Source of the DNA: Prostheceraeus crozeri | Lineage: Eukaryota; Platyhelminthes; Polycladida; Euryleptidae | Reading direction: 5' to 3' | Assembly: GCA_907163375.1 (NCBI GenBank) | Contig: CAJQUW010009212.1 | Location: forward strand, 49,620 to 113,619 | Length of the DNA stretch: 64,000 bases | Shown: in pieces, positions 1 to 64,000 of the stretch | Position numbering within the stretch: the stretch's first letter is position 1 | Layout of the letters: each line of letters opens with the position of its first letter | The notes under the pieces: generated by a model | Databases searched by the model: none | Told to the model about the DNA's origin: nothing | Seen by the model: only the letters and a program-made list of their open reading frames with translations | Program-made: the position numbers and the translations under genes

Positions 1-1262
1 ACCACTCGCTTACTCCAAACACTCTCTCTGTCTAGCACTTCAGCTTTCTCCACGTTGATTCGATGACCAGTCAACGCCACATGCTTAGCCAGCTCGGACC
101 GGTCCACGTCGAGTTCTCGTATCGCGCGAGCATGCTCCTTGCCTCTCACCTCCTTGGTTCTGGCTGTTTCACCCACATAACTCCACGAGCATCCGTCCTG
201 GCATGTGATCCCATACACTACGCCCAACTGAATAGCCGGGGCAGGTCTCTTCCTCACCAGCAGGGATCGAAGTGTTGTCCTAGGCTTCATCGACACCTCG
301 ACATTCACCTCTCGAAGGACAGAGGCCAACTTGCTTGAATCCTTTCCGACGTAAGGGATTGAGCATCGTATCCTATCTTCTTCCTCAGCATCATCTCTCT
401 CCTCCTTCGTCCGGGGTCTCCACCAGCTCCGAACTTCTCCTTCATCATAGCCGTTGTTACATAGTGCGGCTACCACGTGTTCTCTCTCAGCTGGGAGCTC
501 ACGTTTGGAACAAACTGCATGTGCGCGCGTTGATAATGAACGTACCACACCCTTGAAAACATGAGGAGGATGAAACGAGCTTCGCTGCAGGTACCTGTCT
601 GTATGAGTGGTCTTCCTGTACACTGAAAATGTCCATTCTTCTTCACTCCTTCTTACGGCCACGTCTAAGAAAGCGAGAGAACCATTCTCCTCCTTCTCCA
701 CCTTGAAATTAATCGACGGGCGAAGAGAGTTCAACCAATCCACGAACAAGTTGAGCTGTTGATTATCTTTCTCCCACATCAGGAACACGTCGTCAACATA
801 GCGTAACCATACGGTAGGGAAATGCCTCTCACTTGATATTGCTGCTCTTCTGGCCAAACTCTCAAAATGCACCATGAATAGATGGGCAGCAACTGGACCC
901 AAGCTGGTCCCCATGGCTACACCATCGGTTTGCACAAACAAACCGCTGTAGTGCCTAAAATAGCACGAAGTCAAAGCCAATCTCAGCAACTCCATCAGTT
1001 CTGGCACAGACAACTTGGTTCTCTTGTGCAGTTCCACGTCTTCACTTAAAAGATTGCTGAAAACATCAAGCGTTTCGGCCACTGGAACATTGGTAAATAA
1101 AGAATCCACGTCCAAAGAAACCATTGAATCCGCGAAACAGGCTTCACCCTTGAATCTTCGGATAAAATCCGAGGAATTCTTAATAAATGAATTGCAGTCT
1201 GACATATACGGCCTGCACAAATCACTCAGCATCTTTGAAACTGGAGCGTAGAGACTGTCTTT
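1..1262 (-). mobile_element. Penelope-like element, inverted copy (continues past the left edge)
   Basis: This stretch is the reverse complement of 1324-2585: base n pairs with base 2586-n, so position 1260 matches 1326 and position 1 matches 2585. It therefore encodes, on the minus strand, the same reverse transcriptase and GIY-YIG segments as its neighbour. The only coding difference I noticed is one substitution visible in the region 335-556 versus 2030-2251. The copy is cut by the window edge, so its 3' end (tail, possible ribozyme motif) lies outside. The two copies face head to head with a 61-bp unpaired spacer at 1263-1323. Inverted and tandem partial copies are a known habit of Penelope-like elements. 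Confidence 0.9.
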
Positions 1263-2670
1263 GGACTTTGGCCTTCCCAAGGTCCATAAACAAGGTATTC
1301 CACTCAGGCCTATCGTCAACATGAAAGACAGTCTCTACGCTCCAGTTTCAAAGATGCTGAGTGATTTGTGCAGGCCGTATATGTCAGACTGCAATTCATT
1401 TATTAAGAATTCCTCGGATTTTATCCGAAGATTCAAGGGTGAAGCCTGTTTCGCGGATTCAATGGTTTCTTTGGACGTGGATTCTTTATTTACCAATGTT
1501 CCAGTGGCCGAAACGCTTGATGTTTTCAGCAATCTTTTAAGTGAAGACGTGGAACTGCACAAGAGAACCAAGTTGTCTGTGCCAGAACTGATGGAGTTGC
1601 TGAGATTGGCTTTGACTTCGTGCTATTTTAGGCACTACAGCGGTTTGTTTGTGCAAACCGATGGTGTAGCCATGGGGACCAGCTTGGGTCCAGTTGCTGC
1701 CCATCTATTCATGGTGCATTTTGAGAGTTTGGCCAGAAGAGCAGCAATATCAAGTGAGAGGCATTTCCCTACCGTATGGTTACGCTATGTTGACGACGTG
1801 TTCCTGATGTGGGAGAAAGATAATCAACAGCTCAACTTGTTCGTGGATTGGTTGAACTCTCTTCGCCCGTCGATTAATTTCAAGGTGGAGAAGGAGGAGA
1901 ATGGTTCTCTCGCTTTCTTAGACGTGGCCGTAAGAAGGAGTGAAGAAGAATGGACATTTTCAGTGTACAGGAAGACCACTCATACTGACAGGTACCTGCA
2001 GCGAAGCTCGTTTCATCCTCCTCATGTTTTCAAGGGTGTGGTACGTTCGTTATCAATGCGCGCACATGCAGTTTGTTCCAAACGTGAGCTCCCAGCTGAG
2101 AGAGAACACGTGGTAGCCGCACTATGTAACAACGGCTATGATGAAGGAGAAGTTCGGAGCTGGTGGAGACCCCGGACGAAGGAGGAGAGAGATGATGCTG
2201 AGGAAGAAGATAGGATACGATGCTCAATCCCTTACGTCGGAAAGGATTCAAGCAAGTTGGCCTCTGTCCTTCGAGAGGTGAATGTCGAGGTGTCGATGAA
2301 GCCTAGGACAACACTTCGATCCCTGCTGGTGAGGAAGAGACCTGCCCCGGCTATTCAGTTGGGCGTAGTGTATGGGATCACATGCCAGGACGGATGCTCG
2401 TGGAGTTATGTGGGTGAAACAGCCAGAACCAAGGAGGTGAGAGGCAAGGAGCATGCTCGCGCGATACGAGAACTCGACGTGGACCGGTCCGAGCTGGCTA
2501 AGCATGTGGCGTTGACTGGTCATCGAATCAACGTGGAGAAAGCTGAAGTGCTAGACAGAGAGAGTGTTTGGAGTAAGCGAGTGGTAAAGGAGGCGTTCTG
2601 GACCAAGAAGATGGATTCGCAGAACAAAGTGAAGCATGCCCTCAGTGAATCTTGGCACTGCTTGTGCTGA
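1261..2670 (+). pseudogene. Penelope-like reverse transcriptase plus GIY-YIG endonuclease, N-terminally truncated
   Basis: The frame reads 469 residues without a stop but has no true start: it opens at TTG inside the finger domain (FGLPKVHKQGIPLRPIV, residues 3-19). Reverse transcriptase motifs follow in order: SLDVDSLFTNVP near 70-81 with the first catalytic Asp, DGVAMGTSLGPVAAHLF near 134-150, and RYVDDVFLMW near 175-184 with the paired catalytic Asp. FLDVAVRR follows near 219. A linker leads to the GIY-YIG nuclease, where VVYGITCQDGCSWSYVGETA spans roughly 369-388 and REKEH-like basic residues follow. This is the standard order of domains in Penelope-like elements, whose reverse transcriptase is related to telomerase. 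A complete element would have a longer N-terminus, so the product is probably inactive although the catalytic residues are present. Confidence 0.92.
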
Positions 2671-2960
2671 CTTGACTTTTCTTCTTTCACCTAATTTTCG
2701 TATTTTATGGTGTTACTTTTCACTTGTAATCAGTAGTGTTCTTACTTAGGCATTTTTATCTTTGTGTCTTGTGTTTTTCACAGCAGCGGAGTCATAGAAC
2801 CTAATTGTGTAATGTGAACTGTCTTCTGTGGCTGGTTCTACAGTCAGTTCTTCTGATGATGGCCGGCAGTGCCGGTCGAAAGATCTAAGCGCTTTTAATT
2901 AGAAAAACGACGTTTTGGTTTTCTTGGCTACTATCAGCCTTACTGGGATTCCGCCTCAAA
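1263..2960 (+). mobile_element. Penelope-like retroelement, 5'-truncated copy
   Basis: The element holds one long reading frame (1261-2670) with a Penelope-type reverse transcriptase followed by a GIY-YIG endonuclease. After it comes a noncoding tail of roughly 290 bp that contains a hammerhead-ribozyme-like core at 2853-2881. The 5' part is missing because the reading frame enters already at the FGLPKVHK motif, exactly where the inverted copy begins. The right boundary is not sharply defined. It is placed near 2960, where the tail grades into AT-rich sequence, and no target duplication could be recognised. The frame is open to its end, so the copy is young. Confidence 0.88.
2853..2881 (+). 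ncRNA. Hammerhead-ribozyme-like core in Penelope tail
   Basis: CTGATGA at 2853-2859 and GAAA at 2878-2881 flank a 7-bp hairpin (GGCCGGC, loop AGT, GCCGGTC, with one G-T pair). This is the core and helix II of a hammerhead ribozyme. Such motifs are known from Penelope-like elements. One unpaired T lies between CTGATGA and helix II, and helices I and III are short or unclear here, so activity is uncertain. Confidence 0.55.
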
Positions 2961-4253
2961 TTACAAAATAGTGCATGGACTTATTGACATCAACGTAAAT
3001 GATTTCTTTGATATTTCTGTTGAATCAAGAACAAGAGGCAACCATTTTCGATTATATTCTAAATATATTCATCATAAGACGTCATTTTTTCACTACAAAT
3101 ATATGTAAATACTGGAATATGTTATCAGATGCTGAAATCAATGTCTCCTCTGTACACGTCTATGTTCAGCAATGATATCATTTATGTCATTTTATTTTTT
3201 ATAATGAAAATGCACCATTTTTGTGAAATATACGTAGGCCTACGCTGTTAATAGATCTAGTCATGCGAATTTTTCGATTTACACTGCTATCATGCTAATT
3301 TTAATGCTCTTAACTATGAAATTAAAATTAGATTGCATGCAACATCCATATATTCCAAATTATGGAAGACCGAAGAAAACAGTTTAGTCATACAAAGCTT
3401 CTTGTATATCAAAAGTTAGGTAGGAACTTTGGCCTATACATTAGACATCGCAAATTTTGATTTAAGCTTTATACACTCGAATTACAAATATGCATACAAT
3501 ATGCAGTTCGATAGGCCAACAGAATCTAAAGTACAAAAAAGTCTAAAAATACATATATTACAGTCAAGACTTCAAAAACATCAAGACAGTTGTTAATGAG
3601 TTGTTTGACAATTTGTATGATAGACAGACTGATAGACAATAGCCGGTTGCTTTTCCCTACTTGAATCAACCAGTGGGGAATGACATGGATAGAACAAGCA
3701 AAAGAGGCTAAATTTGCTCCAATACAAAATGCGAAGATTCTATGATTAGAAAATATTATGTAACAAAAATAATTGATGACATCATTTCATCATTGCCGAT
3801 CTTTGGTACAAGTATTCAAATCTGTAATTAATGAGTTTTTCAATAAGATCGGTGTATGGTAGATATTGTATACTATGTCATGATTATTTTTCTGACATTA
3901 ACGATTATCTCGTCATACGTGTAATTATGTAACTGCATTTCATGAATATGCCATCTTTAGCCCTTTGTATTTGTATTTGCGATTTCAAATACAGATATTA
4001 TTATTATAATTATATTCTGAAAAGCAATAAGAACAACATGTCATAAAACAGTGTTTTAAAAACACGCCATGTTGGTTTGAAACCTAGTGTAGGCCTGCAT
4101 AAGGACCTGTTGTGAACTTGACAGATGCGAAATACTTGTTACATTACGTTTGCATTTAGAAACGGTAGTAATGCATTAGACTCGTAGCTCACACACTGTT
4201 TCGACCTGAGATCAAAGTTTATCACACATATTTTGCAACGTTGTCTTTTGCGC
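2961..4253. other. AT-rich spacer, no gene seen
   Basis: Noncoding AT-rich sequence. No reading frame above background, no clear repeat pair and no recognisable RNA gene was seen. It contains scattered copies of the word GTAGGCCTAC and its variants (for example near 3234). Confidence 0.5.
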
Positions 4254-4591
4254 TACACTGTAAACTCTAGGGCATGAAATTTCGCTTGAATTAGGAACGA
4301 AATTTAGGCATCAATTCTAACCAACACAAGGCACGAGTAGGCACGAAGTTGATAGTGCCGAGTTCATGCCCATTTATTTTTCCTTCGATTTCATTGGATA
4401 AACAAACATTTGGTTTGGTGCCCATTAGTGCCTGGTGTCGCCTACTGGTGTCTCGAGGCACTAGAAAGGCTCTAGCACGCTCTAGCACGCTCTAGCACGC
4501 TCTAGCACGCTCTAGCGCGTGCTAACTAGGTGCTAACTGGCACGAAATTTCGGCTCCGTGCCTAAATTATTGCCCTACAGCTTACAGTGTA
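4254..4591. mobile_element. MITE with 21-bp terminal inverted repeats
   Basis: The left end (4254-4274, starting TACACTGTAAACTCTAGGG) and the right end (4571-4591, ending CTTACAGTGTA) are imperfect inverted repeats. Bases inside both ends are also related (GAAATTT and AATTATT). The ends start and finish with TA, consistent with a TA target duplication, so this is probably a Tc1/mariner-type or similar nonautonomous element. It has no coding capacity. Its right third carries a 10-bp minisatellite. Confidence 0.65.
4469..4519. repeat. 10-bp minisatellite, five units
   Basis: Five head-to-tail copies of GCTCTAGCAC, the last ending GC instead of AC. The array sits inside the MITE and is probably an internal expansion of that copy. 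Confidence 0.9.
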
Positions 4592-5862
4592 TGTTACAGC
4601 TGCAGAGGTGCACAGCAGGTATCCTAGTAAAAATGTGATTCTGTGAGCTACCTCGTGTTAGCATAAATTTCACTTTGCAACTTCTATAAAGAAACGTTTT
4701 CTCATCTTATCTCTCAGCTGTCGTGTACTGCGTACTGTCCAGCACCATGATCGTCGACCAGTTCGAGCTCACGATTTTTGAGAATTAGTTCACTTGTATT
4801 CCTTTTTATTGAATGCTCATAGCTTGAGTTCTGATTTTTTAGGCAAGATCAGTGCAGGATGTGGAAATTATTGTCATACATCTCTATACTCCCGACGTGG
4901 AATCAGACAGTGAGCTCTTACATTCTCCGATTTGCAGAAAGGAGAAAGCCTGCTGAACAATAAGAAGCCGTCTCAATGACAAACGCTCATAGAAATCTGA
5001 CGCTATGACGTCAAAGGAACGAACATTTAAATTGTAGGCAATATTGCGTCGTGGGCATGTTTTGCTATTACAGCATCTCAACCATGGCGGTTCTTGGTCG
5101 CCGAAAGTAAGTAGACATCACACCTAGTCAGTGTGCTTTGTGGAGATTCAATATAGTTTTCATTTCTCCTTAAATACAAAATTATTCAGATGAAAGAGCT
5201 CAACTGTCTTGCAGCAATGATCGGCATCTATCACACGGTTCACGGGTTCTTCCTTATCGTGAAACAGTGCCATGTATCGTTGCCTGATCGAACACTTGAT
5301 TACTGCTGTAGTCCTGCTATAACTTAAAATTAGATATCTGTGAGCGCACTGATGTGTGCCAGCTTTCTGTATGTCTCCGGAGAGGGTTCACACGTCTGCC
5401 ATCTTTTGAATTGATACTCGAAAGGATTTACATTATCTACAAAACAATGATCTAAATTCTTTTAATCCAAAAAAATCGCAACGATCGGAGCATTTTAAGT
5501 TAATGAAAAGCAATCCACAATCGCTGAAGGACTATTTTTGCAATTCAACTAATATTATGAGGTTCTTTTTCTCCCCCACTAAGTAAGCTTCTTAATGTGC
5601 CATCACATTCATTCTGACGCATTTAAGCAATCTAATCTTGTTTAGAGTGGTCGCCCTAACTCGGCGATTAGAGAGCGCGAAAGCTGTGTGAAGCAATCAT
5701 CACGCATGTGCAGTGCGAGTAGAAACCACGAATAGAAGCTACTTGGACTGACTGCAATGCTTAACATCTCCTCTAATCTTTCACCAAAAAGGAAATCCTC
5801 AGAAAATAATGGTTATTTCTACATGTATGACAACAATAATAATCATCTATGACGAAACTTAC
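4592..5862. other. Spacer 3' of the first SLC46-like exon; no exon recognised
   Basis: On the minus strand this is where further exons of the SLC46-like gene would be expected. I looked for the conserved glycine-rich and WFPGF segments of the family and did not find them. On the plus strand, ACCATGGCGG at about 5079-5088 with GTAAGT at 5107-5112 could be a tiny first exon, but nothing supports it further. Confidence 0.4.
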
Positions 5863-6964
5863 TGAGGAATAGAGCAATGGACGTCCTGGAAAAGCCAAAC
5901 ATGATGTCCATTGCTAAGCATGACGCAGTACCAATAATTGCAAGAGCTAGTGGAGTCATGCCAAGACATTTTGAAAACAAGGCTGTAGCGAAAAGCATCC
6001 CAATATTGAAGCAAAATATCCGAACACTCGAAGCAATTCCTAGGAGAACCGAGTCCCAGCAGAATGGTAGACCCATCTCATAAACATTTCTCAGTGTTCC
6101 AGTGTGAATTTGCAATTCAAAAATAAAGAAGCCAATTATTGCAAAAGCCATTGCTGCAGTATTGCGACCATCAGCAGTAAAAGCATTGAGAATTCTACGA
6201 ATCTGAAATTTTTCTATTGCTCGTTGACTTCTTCTTCGAGTAGACGGCAATATGAAGATAATATACAGAAAGTTCAAGATGGAAGCTAAAACTGCAAGTC
6301 CATACGGCCATTGATAAGACATATATCGAATCCAGAAACCTATACTGACTTCTGTTGCCGTCGCCATTATCATGAAAGCACATTCTGTTATTGTTATTCT
6401 TAGCGTGCGTTGTTCTGCGGTCGTGATGTCACAAATATAAGCAAAAACGCTCGCAAGAAGAAGCCCTTTTCCACCAGTGACTCCACTCAATACACCAGCA
6501 AGCACATGTACATAAATTGGCCAATTGAGAAACATTGCAACCGTGCTTGTAGCCATGCTAACGATATCTCCAACACATACAAAAGTCATTGCCAATTTTC
6601 GGCCCATGCGGTCTGTAATTGGTGAGATGAAAAGGATCACAATCAAAGATGGTATTCCGCTCGCAAGGTTGACATACAATACCCACATGGTTGTTAGTTC
6701 TTGAATTTGGTTTACTGTTTTCTTCTGGGCTTGTGAGGCTGTAGTCGAATTGTACTCAGAACATTTGAATGCCCGTGTTTGATTGCTAGATGTCAGATTA
6801 TACTGCAACCCAACTGCATAGTAAATGTACTGATTGAGAACTGTAAACTGGATGATGTGTGAGACTGCATAGAGAACCATCACTGGCTCCACTGTGATCC
6901 ATCTTGAAGGCACGTGGACACTGTCCGTATCTGCTATGATGTATTCCTTGTCGTCTCGACGCAT
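5863..6964 (-). CDS. SLC46-like solute transporter (major facilitator), large first exon
   Basis: The exon encodes 367 residues from ATG at 6964 plus one base, then reaches a GTAAGT donor whose first base is 5862. Features of the SLC46 family (proton-coupled folate transporter and relatives) are clear. These are a short cytosolic N-terminus, VEPVMVLY at the first membrane segment, and a luminal loop with N-glycosylation sites (NLTS, NQT, NST) and a pair of cysteines. The MFS motif TDRMGRK lies after the second segment, and FCWDSVLLG lies in the second half. About ten hydrophobic segments can be counted; the last two should lie on later exons. If splicing is ignored the frame runs nine further codons to a stop. 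The closest relative in the window is the exon at 16730-17834, with the same intron position and phase. The substrate is unknown. The missing 3' exons leave it open whether the gene works. Confidence 0.82.
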
Positions 6965-7300
6965 GATTAGAAGCGATTCACTCGGGAACTGACAATGACC
7001 ATGTGATATGGAAGCTCATTTTGAGCACTCCACGACTGGAGAGTGAGAATCACATGACGCAATATGGAACCCTTCAATTCAATGACGACTGTGTGTGACC
7101 GTTAACATTATTGATGCGGATCAAAGTATCTGCTATTCAGCTGGTCTGGCTGTAAAAGACTACAATTCACGTTTTCTAAAATGATGGTTCGGCCAACAGC
7201 ACATACTTATGCAGGGACCGAGAATCTTCTATCAGACAATATCAGAGAGAGCATGCACATTTAGGGAGATGCAGACTTGAGATTTTCGGCACAATGTCAT
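6965..7300. other. Upstream region of the first SLC46-like exon
   Basis: This is the 5' flank of the minus-strand gene and should hold its promoter and 5' untranslated region. No TATA box or other decisive element was recognised. Confidence 0.4.
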
Positions 7301-7329
7301 CAGGGTGTGTTTCTCAAGTTAGATGAACA

Positions 7330-7490
7330 GTAATATGTCTGGAGTCATACTTTTTGGCATCGCATGTCTTCAGATCATCTTAAATCATGCTTATGCAGGT
7401 AGATACATTTTCACAAGCTTATCGGCAAACAGTACAAGAGTTTGTTAAAATTTCAGATGAAACTGAATCCTTTTAACCACATTCTCGCAT
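7330..7490. repeat. Partial, diverged copy of the foldback element seen at 62 kb
   Basis: The stretch GGAGTCATACTTTTTGGCAT followed by a CATGTCTTCAG block matches the inner arm of the foldback element (62213-62260). Further right, a CACATTCTCGCATG block resembles the loop region of that element. Only one arm is present here. Confidence 0.55.
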
Positions 7491-8793
7491 GCATCATCGA
7501 TTACAGGCATGATAATAACGCATACACCTGATAGAACAAGGTCTGGTAGCCTGCAGCACCGCGACACCCCCTCGCCTGGTTGCGTCCCACCGCCCTGTTC
7601 AAAGTTGCTGTCAGCTGCGATGTGACTCACACGAAATCTGCTAGTGTTTTCGTAAAACTGATCGACACAATTGCACAAGATTTCACTACTCTAAATTGAG
7701 CATCTTCCAATTTTTTCAGAAGTCTGTCAAACTTTTCTTTTTGCAAATCAATTGCATTATTGCCTTTAATCCCGATCGATTATTTATGACATTTCTAATC
7801 TTCGATAGACCCTGATACTTGGCTAGAAAAAGGGGCATACAGGGTAAATTTTATTTCTGCAATTAAAAAGCGTTCGAAAATTTTGACCATTTTCACTTGA
7901 AATGCCTGTAGCGAAGAATAAGGTAGGTGTTCATGGAAGCCGTGTCAATGTTTTCATTACTTACATGATTTTGTTGTGTTCAGTATTTTTCATCGCATTT
8001 TGTACAATTTTATTTAGTAAATAACTTTTCCATTGACAACAATCCATGTAGAAAACAATGTACAATAACAGCAATATTAGAGTAATCAACCATCTTATGA
8101 CTTCTCCAGAAGTGTAAAGAGAAATATTGATAAAGAAATTCAATTCTGGGTTGTAGACACAACCATAAATTAATCAGAATTATAATTTGAATGTTTCTTC
8201 AACGACAAGAAACTTCAAGCTTGTTTCAATCATAAATGCAAATTATGAAACATGACAGGTTTTTCAACAGCTCAACAGTTCCTCGTGAACATTTTGTCAT
8301 TGAAAGAAGGGATACAAATCAATCTCGTTCATTAGCTTAGTCTGCAGTCCTCTGTTGCTTTGATATGAAAACAGTTTTAATAATGTATTGCGAAACATTG
8401 TGCACGCTGCGCCGCGTCCGTTGTGAACGGACCTTAATGGATAAATTTTATTTCAAATTTATTTGTCTATGACATGACTACTAAATTCGTCTTCTCAACG
8501 TCTTTTGCTGTTGGTTGCTTGCTGTGTGCAAAAGCAGGTCTCCTCTAATGTTTCAATGAAAATGATGAGTAGCCTTAGGCGGCATTAATCAGCCTCATTC
8601 ACCGTGGAGTTGCAGAGGTAGTGGTGCGAAGGCCAATTGCAGATGAAGTACCGAAGGGCTTATTTCATGAAACTTGTAAGTGGGCTGGCCTTCGGCCTAC
8701 GATAATGGAGCAAATTATAAATTGTTTGAAAATGAGGAAGCATTTTGATACAAAAAAGGCAGTCATGTCGACGCTAATGTGACATATTCAAAC
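7491..8793. other. AT-rich spacer, no gene seen
   Basis: No supported coding region, RNA or paired repeat was seen. Short frames here have no family features and unbiased codon use. Confidence 0.45.
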
Positions 8794-8901
8794 ATCCCAG
8801 GTAAGTGATTGATGTTGTCTTGGCTAGTCATATATAATATTTAATGGTTGAGGAAGAGCCAAGGTTTTAATGATGTTGTACTTTAATTATGATATGATTA
8901 A

Positions 8902-8931
8902 TTTCGGTTGCTATTCGGCAACCATCATCAG
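8902..8931 (-). ncRNA. Hammerhead-ribozyme-like core, left arm
   Basis: Read on the minus strand: CTGATGA, one T, then the hairpin GGTTGC / GCAACC with a 6-base loop, then GAAA. This is the mirror copy of the motif at 9757-9786. The core is perfect for the conserved bases; helices I and III are not convincing by eye. Confidence 0.55.
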
Positions 8932-9364
8932 ATAGAAGGAATTAAACATAAACGTATAATAAAAAAATCCTAAAGCAAAGCGTTTTAGGAGGTTAGCGCA
9001 CTAGGGTTATTGTTCTCTTTAGTATGTCAACATTCTATTTCACGCAACCTCCTGAAATTCTAGTATTTGGAGCTTTAGGATGCAGGTTTCTTCGATTTTA
9101 GGAGGTGCTGGCTTACAGTGTAGACAAGAAATCTAGTAAAACGTAAAAACTATGTTAACAAATTTCAGTAGAGAAAAGGAGGAATAGAAATATGCGACAG
9201 ATAGTATTGGACTACATTTTACCAATAGCATTAGTAATTGATCTGACTAGAAATATCACTATCAAAATATACAAAATGCATAATATGAATACAAAAGTAG
9301 AAAAGGAATGTAATGTGAAAAATGACTTAATGACTTATGGTGAGATTTAGAAAAGATCGAATCG

Positions 9365-9709
9365 CTAAATGAAGAGGAAGTCTTTGTAGCATTCTAATTC
9401 CATTTTGTTGTTAATCATTGGTTTTAGTTTGTGAATGAACATTGCTTCTCGTAGGCGTAAATTGGCTTCATCTCGGTCATAGGCAAGAATGGTAGTTGAA
9501 AAGTTGTAAGTTTTACATAATCGAAGATGTTTGTTTAGTGACGAGTTAGTATTGTTCCTATGTTCTCTGCATCTGATGTGTAGTTCTCTGATGGTGCTTC
9601 CGATGTAAAATCCATTGCATTTCTCACAAGTAAGTTGGTAGATTACATTCTTGCGACAGCAGATTCTGTTATCATTTATTGGACAATTTTGTATGTTGCA
9701 TGTTTTCAT
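9365..9709 (-). CDS. GIY-YIG endonuclease of a Penelope-like element
   Basis: A 114-residue frame opens at ATG 9709. It contains KNVIYQLTCEKCNGFYIGST near residues 20-39, which matches the GIY-YIG core with the tyrosine pair. ELHIRCREHRNN follows near 42-53, bringing the catalytic Arg and the His of the HR motif, and then HLRLC. The C-terminal ANLRLREAMFIHKLKPMINN resembles the end of Penelope nucleases. N-terminal Cys residues (CNIQNCP, ICC) sit in the usual CCHH-like linker. The frame is complete and open, so this short protein may be expressed alone. It lacks any reverse transcriptase and lies between inverted arms with ribozyme-like motifs. Confidence 0.85.
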   Translation of the reverse strand: MKTCNIQNCPINDNRICCRKNVIYQLTCEKCNGFYIGSTIRELHIRCREHRNNTNSSLNKHLRLCKTYNFSTTILAYDRDEANLRLREAMFIHKLKPMINNKMELECYKDFLFI

Positions 9710-9756
9710 TGTTCTGTTGTTAGATAACTTTTACGTTTATGTTTAATTCCTTCTAT

Positions 9757-9786
9757 CTGATGATGGTTGCCGAATAGCAACCGAAA
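9757..9786 (+). ncRNA. Hammerhead-ribozyme-like core, right arm
   Basis: CTGATGA at 9757-9763, one T, the hairpin GGTTGC-CGAATA-GCAACC, then GAAA at 9783-9786. The same arrangement, with the same extra base before helix II, occurs in the unrelated Penelope tail at 2853-2881. This supports a conserved element-encoded structure. Confidence 0.58.
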
Positions 9787-9861
9787 TTAATCATATCATA
9801 ATTAAAGTGCAACATCATTAAAACCTTGGCTCTTCCTCAACCATTAAATATCCCAGGTAAG

Positions 9862-11526
9862 ATCTGCACACATGAAGCCAATCAAAAGCATTCGGTGTCT
9901 CTATGAAAAGTGATGCGATGAAAACAATACGATTAGGTATATCTAGAGAAAATCAATCATGAAGGCATGAATTTGCAGTGCCATATATCTGACCTATAAT
10001 AACAGGTCAATCGGTAGCTATAGTGGCCTGAAAACTCCCGATGTAAGGCCTCGTCAAGGGTTTGTTTTGAATGGGCCGAAAATTCAGCTTCTATGAAGGC
10101 TTCGAAGTATAAATGCAAATTCCTAAGTCCAATTTAGCAATGTGAAGCTCAAGTGCTACATTGAGGTCAAGGCTTTTTAGTCGGATGATGTAGATAAGCG
10201 GTTTTAAAGCGTTGAGAGTTGCTTTAAAAATACAAAGTCGATCTATTTTCCACTTTAAAGACAATACAACAAGGAGAAGGGCGTGTGTAAAAGCATGACA
10301 GTCATATGACCAACAATGAAACTAATATTCTAAGCACTTCAGGAAGTTTAGTATCAGAAATTTGAAAGAATGCGTTTGCTCCTATTAGCCTAGAATAGTT
10401 ACGATAAAATAATGACCACTTAGCTCTCTTGGCGTAAGGATCTTATAATTTAATAGAATCGGATTGATGTTTGGATTTTCAGTTGAAGTAATTTTATCAT
10501 CAAAGCACCTTCAGAGCTAAAATAAATCTGTTTCACTATCTCTTCATTTTTCATTTTATTCCTTGTTTTTTTAATTGATATTGTGATTAGATAATTCTCT
10601 TCTCATGACATAACCGACTGCAATGTGAGCAGCAACAACATAAATAAGTCAAATTATCCATTATCTTCGATCATTTCATGTCAGGTTGAGTGAGGCAAAC
10701 GGGAGGTAGTTACACATAAAAACATTTAAAAAAGTTTTAATAACAGTACAAAAACTGTAACAAAAGGAATCAAAATTTTAACTTCAGCATTTTAGTAAAG
10801 TATGTTGTCATCGACATTAAACGCACATGGCATTAAACGCAGGCCTCGAAATTCACCCTTTTCAAAGTCATTGACTTGAGTATGTGCACGACTGATGATG
10901 GCGAGACATGTTTAGTGGTAATAAGATTTCACAATTGCCGAAGTCATGATAACAGTCAATACAAATGAGATGATTATTTTAATTACAAAATTTAGGGAAT
11001 TGTGAAGCTTCGGGATTCGATTCCATTCGAAATTGTGATTCGAACAATATTTGAATCGCTTCGCTTTGATTGGAGAAGAATTATTTTAATTGTTTAGCTT
11101 TATTTGTAGCTTCTTCCGCTCGTTGCTACTTGAACGCGAAGGTTGTGATGCTAGATTCTTACTGAGAACAGTTGAAGAGGTCGGTTGCTCAGCAAGAGCT
11201 AGTCAGTTTTCGTGCAGTCATAGTCGGCTTACGTGCCGCATGCTTTTCAGATAGGGCTCGCGCCGAGCACGAGTAGGCCTACGAATCCGACATGCAGCAG
11301 CTTTATGTACATCGATAGATCGAATGCCATCCCATTATTCACCGGACTCTGACTCCGAGTCATAGAGTACGCGTCAGAATCCATCCAAAACCACCGAGTC
11401 TGCAGCCCTGGTTCTGATGACTTGTGGTGACCAGCTCAGGTTCCTGAAACTTTTTACCTCACAGAGACCGAGCTTTTACGATCTTCGATATCCATGCCCG
11501 GGCTAGTCCATAGAGTAGGTATGTTA
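9862..11526. other. Spacer, no gene seen
   Basis: Noncoding. A locally GC-richer stretch near 11200-11420 shows the repeated words GACTCCGAGTC and TCCGAGTC but no frame. Nothing else was recognised. Confidence 0.45.
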
Positions 11527-11775
11527 GGTAGAGTAGCAACTCAGCATTTATTAAATCCCCAATGTGTATACAGCTCCGATTTTATTAAATGAACTCAAGA
11601 GGAATACAGTTGACATTGTTTCCAAATGTGAGATATGCACATTTATGCACTTTTGAAGAAATTGCCACGGAATTGACTGATCATGATTGTAATGCAGAAG
11701 GAATGATATTATTTTACAGATCCTCCGTGTCATGACAGCCTTGGAATGTTTGTCAAATTAGCAATTCTATGACCT
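11527..11775. repeat. Dispersed repeat family A, copy 1
   Basis: A block of about 240 bp from GTAGCAACTCAGC through CCAATGTGTATACAGC, GAATTGACTGATCATGAT and CAGATCCTCCGTGTCATGAC. The same sequence recurs at 12474-12705 and, shorter, at 19424-19605, all in the same orientation. No coding capacity and no terminal repeats were seen. Confidence 0.8.
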
Positions 11776-12141
11776 GTTATTGCTTTCATGCTCAACTTCA
11801 AGAGTATTTCCTTAAGCGTGATCATATCATAAGCAATCCGTCACTTGCAGAGCAAAAAATACACGATCAAAGACAATGATTTCAATTAACTTTGAAAGAT
11901 GTTAATGAGTCCACATCACTATTCAGATTCATGAAATGAAACATAAGTTTAGTGAATTATAAAGTCATGCCGATGAAAATTGAATTAAAAACATGAAATT
12001 TCAGCCACAATACCTCAGTATGATCTCGACTTTTTCATGAAGACTTCTATTTTAATGCCGTTCATTAGATTCCCTTGTTCATCAGCATAATTTCCGCTTA
12101 GTTATGATGCTTGTTAGCTAATATTCATTCCTCTTGATATC
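11776..12141. other. Spacer, nothing recognised
   Basis: AT-rich noncoding sequence between two dispersed repeats. No frame or structure was supported. Confidence 0.4.
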
Positions 12142-12340
12142 CAACTTGTTTCATACTACTTATAAAGAGGCGTCATGTCGGTAGTATACAAATTGGCAAA
12201 AATTTCGCTTTTTCAAAACTGCTCAAATAATTTTTTGGACCACGGGAGCGTAATCTACGCAAAAAAACTGAATCTTTTCATATACAAAATTTCACTGTAT
12301 ACAGACACTTTCTCGAGTCGACACTCTATCCACATATACT
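12142..12340 (+). repeat. Dispersed repeat family B, copy 1
   Basis: Runs from CCAACTTGTTTCATACTACT to the CTCGAGTCGACACTCTA block. It is an inverted match of 27270-27455 and, more weakly, of 26695-26850. Shared landmarks are GGTAGTA, the TTTTTGGACCAC block and CTGTATACAGA next to GTCGAC. Confidence 0.7.
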
Positions 12341-12473
12341 TACTCTATGGGCTAGTCGATGTGAATATATAAATTTGTCATATATAATTGTGTTCAGGAT
12401 CTTCTCAATATTTTGTCTATTTGCATGACCTTGAGTCATAAGACAATTATATTAGAATAGCAAATCGTATTAA

Positions 12474-12705
12474 TGAAATCCCCAATGTGTATACAGCTTC
12501 GATTTTACTAAATGAATTCGAGTTGGACTCAATCGGGTATTGATGCGAAATGTGAGATGTGCAAATTTTTGCGCTTTTGAAGAAATTTCCCCGGAATTGA
12601 CTGATCATGATAGCAATGCAGAAGGACTAATAACAATTAACAGATCCTCCGTGTCATGACAGCCTTAGAGAGGTAATGTTTGCTAAATTAGGAATTCGAC
12701 GGTTG
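12474..12705. repeat. Dispersed repeat family A, copy 2
   Basis: A near relative of 11560-11775: CCCCAATGTGTATACAGC, GAATTGACTGATCATGAT, GCAATGCAGAAGGA and CAGATCCTCCGTGTCATGAC occur in the same order and spacing. Confidence 0.8.
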
Positions 12706-12742
12706 CTAGTACTTGCTCAACCTTCTTAGTAATAGTATTCTC

Positions 12743-13150
12743 TTAACTCTTCGGACCGAATGGGTCGTATATGACCCACGGGATTTTTTTTTCTTTGATC
12801 TATTGTAATTCATTGTAATTCATCTATTGTAATTCACACATTTACTTTTGTGATATCAATTAATTTGATAAATGATGACCAATAAGTATTGTCGTCATAT
12901 TTGTTAGGTTCCTAACAGCCTAAGTTCATATTCACATGGACAATAAAATATGTACATGTAATTTTTACTTTTTGATTTTTATTCAATGTTTCCTCACCCC
13001 TCATTTATGCTGAATTATTACTTTCTCATATTTTTCTTATAATATGTAACGTTACTGATACATGCAATCGGTATGTCTGACCTCAGTATTTTACATGTGG
13101 TCACTGGACATGATTATATAATGGGTCATATGAGACCCATTCGGTCCTAA
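12743..13150. repeat. piggyBac-type terminal block with palindromic GGGTC...GACCC words
   Basis: TTAA at 12743-12746 is followed by GGACCGAATGGGTC (12753-12766) and then a GTATATGACCCA continuation. The exact inverse, GACCCATTCGGTCC, lies at 13134-13147 beside TGGGTCATATGA. TTAA insertion sites and GGGTCATATGACCC-like end hairpins are typical of piggyBac-type elements. This may be the 5' end of the piggyBac whose gene starts at 13354, with an internal inverted repeat, or a separate 400-bp MITE beside it. No matching end was found right of the gene. Confidence 0.6.
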
Positions 13151-13353
13151 CTGCTACTTTTCTCTTCCATGAATAACACACAGCATTTATCTGTAACGCA
13201 CTTATGGCAGTCGATAGAACTCACGTGATCGATAAAAGCAATTTCCCCTGCTGTGAAGAGCCAGATGAAACCTAATTCGCTCTTACAGCATCCAATCACG
13301 CTTACGCTCTTTACACGGTTGACAGACAAATCTTAGTCATTTCTCATCGCAGG

Positions 13354-15070
13354 ATGCCTCGTACACGTAGGAGACGTTTTGTGTTGACGGCGACGGATGT
13401 ATTCCAGCTACTTGATGCCTATGATTCTGATGAGGATGGACTTGTTGATATTGACGATGAAGACATGGACTTCCTAACTGGAGATATACCAGCTCGAGAT
13501 GAGGAGCCAGTGGAAGTTGTGATTGATGACCCTGGTGTACCTATTCAAGAAAATACAGAAGATATCGCAATAACAATGGAAAATTGTGACTTCAGGTGGT
13601 CCAAACGATGTCCTCCAGTTGTCATTCCTGACCCTGACATAGGCCTCGGAAGGGTATTGATTCAATTTGGCGACGACTTTCCCTCTCCATTGGAAATCTT
13701 TGAGGAGGCTTGTCAGTTAGATGAACTGTTAGATCAAATCGTGATCCCTCTATACAATACTCAGAAAGGTGAACCGCTTGAAACATCAAGGGAGGAAATG
13801 AGAGCATTTATTGGAATTGTTTTTATTATGTCATACCATGTCTTGCCCAAGATTCGATTATATTGGACCCTCGATCCAGATGTCAATGTTCCCATTATTC
13901 CCAATGTAATGACTCGTGATCGATTTTTTGAAATACGGACTGCACTCCACTTCACCGATAGTGAAAATGCACCGGATAGAAATGATCCCACTTACGATAG
14001 AGCTTGGAAAATCCGACCTGTGATTACTCACTTCAACAAGGTTTTCTCAGCTAGTCTCGGTCCCAGCACACACCAAGCAGTTGATAAGAGAATGGTGAAG
14101 TTTGAGGGTCAAAGCTGCATGAAGCGTACATGAAGGATAAACCAATTGACCGTGGATTCAAACATTTATGCAGAAACTGCAGCCGAACTTGATATGTATT
14201 CGAATTTGATATTTACACCGGACGGAAGACGCATACCGAGGTTGGTCTTGCCGAAGGTTTCGTTCTCCAGCTCACTCAAAGCATAAAGGGACGAAATATT
14301 CGACTCTTCACAGACAACTTCTATACATCTCCATGTCTTTTCCTCAAACTAAAAGAAGATGGCATCTACGCTTGTGGAACAGTTTGTTCCAATCGTAAAG
14401 GCACTCCACAGGACTTCAAATCAAACAAAGAAATGAAGAGAGAAGACGCAGACTTCCGACATTCACAAGGTATTTATGCTGTGAAGTGGCAGGACAATCG
14501 ACCGGTTCATCTGCTTTCTACGATTGATGGCTCCGAAATGACTCACGCAAAAAGAAGGCAAAGAGGTCATCAGGAGAAGGTGGATGTTCCTTGCCCAAAT
14601 ATGGTCTACACGTACAACGACGGTATGAAAGGAACTGATTTGATGGACCAGAAGACCAAACCTTACTGTTTTGATAGGAAGGATCCGTTGAAATACTACA
14701 CGAAACCATTCTACGACTATCTAGACATGGCTATTGTTAATGCATTCATTATACAAGAAACCTTGGTTTCTGAGCGAGAAACTGAGAAAAGATGTGATTC
14801 AGGAGTCGACGTTGGATCCAAAGACTGATCGTCCAAAGACTCTCTTGGATTTTAGACGACGCCTGGCCTCAGATCTCATCGGATCCTTCACTTCACGCTC
14901 ATCTCTGCCCGACCAGCACAGGTAAGACCACTGATAAGAAATCAGTTTCACGAGATAGTAATGGTGGAATCAAGGGGGCGCTGTCATTGGTGCTATCATA
15001 CTGAAAAGGCAGATAGAAAAGCTCATGTGAAGTGCTCAACCTGTAATCTGTTTCTTTGTTTGACTAAAAC
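13354..15070 (+). pseudogene. piggyBac-type transposase, broken
   Basis: The first frame (13354-14133) starts at a good ATG with an acidic N-terminus and reaches the first catalytic Asp in AVDKRMVKFEG. A one-base loss near 14126 shifts the frame. Reading continues through YMKDKPIDRGFK, an in-frame TGA near 14189, and LFTDNFYTSP with the second Asp. YNDGMKGTDLMDQ near 14613-14651 supplies the third Asp region. A second shift near 14775 leads to LDFRRRLASDLIG. The last piece (14961-15065) shows the Cys/His-rich RCHWC...CSTCNLFLCL zinc-binding tail of the family. Total length near 570 codons matches an ordinary piggyBac transposase. At least two frameshifts and one stop make it inactive. Its 3' end is interrupted by the TIR element that begins at 15122. 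Confidence 0.88.
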
Positions 15071-15121
15071 TAACCAATATGTCCCGGCGGGCTACGCGTT
15101 GCCCACCACTGCGCTAAGTGG

Positions 15122-16461
15122 TGCATGCATGCAAGGTTGGGTCGAATCTTGAGGTAACCCCCAAGACCCAAGCCCAAGATTAAATCTTGGGGTCGACTCC
15201 CAAGACCAAAATTAATCTTGGGTCTAATCTTAGTCACCCTCCAAGATTGGACCCAAGAGTGGCTATTTTTCTAATGAAGTGGAACAACAATTTCCAGAAC
15301 ATGTTTGGAATTTTGATTGAGATTTAAAATTGCATGAAGATATTTTGAATCATACCATATTGTCCATATCGCTATCCAATTAATATGTATCTAATGTTCA
15401 TATTAATTACTATTTATTACATGAATTTTTTATCGCGGAATTGAGACCATATTAATATTCAGCTAAAAGTTTAAATGATCGGCATAGGTTATCTCTGGGC
15501 TCAATATCATCAACCATGTTTACGTCTACAGCCTAATAATTTTCTAAATAGAACAACATGCATGCCTAAGCTACATTCCTTGCAACATGTGTGATCGAGA
15601 AGCGAAACACACATATTAACATAGGCCTCATATAAGATGAAAATAGCACAAATGTAGATGTAGCGATATTTTTGCTAATCGTAAGAAGCAATCATCAAAG
15701 AATTTCACTGCATTAAATATCATTAAATATCATTAAATTTCAGTGCATCCTCATATAAGATGAAAATAGCACAAATGTAGATATAACGACAATTTTACTA
15801 ATCGAAAGAAGCAATCATAAAAGAATTTCACTGCATTAAATGATACCTCTATCTTTCTAATGTAGCCTAATAGTAGAATAAACAATATAGGCCGAAGTTT
15901 TTGACTTTCAAGGCAAGAAGCTATATGAAGCAAGTTATCTACGAATTTTTGTAGGCTACCAATTTAACAGCACAAGCGTTATACAGGTATTGGTTTAATG
16001 CATTGCATTTTTTCATTTATTATTTGTTTTATTTAGCGCAAAATGATATATACAAAATTCTGTCTAGCACAATATGCATTACATCTAATTTGATGGATTA
16101 AATTCACAAAGAAGCCAAAGGTAATCAAAGCATAGTTTAGAAAGCTAATTAAACAAACTATCAGATTACGGTAGGTCTATATCAAAGTTGATGATAGCAC
16201 AGTTTTATCATAGAAAGACCAATCGTGTGGTTGAAGTAGGTTGCATATTTGCATGCACATAGATGTAAGCTTGCATGTAGATGACTTGCTATGACATGAT
16301 GTGGTCATATACTTAGGTAGAATTTTTTCCAAGAAAGTCGCAAATGATCATTCATGGTCAATTTCTTTACTCCTGGGTTCTCACTCTTGGGTCCCCCCAC
16401 CAAGACAACCCAAAACCCAAGAGTGAACCCAAGACCCAAGACCCAACCTTGATGCATGCAT
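15122..16461. mobile_element. Nonautonomous TIR element with subterminal CCCAAGA arrays
   Basis: The ends are inverted: TGCATGCATGCAAGGTTGGG at 15122 against CCCAACCTTGATGCATGCA ending at about 16460. Directly inside both ends are clusters of CCCAAGA or TCTTGGG, about eight in the left 150 bp and about seven in the right 90 bp, in both orientations. The 1-kb middle is AT-rich and noncoding and includes a 123-bp tandem duplication. Clustered subterminal words are usual binding sites for an element's own transposase, which is not encoded here. The superfamily is unknown. It sits at the 3' end of the piggyBac relic. Confidence 0.75.
15628..15850. repeat. Direct tandem duplication of about 123 bp
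   Basis: CTCATATAAGATGAAAATAG begins the unit at about 15628 and again at 15751. The two units share AGCACAAATGTAGAT, CTAATCG and AATTTCACTGCATTAAAT in order, with about 10% divergence. It lies inside the CCCAAGA element. Confidence 0.85.
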
Positions 16462-16729
16462 CTGTCGACTCACTGTGCTGGAAGGTGTGAGAGGGGGAGT
16501 CAACGTAGGGGAAAGGAATCGATTGCCCGCTAACGTGACAATTTCTATTACTCATTTTTGACAAAAAAGACCGATTGAGTTAATTCGTGGTGTTGAATTT
16601 CAGCATACTAATACTCAATTGCTCATTCTACGGCCTGTGAAGCTGGATTGGTAAGTTATCAATAACGTATATATGGAAATTATTAGTTAGGAATGCTTTG
16701 CAGATAAAAAATGCCTTTCAGAAACTTAC
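16462..16729. other. Short spacer 3' of the second SLC46-like exon
   Basis: Only 270 bp separate the TIR element from the exon donor, so any following exon of this minus-strand gene must lie beyond the element. No exon was recognised here. Confidence 0.4.
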
Positions 16730-17834
16730 TGCAGAACAGGACAACGGAGTTTGGCGCCAGACCAATCATTACTTTTGATGCTCCGGATGAAACGACACCG
16801 ATGATTGCAATAAGAAGAGGAGGCATTTCTAACCATTTTGAGAAGACCACAGCTGCGAAGAGCATTCCAATGTCGAGGAAGAATAAGTTAGCACTACCAT
16901 AATATCCTATCAGGACAGAGTCCCAACAGAATGGAAGACCAAGTTCATATTCGTTCAATACAGCTTTTGCCATTCCTTGAATACAAAAAAGGAAAAATCC
17001 GCCTATTACAAATGTCATTGCTGATGTACTTCTTCCTCTGGCAGTAAAAGCTCGAAAGATTCGCATTATTTGAAACTTCTCTGTCGAATTGGAACATTTT
17101 CCTCTCGACTCCGGTAAGAAAAAGATAATGTAAAGTAAATCAAGAACTGTTGCAACGGCTGCAAAAGCATATGGCCATTGATAAGGCATGTGCTTTATCC
17201 AAAGTCCAACTCCAAACTCAGACGCTACTCCCACAATGCCAAAGCAACATTCCACTATAGTGATGCGCAATGCACGTTGTTTGGGAGTTGTGATATCTCC
17301 TAAATACGAGAATACAGCAGCAAGAAGAAATGCTGAAGAGCCAGTGAAGCCATAAAAGACGTTGGTAATCATCAAAACGTATATTGGCCAATTCAAGAAC
17401 ATGGCCAATGTGTTCACCGCCAGTTTAGTTATTTCTCCAATGCATACTATGATCATGGCCCATTTACGGCCCTTTCTATCTGTCAAAGGCGCAGCAAAAG
17501 GGAGGACTATCATTGTAGGAATGGTATACGCAAGATCAATGTACATTGACCAACTGGCAGTCATCTCCTGCAGTTCATCCACAGTATTCTTTTGAGATCC
17601 ATCCTCCGATGTATTTGCAGAACACTGAAATGCCCTAGTTTGATTGACTGATGTCAGATTGTATTGTCTTCCAACACCGAAATAAAGATATTGATAGAAA
17701 ACTGGCACTTGCACAAACATAGAGATGGCAAAGAGCAGAGCAACAGGCTCAACCGTTATCCATCTTGAAGAAGCGACAGATTGTTCCTCTATCTCTTCCA
17801 CGTCTTCCAATATCGGTTTCTTTTCGTCGTCCAT
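16730..17834 (-). CDS. SLC46-like solute transporter (major facilitator), large first exon
   Basis: ATG at 17834 opens 368 codons plus one base, ending at a GTAAGT donor (first base 16729). An acidic N-terminus leads into SSRWITVEPVALLF. A luminal loop follows with NLTS, NQT and NTS glycosylation sites and conserved cysteines. LTDRKGRKWAM is the MFS loop motif, LGDITTPKQRALRI follows segment 5, and LGLPFCWDSVLIG matches the SLC46 signature in the second half. Roughly half the residues agree with the exon at 5863-6964, and both stop after the same residue in phase 1, so they are recent paralogs. Family members are proton-driven importers of folate-like or conjugated small molecules at plasma or lysosomal membranes. 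The substrate here cannot be told. The last two membrane segments are missing and their exons were not found between this exon and the next gene. Confidence 0.84.
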
Positions 17835-18990
17835 CGATCAGTGTTGATCCACTGTGATGAAAACAATTAATGTTCAAGTATCACATGAGAGAGCACAACT
17901 TGTGACAACAAAATTCAACTTTTTATGTACTTCAACGCCAGCCCTATTGTGATGACATCACACAACAGATTACATGATTTCGATTACATACTAACCGCTT
18001 TGTGAATTTTCCAGGGTGTCCATCAGCACAGTCTACTTCGAGAGACCTGTGGAGCTGTGGTGGGAGCAGGACATGACTTTGGGTCGATGAAAGTGATGTC
18101 GGAACGGAAACAGGCTTTGGGTCATATTACTAGTTGACATGTAGAGCGAAAAGCTAAGTGTGCCGCACCTTCAGAGCTGGAACTGATTGCTGCACCTTCA
18201 GATTTCGGCCGGTGTAACAGTTTATTTCTAATCCCTGACAAAATTTACTCCCCCAGTAAATTTAGCCTATCCGATGCAGTTTGACTCGATCCTGATCTAT
18301 CGTTCATTGTTATCCACAAAACAAAAAAACAGTCAGTAATCAGTATTGTTTTTATGATTTTACATTATGTGAAGTTAGCGGACTTAATTTTTTGTTATTT
18401 TTGGAACTTGTTTTCTACTATTCATTTCCTTCAATTCTCATCCCATCAATCCATCTTCCTAATAAAACTAAAATGAAATCTAATTCAGATTCTTATCTAT
18501 CTCTAATCTATATTAGATATATAGTAAAAGAAAAGTCGTCAGATGCGCCGCGAAAAAGGGTATTAGTAGGAGAAATTTTTTGGAAGGGGGGGTAAAAAAT
18601 ATCTTTTACAAAATTGGGGGGGGGAGATGGCGGCGGTTAAAAAATAGACTGGCACAACGGGCCGCATCGATTCCAAAAATTATGTCCGGCCAGACCCGGA
18701 TGAATGTATTATCTGGGACCGGGTGAGACATTTTATCGTTTTGAGCAGTTTATCATCGTTACGGTAAATATCAATTACCTACGTTAGTTGAGTGTAATCG
18801 CCTTAAGAATCTAATTGTTGATAACATTATCGTATGCTGTAGGGTCTATGTACCATCTGTAAGTAAATTGATAATTGTCGAACAGTAAGGAGAATTTTCA
18901 AGCATTTGATGCAGTGAATTTTCATTTGATTTAAATGTTGCACATGCATAGCGCGTTTGTCTATCACAAATTAATTGGATCCTATTTGAT
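17835..18990. other. Upstream region and spacer
   Basis: The first few hundred bases are the 5' flank of the minus-strand transporter. Around 18580-18640 there are G-runs of seven and eight bases in otherwise AT-rich sequence. No gene was seen. Confidence 0.4.
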
Positions 18991-19419
18991 GTGCAGACAG
19001 CTGCCATTGTTGAAATTGTATTTACGTTTATTAAAACAGGGAAAACGAATGCACTGAAGACATGCAGTCTGAATGAAGTCATTATGCCGGTGTTTATTTC
19101 ATCATTGCTTCAGAACAATGTTGATAGGACATCATGTGAAATTGATTCACAGAATTTCAATGATCAAATGAGGAAAATATTTCTGATTTCAGACATAATA
19201 AACATTGGTCCAGGTACAAGATATTTCAGGCCCGAGCCCGCTTCCAGCTATCATCTGTTTGTGAAACATCTGTGTCTCCATCACCCTACAGCTAGAAGAA
19301 AGCAATCTCAAGTTGATAAAAGCTCTAATGAAGGCAAAGTAACAAGAAAACAAACTCAAATTGATCAATTTACAAATGAAGAAAAACAGTTGGTGGAATC
19401 GCTAAAGGACGAGCCATAG
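18991..19419 (+). CDS. Hypothetical open frame, possibly a 3'-terminal exon
   Basis: A 142-codon frame that I do not recognise. It may be entered by splicing, because TGTGCAG ends just upstream at about 18995. The N-terminal half is mixed and partly hydrophobic. The C-terminal 50 residues are strongly polar, with the repeated pattern KQSQVDKSSNEGKVTRKQTQ, then IDQFTNEEKQL and a final KDEP. The stop is directly followed by the family A dispersed repeat. The frame is longer than its neighbours in this AT-rich area, but codon bias gives no strong support. It could be chance or the relic of a mobile element gene. Confidence 0.25.
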   Translation: MQTAAIVEIVFTFIKTGKTNALKTCSLNEVIMPVFISSLLQNNVDRTSCEIDSQNFNDQMRKIFLISDIINIGPGTRYFRPEPASSYHLFVKHLCLHHPTARRKQSQVDKSSNEGKVTRKQTQIDQFTNEEKQLVESLKDEP

Positions 19420-19423
19420 ATTA

Positions 19424-19605
19424 GATATAGAGTAGCAACTCAGCACATCCCAATGTGTATACAATTTCGGTTTCCTTAAATGAACTTGAGTTGATTACTT
19501 CTGGAGAAATGTACACGAATTTGACTGATCATGATAGCAATACAAAAGAAAGAAATGTACACGTAGTTTACAAATCCTCCATGTCGAGACAACCTTGGAT
19601 TTCCA
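19424..19605. repeat. Dispersed repeat family A, copy 3 (shortened)
   Basis: Starts AGAGTAGCAACTCAGC and keeps CCAATGTGTATACA, TTGACTGATCATGATAGCAA and AAATCCTCCATGTCGAGACA in the order of copies 1 and 2, with an internal loss. Confidence 0.75.
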
Positions 19606-20510
19606 GCTCTGCGCATCACAAATAGCTGCATAATTTGTAGAAAGTGCCATCTCATTTCAAAGTTGGTACAGTATCTGTTGCTCCTTAATTCAGTAATCAA
19701 CTGTAGAGACGCTTCTTTTTGCACTCGCTAAAATTCTTGAGAATGGATTTGTTCTGAATCAATCGAAATCAAGTTGCAAATAATTTTTATGTTATTAGGC
19801 TTTTATTCCTCACCTCAGCCGAAAGTTATGAACCGCCACTGATGGGGACCAAAATGCAGTAAAAGAAATTTCAACAAAAACATTGACAAAATATAACAAT
19901 ATCAGAAAAGTCGTTACTGTTAATATACATCGATAATAACTGAATAATTCAAGGTTGCACCACGGGCGCGTCAAACTGACATTGCTTCCTCGATGTGTGA
20001 GTTGCATGAAGCACAGATATCGGACCGCGTGACCAATGATTTCTGAAAGCGCTTCTTAACTATCGACATAGACAGAATAATTGGTTTGTCGGCTTGTCAT
20101 GGACTCGTAACGCTCAATTTCTACCCAAGATTGCTGCCGCATTTAAACAGAAATCCAATACTTAGGTAGGGAAGCACTCTTGGTCAACTTACCCGAATGT
20201 TCTCTGTCTCTCTCTTGTGATATATGCTAGGCCTGTTATTATTATATATACTGGAGAATAATGAACTTCTATGACATAAAATGATCAGCTAAAGCCTCAG
20301 TCACACTGAAAGAAAAGCAGGCACGAGCGTCCCGAGCGTCTGGAGCAAACGTATGTCCGTCCATAAGCTATTAATCGCTCTCGTTTGCTTTGCGCGCAGC
20401 GTGGCAGTCGACAACTGCTGTAATGATGAATTTATATTTGCTGCTAAGCGCTTTGCTCGGAAACGCTGGGAAAAGCTCGCAGTGTGGCTGAGACCTAATG
20501 CACGACTTTA
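19606..20510. other. Spacer, no gene seen
   Basis: Noncoding sequence between a repeat and the first Harbinger element. No supported feature was seen. Confidence 0.4.
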
Positions 20511-21542
20511 AGGGGTATTGCTGAGTTGAGGTTTAACGCTAAAACGCAGCTTTTAAACCACAGCTGTAGTGTAACTCTTGCTGAATAAGTTTTAACTAAG
20601 CTACAGATTAGCTGAGGTGTAGATTCTTGGTAGCTGCGTTTTAATCTCCTTTAAGTATAGTTTTAGTTAGACCACATTTCTAAAAATAGAAAATTAGGAA
20701 TTCCAATGGCTGCGTTTTAGCTGGAGATCAGCTCCAGCTTTGAGGTCTTGCTGACTAAAGTTTTTAAACCAGAGCGATATGCAATGGGTAATCCAGCACA
20801 AATGGGCAATGGGTACACAGATTTTGCGGAGTATAATAAGAAACCTACGTCGACAACAAGTGACAGGTCATCAAGAGGAGAAGAAGGAATTGTTTCTGAC
20901 ATTACCGTACTCCAGTGACAATCAAGTGAGAGAAGTGAGAAGACAATAACATAAATGCAAACTTAATGATCGTACACTGTCATTCAAACATTTCTTCTAT
21001 ACTGAATACAGGTCAGAAAAGTATATGTAAAATGTATGTGAAGGGGCCAGGTAGTTGCATGTCCAAAACACGTAGTTTATCGCATTCAATGTAAATCATT
21101 GCCTTCATTTTATAAGGCACAAGGAACAATGAAACATTGTAAAAATTTCACCATCTTTAGTGTATTTGCATCCGTGTCAACATTCCGCGATCCAAACAAT
21201 ATTCAGTGGTCTATAGTGCACTTTGCGTCGTTCTGATGTCAGACGTGCGGTAGAATTAAAGAGATTTGTTCACAACGCCCAGACATAATGAACAGCACTC
21301 GAAATTTTAGTCACACAAGTGTTCAAGCCAAGGGCGAAACGTTTTGTGATATTTATTTCTTATTTTATAAATCTCGGTTGAAGAATACATCCTTTCTGAA
21401 TTGATAGCCTAACAGATTTATTCCATGGATCAAACCAGAGCGATATAAATAGATATGTCGTAATAATGGGTAGCTGTGTTTTAGCGTACATTAAGCTGCA
21501 GATTAACGCTCTTGCTGAATAAGTTTTACTGACGTCGGTATT

Positions 21543-22224
21543 ATAGTCCGGGAGCTAGCGTGAAGTTGTGCAGGGAACGAGGTAGTACATAAAACATAGC
21601 ATAGTACACTTTAACCTACTGCAAAACTTCGGTCTGCCGGATCAGATCATTTGCTTTTCAGAAATAGAGAGGATAACACAATCCTATGTATTTCCAGTGG
21701 TAAATTGTGACATTTAAGGTGTTGACTCCATTTTTTCGAATTTTCATAAAAGTTACACAAATTGATATTTTGTTGAACTGGTTATTATAGAAATCATCTA
21801 CAGATCATGATCTTTCAAATGAGTTATCATTCAGTGACAGAGGATAAAGTGTACAAACAGACACTTTTCGTTGATGTAACTGCAAATTTCAACATAGGAA
21901 AATTGTTGATATACTTTAACGAAAAGTGTCTGTTTGTACACTTTACTTCATCCTCTGTCACTGAATGATAACTCATTTGAAAGATCATGATCTGTAGATG
22001 ATTTCTATAATAACCAGTTCAACAACTTTTATGAGCAAAAATTCGAAAAAATGGATAAATGTCACAATTTTACCACTGGAAATACATAGGATTGTGTTTA
22101 TCCTTCTATTCCTGAAAAGCAAATGATCTGATCGGTAGCAGTATGTTAAAGGTGTACTATGCTATGTGAAAGTTTTATGTACTACCTCGTTCCCTGCAAA
22201 ACTTCACGCTAGCTCCCGGACTAT
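21543..22224. mobile_element. Palindromic (foldback) MITE nested in Harbinger
   Basis: The arms at about 21543-21868 and 21910-22224 are inverted copies along more than 300 bp, from TAGTCCGGGAGCTAGCGTGA to its inverse next to CCCGGACTA. Only about 40 bp in the middle are unpaired. TTA flanks both sides (TTA|TAGTCC and GGACTA|TTA), which may be a 3-bp target duplication or part of a TA one. A few indels separate the arms. There is no coding capacity. Confidence 0.85.
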
Positions 22225-22429
22225 TAACTCCACTTACACCTTACCCTATGTGTTAAAAGTTAAACCCCTATAGAGGTTTAAGCGAGTCATTCTTACATTT
22301 CTTGCGCTTTAAAATTTCTTGCTACCTCGCCAGTACGCTGATCACATGGAGTATCTCGAGTTAAGAGAATTATGAAGAGATTGAGTTCCTCGAAAGTTAT
22401 CCAAGATTTCTGTAAACTCTTATCGTTTC

Positions 22430-22934
22430 AGGTGTGATTGGTTGCATTGACGGAACACATGTCCCAATTATTAAGACTACTACGTCAGATTTTGAGGAAT
22501 ACCGCAGTAGAAAGAAATCATTTTCCATCAATGTCATGGCTGTCTGTAGGCTACCCCGCAGCTACGTTTCTCTTGCATTGTGTCGAGATGGAAAGGCGCG
22601 ACACACGATTCGCGAGTGTGGAGGAATTCCCGCCTTAACTTCTGTTTGGAGAATGACAGTGACGGGTTTATCTTAGGAGATAGTGGTTATGCCTGCAGCA
22701 AGTCTAACTCCGGTGCGTAATCCTGGCATAAATGATCACGCAGCACATCGATACAACGAAGCACACGTAAAAACTCGAAATACTATCGAAAGATGCTTTG
22801 GTGTATGGAAAAGCAGATTTGCATGTTTACGACAACGATTTAAGCCTAAGAAGTGCTGTAAAATCGTCGCTACCCGCAGTACTACCCAAATTTGCAGTAT
22901 TATAAAAGGAGCCGGACGCACTGGAGAACACTGA
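22430..22934 (+). pseudogene. Harbinger nuclease (DDE), broken remnant
   Basis: After a splice-acceptor-like TTTCAG, the frame reads GVIGCIDGTHVPIIK with the first catalytic Asp and then EEYRSRKKSFSINV. A frameshift near 22560 moves to the frame with RWKGATHDSRVWRNS (second Asp) and FILGDSGYAC. A last frame reads AHVKTRNTIERCFGVWKSRF with the catalytic Glu. This is the order of the Harbinger nuclease catalytic core. Upstream coding sequence, present in the relative at 29774-30215, is lost where the palindromic element landed. At least two frameshifts make it inactive. Confidence 0.85.
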
Positions 22935-23473
22935 TGGTGATACCCCGAACGTCGAGGAACAATATATCCCTCCTGAACTGCAACTGTTAATCAATGAGAG
23001 ATTGGATTCGGATAGTGATACAACTGTCCGTGACCGCACAATTAATAACTTTTTTGTGTGACCTTGTTCTTTTACAACTGGATTGTAGTTGTATCTTTTA
23101 TTTGATAATATAGTTGGAACTGCAGAAAGTCAGGTTTCTGGTAACCACGCCGTCACTGGGGTACTTTTCCTAACCCCACTTATGCAATTTCGACTTATTT
23201 CACCTGGAATAATATAGGCTTTAGAAGTGAATATCAAATCGAATCTGCAGAATTATGTTGTCACATGATAGTGATGTAGTGTGTCCGACATTTGTACCGA
23301 TTGAAAACCTACTTATCAATTCTATAGAAACGGATGATATTCCAAAATAAGTCTATATTACACGTCATCTGCATTTTGGGAATAAAAATTGAACAGGTAT
23401 CCAAGTTCTCACTGCCAGTTGATGTTCAAGTGTTCTCTGTTCACTCTCCTTAATTTTGTCTTGCACTCTTGGT

Positions 23474-24110
23474 TTAGATCTTGATTTCGTGCTCTTCCTC
23501 TAGAAATTTCATTTTCTTACAATGAAATTCCTTTAAGACTGACTGCCGTTTTGTACATCTTTTAGGCCGCTGTTGTGGAGTATTCACTCGCGCCTCACTT
23601 TCTGAAACTGAATATGAAATTACAATAAATAATGATATCCCATAAAATCAGTTTTATTTGTCTCACCCGAAGAAATGTGATCATCGTCGTCAACATCGGA
23701 AAGAGGTTGTTGTGAGGATAGTATACTATCCACGATGTTTGGTGGAAATTCTTTCATTGGGCCACCACCCGTTTTAAATTTTTCCCGTCGCTCTTCAGCA
23801 AGTACCTTCTTTCTATTCAACTTCATTGATTTCCATTGTGTCTGTAAAGATGAACGTTATAAAATTGGATAGTTGAAAGTTATGTAACTTGCACATTTAT
23901 ATTTACCTTCAACTGAGATTCTGTTCTCTCAATAACATTTTCCTTTGAATTAAAACTGTCCGTTATTATCTTCCATTCTTTTGCCTTATTAAATTCTATG
24001 TCGGGGCACTTCCTTTTATATTCAATTATGGGGTGGCTGCATAATATTTCAGTTAATACCTCCCTCTCAACCGTACCGAAATTTGCCGCTCGACACTTTT
24101 TCGAAGACAT
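23474..24110 (-). pseudogene. Harbinger-associated Myb/SANT-like DNA-binding protein, three exons
   Basis: Exon 1 is 24110-23907 (68 codons, starting MSSKKCRAANFGTVERE, with regularly spaced aromatic and basic residues of the Myb/SANT-like fold, ending phase 0 at GTAAAT). Exon 2 is 23841-23667 (TQWKSMKLNRKK, then EERREKFKTGGGPMKE and an acidic DVDDDDH stretch, phase 1). Exon 3 is 23601-23474 and stops early after KMKFLEEEHEIKI, although the next frame continues with coiled-coil-like sequence. All exon limits and phases match the intact gene at 27868-28720. The protein in such elements helps the nuclease bind the ends and enter the nucleus. The C-terminal coiled coil is truncated here. Confidence 0.82.
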
Positions 24111-24386
24111 TCTGAACACGAATAAATTGACAGCATACCAAATGATCGTGTCGACAAGACAGCAAGGCAATGGATTTCCTTTCTCTCTGTGATTGGTCTC
24201 TTACCTTAGCAGCCACTCTACGTCACAACTGTCACACATATTGCGCGTGCGTTGCAGATCAAGAAAACCTGTAGCTGATCTCCAGCTAAAACTTTATTCA
24301 GCAAGCGATTTTAGACCTCAGGTCTTACTAAAGCTGAGGTGTAGATCAGCTGCAGCTTAGTTAAACCTCAACTCAACAATACCCCT

Positions 24387-24940
24387 GTGCCGACGGCTAT
24401 TAAAGCCATTCTGATTTAATTACATAACTATGTCTCATGTGTTTGAGTGTGTCTATTTACTTGTACTCTCCCATGATTGTTTGAGCTTGTGAATTTTTGA
24501 ATAAACCACATCTATGTTTTCGCAATGCTAAAAAGCGTGTTCGCCATTAAACGCACGTATCATACTTGTTAGTGATTACCGGTGGTAAGACCGGCACAAC
24601 ACCTAAATGTTTTCTCTTTAGACATCGCTATCCAAGAACTTTTCTGCTTGGATACCGGCAGTTCAGACGGAATTTAGAAATTTTCATCTTGCCGCTATGT
24701 AAAACGACCTCTATGTTTGAAACTCATTAATTTTTGGATCTTATTGTTGAATTGGTGAGGTATTGCTTCTACAGTTACATAGAAATCGGTTCAATGTACT
24801 GCATCACACTTGCAAAGAAGTCGCACTTGCCATACTTGTCAGTCTGACAACTGTGGGTGGATGTCAGTTAGAACACGCTGGGCTATGACTTCACAGATAA
24901 TGTACGACAAGTAGGCCTGCTGCAATCGAAGCGAAAACAA
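24387..24940. other. Spacer, nothing recognised
   Basis: Noncoding sequence between the first Harbinger element and a foldback element. No frame or structure was supported. Confidence 0.4.
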
Positions 24941-25889
24941 TCATTTTAAAGCAAAAACGACAAGTGTTTTGTCGATCGATTTCATGTCATTGTTGGACAT
25001 ATCATCAGGACAAAGCTACAATGAAGATAAACTCGGAAAACAGAAAAAACAATCTCTCCCTCTTTTACGACGATTATTTATTTGGTACAAAAGCTTTACT
25101 CGACGCCTTTCGTCTCTCAGGACAGTCTCAAGGGCGAATGGCACAGCTCAGGCAATACGTTAAGGTCGAGTGGGCATCTCCTCATATCAGTTCATGACGT
25201 CTATTCATGAGGTGTGGCATGTTCTTGGTGATACACCGTGATTCAGACATTCTAGTAGATATCGCTGATTTATATTTAGATAAGATTTTGCAACTAAAGT
25301 CTTAATTTTCATCATTTTATCGGCATGTTGTTTTAAGTGTGAAGATAAAACCATTAAATACATTATCTATGAACTTGTCAAGCTAAAAGAACTATTGGTA
25401 ATTGCGTCTAGAACCACAGAGATTGAATGGGAAAATGCAATAGGAACTGATTTGCGATTGCATCTAAAACTGCGGAATTCAATGTCAAATGCTAAAACAA
25501 TGAAATTTGAACTGAACACTCGTGTTCGTTCATCAAGGTTGAACTATTGATTTGTTTCATGACCAGACTTTCAGCAGTGCGCGTGTACTTTGTGCGAAGA
25601 ACTTTTTGGAAATTGTCATAGCTATTTCTATGAACGTGTTTGGTAATCTCAGCATATTTAGGTCTACCTTCCAAAGTCTTCACGAATTCTGGTTCACATT
25701 GAATTCCGCAGTTTTAGACGTGATTGTAATCAGTTCCCATTGTATTGTTTTTAGCATGCATTCAATTTCTGTGGTTTTAGACGCAATTGCCAACAGACTT
25801 GACAAGTTCTCAGTTGATGTATTTTATTTCATGTCCAATAATGACATGAAATCGATCGACCAACACTTGTCGTTTTCGCTCTAAAATGA
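24941..25889. mobile_element. Foldback element with long imperfect inverted arms
   Basis: Outer arms: CGACAAGTGTTTTGTCGATC and the following GATTTCATGTCATTGTTGGACAT block (to 25005) pair with the inverse ending at 25889. Inner arms: 25373-25495 pairs with 25678-25812, with landmarks TTGCGTCTAGAACCACAGAG and CTAAAACTGCGGAATTCAAT. The left arm has about 370 extra bases (25006-25372) not matched on the right, probably an insertion or a right-side deletion. No coding capacity. Confidence 0.75.
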
Positions 25890-26694
25890 AATCTCACAAA
25901 GTACCCGCAATCAGTTGCTAATATATCATGTAATTATCATAATCACATGCGCATTTCTCTTTTAAAGAGCATTGATAGATTACAATAAAATTATTTTCAC
26001 TTATTTCGTAGATCACATTTTCCGTAGAATTATACGTTCTGCTGCATCTCCGTGCCGAAGAAAACGTTGCTACTTTATGTCTACATGTCATACATTCTTC
26101 TTATACAACATCGTGTACAATAGAAAATCAAGAATTGTGGCCAGAGTCAAGCGGTGATCAGCTGATGAGATAAGTCTATAAAATCTTCAATTCTTGGTTA
26201 AACAAGTTCTCCATGTCAGCCTGGCACATCGTGTTGTCCACTGCATGTTGGTGTAATAGTCAAAAATAGGGATACAAAATCTGTCAAAATTCTATCGGTC
26301 CCCATTTGAGCGGCTTCTCTTAGTAGAAAATCTTCAGCTTCCGAATATCTAGATTACAGACCTTTGACATAAAAAGTTCTGGCCTGCATACCAAGAGAAT
26401 AACGAAAATGATTTAGATCATTTCTCAGTCATTAGCAATAAAGCTAAACCAATCTGCAATTTCAACTGCCTCCGGCCTCATCGGCACAAAAAGGGTTGCA
26501 GTTGTTTCATCACTAACAACAATGAGACGTGAGGCGAAAGGAAGTTTGAGAACTCATTTCAGGAACTCTGAATCTGTTAAAGAAAATTTTTGACGCTGCT
26601 GCTAGGAATCTGTAACTAATGCTTGCATAGATACCCGACCGTTCCCTTTTTTATGTTAGTGAGACTATAGAATGGACATTGGAGCAAGTATGAA
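25890..26694. other. Spacer, no gene seen
   Basis: AT-rich noncoding sequence without a supported feature. Confidence 0.4.
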
Positions 26695-26850
26695 ATAGGT
26701 AGGGTGTCGACTCAAAATGTATCTGTATACAGTGAAAATATACAGTATTCAGCTTTTTGCCGAGAGCAAGTTCCTGCGGTCCAATAAATGATTTGAGCAG
26801 TTCTTAAAAAGCTAAAATTTTGCAAATTTATGTAAGCTTGGGAACTCTGG
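26695..26850 (-). repeat. Dispersed repeat family B, copy 2
   Basis: TAGGGTGTCGACTCAAAATG, CTGTATACAGTGAAAATATA, a TGCGGTCCAAT block and CAGTTCTTAAAAAGC match the order of 27270-27455 with lower similarity. Confidence 0.6.
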
Positions 26851-27269
26851 GAAATCTAAAATCTTTTGATGATTAAATCTTGGAACTCGCATTTCATGTT
26901 CGCTGATCTACAGTAAACAATCTACAAATGTCAATGTGCTCATTTCTCATATTTAATGATTAAAGTGTATTGTATTCTGATCTCAGTACCAACACTCAAA
27001 GTCCGCTAATTAGCTTGTTTTGAAGACAACAGATTGACAATTCACAATGAATAAAGCTATAAAGTGTTAACAGAAATTACTTTTGAATAATTGAATCATT
27101 CACAACTCATTTATTTGAACGCTTTTGTTGGAGGACTGAAAACGCTAACCGTCAGGTAAACCGTCGAATTTTCACTAGCTTGCTCAAATAGTTGCAAATC
27201 TCAAATATACCTGGGCATGGCTGTAACTTTAAGTACATGTAGGGCATAGAGTAAGTGCATAGTATACAG

Positions 27270-27455
27270 GTAGATTGTCGACTCAAAACGTTTCTGTATA
27301 CAGTAAAGATTTCTATATGAAAAGATTCATTATTTTACGGAGATTACATTCATGTGGTCCAAAACATGTGCGCAGTTTTGAAAAAGGTCAATTTTTACAA
27401 ATTTTTTACTACCGACATGAAGCTACTTTATAAGTATCATGAAACAAGTTGATTA
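27270..27455 (-). repeat. Dispersed repeat family B, copy 3
   Basis: Runs from GTAGATTGTCGACTCAAAAC to CATGAAACAAGTTG. It is the inverse of 12142-12340 over almost its whole length. Confidence 0.7.
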
Positions 27456-27867
27456 TCAAAAGGAATAAATATTTGCTAACAGACATCTTATCTAAGTGGA
27501 AATTAAGCTGATTATCAAAGGAATTTCATGAGCCGCATTATAGTAAAAGTCTTCATGAAAAAGTCTAGCGGGGTCTTGCTGATCTGTTGATTATGGAGCT
27601 GCTTGTTACAATCAGCTTTATGCTGAATTTGATCAACAACTCTCAATCGGGCTTGCTGAGGTGATGATTAACTATCAGCTTCTAGTTTACCAGCAGCTGT
27701 TGATCAACCACAAGCTCCTGATCAAAAGTCTACAGACGATGGCATAGCTATGCAAGCTACCAATCAGAAGTCTGCTCTTGAGATAACGTGAAAATTGCGT
27801 TGAACCTTGCGATATGTGTACATACATGCATGTATCGCTCAACCGAACACAGTCATAGGAATCAATC

Positions 27868-28720
27868 ATGGATCGCAGTTTGCAAGAAGAAGCAAGGATG
27901 AAATTCACGACTGGGGAAAAAGAAAGATTTCTGGCAGTTGTCACTAAATGCAGTATATTAGAAAATAAAAGAAAGGCTCCATCAGTGGAAAATGAGAAAC
28001 GAAAGGCATGGGAGACAATTACTTCTGCCTACAATGCTGATGAGAGCAACCGTCCAAGAAGTGAGATTCAACTAAAGGTTAGTTCTTCGCAATTTACATG
28101 TTGTCCGCACATAGGCCTACATTACTTCGCATTCTATTAGCGCAATTGATAAAACCTTTGTGTTTTTCTACAAAGTCTCTTTTTCACTCTTTTTAGAATC
28201 TATGGAATAATTTGAAGAGAATAGCGAAATCGGAAATGGCAGCAGAAAGGAGAGAGAGATTCAAGACTGGTGGTGGGTCACTCAAGGTTGAGTCTGATCC
28301 GAAGAATGAAGGTGTGCAAGCCATCCTTAGCCAGCAGGTCCCCTTAGTTGGCGTCAACGATGATGACCACTTCGAATCAGGTAAAGGATATTCGTACTGT
28401 TGCATGAATAGATTCATGTGTGAATGAAATTTTCTTCTAACTCTGCAGATGACGATGCAAGTGAAGTAATGGAGAAGAGGGCCAGATGCTCAAAGAAGAG
28501 ATCAGCTAGTGAGCTTGCTGAAGAATTTCATCAAGCAAAGATGAAATTCTTGCGTGAAGAGCACGAAAAGAAAATGGAAATTTTAGAGAAAGAGCTGGAG
28601 ATGAAGCAGATAGAAATAGATTTGAAAATTAGTGACAGAAAGGCAGCGATGGACACTGTGATGTTTATAAAGCAGAAATATTTAAATGAAATTTCAAAAG
28701 TTGATCTGGACGATGAATAG
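27868..28720 (+). CDS. Harbinger-associated Myb/SANT-like DNA-binding protein, three exons
   Basis: Exons 27868-28077 (phase 0), 28197-28380 (phase 1) and 28449-28720 join to 221 residues with no lesion. All introns are GT-AG and short (119 and 68 bp). Residues 1-90 form a Myb/SANT-like domain: FTTGEKERFLAVVTKCSILE, then KRKAWETITSAYN, and LWNNLKRIAK across the first junction. The middle is linker (RRERFKTGGGSLK) and an acidic patch (GVNDDDHFES). Residues about 150-205 are a charged coiled coil (EEFHQAKMKFLREEHEKKME and onward) that probably dimerises or binds the nuclease. In known Harbinger elements this second protein guides the nuclease to the DNA ends. Being complete, it may still be made and could act on related elements. 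Confidence 0.9.
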
Positions 28721-29061
28721 CAATCATGATCTGACTGTTCTCATCACTTTTTGTTGAATTGTCCAGGAACTCGCATTGTTCTGTCACAATTTTGTTTTGA
28801 TAACTGATAAGAAGTTTTTGATTGACACAAGTCTAGTTTTAATGAAGATATTTCCATGCATCAGGCCTGTGATTGCACATCCGTGGATTTGTGGGAGTGT
28901 GAGGAATTTTGTGGGATGGCTCGAAAATCAACTTTTTAAAGAATTTTTTGTTTTGCTCGAGAAAATAACTTCTGTCTAAACATTCTATTTCGATACAATT
29001 AAATATTGCAGCTTGAGGCATTAAAAACAGATTAATGAGAAAAGTGTGTTTCGATGACGAA

Positions 29062-30215
29062 TTAGCGTCTGTTGGATGAAGCACTTTCTGCAACAACTTC
29101 ATTTTGAGGGTTGGCCTGATCACCAAATGTCTGGTTGATCTCTTCCATATCTTCTTCGCCATTTTGTTTGACAAAATTATGTATAACGGCTGTTGCAATA
29201 ATTATGCGACAGCATCTCAATGGACGAAATCTAAGAGTATTCCTCAGACATTGGAATCGACTCTTCCAAACTCCAAATAATCTCTCGACACTATTTCTTG
29301 TCGATATATGTGCTCTGTTATATCGAAGTTCGGCTGGTGTAGATGGTCTCAACAAGGGAGTCAGCACATAAGGCGTACAGGCATATCCATTATCGCCAAG
29401 AAGATATCCATTTATCAAATCAGATTCGAATTTGCTATTCAACGAGCAATTATTCCATATTCTCGAGTCATGGGTTGCACCCTTCCATCGCACCACTAGA
29501 TTTGAAAAAATGCAAATCGTGACTGTTAACAGCCTGCACGTTTATCGAAAAATAGCCTTTGCGGCAGCGATACTCCTCATAATCTTGTGAGGCAGGCTTA
29601 ATAATTGGGATGTGTGTTCCATCAATGCATCCCACCATTCCTGAAAGACAAAAGTAATACACAATTATTATAAGAACTTTAGTTAGGCCCTTGGCTGACA
29701 TAGGGCAGTTGTGATATATTCAATATAATCAATACATGCATGTAAGTACAATAAACAATAAAGATAAACTTACCGGGGAAATGTGCAATGTCATAGAAGC
29801 CTTTCTTCATATCAAAAAACGCTTGATTGAGTGAAGGAAATTTTATGTATTCACTTCTGAGGTCGGCTACATGCTTTGAGACTCGGTGAACAATGCGGCT
29901 GACGCTTGAATCTCTGATGTTAAATATATCCCCAACTGAACGTAAGAAACTGCCATCAGCATAGAATGGGAGTGCTACCAAAATTTGCAACATAGGAGAG
30001 AGTAAATAATTGCCTGCTCTTGAGGCCTCTATGGAATCACGCAACAGATCGTGTAGCTTGATGGCGCAAGCTTTGCCCATTCGGAAGCGATCTCAAAACT
30101 CCTCGTCCGTGTACTGTAACAGCGGATCGATTGGCTTCAATTGCATCAAGGCAGGAGTACCATGATTAGTGTCTCCTTCACCATCCATGTAGTCCATGTA
30201 TTCCATCAGATCCAT
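29062..30215 (-). pseudogene. Harbinger nuclease (DDE), two exons, two small lesions
   Basis: Exon 1 is 30215-29774, starting MDLMEYMDYMDGEGD. It is broken by TGA at 30095-30093, where codon 41 falls between YTDEEF and DRFRMGKA. It holds the helix-turn-helix-like region SVGDIFNIRDSSVSRIVHRV. Exon 2 is 29640-29062 and completes FPGMVGCIDGTHIPIIKPAS with the first Asp. A run of six T at about 29511 shifts the frame by one. Then come RWKGATHDSRIW (second Asp), YLLGDNGYAC and ISTRNSVERLFGVWKSRF (Glu). The intron is GT-AG, 133 bp, phase 1. Length near 339 residues is normal for the family. With two point lesions this is a very young relic, or an assembly with base errors. Confidence 0.9.
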
Positions 30216-30640
30216 TTGACTTCGCGCTTCTGATCATCAGATAGGCGATGATTCAATAGTGCTATGGCCAAGATTGTGATAGTTAAGCTGTTGATCAACA
30301 GTTAGCTGAAAAATGTTTATAGGAGTTGCTTTCGATGATCATCAGCTGTCTGTTAAATCGAATTTTGCTTGAATCATCACATCAGAAAGCCATTTTAACA
30401 ACAGCTTTCTGTTAACAAGCGTCAGAGATTCCCCTTCTGACGTCAAAACTATTTTTAACTGTTGATTATCATCAGCTGCATGTAAATTGACTGTTGATCA
30501 ATGTCAAGAGCTGTTGATTACAAGCAGCTATTTGACAAGCACATCAGCAAGCAAATTATCACAAGCTGTAGGTCAAATCATGATTTTAGCTGTTGATCAC
30601 GTTGATCAACAGATCAGCAAGACCCCGCTACGGGTCTCAG

Positions 30641-30715
30641 ATAATACGCTGATAATACGTGCTAAGGTGATAAGGTGCTAAGGCTGATAATACGTGCTGA
30701 TAAGCGTGCTACGGT
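30641..30715. repeat. Degenerate short tandem repeat
   Basis: GATAATACG, GTGCTAAGG and GTGCTGATAAG words recur about every 9-20 bp just right of the Harbinger end. Looks like a small expanded repeat, not part of the element. Confidence 0.5.
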
Positions 30716-31090
30716 GTCTAGATCTTATTGTGCCTTTATAGCTTTTTAATAGCAAGGGGGAGGGTACAATCTTTGTGTTTTATACGGGGTATATTAACAT
30801 CATTCTATGTCACATTATTAATTTATTAATGTGAGAATCTGAAATCCTGCAGTAGCGCGCTTGGTTAATTTTCGCATGTCCCCTTTTACGCAACGATCCC
30901 GAGAGATGTTCATTTCTGTGAGTCAGATAGCGATGAGCATACTTGAAGGCATAATGTTTACAAAAAGATCTACAGGCTGCATCTGAAGATATTATATATA
31001 AACTTGTATATTTTATAATTTTTATCTGAGCATCGTCCTTTCATTTTTTAAAGAAAGATACCATTTTCTTAGATAATTATTCAGTTTCAG

Positions 31091-31657
31091 TTATGACTTG
31101 TATAACCTGGAAAAATGTTTTTTCTTCGATATTCTCACAAATAAAGTTTTTACATGAAAATTAAAACTCTTCAGTTTGATCTCATACAACACCCTCCAGC
31201 AGGGAATGTATAGTTGAAGCACAGATACGTTTGGTGGAAAAGACTTCCCATGATAAATTTTGCTCAAAAAACTTTGCAGCTTCAGGATGTCGAACATTGC
31301 CAACTCACCATTTGTGACATTACACTCACGACTTAAAATCACATTTTTTACATTTCAGGAGTGAAGGGCAGCAAGCACCACTTATATCATCTCGATTATT
31401 AGGATTCATATTGAAATCAGTTTTTGTATGCAAACATTCTCCTCCTGCATACACATCATCTTCTGTGGTTGACTGCATGATATTTTATCATCAACACTTC
31501 TCGGACTAAATCCGGAAAACTTCAATAAAGCTATTGTTTTCACTTTCTTGTCACTCTCTGTAAGGTGACGCATGGAGATAAAATAATAAGCACCAGTCAA
31601 TTGACGTATCCAGCTAAAACCCTTCTCTATGTGATCTGGCTGTGCTTTTCCGAGCAT
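31091..31657 (-). pseudogene. Possible C-terminal remnant of a DNA transposase
   Basis: Two minus-strand frames (31657-31406 and 31342-31091) may be successive pieces. The first holds EKGFSWIRQLTGAYYFISMR, then HLTESDKKVKTIALLKFSGF. That pattern, a Glu followed by F-x-x-x-RQ-x-(S/T)G and then a Ser-Glu-x-K helix, is familiar to me from the end of uncharacterised P-element-like transposases in invertebrates. No catalytic core was recognised upstream (31660-32860), where frames are broken. The call rests on this one block, so treat it as tentative. Confidence 0.35.
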
Positions 31658-32889
31658 TGGACATCGGTCTCAGAAGAGCCTCCATCACAGGTCAGATCGC
31701 CTGATAACTGTTCAGACCTCCGTATAGAAGTAGCTGCTCAGGTTGTAAATGCTTATTGTGTCTATCATGATTGTTTTCATGAAATTGAATGCAAAGAAGG
31801 ATCTCCGTATAGTTCACTTTTCTGTTCCCCCTCATTTCAGGACATTCGTACTGTGGAAATCGGTGGCTTCTCTTTTCCTCTCGTAACTGAGCCTTACATA
31901 ACAATGGTCAATGCTTCGGTTGGATCTTCCGTCCGTTGAATTCGGCTTTTGTCAGTCTTTCCCAAGTATTACATAATTGAATCCAATTTCGAATTTCTAT
32001 TACTGGCTAGTCATTCAGAGATTATCCAGAAGTCATCAGATTGACAACTTTGGAAAACTTGTGATAGATGATAGATACATTATGTGCTGCTTGGAATGCA
32101 TTTCTCTCTGTGATAAATGCAAATACATATTCGTAGATTTTTCGACAGTCAATGATGCGATGATGGCATGGGGAAGATTTCAACTTATGATCGCCATTTT
32201 TAGTCCATTATCGTTTTGAGATGTCACAAACGCAGATGGAATGGTTTCTTTCTAAATTTTAGACAAAATTGTCATAACAAGAAATCTTCCAACTGTGTTT
32301 CCATTGCCAGGACATATACTTGAAAACGTGGTCATGCCGGATCGCAGCTTTGTAGTTGTTTGGAGAAGCATCTAGACAGATAAAGGAATTTCGATGGCAC
32401 TGTACTTTAGATCATGCTGTTTCATTTCTTCAATTTTTCTTCATTGCTTGCCATGATGATCCATGTCCTTCGTGGTAGCATTTGTCAGATTCATGGAATT
32501 GAAGGTTACACAAGACGTCACACAAGGTTGCACAAGAATGTTTAGTTGGGATATAATACTTTCAACTAAATCGATGCAATCACAAATTCAAATTTCTTTG
32601 TTATGCAGCCAGAGGAATGTATTTGTGTTACACCGTCATTGCATTTCGGTTCACAGCCAACAATAGTATACTGCATTTGCTTGCATTTTGCATTCAAACA
32701 AGCTGCAAAATTCGATCTTTTGCAACACGAATGTTGGTTGGCCTGAACATGTATAAAATGATTTCAAATTTTGCTCACCTATCTGTCCAGAGAAATTTAG
32801 AAGTCTATGGTAAACATCATTGACATAGATCGTCACCTAACCGAACAGCTGAAATGACCTTCAACAGACAGCTGATTCTAGTTCCACTA
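31658..32889. other. Probably decayed transposon body; no open gene
   Basis: Short frames on both strands, none with recognisable domains. A minus-strand Cys-containing stretch (VGCEPKCND near 32630) could be a relic of a zinc-binding region. No terminal repeats were found. Confidence 0.3.
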
Positions 32890-33100
32890 ACTGACACACT
32901 AATGCACTCCACCAATGCAGATAGTGGCATAAAGATCGCACGTATTTTCCCATCGAAACACTAGTCAACGGCTGTATCATTTGGTTAGAATCAGTCACAT
33001 GGGTCATTCAGGCCCCAACTTAGCTCCCGCTGCTATGACCTTGAGTCAATTTCCATTCTACTCAACTTCAGATAAGCAAACTATTTCTATGATTACCATT
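32890..33100 (+). repeat. Dispersed repeat family C, copy 1
   Basis: GTATCATTTGGTTAGAATCA, the CCTTGAGTCAATTTCCATTCTA block and CAACTTCAGATAA recur in the same order at 41340-41580. About 200 bp are shared. Confidence 0.75.
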
Positions 33101-33958
33101 GAAAATCGATCGCTTCATCCTTCTGACCATAAAAATCCGACTTTTTCAAAGTGCAGCAGTTTCAAGTTTTTCAAGCTTTTCCCTGTTTCAAGTGCATTTT
33201 TGCCTGTGTCAATGCGTAAACTTCTGCTCTTTACCAAATCAACTGCAGCATTGTTGTTTCAAATGCAAAATGAAAGTACAAGTAAAGACGCACCTGTTCC
33301 TTCTTCTGATATCCTGCTCAGACCCACTTACTCATGTTGTTTTCAGATCAAGTTAGTAATTAGTGCACTTCAAAAACTTGCGTCCCTCTTCTTTTTCAAA
33401 GGATTGGTCTCCTTCGAATGTGCTCTAGCTTTAACTTGGCAAATGGGGGAATGAAATCGACTGTTTAACCGATTGGTTGAATTCAGATGAAAATTGAACT
33501 AAGATGCTGAAGCGAATGTCTGAATGGCAGACGTGCATCCTCAGGGTTACACAGAGTAAAGCGCCGCACAAAGCCAGTCCACCAATCATATGTCTGTCAA
33601 TCGATTTATAATGCTAATTTTCTGTTCATCTGCGTCTTCATAAATTTGCAATACAGATGTATGTTAGTTGCTATAGTCAATATAGAGCCCGACGCTGACT
33701 ATAATTTCGTCGGCGGCGGCGTGGCCGGCTTAGGCCTACTAGTTTATTTGTTGATCTGAAGTCATGCATATAATCAAATAGAATTGCTACCTTGCTATGA
33801 CTTAATTATGCATGTTGGATTTTTAATTAATAGTAGTAGTAAAATGTATATTTCGTCGAGAATGGATGGCATTCATTACAATACATCACAGATGACAATA
33901 ATACTCAGAAAAAAAGATACATTCATTTTCAAAATATAAAAGTTACAGAAAGAATTCG
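33101..33958. other. Spacer, no gene seen
   Basis: Noncoding. A small GC-rich CpG patch (GTCGGCGGCGGCGTGGCCGG, near 33709-33728) stands out in AT-rich sequence but no frame or promoter is associated with it. Confidence 0.4.
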
Positions 33959-36900
33959 TCAAAATACGTCAAGCGGCTCTGTCTTCACAAAATTCATTAC
34001 ATAATGAAGCACATGTAGGTATGAAGGAAGCTTGCCGACACATGTGCGCGAAAAAGCAATTATCACACGGTGCGAGCAAAGGGAAGTTAGAGGAAAAAGA
34101 TCGTAGAGTAAGTTTTTCTCGTTTAATAGTCCGTGAAATAACTTAAGAGCACTGTTTCTTGCCGAATGTTCAACGGAGTGAAATACGAGCACTCACATTC
34201 AGCACCACATAGTATGCGATGCGAACGACGCCTCACCCTTTCCAACTTCTGAGTTCTGATATAAACCAACAACCAATGGTGTATTGTAGTAGAACGAATG
34301 CGTTGTAAAGGGCGATTAAGTCACTGGTGTAAAGGTATTTCTTTACACGTTTTATGCTGTAGAATTGTAGATTCGCTTTCTTGCACAGATTTGGAATGTG
34401 ATTATCCCAAGTAAGTTTTTCGTTACATATCACTCCAAGTATAGATAACTATTTCTCGAAAAACACATCTTGTGGAGGAGATATCATCACGTTTGGCTTC
34501 TTGATGATCATCAACTTCGTTTTCTGCTTGTTCAAGCGAAGGCCATTTAAGGAACACCAATCATGAGCGCCGTTGATCTCAGACTCCGCGATACAATTCA
34601 AATCAGAGTTGAGATAGACAAGTAACACAATGACAACATCATCAGTGTATTTTGAAAACAAGATGTAAGGATACTTTGGCTGAAGGGAGCTCATGCATGC
34701 ACAAAATAAAAATGGAGACATCTTTTGGTACTTCTAGGTTTTATCCCCCCACTCCTTCAAAATTCGATAAATCATGTTATACTGAACTGATCGCTATGAA
34801 ACTTGAGGAGTGCCTAGAAATGGATATTTTCTTTCTACAAACCAAATTTCATTCAAATTGGATAAATAGTTGCTGCGCTACAGTCGATAACGTAATTCAA
34901 GAAAGAACTACACGTTTATTCCAATAGATATATTGTCTGATCTCTCACTGAAGAGCCCAGTAATCAACAATGTGCAGCAGAATTTTGTCAAATGGGTCAG
35001 TGCCGTGAATGCGTGTGCGCCACATAAACTCGCACAGATAGGAATCGAGCATTCCGTGATGCGTGCCAAAATGCTTCTTGTTTCGGAACTTAGCTGCTCT
35101 CCACATCCGCTCTACGTTTTGAGTTCCGACGATCAAGGTCAACCATGGACAGTCATTTTAGAGGATTGGCATATTCTACGTTATCGACTGTAGCGCAGCA
35201 ACTATTTATCCGATTTGAATGAAATTTGGTTTGTAGAGAGAAAATATCCATATCTAGACACTCCTCAAGTTTCATAGCGAGCAGTTCAGTATAACATGAT
35301 TTATCGAATTTTGAAGGAGTGGGGGGGATAAAACCTACAAGTACCCAACTTTCCACCTTGGGGTACATCAGATGTAACAGGAAGAAAAGAGCTCGTGCAT
35401 CCATTTTTCAGTCTAACTCTCTGTTCTCTCTTTTGCAGATAATTGAAACACCAAAGAATGAAGTTCCTGGGTAAAGATGCATCTACTAAGGATTTACATA
35501 AGAGGATAATCGAACGCTTTCGACAGATCAAGGGTAATGATCAAGACACATTTTCGAATTTGAATCATCGAGGATAGAAGTGATAAAGTCAAGTACGCGA
35601 ATGTTAGCATGAGTCGTAGAATGGAAAATTCGAAAGCCAAACTGATTCGGACCATATTTCGTGATAATTTCCTCCTTCACACTATTTAATACATGATCCT
35701 CAAGAACTTTGGAGAAAATAGGCAAAATTGAGATGGGCCGATAGTCACATATTGAAGGGGATTTGCACTTCGGTACTGGAGTTATATCTGCAGATTTCCA
35801 GCTGATCGGCACGGACTTAGCATCAATTGATAATGAAATCAGATGAGTCAATGGAGCAGAAAGTTCTGAATATGCTGTCTTAACAAATCTTGTGGGAATA
35901 CCGTCATTGTCAGTCGATTTCACGGCTTTAAGATTTTTAAATAGTTTCTGTTTTATTGACACTGATTTCAATTTCACAGTCCTTCTTGACTTCAGCTGGT
36001 AATTTTGTCACCTGTAGCTAGTCGAGAGAATTACTAAAATTGGAAGGAGATTGTATATTCACTGATTCTGCAAATTAGTTACCAAGCGGATAAGCATTCA
36101 TATTCTTGTTTTTAACTTTGTTTACAATTTTCCAGATGCCATTTGGTATTTCCTTTACATTTTGAACACAAGCTTTCTTAGCAGTTTCTATTTCTAATTT
36201 ACTTTCTCGCGATAATGTCGGTACAAAGGAAACTTGTTTTGACGATAAGCATCAAAGCGTAGATTTAGAAGATGCTTCACTTTTGATGAAGAAATGATGC
36301 TTCACTTTTCATACCGCTGAAGAAAATCTTTAAATTGCATAATATTGCTTTCCTGTAATCGAAGAATGTAGCATCACAAGCTTTGGCAGAAAAATTATTT
36401 AAACGAGAAGGGGGTTTGATGCTTGTAATGCAGTGATCTGATTTTCCAATTGGTGCCTCTACAGTCATTAGTAAAATACTTATTGCATTAGAAAAATACA
36501 GAGGTAAAAGGGATTTACTCAAAAGAATTTTATCCAAGATGGAATTTTGCAGAGTAGGACGGTTTACGATCTGACACAAATCGAGAGAGGTTTCTATTTC
36601 ATCAGTCTGAAAATGGTTTAGATCACCAGCAATAATGACATTGGAATTCGAAACATGATCGCACAAGTTCACGGCAAACATTAGTTGATGAAGTTTATGA
36701 GTAGATAACTGAGGAGGAATGTACACAATTAAGAAGACAATATCATAAGTCGACAAATGCAAACAAATAGAATCGAAAAGTTGGAAAGGGTTTACAGAAT
36801 CAACTACTATAGTAAGAAATTTCACGTACGCGCAAACACCTCCGCCGCGACGACCATCAGTGCGATCTTGCCGACAAATTGAATAATTCTGAATATAGAT

Positions 36901-36975
36901 TTCTTCATTATACATATTGCCATCTGACCACGCCTCACATAGAGCTATTATTTGTGGCGCACTTGAACATGCCAA
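33959..36975 (-). pseudogene. Non-LTR (LINE-type) retrotransposon, endonuclease and reverse transcriptase, broken
   Basis: Read leftward from 36975. The first piece is an AP-type endonuclease (36975-36277) with LCEAWSD, RRGGGVCAYVK, VIIAGDLNHF (the catalytic GD-N) and SDHCITSI. After a lesion-rich linker, the reverse transcriptase starts at 35977 with KAVKSTDNDGIPTRFVKTAY, ISWKSADITPVPK and CDYRPISILPIFSKVLE. It continues with FGFR and, at 35531-35370, LQKREQRVRLK and SDVPQGG. An inverted-repeat element (34735-35337) interrupts here. Beyond it come SPFLFCACMSSL and YTDDVVIVLL with the catalytic Asp pair, then NKQKTKLMII, LTWDNHI and a C-terminal block. Several frameshifts and stops are present. 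The domain set fits the Jockey/CR1/L2 group. No 3' repeat tail was identified. Confidence 0.87.
34735..35337. mobile_element. Inverted-repeat element inserted in the LINE reverse transcriptase
   Basis: The arms are 34735 to about 34905 and about 35165-35337, inverted copies for roughly 170 bp. They start TAGGTTTTATCCCCCCACTC and end with the inverse. The middle 260 bp is unique and noncoding. On the minus strand the flanking reverse transcriptase reads PQGG on one side and SPFLFCA on the other, which proves insertion into that gene. No perfect target duplication was seen. Confidence 0.8.
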
Positions 36976-37197
36976 AATAGCGAGATCATCAAAATTTGGC
37001 CGGAGAGATTGTACATTTGATAAAATAATATGAAGTACCGGAGGTTTAAACGCAAAATCACTCAGTGAAAATTTGCCACATCCTTCCTCAAAATCACCTG
37101 TCCTCTATACATGATTACATCCTCCCCTAAGCTTTTCCGCGCCTTATATTCTTCTCTTGTGAATCTTAATTCCTTTTGTTGTTCAATTGGGAGATCA
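36976..37197. other. Spacer between LINE and TIR element
   Basis: Probably includes the 5' part of the LINE on the minus strand, without a clear frame. Confidence 0.35.
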
Positions 37198-39734
37198 TTG
37201 TTACTTCAGACTCTGAGCTGTAGAAATCCATCGAACCCTTACGGAGTAAATCATGTGAATGTTTGACACATGCATTGCATTTATTATGTTGGACTAGGAC
37301 TATTATGTAACTTTGTCCTCACTATAGCTCCTCAAATACTAATTGGGCGAATTCGATTGACTAACTTTATGTCACTGGAATCTTATTTTGTTAGGTACGT
37401 ACGTTATTTAGGAAATACATCGAGCCCTTACAGAGTAAGTCATGTGAATGTTTGACAAATGGATTGCATTTAGGAATACTGTGTCAATAGGGCTAATGTC
37501 TATTTTTTGGATTTTTGGCAAAGTTACATTCATGCATTTGTTTTATATTTTTTGTTAGTCAGCTTCAGTCAGTTTCACTCCCATTTATTGTGCCCTGATC
37601 TTAAATATGTTTTATTTTGCGTGAAATAAAAGTTAGGATAATTCATAATAATATGTCACTTTGTTTCTTTAACACTCGTATGAAGTGATCAATTTATTGA
37701 CTTTACCAATGTACATTTTAATGACTTTGCATTGGCTTTGCTATTTTTGTTCGCAACGCCACTAATTTGCATTGTTCTTTGTTCCGTGAACGAGTATTAT
37801 TATAATATCAAGTGATACATGAACAGGTCCCGGTAATGAAAGTCTGATGTCATTTCAAATATCAGTGATGATAAAAAACACACACTTTATGATCAAATAG
37901 TATTGTAACCTATGTATCTCCCTGTAACCGACAAATAACATGAAATGTTACAAATGCTTACTATTGAATTCAACAACAGTTTGTCTCAATGTTTGTTCAT
38001 ATCATGGACTTGAAAGATCATTCACTTTACGCTTCATCCAGTATTCTTTTACCGCAACATGAACAGACTCTGATGCCTGTTCTGAGTATTGGCCTGCGAT
38101 TTACCATACCGTCAACAAAATTCGTGAACATGTCGAATCAAGATATGGATTTCGGAGTGATGCCGATGCCCAAGCCCAAGTTTCGAACTCTGCAATTTTT
38201 TCTTGGGCGTCAAATCTCAATGTATTTCCGAAACATGGATCGACTACATGCCAGAGTTTTCGCTAAGAATCAACAAAAGGTAGGATTTGAATTGGACAAA
38301 TTACAGCCAAGGAATCAACATTTTGCAGAAGCTTTCTGCAATCTCCACCGGTAAAATTGTTGCCTCCATGATACCCAACAGTTTTTACGAAGAATTTTCG
38401 GACCACATGCGTTCTTCAACAGTCCATATTGCTTTCAATTATTGGAATATTCTGTTAAATGTACCCATCAATAGATGAAGTTTTGGTGGTATGATGTTCA
38501 GAATCGGTTCTTCTTCACTCTTGACGCTTGATTTAAGAAGCGGCTCGTTGATACAGTTAAAGTATGTTTTGCTGTCGCACAAGTTACCTTCTGAGCGGAT
38601 CCAACCTTGGTAGTGAAGTCTAATGCTTTTCAATGTTCTTGTCTTGGCATCAATCTCCCAAGCGCCAGAAGTCCCTTCACAATAACAGCACGGATGTTGA
38701 GAGACATGAGACTGTATACTACACAAGATATTTGCGAGTTTTAGATCACTAGCGACTAAGTAGGGAAGTACATCAAGTCCCTCGATGTTATCCAAACATA
38801 TTTGCACGTTTCGATATATTTCTTCCATCTCCGGTACGATTGCAAGGATGAATAGGCCTTTGACACTTCCTTCCTTAGAGGCAGACAATGATGTCAAGCT
38901 ATCATCTTCTCTGATGATGTTCAAGCACACTTTAAAGAATCCTTGACCTCCATCAATGCCCAATTTGAATATGAGATTATATAAGATTATTATACATGTA
39001 ATATCTCATTAGTTCCTGAATAGATCTCCACGCTTTGATTTGATATGTATTTAGACACCGTATTGTTAATATCAGACCGTAATTAGCTAATCGAAGTATT
39101 GAGTTGACAGATGGGGACATGCGTATTTATGCTGAATATAATCAAAAGCAGCAGACCTTTAGATTCGATGGATAATGAGCCATAATGACTCAAAGACTTT
39201 TTCGCTGCAGAACTAACATCACATCTTGGCTCAAGAGTTTTGCTGATGCTTATTGAGTAACAACGAAAAGTTGTCACGAATGTTAGGCACGAATGAACAC
39301 CGCATGCAATTTCCGCAAGAAACAAAGAATAATTCACTGAACAAGCGCTCGATATATTTATCAGATGTCGTTTGTACGCAACAACTCAATACCCTATAAA
39401 CATAACATGAACTAAAAAATCGCCTAAAAAGTACTTGAGGACAGTAATGAGGACAGTCATACACAGTAAAATATAACCCACATGTCAGACATTCACATGA
39501 TTTATTCTGTAAGTGCTCCATGTATTTCCTAACGTACCTAACAAAACAAGATTCCAGTGACATAAAGTTAGTTAATCGAATTCGCCCAATTAGTATTTGA
39601 GGAGCTATAGTGAGGACAAAGTTACATAATAGGCCTAGTCCAACATAATAAATGCAATGCATGTGTCAAACATTCACATGATTTACTCCGTAAGGGCTCG
39701 ATGGATTTCTACAGCTCAGCGTCTGAAGTAACAA
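37198..39734. mobile_element. DNA transposon-like TIR element with an uncharacterised gene
   Basis: Terminal inverted repeats of about 215 bp start TTGTTACTTCAGAC at 37198 and end with the inverse at 39734. They stay above roughly 95% identity through GTAGAAATCCATCGA and CATGTGAATGTTTGACACAT. Each arm then continues into a second partial copy of its own GAGTAAATCATGTGAATG block (37411-37480 and 39480-39530), so the arms contain a direct repeat. The interior carries one recognisable gene on the minus strand (38963 to about 38100). No convincing target duplication was seen. Length about 2.5 kb. Confidence 0.78.
38100..38963 (-). pseudogene. Uncharacterised multicopy transposon-type protein (GIDGGQG family), broken
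   Basis: The first frame (38963-38439) reads MGIDGGQGFFKVCLNII, a FILAIVPEMEE block, LPYLVASDLKLANILCSIQS, and HPCCYCEG with zinc-ligand-like Cys and His. ILNIIPPKLHLLMGTFN closes it. After a frameshift the minus strand continues with GYHGGNNFTGGDCRKLLQNV, then a PFVDS block, an in-frame stop, and WHVVDPCFGNTLRFD. I recognise this order (DGG, SDLKL, CCYC, PPxLHLLLG, HGGxFxGxxCRKLL, CFG) from an uncharacterised protein family repeated many times in cnidarian and arthropod genomes. The spaced Asp residues after predicted strands suggest an RNase-H-like transposase, which is inference. The N-terminal part upstream of 38963 is not readable. Confidence 0.65.
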
Positions 39735-40837
39735 GTATGCAGATGACTAACATGTGTGACATCAACCAAGTCTGCCCAATTTTTATTTGCAGCAACTTCT
39801 ACTGATTTCTGCCAATATTTGGAAAAATATTGATCGATCAAATCGATAATTATCGATTTTCTACCAAAGGGCTCGATAAAAATCACAGAAGTTGTGACTA
39901 AATTTAGCAGAAGAATACACAGTTTTATATCTGTTGTCCACGTTCACTCCCAATTTCAGCAAGTGCGCTAAAATCACAAATTATTGATTTCTAATAATTA
40001 TCGATTTTCAAAAATCAATAAAGTCAGTTTTTTCGATTAGGGCTCGATGAAAGATTATCAAAATTTCTTTTAAATAACTTCTCTTGTCCTAATAAGACCA
40101 ATTTTTTCAAAACAGATCATCCCCATTTTTTTTAACTTTCGCGACCTTCCTGACCACCGTGTGCTGTGAACTCGAACCCTAAGCCTCGCAAACGGATGAC
40201 AGAATCACTGACCACTCGATCACACCAACAGATCTCTGTGAGATAAAGTTTAAAAATCAGCAAACCAGCAGTCTACAGAAGCGATCGATAGGCTGTCGCC
40301 GTTTTATGACGTATGGAACGCACCACGCCGACGAGAATACACAGAGTATACGAGAGTACACAGCAATTGTAATCAATTACATTCGTAGATAAGTAATTTG
40401 CAATTGTAATCATGGACTTGCATTTTCTTAGTAATTAGCACAATTCTGCTGCAATCTTCCTCAGTAGCAATTCTGTAGTCTATCTATTACGCAGTGTGTG
40501 TTCTGTCTTAACATCAAATGATTCAGACTGGCACTGATGATGTCACCGAATTTAAATTCATTTAAGTGTCATGCAATATTCTCAAAAAATTGATTCTCGC
40601 TTAAAATCAAGCGCCGATAGAAAATCATCTGCCGGCATCGGGCTCTAGGTCGATATTTGCTAATCGCTTTCTGTCTTGAAATCAATGCTCCAATAGCATT
40701 TAAGAAAGTCAACATCAATAATAAATCCTAGAAAAACTAAGCATATCGATCATGAGATCAATCGATAAATATTTAATGGCTCCTAACCATGGAAGAATGC
40801 ATGCCAAGACTTCTTGATTGTTATCAAGAAGATAGAC
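39735..40837. other. AT-rich spacer with repeated TCGATAATTATCGATTTT words
   Basis: No gene. Between about 39830 and 40060 the words AATTATCGATTTT and GGGCTCGAT occur twice each at a spacing near 170 bp, suggesting a decayed two-unit repeat. Confidence 0.4.
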
Positions 40838-41143
40838 CACATAATTAGATTGTTTTGACGTATCACTGCGTTAGAAGTGCAAACTGATTCAAACAGATGG
40901 CACATGCAGGAACTTACTAAATGGGCTAAAAGAAATTTTTAATACCTTGCAGAGATAGGAAAAATAGTCGTACGTCGCTTGCGGATTGCTGTGAGTTCCT
41001 TCAAAATGCTCCGATCGTCAGTATTCCTCCAGATTCGAAGAATTCTGATCATTGCGAAAAAGTTTTCTCGATAATGTTGGGCCTTCCTATCATTATTAAA
41101 AAGTTAGCAGGCGCACGAAGAAGTGGTCACACGCGACTCTGTG
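40838..41143. mobile_element. hAT-type MITE, internally deleted third copy
   Basis: Starts CACATAATTAGAT and ends ACTCTGTG. The interior (TACCTTGCAGAGATAGGAAA, CTTGCGGATT, AGATTCGAAGAATTC, GCAGGCG) matches the first half of the 612-bp elements at 47364 and 58512. The second half is missing. The flanking 8-mers do not match, so this copy is older. Confidence 0.7.
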
Positions 41144-41339
41144 GAACTTGACATCGTCTGTGTCTCTTTAGTGTGTGATCCGGTTGATTACAGTCGGTGA
41201 AACTTCGCACACTTTGGCTTGGCGGGTTCAATGTTGAACTAACTACTCATTGTTCGATTGCTATGGTATTATGTCAGCAGACTGTGCCATTTCATTAACG
41301 TTACATGTTCCAATGCTTCCCATAGAAATTGACAACAAT

Positions 41340-41580
41340 AACACCTCTAGAATGGAAATTAAGCTTCATGCAATGCACAATAATGGCACATAAATCGCAC
41401 GCATTTTCACTTCGATGCACCTGCCAACGTCTGTATCATTTGGTTAGAATCAGTCACATGTGTAAATCGAAGCTTTTAATTGGTTTTTCATGCCTCAACT
41501 TAGTTCCCTCGGATGTGCCGCGACCTTGAGTCAATTTCCATTCTAGCGAACTTCAGATAAACAGTTTATTTCTATGTTTA
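41340..41580 (+). repeat. Dispersed repeat family C, copy 2
   Basis: Matches 32890-33100 through GTATCATTTGGTTAGAATCA, CCTCAACTTAG, CCTTGAGTCAATTTCCATTC and AACTTCAGATAA. It has an extra segment in the middle. Confidence 0.75.
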
Positions 41581-41879
41581 CAGTCGAACGGTGTGAACGA
41601 TATTTCTATTTGACGAATTCATCACAGAGAAATCAAAGATGCATTCTTTTCACATGACATGCTTGTCTGCAATCTGACCTTTGAAGTTCTTGGATTCGCT
41701 GATGCAACCTACTTCTGAAATGCGCGCGCTCGGCCAATCACGCAAGCCAAAGAGGGACGGATATCTATGTCAATCCCCATTCCTGCTACCATTCCATACA
41801 ATGGTTGGGATATATCTGTATCCTATTAATCAACCTACACGGAAACTAATTTATCTTTTAAAATGCAGTTGATAAAATC

Positions 41880-42430
41880 TGTCCACGGAGCGAATCTGTC
41901 CACCAGGACCATGGTTGGCCGGTAAAAGCCACCAGCTTTTGTAACTTTTTTCGGCTAAAACTGGCAAAAACTGGCTAAAACTATTTTTCCAGCATTACTG
42001 CTATTTTTTTGGGTACATGAGTCATAATAAGTTCATTTTAGTTTTTATCATTCGATAAACATTTAGGCCTGTATTTCCAGAATTTTCACCTTATCAATAT
42101 CATATTTTAAGGAAGAATATATTCCAAGTATAAGTGTAAGAACATGAATTATTCTAAAAAATATTGTTAAGCTCATGTGCATTCTCTAAAGCGTGCACGT
42201 GAATGTCACAATTGTTTGTCCCTCCCAGATTCTGTCAACAACGATCAATTTTGCAGCTTATTGGAAATGTTCTTTTGTAGAGATTGTAACTGAAGCTGTT
42301 CAGACACTTCGTGAAGAAATAGACCGATTTTTCGAAATTTTAGTTTTAGCCGGTTTTTACCACTTAGTGGCAAAAGCCAGTTTTAGACGGCAAAAAGCCA
42401 AGCCTATGGAGGCCTGGACACGCCCACCAC
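41880..42430. mobile_element. Probable MITE with TAAAACTGGC-rich inverted ends
   Basis: The left end has GTCCACCAGGACCATGGTTG then GGCTAAAACTGGCAAAAACT. The right end has GTTTTAGCCGGTTTTTACCA, GCCAGTTTTAG and GCCTATGGAGGCCTGGACAC, which is the approximate inverse. The middle is AT-rich and noncoding. Confidence 0.55.
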
Positions 42431-43199
42431 TCTCACAAGAGGACTAATCATCACCAGCGGTGTCAGTGGCATGAAAGCTGTCAAATCCTTTATTTGCCAT
42501 TGTCTCATTTAGATCATGGAAAGGTAAAAAAAATCTTCAATGACGATAAGACACTGAACAAGATGAGCAGTAACTGATGACCCTTCAACTTCAACAAGAC
42601 GCGCCTATGATCATATCTGCATAAGCATTTTATTCATGACTTCTAGTCTATCCTTCATACCTTGCGATTTTAACAAACAGTTGAAATAGAATTTCTCGCT
42701 CAATAAGCAAATTCAGTGCACGAAGGTGCAATTGTAGGTTACACCACGAGTCAATTCAACGAGCGCGAAGCGCGAGTTTAATTACGAGTGATGCAACCGA
42801 ATTACACCACAGTTTCTTATCCCTGCATTGGTCTAAGTGTGGTGTATGAGATTTTTTTTCATAGTTCGCCCATGAGGGGGAAAGTGTTTGTTCAGCCAGA
42901 ATCAGAGGAACCGGATATTTTATGGCTGGCGCGGGCAAGCGATGTGGGGCAGACGAATGACTTCAGCGGAAACTTTGTTTTTACAACGACAAGGCATTCG
43001 AACTTCAAGAAGTGGATGAACATCAAAGCATGACTATTTCTCAGTTTGAATTCGGTGAGGATGTATTTTATCTTCAACAAAAGAGGATATTATGAGTTTT
43101 TATGTTTTAGGAAAGTCGACAGAATTTTTAACCCATTGAATTTTCTGAGGACTAAATTCTTCGCTAATAAAGAGGGCCATGCATGTCGTTTACATTGAC
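42431..43199. other. Spacer leading into the satellite
   Basis: Contains isolated TTACACCACA / TGTGGTGTA words (42730-42850) shared with the satellite to the right. A palindromic GCGCGAAGCGCG lies near 42760. The open frames here show no family features. Confidence 0.4.
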
Positions 43200-43985
43200 A
43201 TTGATATGTGCATTCTAGGAGTATAGAGATTTTGGCAACTGTTTTCGTAACAAGAGACCAAAACAAAACTGTGGCGACATATACACTGTCATTGTTGTGC
43301 TTCCTTTTTTATCACCATTTCCTGAAGAAAGTGAGCCGCGGGGCAAAACTGTGGTGTAAGAGAAACATTCTTAAACAGTTTTGCAGACTACATTTAAAAA
43401 AACTGTGGTCTTATATGAGATTTTGACTTCTTAACAGGAGACCAAAAGTGTGGCGACATATACACTGTCATTGTTGTGCTTCCATTTTTATTACCATTTC
43501 GTGAAGTGATTGAGTCGCGGGGCAAAACTGTGGTGTAAGAGAGATATTCTTCCACATCCACAGTTTTGCAGACTACATTCCGAAAACAGTGGTCTTATAA
43601 GAGATTTTGACAACTGTTTTCTTAACAACCCTCACTGCTGTGCTTGCCATTTTTATTACCATTTCATGAAGTGATTGAGTCTCGGGGCAAAACTGTGGTG
43701 TAAGAGAAACATTCTTCCACATCCACAGTTTTGCAGACTACATTCCGAAGACATTGGTCTTATAAGAGATTTTGACAACTGTTTTCTTAACAACCCTCAC
43801 TGCTGTGCTTGCCATTTTTATTACCATTTCATGAAGTGAGTGAGTTGCAGGACAAAACTGTGGTGTAAGAGAAACATTCTTCCACATCCACAGTTTTGCA
43901 GACTACATTCCGAAGACATTGGTCTTATAAGAGATTTTGACGAAGAGTTTTCGTAACACGAGAACAAAACAGTGGTGTAAATCTT
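43200..43985. repeat. Satellite array, four units of 165-179 bp
   Basis: GCAAAACTGTGGTGTAAGAG starts at 43343, 43522, 43687 and (one change) 43852, giving spacings of 179, 165 and 165. Each unit also has CCACAGTTTTGCAGACTACA (partly decayed in the first), GTCTTATAAGAGATTTTGAC and CCATTTTTATTACCATTTC. The array starts with a partial unit. Each unit can form a hairpin between AAAACTGTGG and CCACAGTTTT. Confidence 0.9.
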
Positions 43986-44704
43986 ATCATACTTTCTTGC
44001 TCCTTAATTGGTCTAATTGTGGTGTATGCGAATTTTTTCTACAGTTACAAACCTAAAGAAAAACCATTTGCCCATTGAAAAACCACTTGTCCCACACACG
44101 GGACAAGTTGTTGCAAACATCAGAATTATAATGTTATGCAATCAAATCGATAACCGTTCAAAGACTTTGGCTAAATAAATAATTTTTTGAAGCGTGTGAA
44201 ATAGGCTACGTGCGAAAACACAACTAATATAATAGGCCCGAACTAGCAATTAACTTAAATTCATTAATTGACTAAAAATTCGACCGACAGAAAAGTGAAC
44301 CGATTTAGTTATCTGTTAGGCAGAATTACTAGTCCATTATTTTGAAAGACTCTATAACACCGAAAACCACAGAATATTGAGCCTATTTCGGTGTTACACC
44401 GTCGTTCAGAAACTGCAGAATATTTTATTCGGATAAATTTAGTGCTGGCAGAATGTTTAGTTAATGAACGACGCCATGGATGCCTAACACAACTTAAAGA
44501 TTTCACATTCACATTTACATTTACATTAGCAAAAACCTCAATAGAAATGTGTTACCTCAACGTCTTTGCTGGACATTATGACAAGATAATCCTTCTCTTC
44601 CAATGATTTCTTGCGATCCTCGTTAAACTTCTTACAATGTGCTTAATTGTTTATTTGTTAAACATCTCACCGACCTAATGTACACAGTGAGAGATGTTTA
44701 GAAA
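43986..44704. other. Spacer between satellite blocks
   Basis: No gene. A small perfect triplication of CATTCACATTTACATTTACATT-type words occurs near 44503-44526. Confidence 0.4.
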
Positions 44705-44890
44705 GCCCTTTTTATTACCTTTCTATGAAGTGAGTGAGTGTCGGGCAAAACTGTGGTGTAAGAGAATTATTCTACACAGTTTCGCAGACTATAATCTGAA
44801 AAGTGTGGTGTAAGAGAATTTGATGACGAGTTTTCTTAACACTAAAACGAAACTGTGGAGACATATGCACCCTCACTGTGGTGTAAACAG
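44705..44890. repeat. Detached, diverged unit of the same satellite
   Basis: Carries GGGCAAAACTGTGGTGTAAG, CAGTTTCGCAGACTA, GTGTGGTGTAAGAGAATTTG and CCCTCACTGTGGTGTAAA in the order of the main array. Confidence 0.75.
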
Positions 44891-46530
44891 TGTAGCACAA
44901 AAGCTTTCTAGTGTGCTTGTTGACCGTCTGATGTCAAGAGTACAGTACTTTCTGCAGGCGGTAACCGGAATGGTGATAAACAAATATTTTGGCCTATTAA
45001 GGTCAAGGGGCCTCAATATTGTCAATATTGATCATTTCAATATCAGTCTTGTCAATCGTGTCCTCTCATCAATATCAATCATGTCATGTAACATGTGCGT
45101 TTATGTACATCATAAAAAACCTCTTGATATTGTGAACTGCACAATCTATATACTGACGTGTTTTAATCAGCAGACTTATACCGGTTAAATCAACAAGGAG
45201 GCCTAGATTGTCACATGAGGCGAAAGTTATTTCAAACACATGCACTGCGGTTAAGTTCGAAACGAAGCAAGTCTAAGTAATTGTCACAAAACCCCTAAAA
45301 TATTGATATACCGGTAGCATTATTGGCGAACATTGAATTGGTGACTCCGATATCATCAATCAAGCGTCTTTCTTGCCTCATCATGCTACGTGTACAGTAT
45401 GCTCATCTGTTGTGTTGGGAGTCCTTAAATTCAAAAGCAGTTCTTGAATACTGCTCCCATTCGCTGCAACAGTTCCATTAATCGCTACACCGTTCACAGC
45501 ACTTTTGAAATAATGCAATGGAAGCTATAATGTAGATATACACAGAGGAAGTTAACTAAGTTATCTAAGTCAGCATACACAGAGGAACTAATTTAAATTT
45601 AGAAGCTAAAGTTAATCCGTTAATTCGTTAAATTAGTGGGAATTAACACGAGGCCGAAGCTTTTTCTACAAGAGAAAATTAGTATGTAGCCACTTATCTG
45701 GTACATTGAAACGCATTCTAGGAGTAGGCTATAAAAACCATAAATGTACAAAAATGAATAAGTAGGTCTAAATGGCAGGAAACATGGGTATCCACTACTC
45801 ACTAAAAGAATTGCTGATTACCAAACTTTAAGCTAAATTAGTAGCCTGCATTGAAGGAACAACGTAAAGGACACAAAAGGAAAAGCACAAAGGAGATAAG
45901 TCAATTAAGTAAAGTGAAATTTGGTCTACTGCACATGTGAAGACCGATCTGTAAGATCTACAGAAATCAGACGAAAAACAATTGCGTTGAATTGACACAT
46001 GCCCATATATTATAAAAGAATTTAGATTTCTCTCATCAGTCGACGATCTAATTGCAGTAAGCAAGTAATTATCTACTGTGACAGATGCTATTGAGTTTGC
46101 TTGACTGTGTCAACATGTCGATTAAGCAGAGAGATCTAATCTTTTGAAGTCAATTGTTGAAAAAATTGACCATTATCCTTTTGATGAAGAAATTGACTCG
46201 CTCGGCTCTAAATGTACCTACATGCTTTTAAATTCGGAACAAAAGCACAAAGTAAAAAGTCAATAAACGTCAATAAGTCACTGCGGACTTCGAATCTATT
46301 CCTTAGGTCGGGCGAGTGCAGTCGGGGAATGAATGGTGTTGCTGTCTTTTATCAACTTTATAGCTGTCACTATGCTTAGTTATTCAATCTGCGTCAGACT
46401 TATTTTTATTGTCATTTTTACTAAAAGAAAGCCTTGCTCCACGTATCCGGAAAGTTTAGAAAAAATTGGATTATGGTGCTAAGTAAAAGTAGGCCCCACT
46501 ATTTCTCGGAGAGGACCATCTTAGAAAGGC
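44891..46530. other. Spacer, no gene seen
   Basis: AT-rich noncoding sequence. CAATATTG/ATCAATAT words cluster near 45020-45080. Nothing else was recognised. Confidence 0.4.
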
Positions 46531-47000
46531 TTGTTAAGAAGTACAGGTCTTGTGGATAAACTACGAATTTGTTTCACAACAGGCACATCCCTTAAGAGAA
46601 TTCTGCATCCTCCAAAAGAAAGGAAACAGTATTCAGAAGATTGGAAACGTGTCTATCAGCAAAGAGGACAGGATCCTGCTTCAATTAATGGGTTGTATAT
46701 AAAATCACCTACAATATCTGTAGAATATTGTCGGTGAAACATCGAGAACAGTGCAATCCCGAGAACAAGAACATTTTAAAGGGGGATCATCTGCTGTTTT
46801 CACACATTTCAGTGACATTCATCCCAAGAGCCTGGTAAAAAATCACATCACGCGGGATTACTACAATATAATGAGAATAATTGGCAGAAGGACATATTTA
46901 GAGGCAATAAGCATGTCAGAGATAGACTCTCCCTTACTAATGAATGGCTGTGTCGGTAAGAAACTGTCAGTTGAAAGTCAATTGCATACATTATACTTCT
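46531..47000 (+). pseudogene. Penelope-like GIY-YIG remnant
   Basis: The frame 46531-46737 shows GTSLKRILHPPKERKQ, the usual linker before the nuclease in Penelope-like elements, followed by a degraded core (INGLYIKSPTISVEYC). After a stop, the other frame reads VGETSRTVQSREQEHF from about 46733 and then SSAVFTHFSDIHPKSL. IIGRRTYLEAISM near 46877 corresponds to the terminal helix. This is a third, older Penelope lineage, different from those at 1-3 kb and 9 kb. No reverse transcriptase or ribozyme motif was found with it. Confidence 0.65.
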
Positions 47001-47355
47001 ATTTCACTTCTTTCCTTATCTTCTTATTACTCAGTTTGTCAACAGTAGTAGTAGTGGTAGCCTTTTATTTCTACACTTACAGTATATTTTACGGCGTCAA
47101 GTGAACGCTTCATATCCATGTCCCCTGAATTGTATTTATTGTGCATTTCTTCCACTCTTCATCATCTCCGTCACAGTTTTGCTCCTGATCAAGCTGCAAA
47201 GCGAAACGGTGAGTCTACGACTTATTTTGATACAGGATCTGTGGAACATTGTCGAATTTTTTCTTAATTATTTGTTGTCAGTCTATTTTTGGTGTCGAAT
47301 TTTGAATGCATTGATATATATGCATTGAACACTGATTTATGCTGAGTCGTGGATA
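47001..47355. other. Spacer
   Basis: AT-rich, includes a TAGTAGTAGTGGTAG stretch. No gene was seen. Confidence 0.4.
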
Positions 47356-47363
47356 AGTCAACC

Positions 47364-47975
47364 CACAGAATTAAATATTTTGTTTATCTGCTTCGGTTTG
47401 CTAGAAGTGTGATTAATACGAAATCGCCGGCATATCGAGAAATCAATTAAGTGGGCAAAAAAGGAATTCCTAGTACCTTACAGAGATAGGAAAAAGGCGT
47501 GCGCCGCTTGCGGATTAAGGTGAGCTCCAGCAAAGTGCTTCGATTGCCAAAATTCCTTCAGATTCGAAGAATTCAGGTCATTGCGCTCAATTTTTCTCCA
47601 TAATGTTGATCCTTCTGATCATTATTAAAGAAAGTAGCAGGCGTACTAAAATTAGTTCACTTGATGTTTTCACATCCTCTCCTCGGCATTCCTCACTGTA
47701 TAGTGCATACACTGAATCGAATGCTGGCCAAGACAGGGATGTGTGTTTTGGTGTGTGCGAAGTGATATCACAGCACGCACGCATCTCTCACTGGCTCTGG
47801 TGTCCTCTCCTGACAGCTTATTGTTTGCCATTTCCAATAGCAAGCGATACACGAATTATCCATTCGAGAAGGAGCAAGTTGTCTAATTCTGTGATGTGCC
47901 ATTTCGATATTAAGGTTAGATATGATTCTTCCTTTCTAGGAAACCGAAGCGCGCACAGATGAATCCAATTCTGTG
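47364..47975. mobile_element. hAT-type MITE, 612 bp, with 8-bp target duplication
   Basis: Exactly flanked by AGTCAACC at 47356-47363 and 47976-47983. Ends are CACAGAATTAAAT and the near inverse CCAATTCTGTG. It shares about 95% of its length with 58512-59123, which has the same length. An 8-bp duplication is the hallmark of hAT transposons. The element has no coding capacity, so the transposase must come from elsewhere. Confidence 0.92.
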
Positions 47976-47983
47976 AGTCAACC

Positions 47984-48879
47984 AGTCACGCACGATCTTG
48001 CGTGAAAACTCATTCATATTTACTATCTTAGCACGACGCACATGCACGAGCATGATGTAAACAATAGACAGTCCTACATGAATCCATCATCATAGGCATG
48101 CAGCGGGTAATTTTTCATCAGATAGCAAAATAACTTTCAATGGAATGTCTCCACCTCCTGAGAATTATTACATAAATGCAGGCCTGTAGTGAGTGTTGAC
48201 GACCAATAACTAGTGATGAAAATTTTCCTTGGAAAATTATGGAAAAAATAGGAAAATTTTTGAAATTTTTGAAAATTTTGATTTTTTTGATAGGTCCTAT
48301 AATTTGAGCGCTTCCACTGCCGAGGCAGTTACGTACCAATAAATTGGGTCTGAAACTCTTGATTTCATCATTATTTCGATTAAAGCGATCGTAGCACTAC
48401 GATTTCCGTCCGCGGATTTTTGAACATTCCTTTGCCACCAGTGGCTTGCGCCATTTTGTTAGCATTTTTAATTATCACACAGACACCGTTTGGGATAACG
48501 TGAATCTTGCTTTACAATAGGGGTATAATTTCATGCAATGTGAAAGATCTGGAGCAAAAATAATATACATCATCTTGGAGTTTGCTAATTGTTAGCTTCA
48601 AAGTTAAGCTTTAGTATGCAGCGTTGATCATAGTGATAAAAATTCTCCATGTGCTGCTGAACATGTGAAGTATAAGCACACAGTCCACGCAGCATTCATG
48701 AGTGACCATGGAAGATATAAAGACTGAAAAATCTTGAGATATTTGAAAACTAAAGATATCTGTGATGAGTAAAAGAATATCTATGATTTATAGCTTCTAT
48801 CTTTTGGCTTAGTGTCCGATATCTTCGTTGATACACATCCTCCATTTTCTAGTTCAGATGGCTCAGATAGTTCCAAATC
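47984..48879. other. Spacer
   Basis: No gene. A stretch of GAAAATTTT and its inverse near 48215-48290 is a low-complexity AT-rich run. Confidence 0.4.
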
Positions 48880-50110
48880 GATTTCTGATCTGCCCAAATG
48901 AATTTCAGATATGATCCAGATGAATTGGAGATCTCCAGTTGAATTTAAGATCTTTTCAAAGTTGAGTTTCTGACAGATATCTGAAATTCAGCTAGAGAAA
49001 TCTGAAATCCATAATGTCTGAAATTCATTTGGAAAGATCTGAAATAGACATGGAAAAGGTGCAGTTGCAGGTTCCAAAAGTTAACATACAGGGATGATAG
49101 AGAAGTTTTCGGTCTTTGAATATTACATAATCTCTTCAAACGACTATAAAAAGTCTCCAAAACAAAGGAAAAAACGCCAATCACTGAAAAGTAAATTGGA
49201 AAATTTTCCATTTGCATCACTACCAATAACACCAAAAAGACGCACATGAAAGCTGGGACTACGCCGTTTAAGCAGTTTGCATGCGTAGATCTTGCAATGA
49301 ATGGAAATTTCAACACAGTAAGAAATCAATGCTTTTTAGTAGATTATGTTGTGGATAAAGCTGTTCCGACATGAAACATCTTCCTTGGCCGAAAATATTC
49401 TGTGCAGAATTTTCGCTTTGCAGTTCTTCACTCAAGCAATTTTCAAGTGAGAATAATCTCCACAAAAATTTATTAATTGTTCCGCATTGCACGAATTCAG
49501 TAATGAGCTCGAAGTACCAATGCAGCCTATCGATCAATTCGGAATGCTGAATTTAACCAATCTGATAACAATTGCGTCTAGCATGAATCCATTTGAATAA
49601 AGGAGAAAAGACTACACCTTTTTCACATGTATTTCAGTCAGTGTGTTTGATTTTCGAAAACTAAATTGTATATCAGAATACGTCAAATGAATTTAAATTA
49701 ATTCAAATGTATTTCAGATTATGTAAAATTTTATTTTCGAAATTATAAAAATGCGCAAAATGAATTTCAGAATTGCAAATTGTTTTACAGAAAGCGTAAA
49801 ATGAATTTCAAAAGGTTAAATTGAATTTCAGAATCGTAAATTGAATTTTGAATTCATCAAATGAATTTCAGAAAAGAATATTTCAATTTCCGAAATATCT
49901 GTACATCAAGAAATGTATTTCAGAAACATAAATTGAATTTCCGATTACGTAGCTTGGAATATAGAAACGTGAATTGAATTTTTGATAATGAGAATTGATT
50001 TTCCGATTATGTGAATTATTTATTGGATGACACCATTTAATTGTGGAAAATGTAATTTGAATTTCAGATAATAAGAATTTAATTTCAGAAATGAACGAGA
50101 TGTACTGTTC
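48880..50110. repeat. Left array of GAATTTCAGA repeats
   Basis: Between about 49630 and 50100 the word AAATGAATTTCAGAA and close variants recur about every 27-30 bp, near 16-18 times. Sparser copies in both orientations reach back to 48880. The mirror-image array TTTTCTGAAATACATTT occupies 53400-53860. The two arrays flank the RING/HTH/DDE gene and may be its long subterminal repeats. Confidence 0.7.
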
Positions 50111-50956
50111 TAGCAATGGGTTGCAAGAAGTTGAGTCATGTTTGGATCGGCAAAGTCTTTGGTATCAATTGCCACGGCATGACTTGAAAGTTAATCGCCA
50201 CTTTCTCTTTTAGAGATTCATACCCGGCATAACAAAATGTAATGTAGCAACAATGAAAAAATGAACTCTATCAACCTTTATACACAAAGTGATCAGTTTG
50301 AGTGCAAACAATTGAGATAAAAATTTGTTCTCTTTTGATTATTATATGAAAAGCTTAGCGGATTATCTTTAATTTTTACATGCACATTATTAGAAATGAA
50401 AGAGGTGTTCGCAAAATGAATAAAGAAAAAACACGAATTTCCATCAAGTAATTTGTTACAAAAATTATCACATTCCAACCCGTACGTCCTCCATGTTCAC
50501 TGCTACAGAATGAAATGATGGAGTATGCTGTGCTGCTTGTGAACAGTCAGCATTTGTCACTGTTGCGACGGCATCATCAATCAGTCCTTCCAAATACATA
50601 TTCCTATCGAACTTTTCACGTGAGACTTTATTTTCGTCCAGATGCTCTCAACGGGATTCAACATTGGGCTGTATGGTGCCAATCGAACTAGATCTGCCTG
50701 AGAATGAAGGAATATCATGTCAAGGACCTATGACATGTGGCGTTATCACACACAACCACGAGATCCTCTAGAGAGTTTCCCCTTTGTACCCACAGGTTCA
50801 GGGCTTCCTCCATCCATTTCTTGGCCGCCATTGAAGTAAAGCTGCCACGTCGTTTGGTAATGTGCAGCATCCCTGCTGAAGTCATAGCTCCAATTAGATG
50901 AACGTTCGGTCCTAGAAATGAAAAGAATAGGAAAATCAATGAGAAATTTAGTCATA

Positions 50957-52359
50957 CAGTATTGTGCAAATTAATGTGAACAAAAGTAAAAATACATGAC
51001 TTCCAGCATGATTGAATTTTATTTTCAATGTAAAATGAAATATTGTCTTTCAATACATAATGTGGCCACCCTTGGCCTTCAGCAATGCTGAGACACGACT
51101 TGGCATTGAATCGACCAATTTTTCGCACACTGATGAGATCTTTTCATCATGGAACCATACCTTAATAAGAGCTGCTATCATCTTTTGTTTCGATGAGCAA
51201 TCAATCTTTCTCAGTTGCGCTTTGCAGATATGCCACAAATTTTCGATCGGAGATACATCAGGGGAGTTGCCCGGCCAATCGAGGACGCAAATAGTGTTCT
51301 CTTCAAGACAAGCTTTGGCTTTTCGGCTTGTATGGCACGGTGCCAAATTTTGTTGGAAAATTGCATTCGGCGTTCGTTCCAACTCAGAGACAATCCGAGT
51401 TTCAATCAAATGAACATATCGATCGGAATTCATCATCCCCTCGATTGGAATGAGACATCCGGGTCCCTTGTATGAGAAGCACCCCAAAACATTTGCTTTG
51501 GTGGATGCTTGAATGACTGGTTCATGTGTGTCCGGTACTTCGTCGAACAAACTGAGAATGATATCCTTTTGCTTCAAAGTGACACTCGTCTGAAGAGACA
51601 ACTCGACGCCAATCTTCGACGGTCCAGTTCTTATAACGCTTGGCCCACTTCAAACGGGTTCTCCTCATTTTAACTGTTAATATGGATTTTTTAAGTGGTC
51701 GACGAGCTTTCCTCCCAACGGCGAGCAACCGCCGACGCACAGTTGAGCTGTCAATAGATACCCCGGCATGTTCAATTTCGACCTTAAGCTCATTACTTGT
51801 CATTCTTGGGTTGAGTCTGCTCATCCTGATAATCTTTGAATCATCTCGTGGCGTTGTATTCTTTTTTCTTCCACATCTACCAATGCGTCGCGGTTGAAGG
51901 CTGTCCGTATTTTGATGCAATTTCAAAATATTATTCACTGCACCAAGCGAGACCGAGCATTCAGATACGATAGCGCGTTGAGTCATTTTTGTGTACTGTC
52001 TGAGTGTCACAATTTTGCTACGCGTCTCTGGTGAGATGCACATGCTTACTGAGAAAGATAAAATGTGATTAGTGACAAAAGTAGCAAGTTCAAATTCAAA
52101 ATTCAAATTCCACCCAAGTTTTGTGAGAAAGGCCAAAATTTGCTATTTTGTGGAATTTGAACTTTTGAATTCAAAATCAATTATCTGCGTCAATGTTGCA
52201 TTGAACACCTACGTCTGGCAATGAAAAGGTCAAATGTTAATATCTATGCAAGTACACGAGTCATTCTATTTATGTAAGATAGAATAAAGCAAGTCAAACA
52301 ACATTAAGTGATAACATACGAAATATGTCCTTTTGTTCATATCAATTTGCACAATACTG
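50957..52359 (-). mobile_element. Tc1-like transposon nested in the intron
   Basis: CAGTATTGTGCAAATTAATG at the left and the near inverse CAATTTGCACAATACTG at the right form terminal repeats of about 33 bp. TA flanks both sides (50955-50956 and 52360-52361). Length 1,403 bp is typical. The single gene on the minus strand is broken. The element lies wholly inside the intron of the RING/HTH/DDE gene and would leave splicing possible. Confidence 0.9.
51050..52043 (-). pseudogene. Tc1-type transposase, broken and lacking one catalytic Asp
   Basis: From ATG 52043: CISPETRSKIVTLRQYTKMT and a paired-type helix-turn-helix, GRCGRKKNTTPRDD as the AT-hook-like linker, then SSTVRRRLLAVGRKARRP. VVSSDECHFEAKG brings the first Asp. 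A one-base shift near 51535 changes frame to THEPVIQASTKANVLGCFSY. The second catalytic site reads FQQNLAPCH, where the family has Asp-Asn before Ala-Pro-Cys-His, so that Asp is gone. The Glu is kept in SPDVSPIENLWH. The end, KAKGGHIMY, is the usual C-terminus. Length near 330 residues fits the family. Inactive. Confidence 0.9.
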
Positions 52360-53339
52360 TAGATCATCAAGAATACAGTAAATAAAAGGCAAGTTTTTTT
52401 ACTCAAGAATGAAAATCGATCTACAAAATACTTCTAAGTACAGGATATGTAAATTGGGCATAATTTGCGACTCGGCAAAGAAAACAATAAAGGTAATTGT
52501 AAACTATTGTCCCTCTTCAAATTACATGTACATGTAAAAAATTGATACTTGATAGCATGAGTGCAACTTACCTCGTGAAGTTGGCCTGGTAGCCACTGCA
52601 CGTGCGCCTTGCCGGGAACGTCCACAATTTCGCCGACAAAAGAGGTTGAAATTCGTTTCATCGATCCATAATATTTGCCGACCATGTTGTATGTAGGAGT
52701 TGAGCCGGATAACATACTCTTTCCTAAGTTGTTTGTTTGAATCAGAGTTCATAGTCACCGGTTCCCAATGCATCATCTTCACCGTGAACATTCTGTTGCG
52801 GAGGTAGTTCGACACTGATGTTGTAGATATAGTGATGTGGGAGCTTGTAAAAATCTTGGCTTTCAGTTTAACCAAGGTTATGGAGCTATCCTGCTCGATC
52901 CACTGTAGCACTTGCTCTATTTGATCTTCAGTCAATATCCTAGGCTTGTTGCTACCTCTTTTTGTTCCGCTTATTTCTCCCGACCGTATCCAACTATAGG
53001 CAGTTTTGTAATTTACTCCAAATGTTTCGGCTAGAGTCTTCCAATCCTCGCCGCGATTAGAGCACTCGACTACTAATTCCCGATCTCTTGATGAAGCCGC
53101 TTTGTACTTTCGTCTTTTGAATTCTTCTGTATCTTCTACATCTTCCCGACACAACGGACAAAAGCGTTCTTCCATGGCAAGAATTGGTGCAGGACATTCC
53201 GAATGCAGTAGATGTAAGCAAGGATTCAGCCGCAAAACGGCCTTCCTCAGCATTGACATTTGACAAATCGCGCAATTCTCAGACACTTGCATTTCTAAGA
53301 CTGTGGACCATGTCAGTGATCTATGATTTATAGTCTATG

Positions 53340-53890
53340 GCAAAGGTAATGAGATCAAGTTGCTATCATCTGAAATTCAATTCACTTGTCAAACCATGCA
53401 ATGCCTCTCTGAGCGTCGGTCTGAAGATCAATTTCTGCTTTCTGAACTACATGTTCCGTTTTCTGAAATACATTTAACGTTTTCTGAAATTTAAGTTAGC
53501 TTTCTGTAATACAACTGATACTTTCTGAATTTCATTTGCTATTGATAAAATACATTTCATATTTTCCGAAATCCAACTGATATTTTACTATAATTTCTGA
53601 AATACATTTTATGAATCAAAAAATCATTTTGTGATATCTGAAATATAAATAACGTCATCTGATAGCCAATTTATGATATCTGATATCTAAGTTTTGAAAT
53701 TGAAATTGAAGTCATGTTTTCTGAAATTGAACTCAGCAATTCCAATTTTTGGATTCCATTCAATTCAATTTCCAATTTCAATCAACTCCAATTCATGTTT
53801 CGGAAAATTATTTTGTGTTCTCTGAAAATCAAGTCACATTTTGAAATCCATTTTTTATCATCGGAGATCAATCGCGCCTTTTAGGAAATA
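53340..53890. repeat. Right array of TTTCTGAAATAC repeats (inverse of the left array)
   Basis: TTTTCTGAAATACATTTAAC, TTTTCTGAAATTTAAG, TTTCTGAATTTCATTT and variants occur every 28-30 bp about 12-14 times between 53420 and 53840. Their orientation is the reverse of the main left array. Confidence 0.7.
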
Positions 53891-53897
53891 CATGTGA

Positions 53898-54220
53898 AAA
53901 AGACTAGAAGCATTTGAGATGTGGTGTTGGAGAAGAATGTTGGAAGAGAAAACCAAGCAATCAATGAAGAACTGCTGACAAAAGCGAATGAAACACGAAG
54001 ATTGCTGAATATCGTGAAACGGAGGAAGATCGAGTATTTCGGTCATATCCTAAGACACAACGAAATGTTGCGTGTGATGGTAGAAGGTAAAATCAATGTT
54101 GTAAAAGCGACAGGAAGACAAAAACGAATCTACACTGACGATATCAAGTACTGGACTCACACAAGGACGAGAGGAAATACCATCCGAAAGGCGATCTTAA
54201 AACATCTTCATGTGACATGA
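53898..54220 (+). pseudogene. C-terminal fragment of a LINE-type reverse transcriptase protein
   Basis: Starts in one frame with RLEAFEMWCWRRMLE and shifts to NEELLTKANETRRLLNIV, KRRKIEYFGHILRHNEML and GRQKRIYTDDIKYW before stopping at 54220. This block, with FGHILRH and GR-x-KR, is the standard tail of RTE-like and related retrotransposon proteins. The piece is 5'-truncated, as is usual for such insertions. It belongs to a different family from the element at 34-37 kb. Confidence 0.8.
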
Positions 54221-54504
54221 ACTCCTACCTCCTCATGGAGACGGAATCTTACCTGCACCTGTATGACGGTATTGATTTTTATCAAAGATATCATGTTGAA
54301 AAAGAATGGCAATTTTGTTTATTTTTTCAAGCGTTATGTTATTTTTTTAGTAATTTCATTAATTTCCATATTTCCCCACGACTCTCCTAAAAGGTGCCAA
54401 TAGATTTTTCAAGAAAAACATCCAAGCACCTCTAATAAACTCATTTGAAAATAAGCTCATTTGATGGCTGAGAAATTATAATTATATTATTTTTATCTAT
54501 AATG
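54221..54504. other. Spacer
   Basis: Probably the 3' untranslated tail of the truncated LINE followed by AT-rich DNA. No clear simple tail was identified. Confidence 0.35.
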
Positions 54505-56365
54505 ATTGGGGCGCTTGGTACACGCGATTATCAGAAATTCGGGCGCTTCGCACATTATAACAATGATCAGGGCTCTCTGTACAAAGAGGGCGCTCTGTAA
54601 AAAATTCAAGCAAATAGGGCGCTTGGTACAATTTTATTTAGATCTTATTGCAAATATACTTATATATTAGTAAACAGGCATGTACCAGAACCAAAGTGCA
54701 TGAAACAGAAATTTTGAATTTTTAATAAGGGCTCTTGGTACAGTAGGGGTACAGGCGCTTTTATTAAAATGATCAAAACAGCTACAATATATAAAATATT
54801 CTATCTTGTGGTGTTCTATAATTCTTATATAGATTCTTGTATCACATAGGGCTAACTCAAATCATATTTTGCGACAAGTGTTGATGAATAAAATATTTGG
54901 GCCTATAACCTCAGCTGCAAGCCTTTTGAAAGGAAAATATCAATGCTTGTCTTAGACCGTGTTTTTTATAATTACATCAAAATTTGACTTTGTTTAGTCA
55001 AATCCAATAATGTATCTACGTCTATCAGCAATAATGCATCACGTGATGAAATATTATTTTTACTTGTTATGTCGATGATCTTCAACTAAACAAAAATGAT
55101 TTCTATGCAGCATTTCTAAAATGATCGATACAATGTGTGTACTTCATCTTACAATTTCTATGCTTCTCATGAAATTATCAAAGAAAGGACATGTCACATG
55201 TATAGGTATGGCAAACTTCCAATACACAATTAAACCAAGCATTCGTAGCAGAAGAATAAAAAATTGGATCATCCAACATGTCAATTTGAGACGCGAATTC
55301 GTCCCAATGAACTGGTCATGTGACATCGCGAAATGATTCTACGAATTCTAGGAACATGCCTTTAATAGTATCGGTTAGTGCATAGCTCCTCATTGGCTTC
55401 AAGTAGTTGCTACTGGCTGTCACGTTTGCCAGTTTGCATTGTTCCACATTGATGAAATCACTGTCATTACTATTTTGTATGCTAGCACCATTAACCAATA
55501 TCATTGCTGCTAGCATACGGAAAATTTCCAATGCGATAAATCTTGCAAAAATAAGTTTGGTTTAATGCGAATAGTTAATAGGGATAAGCGAGAAACTTTT
55601 CTAGAGTTAATTTTTTTCATATTTTATTGAATGTGTACACAGAGCCCAATAATTTTATTATCACATTTTTTGTTCAACCATGTCGATATAACACCGTAGC
55701 AGAGATAATCGATCCATATTGTAGTTATAGATGAAGGACAACTAGCCCTACATGTACAAGTAATATGGAGCTTCAATTCATCATAGATATCAAATGAAGA
55801 TGGGAGTGCGCTACGTACAACAGCGACTCCCATTGGAGTGCGCTTGGTACAAATCAGGGATGCGGAGTCGGAGTCGTACGCACCAAGGGTCACATCAGAG
55901 ACAAAAATTAAATGCTTTTTTGTTTGAGAACATTGCCTCTTAGCCCTGACGTTAATCGTGTGTGATAGGTCTTCTAAAGCGCATATTAGAATCGAAAGTG
56001 AACTCAAATTTTTTTGGAAAGCATGGGCCTTTTCCTGCCTGGTAGAGACTGAAGCAAAGCCGTGTGAAGCACACATCAAGAAGATGGGAGGAGCCGAGTC
56101 GCATGCATCTAACTGAAAGCGACATTTGATAAACTTTCATCGAAAATGATTGATAATTGATGCAGCAATGATTGTTCAGGTAAGCCTATAATGATCTATG
56201 ATGTAGGCTACCAGTTTATTTTTAAAAAAACTAGGCTTTATATACTTGCCACCCGGAGTCGGAGTCCTATCAACCCCCGGAGTCGGAGTCCTATCAATAT
56301 GATAGGACTCCGCATACCTGGTACAAATCGCCTCCTATTCACGCCATAGTACCAAGCGCCCTAAT
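54505..56365. mobile_element. TIR element with recurring GGCGCTTGGTAC motif
   Basis: The ends are inverted: ATTGGGGCGCTTGGTAC at 54505 and GTACCAAGCGCCCTAAT ending at 56365. The motif or variants recur inside at about 54540, 54588, 54612, 54728, 55832 and 56315, always near one of the two ends. A minus-strand frame (55531-55316, MEIFRMLAAMILVNGASIQN) and its continuation beyond one stop (VHWDEFASQIDMLDDPIFYS to CDMSFL) may be a relic gene, but I do not recognise it. Another minus frame (56079-55624) covers a repeated GGAGTCGGAGTC tract and looks spurious. Superfamily unknown. Confidence 0.65.
56257..56298. repeat. Two tandem copies of a 22-bp GGAGTCGGAGTCCTATCAA unit
   Basis: CGGAGTCGGAGTCCTATCAA occurs twice in tandem. 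An inverse TGATAGGACTCCG follows, so the segment can fold back. A related GGAGTCGGAGTCG lies near 55864. It is part of the right side of the GGCGCTTGGTAC element. Confidence 0.8.
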
Positions 56366-56783
56366 TTTTATTATTAATGCACTATCATAGCCACAAATAA
56401 ATCGTGTAATACAAAAGATTGGCAATCTATTAAGTTGCAAGCTAGCCACTTTATGCAAATATTCCTTCCATCCTACTTTCTCATCAACTGAATTTAAATG
56501 TCAGAAATACAGTTAGAAAAATAATTTATAATATACATAAAACAAAACGTCAAATCTGTCCAGATTTACTGAAAAATACAAATAGATCACTTTAGGCATT
56601 AGACTGAGAATTAATGCTTCCATTTGCGTCGATTTCTTTCATCTTTGCTTCATATTTCTTTCCAAACTTTATGTCCAAAAACAGCGAAAGGCTGCAAGAG
56701 AGGGAAAAATCGCACACATGTAGCAAAAGACAACGCACGAGTATTCTAGATAGACTGCTAACCATTCTAAATATTTTAAGCTA
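56366..56783. other. Spacer
   Basis: AT-rich noncoding DNA between two elements. Nothing was recognised. Confidence 0.4.
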
Positions 56784-58437
56784 CAGTCCGTTTCATAAAA
56801 AGTGGATCATCCTAAAATTTTACTAAATAAAACATAAGTATGATACAGAAAGCATTTTTCTTGTTATTTCATGTCCCTAATATATTTAAATGTCCTTATA
56901 TAATCTGATAAGCTATGATACAGTAACGGTTCTTAAGAACCTAATATTTTGTGGCCCTACCCTTATTGTCAATGACATTACCAATTCGTCTAGGCATTGA
57001 TTCGATGATATCGTTGATTTTTGACTGATCTAACTTTCTCCACTCTCTTTTTAACAGTGACGTAAGTTGTGATACGCCATCTGTAGGTAGCAGTGAACGA
57101 CGAACGTTACGTTTTAGAATATTCCATACATTTTCTATGGGATTCAGATCAGGAGATCGAGCTGGCCAAGATAATGTCCTAAGCCCTAATTGAGACTTGC
57201 ATAAGTTGACTCTACTACTCCTGTGACACGTAGCATTATCATCCATAAATAACCAAGTCGATGGATCACCAAGTTGATCTGTCATTTGGCCAATATTCAT
57301 TCGTAAAACATTCACATAGCGTTCAGAATTCATGGTTCCTTGCTGCATGTGAAGTTCAGAGCGGCCATTGGTCCAAATGCTAGCCCAAATCAGTAGTCTC
57401 ACCACCTTGTACCCGGGGACAATGAAAATGTCTCGGAATTTCCTAATCAGATTTTATCCGTAATCTCAATCGACCATCACTATCCTTCAGACGGACTGAT
57501 GCCTCATCAGACCAGACAACCAGATCCCATTGATTTCGCCACTGACAATGACTCATTGCCCATCTGAGACGTCTTTTTGTATGCTGATCTGATAATTCGA
57601 TCTGAGAGGGCCTCTTACAGCTCTTGAAATTCGACTCAATAAGTCTTCTACGAATAGTGGACTTAGAAATAGACGAGTCTAGTGCAGTCATCTCAGTTAA
57701 CGAGAGACTTTGATCAACTTTAACAAATCTCAAAATAAGGCGGTCTCTACGTTTGGATGTTTTGCGTGGACGGCCAGAGCCCTCTTTACGACAGAGTCGA
57801 AAATCATCATTATGCCATCGATGCACATTTGTGTAAGGGACATTTAGTCGCTTGCTTGTAGCTCGCAAAGAAAACCCTAGTTCTAGCAAGGCTCACACTT
57901 TGCCTTTTGTGAATGCGATCTCGTTATTGTTCATTTGTGCTTTGTATTGTTTTCAACCGTTAAGAGATAGATTTCTAGCTGAAAGCAATCAGGAGTGCTG
58001 CCAACACCACCGCAACGAAGTCAGGAAGCTATGGAACATGAAGTCCAGTTAATCACATGTAGCAGTTACATTATTGTTGATGAATAATGGTGCTATACTG
58101 GCTCTGATTGACCAATTTTCTTTATTTTTGTTTTGCTTGATAGCTTTTGGCTTGTAGAACAACATATTACATAACAAAGGAAACAAATGTAATTTTATAA
58201 GAGTGAGGTATGATTTTGTGTAACATTGCTAAATGAAGAACAAATTATCTACTACTTTTTTATCTATAACAGGAAAACAACTCAATATTCATGCTTGAGA
58301 CTTTCAACAATGATATTAGTAAGCACAACTGACATATCTTCCAAATTTCAGAGAAATTCGTTCAAGTTTGGCGGAGTTAGACAAAGTTGAAGTTAAGGCG
58401 ATGTTTAAGGGTGATCCATTTTTTATGAAACAATCTG
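56784..58437 (-). mobile_element. Tc1/mariner-type transposon, second family
   Basis: CAGTCCGTTTCATAAAAAGT at 56784 and the inverse ACTTTTT-like end TTTTTTATGAAACAATCTG at 58437 form terminal repeats of about 33 bp. TA flanks both sides (56782-56783 and 58438-58439). Length 1,654 bp. One transposase gene on minus. Directly right of it lies a 612-bp hAT-type MITE. Confidence 0.88.
56941..57934 (-). pseudogene. Tc1-type (DD34E) transposase, two or three small lesions
   Basis: ATG at 57934 reads MNNNEIAFTKGKV, then an in-frame TGA, then ALLELGFSLRATSKRLNVPY with the first helix-turn-helix. SGRPRKTSKRRDRLIL is the GRPR linker, followed by STIRRRLIESNFK. VVWSDEASVRLKDSDGR gives the first Asp. A one-base shift near 57446 leads to RDIFIVPGYKVVRLLIW. 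Next come TWLFMDDNATCHRSS (second Asp), WPARSPDLNPIENVWNILK (Glu) and the terminal VIDNKGRATKY. All three catalytic residues survive. Length near 330 is normal. Confidence 0.9.
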
Positions 58438-58511
58438 TAGTTTGGCAATTCCAAGCCGTACTGACGAGTACTTGTAGGGCAAAGCGTAGCGTCTACGGCA
58501 AGCGATTTTTC

Positions 58512-59123
58512 CACAGAATTAGATATTTTGTTCATCTGCTTCGGTTTGCTAGAAGTGCGATTTATTCGGAATCGATGGCACATCGAGGAACCTATTAAGT
58601 GGGCAAAAAGGAATTCCTAATACCTTACAGAGATAGGAAAAAAGTCGTGCGTCGCTTGCGGATTAATGTGAGTTCCAGCAAAGTGCTTCGATTGCCAAAA
58701 TTCCTTCAGATTCGAAGAATTCAGATCATTGCGCACAAGTTTTCTCCATAATGTTGACCCTTCCGATCATTATTAAAGAAAGCAGCAGGCGTACGAAAAT
58801 TAGTTCACTAGATGATTTCACATCCTCTCCTCGGCATTTCTCACTGTAGAGTGCATACACTGAATCGAATGCTGGCCAAGACAGGGATGTGTGTTTTGGT
58901 GTGTGCGAAGTGATATCATAGCACGCACGGATCACTCACTGGCTCTGGTGTCCTCTGCTGACGGCTTATTGTTTGCCATTTCCAATAGCAAGCGATACAC
59001 GAATTATCCATTCGAGAAGGAGCAAGTTGTCTAATTCTGTGATGTGCCACTTCGATATTAAGGTTAGATATGATTCTTCCTTTCTAGGAAACCGAAGCGC
59101 GCGCAGATGAATCTAATTCTGTG
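58512..59123. mobile_element. hAT-type MITE, 612 bp, with 8-bp target duplication
   Basis: Flanked by GATTTTTC at 58504-58511 and 59124-59131. Ends CACAGAATTAGAT and ATCTAATTCTGTG are perfect inverted repeats. Same length as 47364-47975 and about 95% alike, so both moved recently. Noncoding. Confidence 0.92.
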
Positions 59124-59131
59124 GATTTTTC

Positions 59132-59576
59132 ATACGTGCGTAGTGGTGCCAGGAGCAATTCCCATTGAAATATCATTTCGACCTCTTGAAAGCAGGAGGC
59201 ATTGAATTGTCAAATCGACCCTCCTAAGTCATCTGACAGCAGTTGCTATCGTTAATCTTTTTTAAGACTTGCTTTCTATAGATAAGTCTTTTAACACTGA
59301 TGAAATAATATTCATGTAACTGGAATATTCTCCTCAAAAAGCTGTCGATGCAGCAGTAATCAAATCATTACCTAATACACTTTTTGAGTTGACGACAATG
59401 CTACGCTTGTCAAAGGATATCACACTATTTTCTTTCTCGGCTACGTTTTAAGATAAGAGGTGTTTCAGTGAAGAGTTTTCTCATCAAAACATGCTCTTGG
59501 TATCTGCTATGAACCTGCTCAAATCCATAATCTGTCTGTTTAAACCTTTGTGTCTAACAGAGCATTGTTGGACAGT
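59132..59576. other. 3' flank of the SLC46-like exons
   Basis: Would hold the 3' untranslated region of the minus-strand transporter. No coding sequence was recognised. Confidence 0.4.
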
Positions 59577-60250
59577 TTACCTGATGAATGTCGACGCCAC
59601 AAATGCAGTTGCAGCCAATACCAGAAACGTAAAACCTGGGAACCAACTAACAGTTGTTCCATAAATCAGATTGACGACTGTTGTTCCAAACAGACTTGTA
59701 ACCGATTCTGCGAAGGAAATGCTAGCAAACATGGCGCCTGAAGAGATAAAAAGAATATAGAGAGCGAGAGTTAATTCATCTCATTCATAAAAGAAAACTC
59801 CCATTACTCGACGATGGGCCTATGCAGAGATGCAAAAATTGTACAATTTTTTATCTTTGAAGAAATACTTCAAACAGGGAATTTTTATCATTCTCATGCG
59901 ATGATGAAAATTATCTCAGCAGTCATTCGTAATAGAATATAATGCTTACTAATTTAAATTATTAGTTAAAGTAGTCCTAATGAGGACTGATGGCGTTCTC
60001 CAATCCGCAAGTGTACAAAGGCAATGCTACTGTAACCATTGTATTAATCAGTTCTTAAAATAACTCGATGGAGTTTTCTTGTGGCAACGAATTAAAATTA
60101 ATCAGCTTTGCACAATAACTGGTAAAAATGGAAATCTTCATACTTGTAGCACTACTCACTCTTGCTGTTAATATACTACCACCATAGATTCCAAACATTG
60201 CCGCATACACGTTCAAAACAGACGTCGAATACACTGTACCGATACAGATG
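59577..60250 (-). CDS. SLC46-like transporter, last two exons
   Basis: The upstream exon, 60250-60144, starts after a pyrimidine-rich CTATCAG and reads ICIGTVYSTSVLNVYAAMFG, then IYGGSILTARVSSAT. It ends one base into a codon at a GTATGA donor. The last exon, 59737-59577, starts after TTCAG and, in phase 1, reads AMFASISFAESVTSLFGTTV, VNLIYGTTVSWFPGFTFLVL, AATAFVASTFIR and TAA. The WFPGFTFL segment and the preceding A-(M/L)-FA block are the SLC46 signature of the last two membrane helices, exactly the part missing from the exons at 5863-6964 and 16730-17834. Because those lie downstream, this must be a third gene whose large first exon is right of the window or absent. The last exon is solid; the upstream one is plausible. 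The intron is 406 bp. Confidence 0.7.
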
Positions 60251-61399
60251 CTGATAGTGGAAATAGAATAAGACAATGGTCAACATAGGTTAAGGAAATT
60301 AAAAATGGATATTATAAAACAACAGGAAAACGTTGGATAAAAATTGGAAAAGTGGAGGTAAATCATAGAACTACAATGATACTTCTACACCGATTACAAG
60401 TGAACTAATTGTCCACTATAACTGAGACTACACATGGTGAATAATGGAAAGTGATAATGGACGCAAACAATAGAACTCTCTATAGTAAGCTGTTTAGTAA
60501 ACACTCTACTACACGGAAAACAATCGAACTATACACACTATAGCTAAGACTACACATGGAAAATGTTATGCCTCCACTTGAATTTGTTATCGCCAGTTTC
60601 CTAATCTGCCTATAATACTTCATGGAATCCAACATTTCTTCATTTGTCTTCATCCACAATGATGTGATTTGAAATACAATACTTGGCCCACTACTTCAGC
60701 TACTGATTAATGACTCATGCTATTCATAGAGTCATCAACTACCTCTAAGATTCAAGAGGTTTCATTTGCTACATAACATATCTTGCGCATTCTTCTGTGC
60801 GTACGGCAAAAGACACGTACGCACACCAATTTATGCAACTTTGTCGCAGTTGCTTCTTCCTAAAACGAAAATTGATACAAATTGATAGAATGTCCTTAGA
60901 TGAAATTTATCGACACATCGATACTTGATGAAACTATAATTGTATTAATCACAACCAGATATTTCATCCTCGGCGTGGAATGTGCTAAATTTGAGCTTAA
61001 TTCCTTACTAATCCATTAGCACATGTCGAAACCCAGAAAGGAAAAAAGATCAAGAGATGAGAGCAATGATATGTAGTTCTCATCTCTTGAATGTATTCCT
61101 TGCGATGGACCTTTCTCAAGCGCTGAATTCACCCGACGGACTCGGCTACCACCATGAGGTAAAACTACAGCTAAGTTGGGTACGCTCTCAGAAGTCCGAA
61201 CGCCAATCCTATGCAGTGATATCTCCTCTATGTCTACCAATTACATCGAGCAATTGCTCAAGACTGTGAGTATTTGTATATTTTCTTTTATGTACATTTT
61301 ATATACTTACATTATATTTCAATTTCAAGAGAATTATATTTCAGTGGCGTTTGGTTACATGACTGCAAGACCACTTTACAATGATAATAAAAGCATAGA
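60251..61399. other. Spacer or intron; no exon recognised
   Basis: If the SLC46-like gene is real, this is part of an intron. I saw no large first exon here. Noncoding and AT-rich. Confidence 0.4.
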
Positions 61400-61597
61400 C
61401 TAAAAGAATGAAAGTTCATGAAAGTGATTCTTAACCTGTTTCTTGAACTCACAAAGACTGTCAATTTGCCTGAGATGAGAAGGAAGACCATTCCAGGCAC
61501 GTACTGCAGCAACGATAAAAGATCGACCTCCCAAGGTCGGTCGACGAATTCTGGGAACCACAATGAACCACTTGAATTTGCTTTGAAGGTTCAACAA
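61400..61597 (-). pseudogene. C-terminal fragment of a LINE-type retrotransposon protein
   Basis: The 65-codon frame reads VPRIRRPTLGGRSFIVAAVR, AWNGLPSHLRQIDSLCEFKK and QVKNHFHEL. The RSF-V-A-(A/P)-W-N-LP-x-LR-x-x-SL-x-x-FK pattern is the familiar end of CR1/L2/RTE-like open reading frame 2. Nothing further upstream is readable, so it is a 5'-truncated relic. Confidence 0.8.
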
Positions 61598-62023
61598 TAC
61601 AATGGAAGTGATGCTTGATCTTACGAAATGGCTTGTTGAGATGTTTCAGTTATTTCTTAGAGGTTGTTTGCTCTTTAGAAGTAGGGTCGACTAGCCGTTA
61701 TATGTATTACATTTCCCACTCTGTAGTAAGGTAAGAAACTCGATGTTTTAAGTATTATTTCATATTCATACGCTCTTGATTTCAATTTCAGCCTAATTTC
61801 TTACACGATTTTCCACTAGGGTAGTTGATTAATTTTGGTTTCTCCCGTTTCCTGAATTCTTCTAATTCTTTTAACCGTGTCGTGTTTTAATTTAGTTACG
61901 ATCAGATGTTGTGTTCTATATGAATCAATCACAACAACATAGAATTGAATGAATTTAATTATGAATTTAAAATAACTATCACTTCAATCATAGACGTACA
62001 TTCTAGCAGGATTTCAGATTTCT
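61598..62023. other. Spacer
   Basis: AT-rich, nothing recognised. Confidence 0.4.
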
Positions 62024-62645
62024 TTCACAGAATGATGTACACCCTATGCCTACTGCGAATCGGCACGTCTGCCGAGTTCTAGTGAGTTCCTCTTCTTGTC
62101 AGACAGGATCAAAGAAAAACACCTCTAAATCCAATGGGACACAGATTGCAGCTTTTGGCTAAAATTAAATGTTGTATGTTTTCTCTGATTAAAGGAAAAG
62201 TACTAATCCCAGAGTCATAATTTTTGGCATGAAATGTCTTCAGGTCATTTCCTATGATGTGCATGTGCTGTTATCATGCATCTGATCGGCAATGTATGTG
62301 AGAATGCGGTTGAATGTGGATAAAGTTGCTCAAAATGTTTGTGTTTGCCGACATTAGGAGGCTCGCCAAATCTAAATGTGTCTAGCTTCATAGATAGAAG
62401 TGCATGAACATGAAAGGAAACGACCTGAAGACATTTCATGCCAAAAATTATGACTCTGGGCTTAGTACTTTTCGTTTAATCAGAGAAAACATACAAAATT
62501 TCATTTTAGCCAAAAACTGCAATATGCGTCTCATTGGATTTACATGTGTTTTTCTTTGATCCTGTCTGACAAGAAGAGGAACTCACTAGAACTCGGCAGA
62601 CGTGCCGATTCGTAGTAGGCATATGGTGCACATCACTCTGTGAAT
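62024..62645. mobile_element. Foldback element, arms of about 240 bp
   Basis: 62024-62265 and 62405-62645 are inverted copies: TTCACAGAATGATGTACACC at the left edge, GAACTCACTAGAACTCGGCA and CATGCCAAAAATTATGACTC in the right arm. About 140 bp of loop remain. No coding capacity and no sure target duplication. A single-arm relative lies at 7330-7490. Confidence 0.85.
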
Positions 62646-64000
62646 GTCTCACTTTCGGCCTCGTTCTGGCTGCCGGAGTAGTCGCACTATAGTGTTATTG
62701 TTCTGATGACGGCTGGTCGTTAGCCGCTATGCGTTAACAAGTCAATAGAAGAAGTCCATATCGTGCAACCATCGTGTTCTTCCCATTAAAAGTGACATAA
62801 CGCTTTTTACTTTATTTTAGCGCATCTTTTTGCGAATTAGCGCATTGACGCGCACTCACGAGAATTCACCTCACTTGATGAACTGCTGCTGTTCTCTCTC
62901 TCTTGATCATGCTGCTTTCAGCTTGGTTTCTTAGCATCATAAATATTGTTTGTTGATTTAGGCTACAACACCGATATTAGCATTGATATGTAGAACGTTC
63001 TTAGCTATAGAAACATCAATGAAACGTCAATTTTTCGACAAAGTGTTTACAGCACCATTAAGCTCCAAGTTTTCTCAGCCTCAGAGATAGCAACAGAATT
63101 CTGACTCCACACACCAAGAACGACAGCTCAGGAAGATGGCTAACTCTATCGCTCAGCACAACGTCAAAATCAAACGCAGGTCTGCGAGTCGATCTTTAAC
63201 AAACTAAGCGTTTTTGACAAGCTCCGTTTTAAATAATTTGACGTATAAATCAGAACAAATTTCTCGTACCATGGCCACGCTTGATCTCTTTAGTGGAACT
63301 CATCAAGACTGGAACACAGCGATCATTGGAATAAGAGAGAAAGTAAATACAGTTCAAAGCATGTGCACTGTAAATTTCGTTATTGGACGTTATTGGAAGT
63401 TAATTAAGAAATCAATGAATCGTTTCGGGTCTGCATACAAATAAAATGATAATCACTTGTTACTTACAATTCAAAAGTACAGTGTTTGCATAAATGTATA
63501 ATAAATAAAAGAATGAAATATGTACGAATATGGCGACTGAAAAATGCATAAATAATAGCACAGACGGAGAAGTAATCTAAATCGTTTCTTCTGAGCACAT
63601 GAGTCTGGTTGAAGCTGACAGATGGTCAGGCTGTCGATGATCGACAGATGAATACGATCTTTGGCCTGCTTGTGTGCTGTGAAGCCCATGTCTTGGGTCA
63701 CAAGAAGATTCATTTTCTGATGCCATATCATGAGGTGACGTGGTACTGTCAGGCGTGATCATCGCACGAGATGATTGTTTTGATTTATGCGTCAAATTAT
63801 TTATTTACGAAAAAGCTCCGTTTTGTCAAGGATTTCACACGTGAAAATGCCAAATTTGTGAAATCTGTTTTGGCAACTCATCAGAAGAAGCTTCTAAAAC
63901 TACACATCCAAGATATGATACATGCGCATGAAACCACTGTTAACAATCATTCATAGTACAAATTGAACGCACGACCAGCTTGATATCTTGAAAACTGGGT
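62646..64000. other. Spacer with a decayed ribozyme-like hairpin
   Basis: CTGATGACGGCTGGTCGTTAG at 62703 forms a hairpin CGGCT/AGCCG after a CTGATGA word, as in the Penelope tails, but the GAAA is replaced by CTAT. No gene was recognised in the rest. Small frames on both strands have no domain features. Confidence 0.4.

Follow-up and report, generated by a model that had tools for sequence, protein, structure and literature searches.

Within the window (the whole stretch of Prostheceraeus crozeri DNA analyzed here, 64,000 nucleotides in length) we identified a split and broken transposase gene enclosed by transposon ends, with a RING-H2 finger at the start of its first exon (Table 1). The earlier note had placed the feature at 50468..53292, which describes the coding part well, but the element itself is larger and extends to about the points where sister copies reaching the element ends cease to align, approximately 49607-49613 and 53900-53902. 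On the minus strand, a 240-codon exon (53292-52573) is open throughout and carries, all in the same frame, the RING-H2 pattern, the helix-turn-helix (HTH) motifs, and WIDETNF, as had been read from the letters alone. Both the C3H2C3 ligands and a Pfam zf-RING_2 score above the cut-off (32.6 bits against 27.3 for window exon 1) place the finger among RING-H2 domains. Its closest solved structures in the PDB are the RINGs of ARK2C/RNF165 and Arkadia (best E 1.8e-6), with ZNRF3 also among them; Arkadia/RNF165-type proteins, although alike in RING-H2 sequence, are host ligases without transposase parts. The HTH-like block also yields HTH matches, though below the Pfam cut-offs in the window copy, and the RING stands in front of this DNA-binding part rather than substituting for it. 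In exon 2, VVVCDNATCH is present and the Glu (NPVESIW) comes only after a break in the frame; this exon piece scores 21.0 bits against DDE_3, below the cut-off of 28.6. The damage near the 3' end is not the pair of one-base lesions first proposed: compared with sister copy L006 (417 of 429 aligned bases identical), the window has lost a single base near 50719 and a stretch of 40 near 50600. Because AlphaFold failed to model the window exon alone (mean pLDDT 32), the RING fold rests on sequence.

Table 1. Features of the RING transposon copy in the window.
Feature	Position	Strand	Basis or remark
Whole RING transposon copy	49615..53904	-	~4.29 kb including nested Tc1; sister alignments end there
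TA target duplication, left	49613..49614		sequence
TA target duplication, right	53905..53906		sequence; inward neighbor GTC where CACC expected
Left subterminal array, ATTTCAGA-type repeats	49631..50110	+	repeat spacing often ~20 or 40 bases
Exon 2: second Asp (VVVCDNATCH) and Glu (NPVESIW)	50468..50911	-	frame broken by two deletions
Intron, GT-AG, phase 1	50912..52571	-	enlarged by nested Tc1; sister introns
Nested Tc1-type element	50957..52359	-	inverted repeats and Pfam; own transposase frame-broken
Exon 1: RING, HTH motifs, first catalytic Asp (WIDETNF)	52572..53292	-	ORF, Pfam
RING-H2 finger C3H2C3, first to last ligand	53149..53274	-	Pfam, PDB relatives, alignment
Right subterminal array, inverted	53340..53885	-	repeat matches versus shuffles

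The splice proposed between 52571 and 50912 is borne out by relatives. Uninterrupted sister copies have a GT-AG intron of 254-257 bases at the matching position, in the L019 group the intron measures 82 bases (L019, L026, and L028) or 222 bases (L020), and because intronless homologues read straight through the same junction as SR-GPN, the splice to 50911 is correct. As far as coding capacity goes, the intronless subfamilies also exclude the suggestion that the RING exon belongs to a separate transcript. The 1.66-kb intron of the window copy is an intron of about 255 bases hit by a nested Tc1-type element, whose arms lie at 50955-50993 and 52323-52361. The insertion has TA on both sides in the window, L010 keeps the empty site GATGATC-TA-TGAC, and in the genome search the Tc1 edge is where RING-exon matches end and Tc1 matches begin.

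The ends of these elements are inverted and begin CACC[A/T]TTT..., with a TA target duplication for which C-TA-G is preferred. The window copy shows the terminal CACCTTTTTCACATGTATTTC from 49615, its opposite end being degenerate. Among the loci examined there are 81 distinct matches to CACCWTTTYY, 72 of them preceded by TA (by CTA in 69 of the 72); the remaining nine were judged by eye to be chance matches, subterminal repeats, or ends that have decayed. In the window subfamily, copies that extend to the element ends terminate at the same two positions; others are truncated or internally deleted. Further in, the ATTTCAGA arrays of the two arms face one another, with 12 matches of at most one mismatch on the left (shuffle mean 1.05, maximum 4) and 14 on the right (mean 1.44, maximum 6; 300 shuffles each). 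Since the RING-less L039 also has ATTTCAGA arrays, they belong to the wider family and not to the RING; the arms of L051 carry a different repeat. A short palindromic stretch with the ATTTCAGA motif (48871-49055) lies outside the element ends and may be a remnant or else a miniature derivative. One TA of an abundant host repeat has received copies from two or three RING subfamilies (L011, L017, L027, and L029, with a similar site in L019), the first four sharing the target letters GTTTGAC-TA-GAA[G/A]GGAAA or near. The empty target GTTTGACTAGAAGGGAAA occurs 6483 times in the genome with at most one mismatch, against 2 for the reversed control, and the flank of L029 is a repeat found also beside L005, L014, L017, and L019. 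This shared insertion TA suggests a strong target preference.

Elsewhere in the window lie a second, decayed Tc1-type transposase in two frames (56941-57892; HTH_Tnp_Tc3_2, DDE_3) and several other mobile-element remnants: a reverse transcriptase ORF (1252-2670; RVT_1), a DDE_Tnp_1_7 match (13276-14828) presumably of piggyBac type, a DDE_Tnp_4 match (28839-30092) that we take to be of Harbinger type, and an Exo_endo_phos match (36277-37104), presumably a LINE endonuclease. Two ORFs for major-facilitator transporters (5843-7015 and 16683-17837; Pfam MFS_1), similar in appearance and sharing a strand, are possibly a host gene pair. On a 100.7-kb contig of the assembly, locus L083 (G000:C6227:15700-17400) holds a mitochondrial-type cox1, either mitochondrial or a nuclear copy, that keeps one long frame if TGA is read as Trp. 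Reading AAA as Asn, ATA as Ile, and AGA as Ser presumably restores the usual residues, as would be expected under mitochondrial table 9 (flatworms, echinoderms).

Relatives were sought in the window's own assembly, a single animal genome of 2.05 Gb in 14,165 contigs. The protein search gave at least 153 matches, with the best 150 of 5167 candidates scored, and by hand count about 70 among the matches listed run through RING and HTH together (query residue <=8 to >=205). Counts were made on 82 loci, some of which overlap (L051 and L059 are one place) and from which L083 was left out. Eleven of these (10 distinct places) hold RING, HTH, D, D, and E in a single ORF; RING and HTH share a frame in 38/82, an HTH without an in-frame RING is present in another 38/82, and no HTH match was obtained by the expression used in 6/82. 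The RING lies in a different frame from the HTH in L043, L073, and L081, and none was found in L070, L072, and L049, the six-frame re-scan covering a part of the loci without an in-frame RING. By our own division there are at least eight RING-bearing subfamilies (window, L019, L029, L037, L050, L051, L058, and L081), L081 being represented by a broken copy alone and L058 being internally deleted. Near-full-length genome copies of the window subfamily are 93-96% identical in protein, and the subfamilies are 40-63% identical to one another, with the same domain order in one ORF. Four of the eight have intact one-exon RING-HTH-DDE ORFs of about 400 residues that score above the Pfam and NCBIfam cut-offs, so that the further copies in this order for which the earlier note had called do exist, including intact single-ORF proteins. 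The outcome it had named as refuting, copies lacking the RING, is seen in sister families and in decayed or truncated copies (L070, L072), but not in the RING subfamilies as such. In one RING copy, L071, the last zinc knuckle is tandemly repeated in frame (ATCALCRG repeats). A search of viral contigs and prokaryotic genomes confirmed no relatives.

These copies bear on two readings of the window locus. Transposons do capture host exons, and the arrangement might be a chance juxtaposition, either through capture of a RING exon at a single locus or through a distinct RING gene lying beside a transposase. We rejected this candidate on the single-ORF RING-HTH-DDE copies and give it next to no credence, as the same order recurs in one ORF across such divergent subfamilies with the zinc ligands conserved. 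Domestication, giving a host gene with both RING and transposase parts, would account for the intron and the host-like RING, and a single locus viewed alone does resemble a gene. This is nevertheless highly improbable: the locus belongs to a repeat family and is itself broken, being neither intact nor single, with near-identical sisters and with inverted ends and TA. The locus is a cut-and-paste DNA transposon of IS630-Tc1-mariner type that has decayed, and no domesticated gene. The transposase lineage with a RING that had been suggested for it is supported by multiple copies, ends with TA duplications, and intact single-ORF proteins.

The class of the transposase is indicated by several profiles. 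DDE_3 lies above its cut-off in eight of nine relatives, the ninth being an exon-1 piece, and the NCBIfam IS630 model scores 119-141 bits in 4 of 4 relatives (cut-off 100). In a profile comparison, matches were obtained to Sleeping Beauty (E 3.6e-6) and, weakly, to Mos1. HTH_28/HTH_23 and HTH_32 stretches precede the catalytic domain, HTH_32 being above its cut-off in L037, L039, and L045 and the other HTH models below theirs. The elements thus have the D, D, E domain, the HTHs before it, and the TA duplication with inverted ends that define the IS630-Tc1-mariner group, and resemble Tc1, Sleeping Beauty, mariner, pogo, and Sailor in HTHs, DDE_3 core, and TA duplication. They differ from these in adding a RING-H2 finger before the HTHs, subterminal repeat arrays, and, in two subfamilies, one intron. 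The spacing between the second Asp and the Glu, measured in the RING rows, is 32 residues (31 in L051 and L057), which agrees with none of DD34E Tc1, DD35E, DD36E, DD37E, and DD38E. A spacing of 32 (31 in L051) is absent from the families named in the accessible text of PMC8533490 and PMC8472432, and the term "DD32E" had no occurrence in the ten papers listed by a literature search on this transposase group.

The genome also contains RING-less sister families (the L039, L045, L048, L069, L074, and L080 groups), in which a six-frame scan of 17 loci found no RING pattern. They share the homologous HTH-DDE part with the RING elements, and the L039 group also shares the ends CACCATTTCC after TA and the ATTTCAGA arrays. 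Unlike the RING elements, those sister families with a Met have a protein that begins shortly before the HTH, and their spacing between second Asp and Glu is 33 or 35 (L048 not in the set), against 32 or 31 in the RING rows. In a tree built on the HTH-DDE part alone, one branch (89/89) splits 16 RING rows, which include L070 (RING lost) and L057 (one ligand missing), from 11 RING-less rows. With two Tc1 outgroups, 15 RING rows stay together (89/88), the fork that joins them to several RING-less branches being unresolved; the branch uniting the RING rows is not starred and its support is moderate, several rows being long or pieced together. The data neither support nor reject a clade that would hold every RING-less row (p-AU 0.319). 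The grouping of the RING rows is consistent with a single gain of the RING, which is the simplest reading of the tree.

At E <= 0.001, every row of the 14-row RING alignment has a zf-RING_2 match, as do 5 rows of an 11-row mixed alignment, in which five rows are RING-bearing. Across the 14 rows, which are related and so are not independent tests, seven of the eight zinc-ligand columns are invariant, and the eighth (Cys) is kept in 13, being lost only in L057. In RING codons 1-55, all eight between-subfamily pairs have pS of 0.75-0.93, near saturation, and pN of 0.24-0.46; because synonymous sites are saturated, dN/dS is not given for most pairs. As pN is higher in the RING than in the catalytic part in seven of the eight pairs, the RING is somewhat less constrained. 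Judged from these substitution patterns, the RING is clearly constrained, if slightly less so than the catalytic part. The two within-subfamily pairs have few changes and no clear constraint, as expected of copies drifting after insertion.

Fusions of a RING finger with a transposase have precedents. One is RAG1, the recombinase of antibody genes, a DDE enzyme that includes a RING E3 ligase. In the accessible text of PMC4411706, Chapaev groups and RAG1 are described as carrying RING fingers, that of RAG1 with ubiquitin ligase activity, and the RING finger and Chapa domains are said to occur in no other known transposable elements. Read strictly, this last statement is contradicted by the accessible parts of three other papers, in which a C-terminal cysteine-rich region of piggyBac is described as a RING finger motif match (PMC2533014), one Phytophthora Mutator-like element is tabulated with a C3HC4 RING finger (PMC6446971), and RING fingers are given for fly retrotransposon ORFs (PMC3630058). 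The corresponding domain of Paramecium PiggyMac does not fold as a canonical RING, according to the part of PMC8086355 available. All of these belong to other superfamilies, and the piggyBac finger is C-terminal, whereas that of our elements is N-terminal. Chapaev and RAG1 resemble our elements in having a RING finger and a DDE recombinase in one polypeptide, but probably belong to another catalytic family and have other accessory domains; DDE_3 and IS630 were the only catalytic models above cut-off in our elements. Among the open-licence papers listed, seen mostly as titles and abstracts, we found no report of a RING in an IS630-Tc1-mariner transposase, and an earlier description elsewhere, for example in Repbase, is possible.

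By our reading of the alignments, Arg directly follows the last ligand in seven of the eight subfamilies, a position we take to be the linchpin, and Ile/Val precedes the second ligand in all eight; L051 has Asp at the linchpin position. Ile/Val, Pro, and Arg, which we assume to be the E2-face positions, are retained in most subfamilies but not all, making the predicted E3 ligase activity likely rather than certain; the classical E2-contact Trp is absent. Ligase activity may have been lost in one branch. Other transposases have zinc modules with roles in multimerization or in DNA or protein contact, and the RING might be a structural module of this kind with no ligase activity. Conservation of the RING would fit any folded domain, L051 does without the linchpin Arg, and the piggyBac region is described, in the accessible text of PMC2533014, as a match to a RING protein-interaction motif. 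We consider a purely structural role rather unlikely, in view of the RING-H2 E3 ligases that are the best solved relatives (ARK2C, RNF165, Arkadia, and ZNRF3) and of the E2-face residues kept in most subfamilies.

Taken as a whole, the observations are probably best explained by an IS630-Tc1-mariner-type transposon that gained, once, an N-terminal RING-H2 finger acting as an E3. In such an element, the HTHs would bind the terminal or subterminal repeats and the DDE core would cut and insert the element, while the RING would recruit a host E2 and make the transposase an E3 ubiquitin ligase with itself or neighboring chromatin proteins of the host as its substrates. Ubiquitination might then tune the level of transposase or its access. 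The putative source of the finger is an RNF111/RNF165-like RING-H2 protein of the host, gained in a family whose other branches are without a RING.

To our knowledge, why a transposase would need a RING E3 ligase is unsettled. We tentatively put forward the possibility that a large branch of the IS630-Tc1-mariner group has its own transposase-fused E3 ligase, evolved independently of RAG1 and Chapaev, with ubiquitin controlling transposase dose or changing silencing or host chromatin where the element inserts. A second RING-DDE fusion, in a different transposase family and found in several subfamilies that share one genome with RING-less sisters, offers a natural comparison for the question posed by RAG1, and the RING extends the domain repertoire of a transposon group that is among the most widespread.
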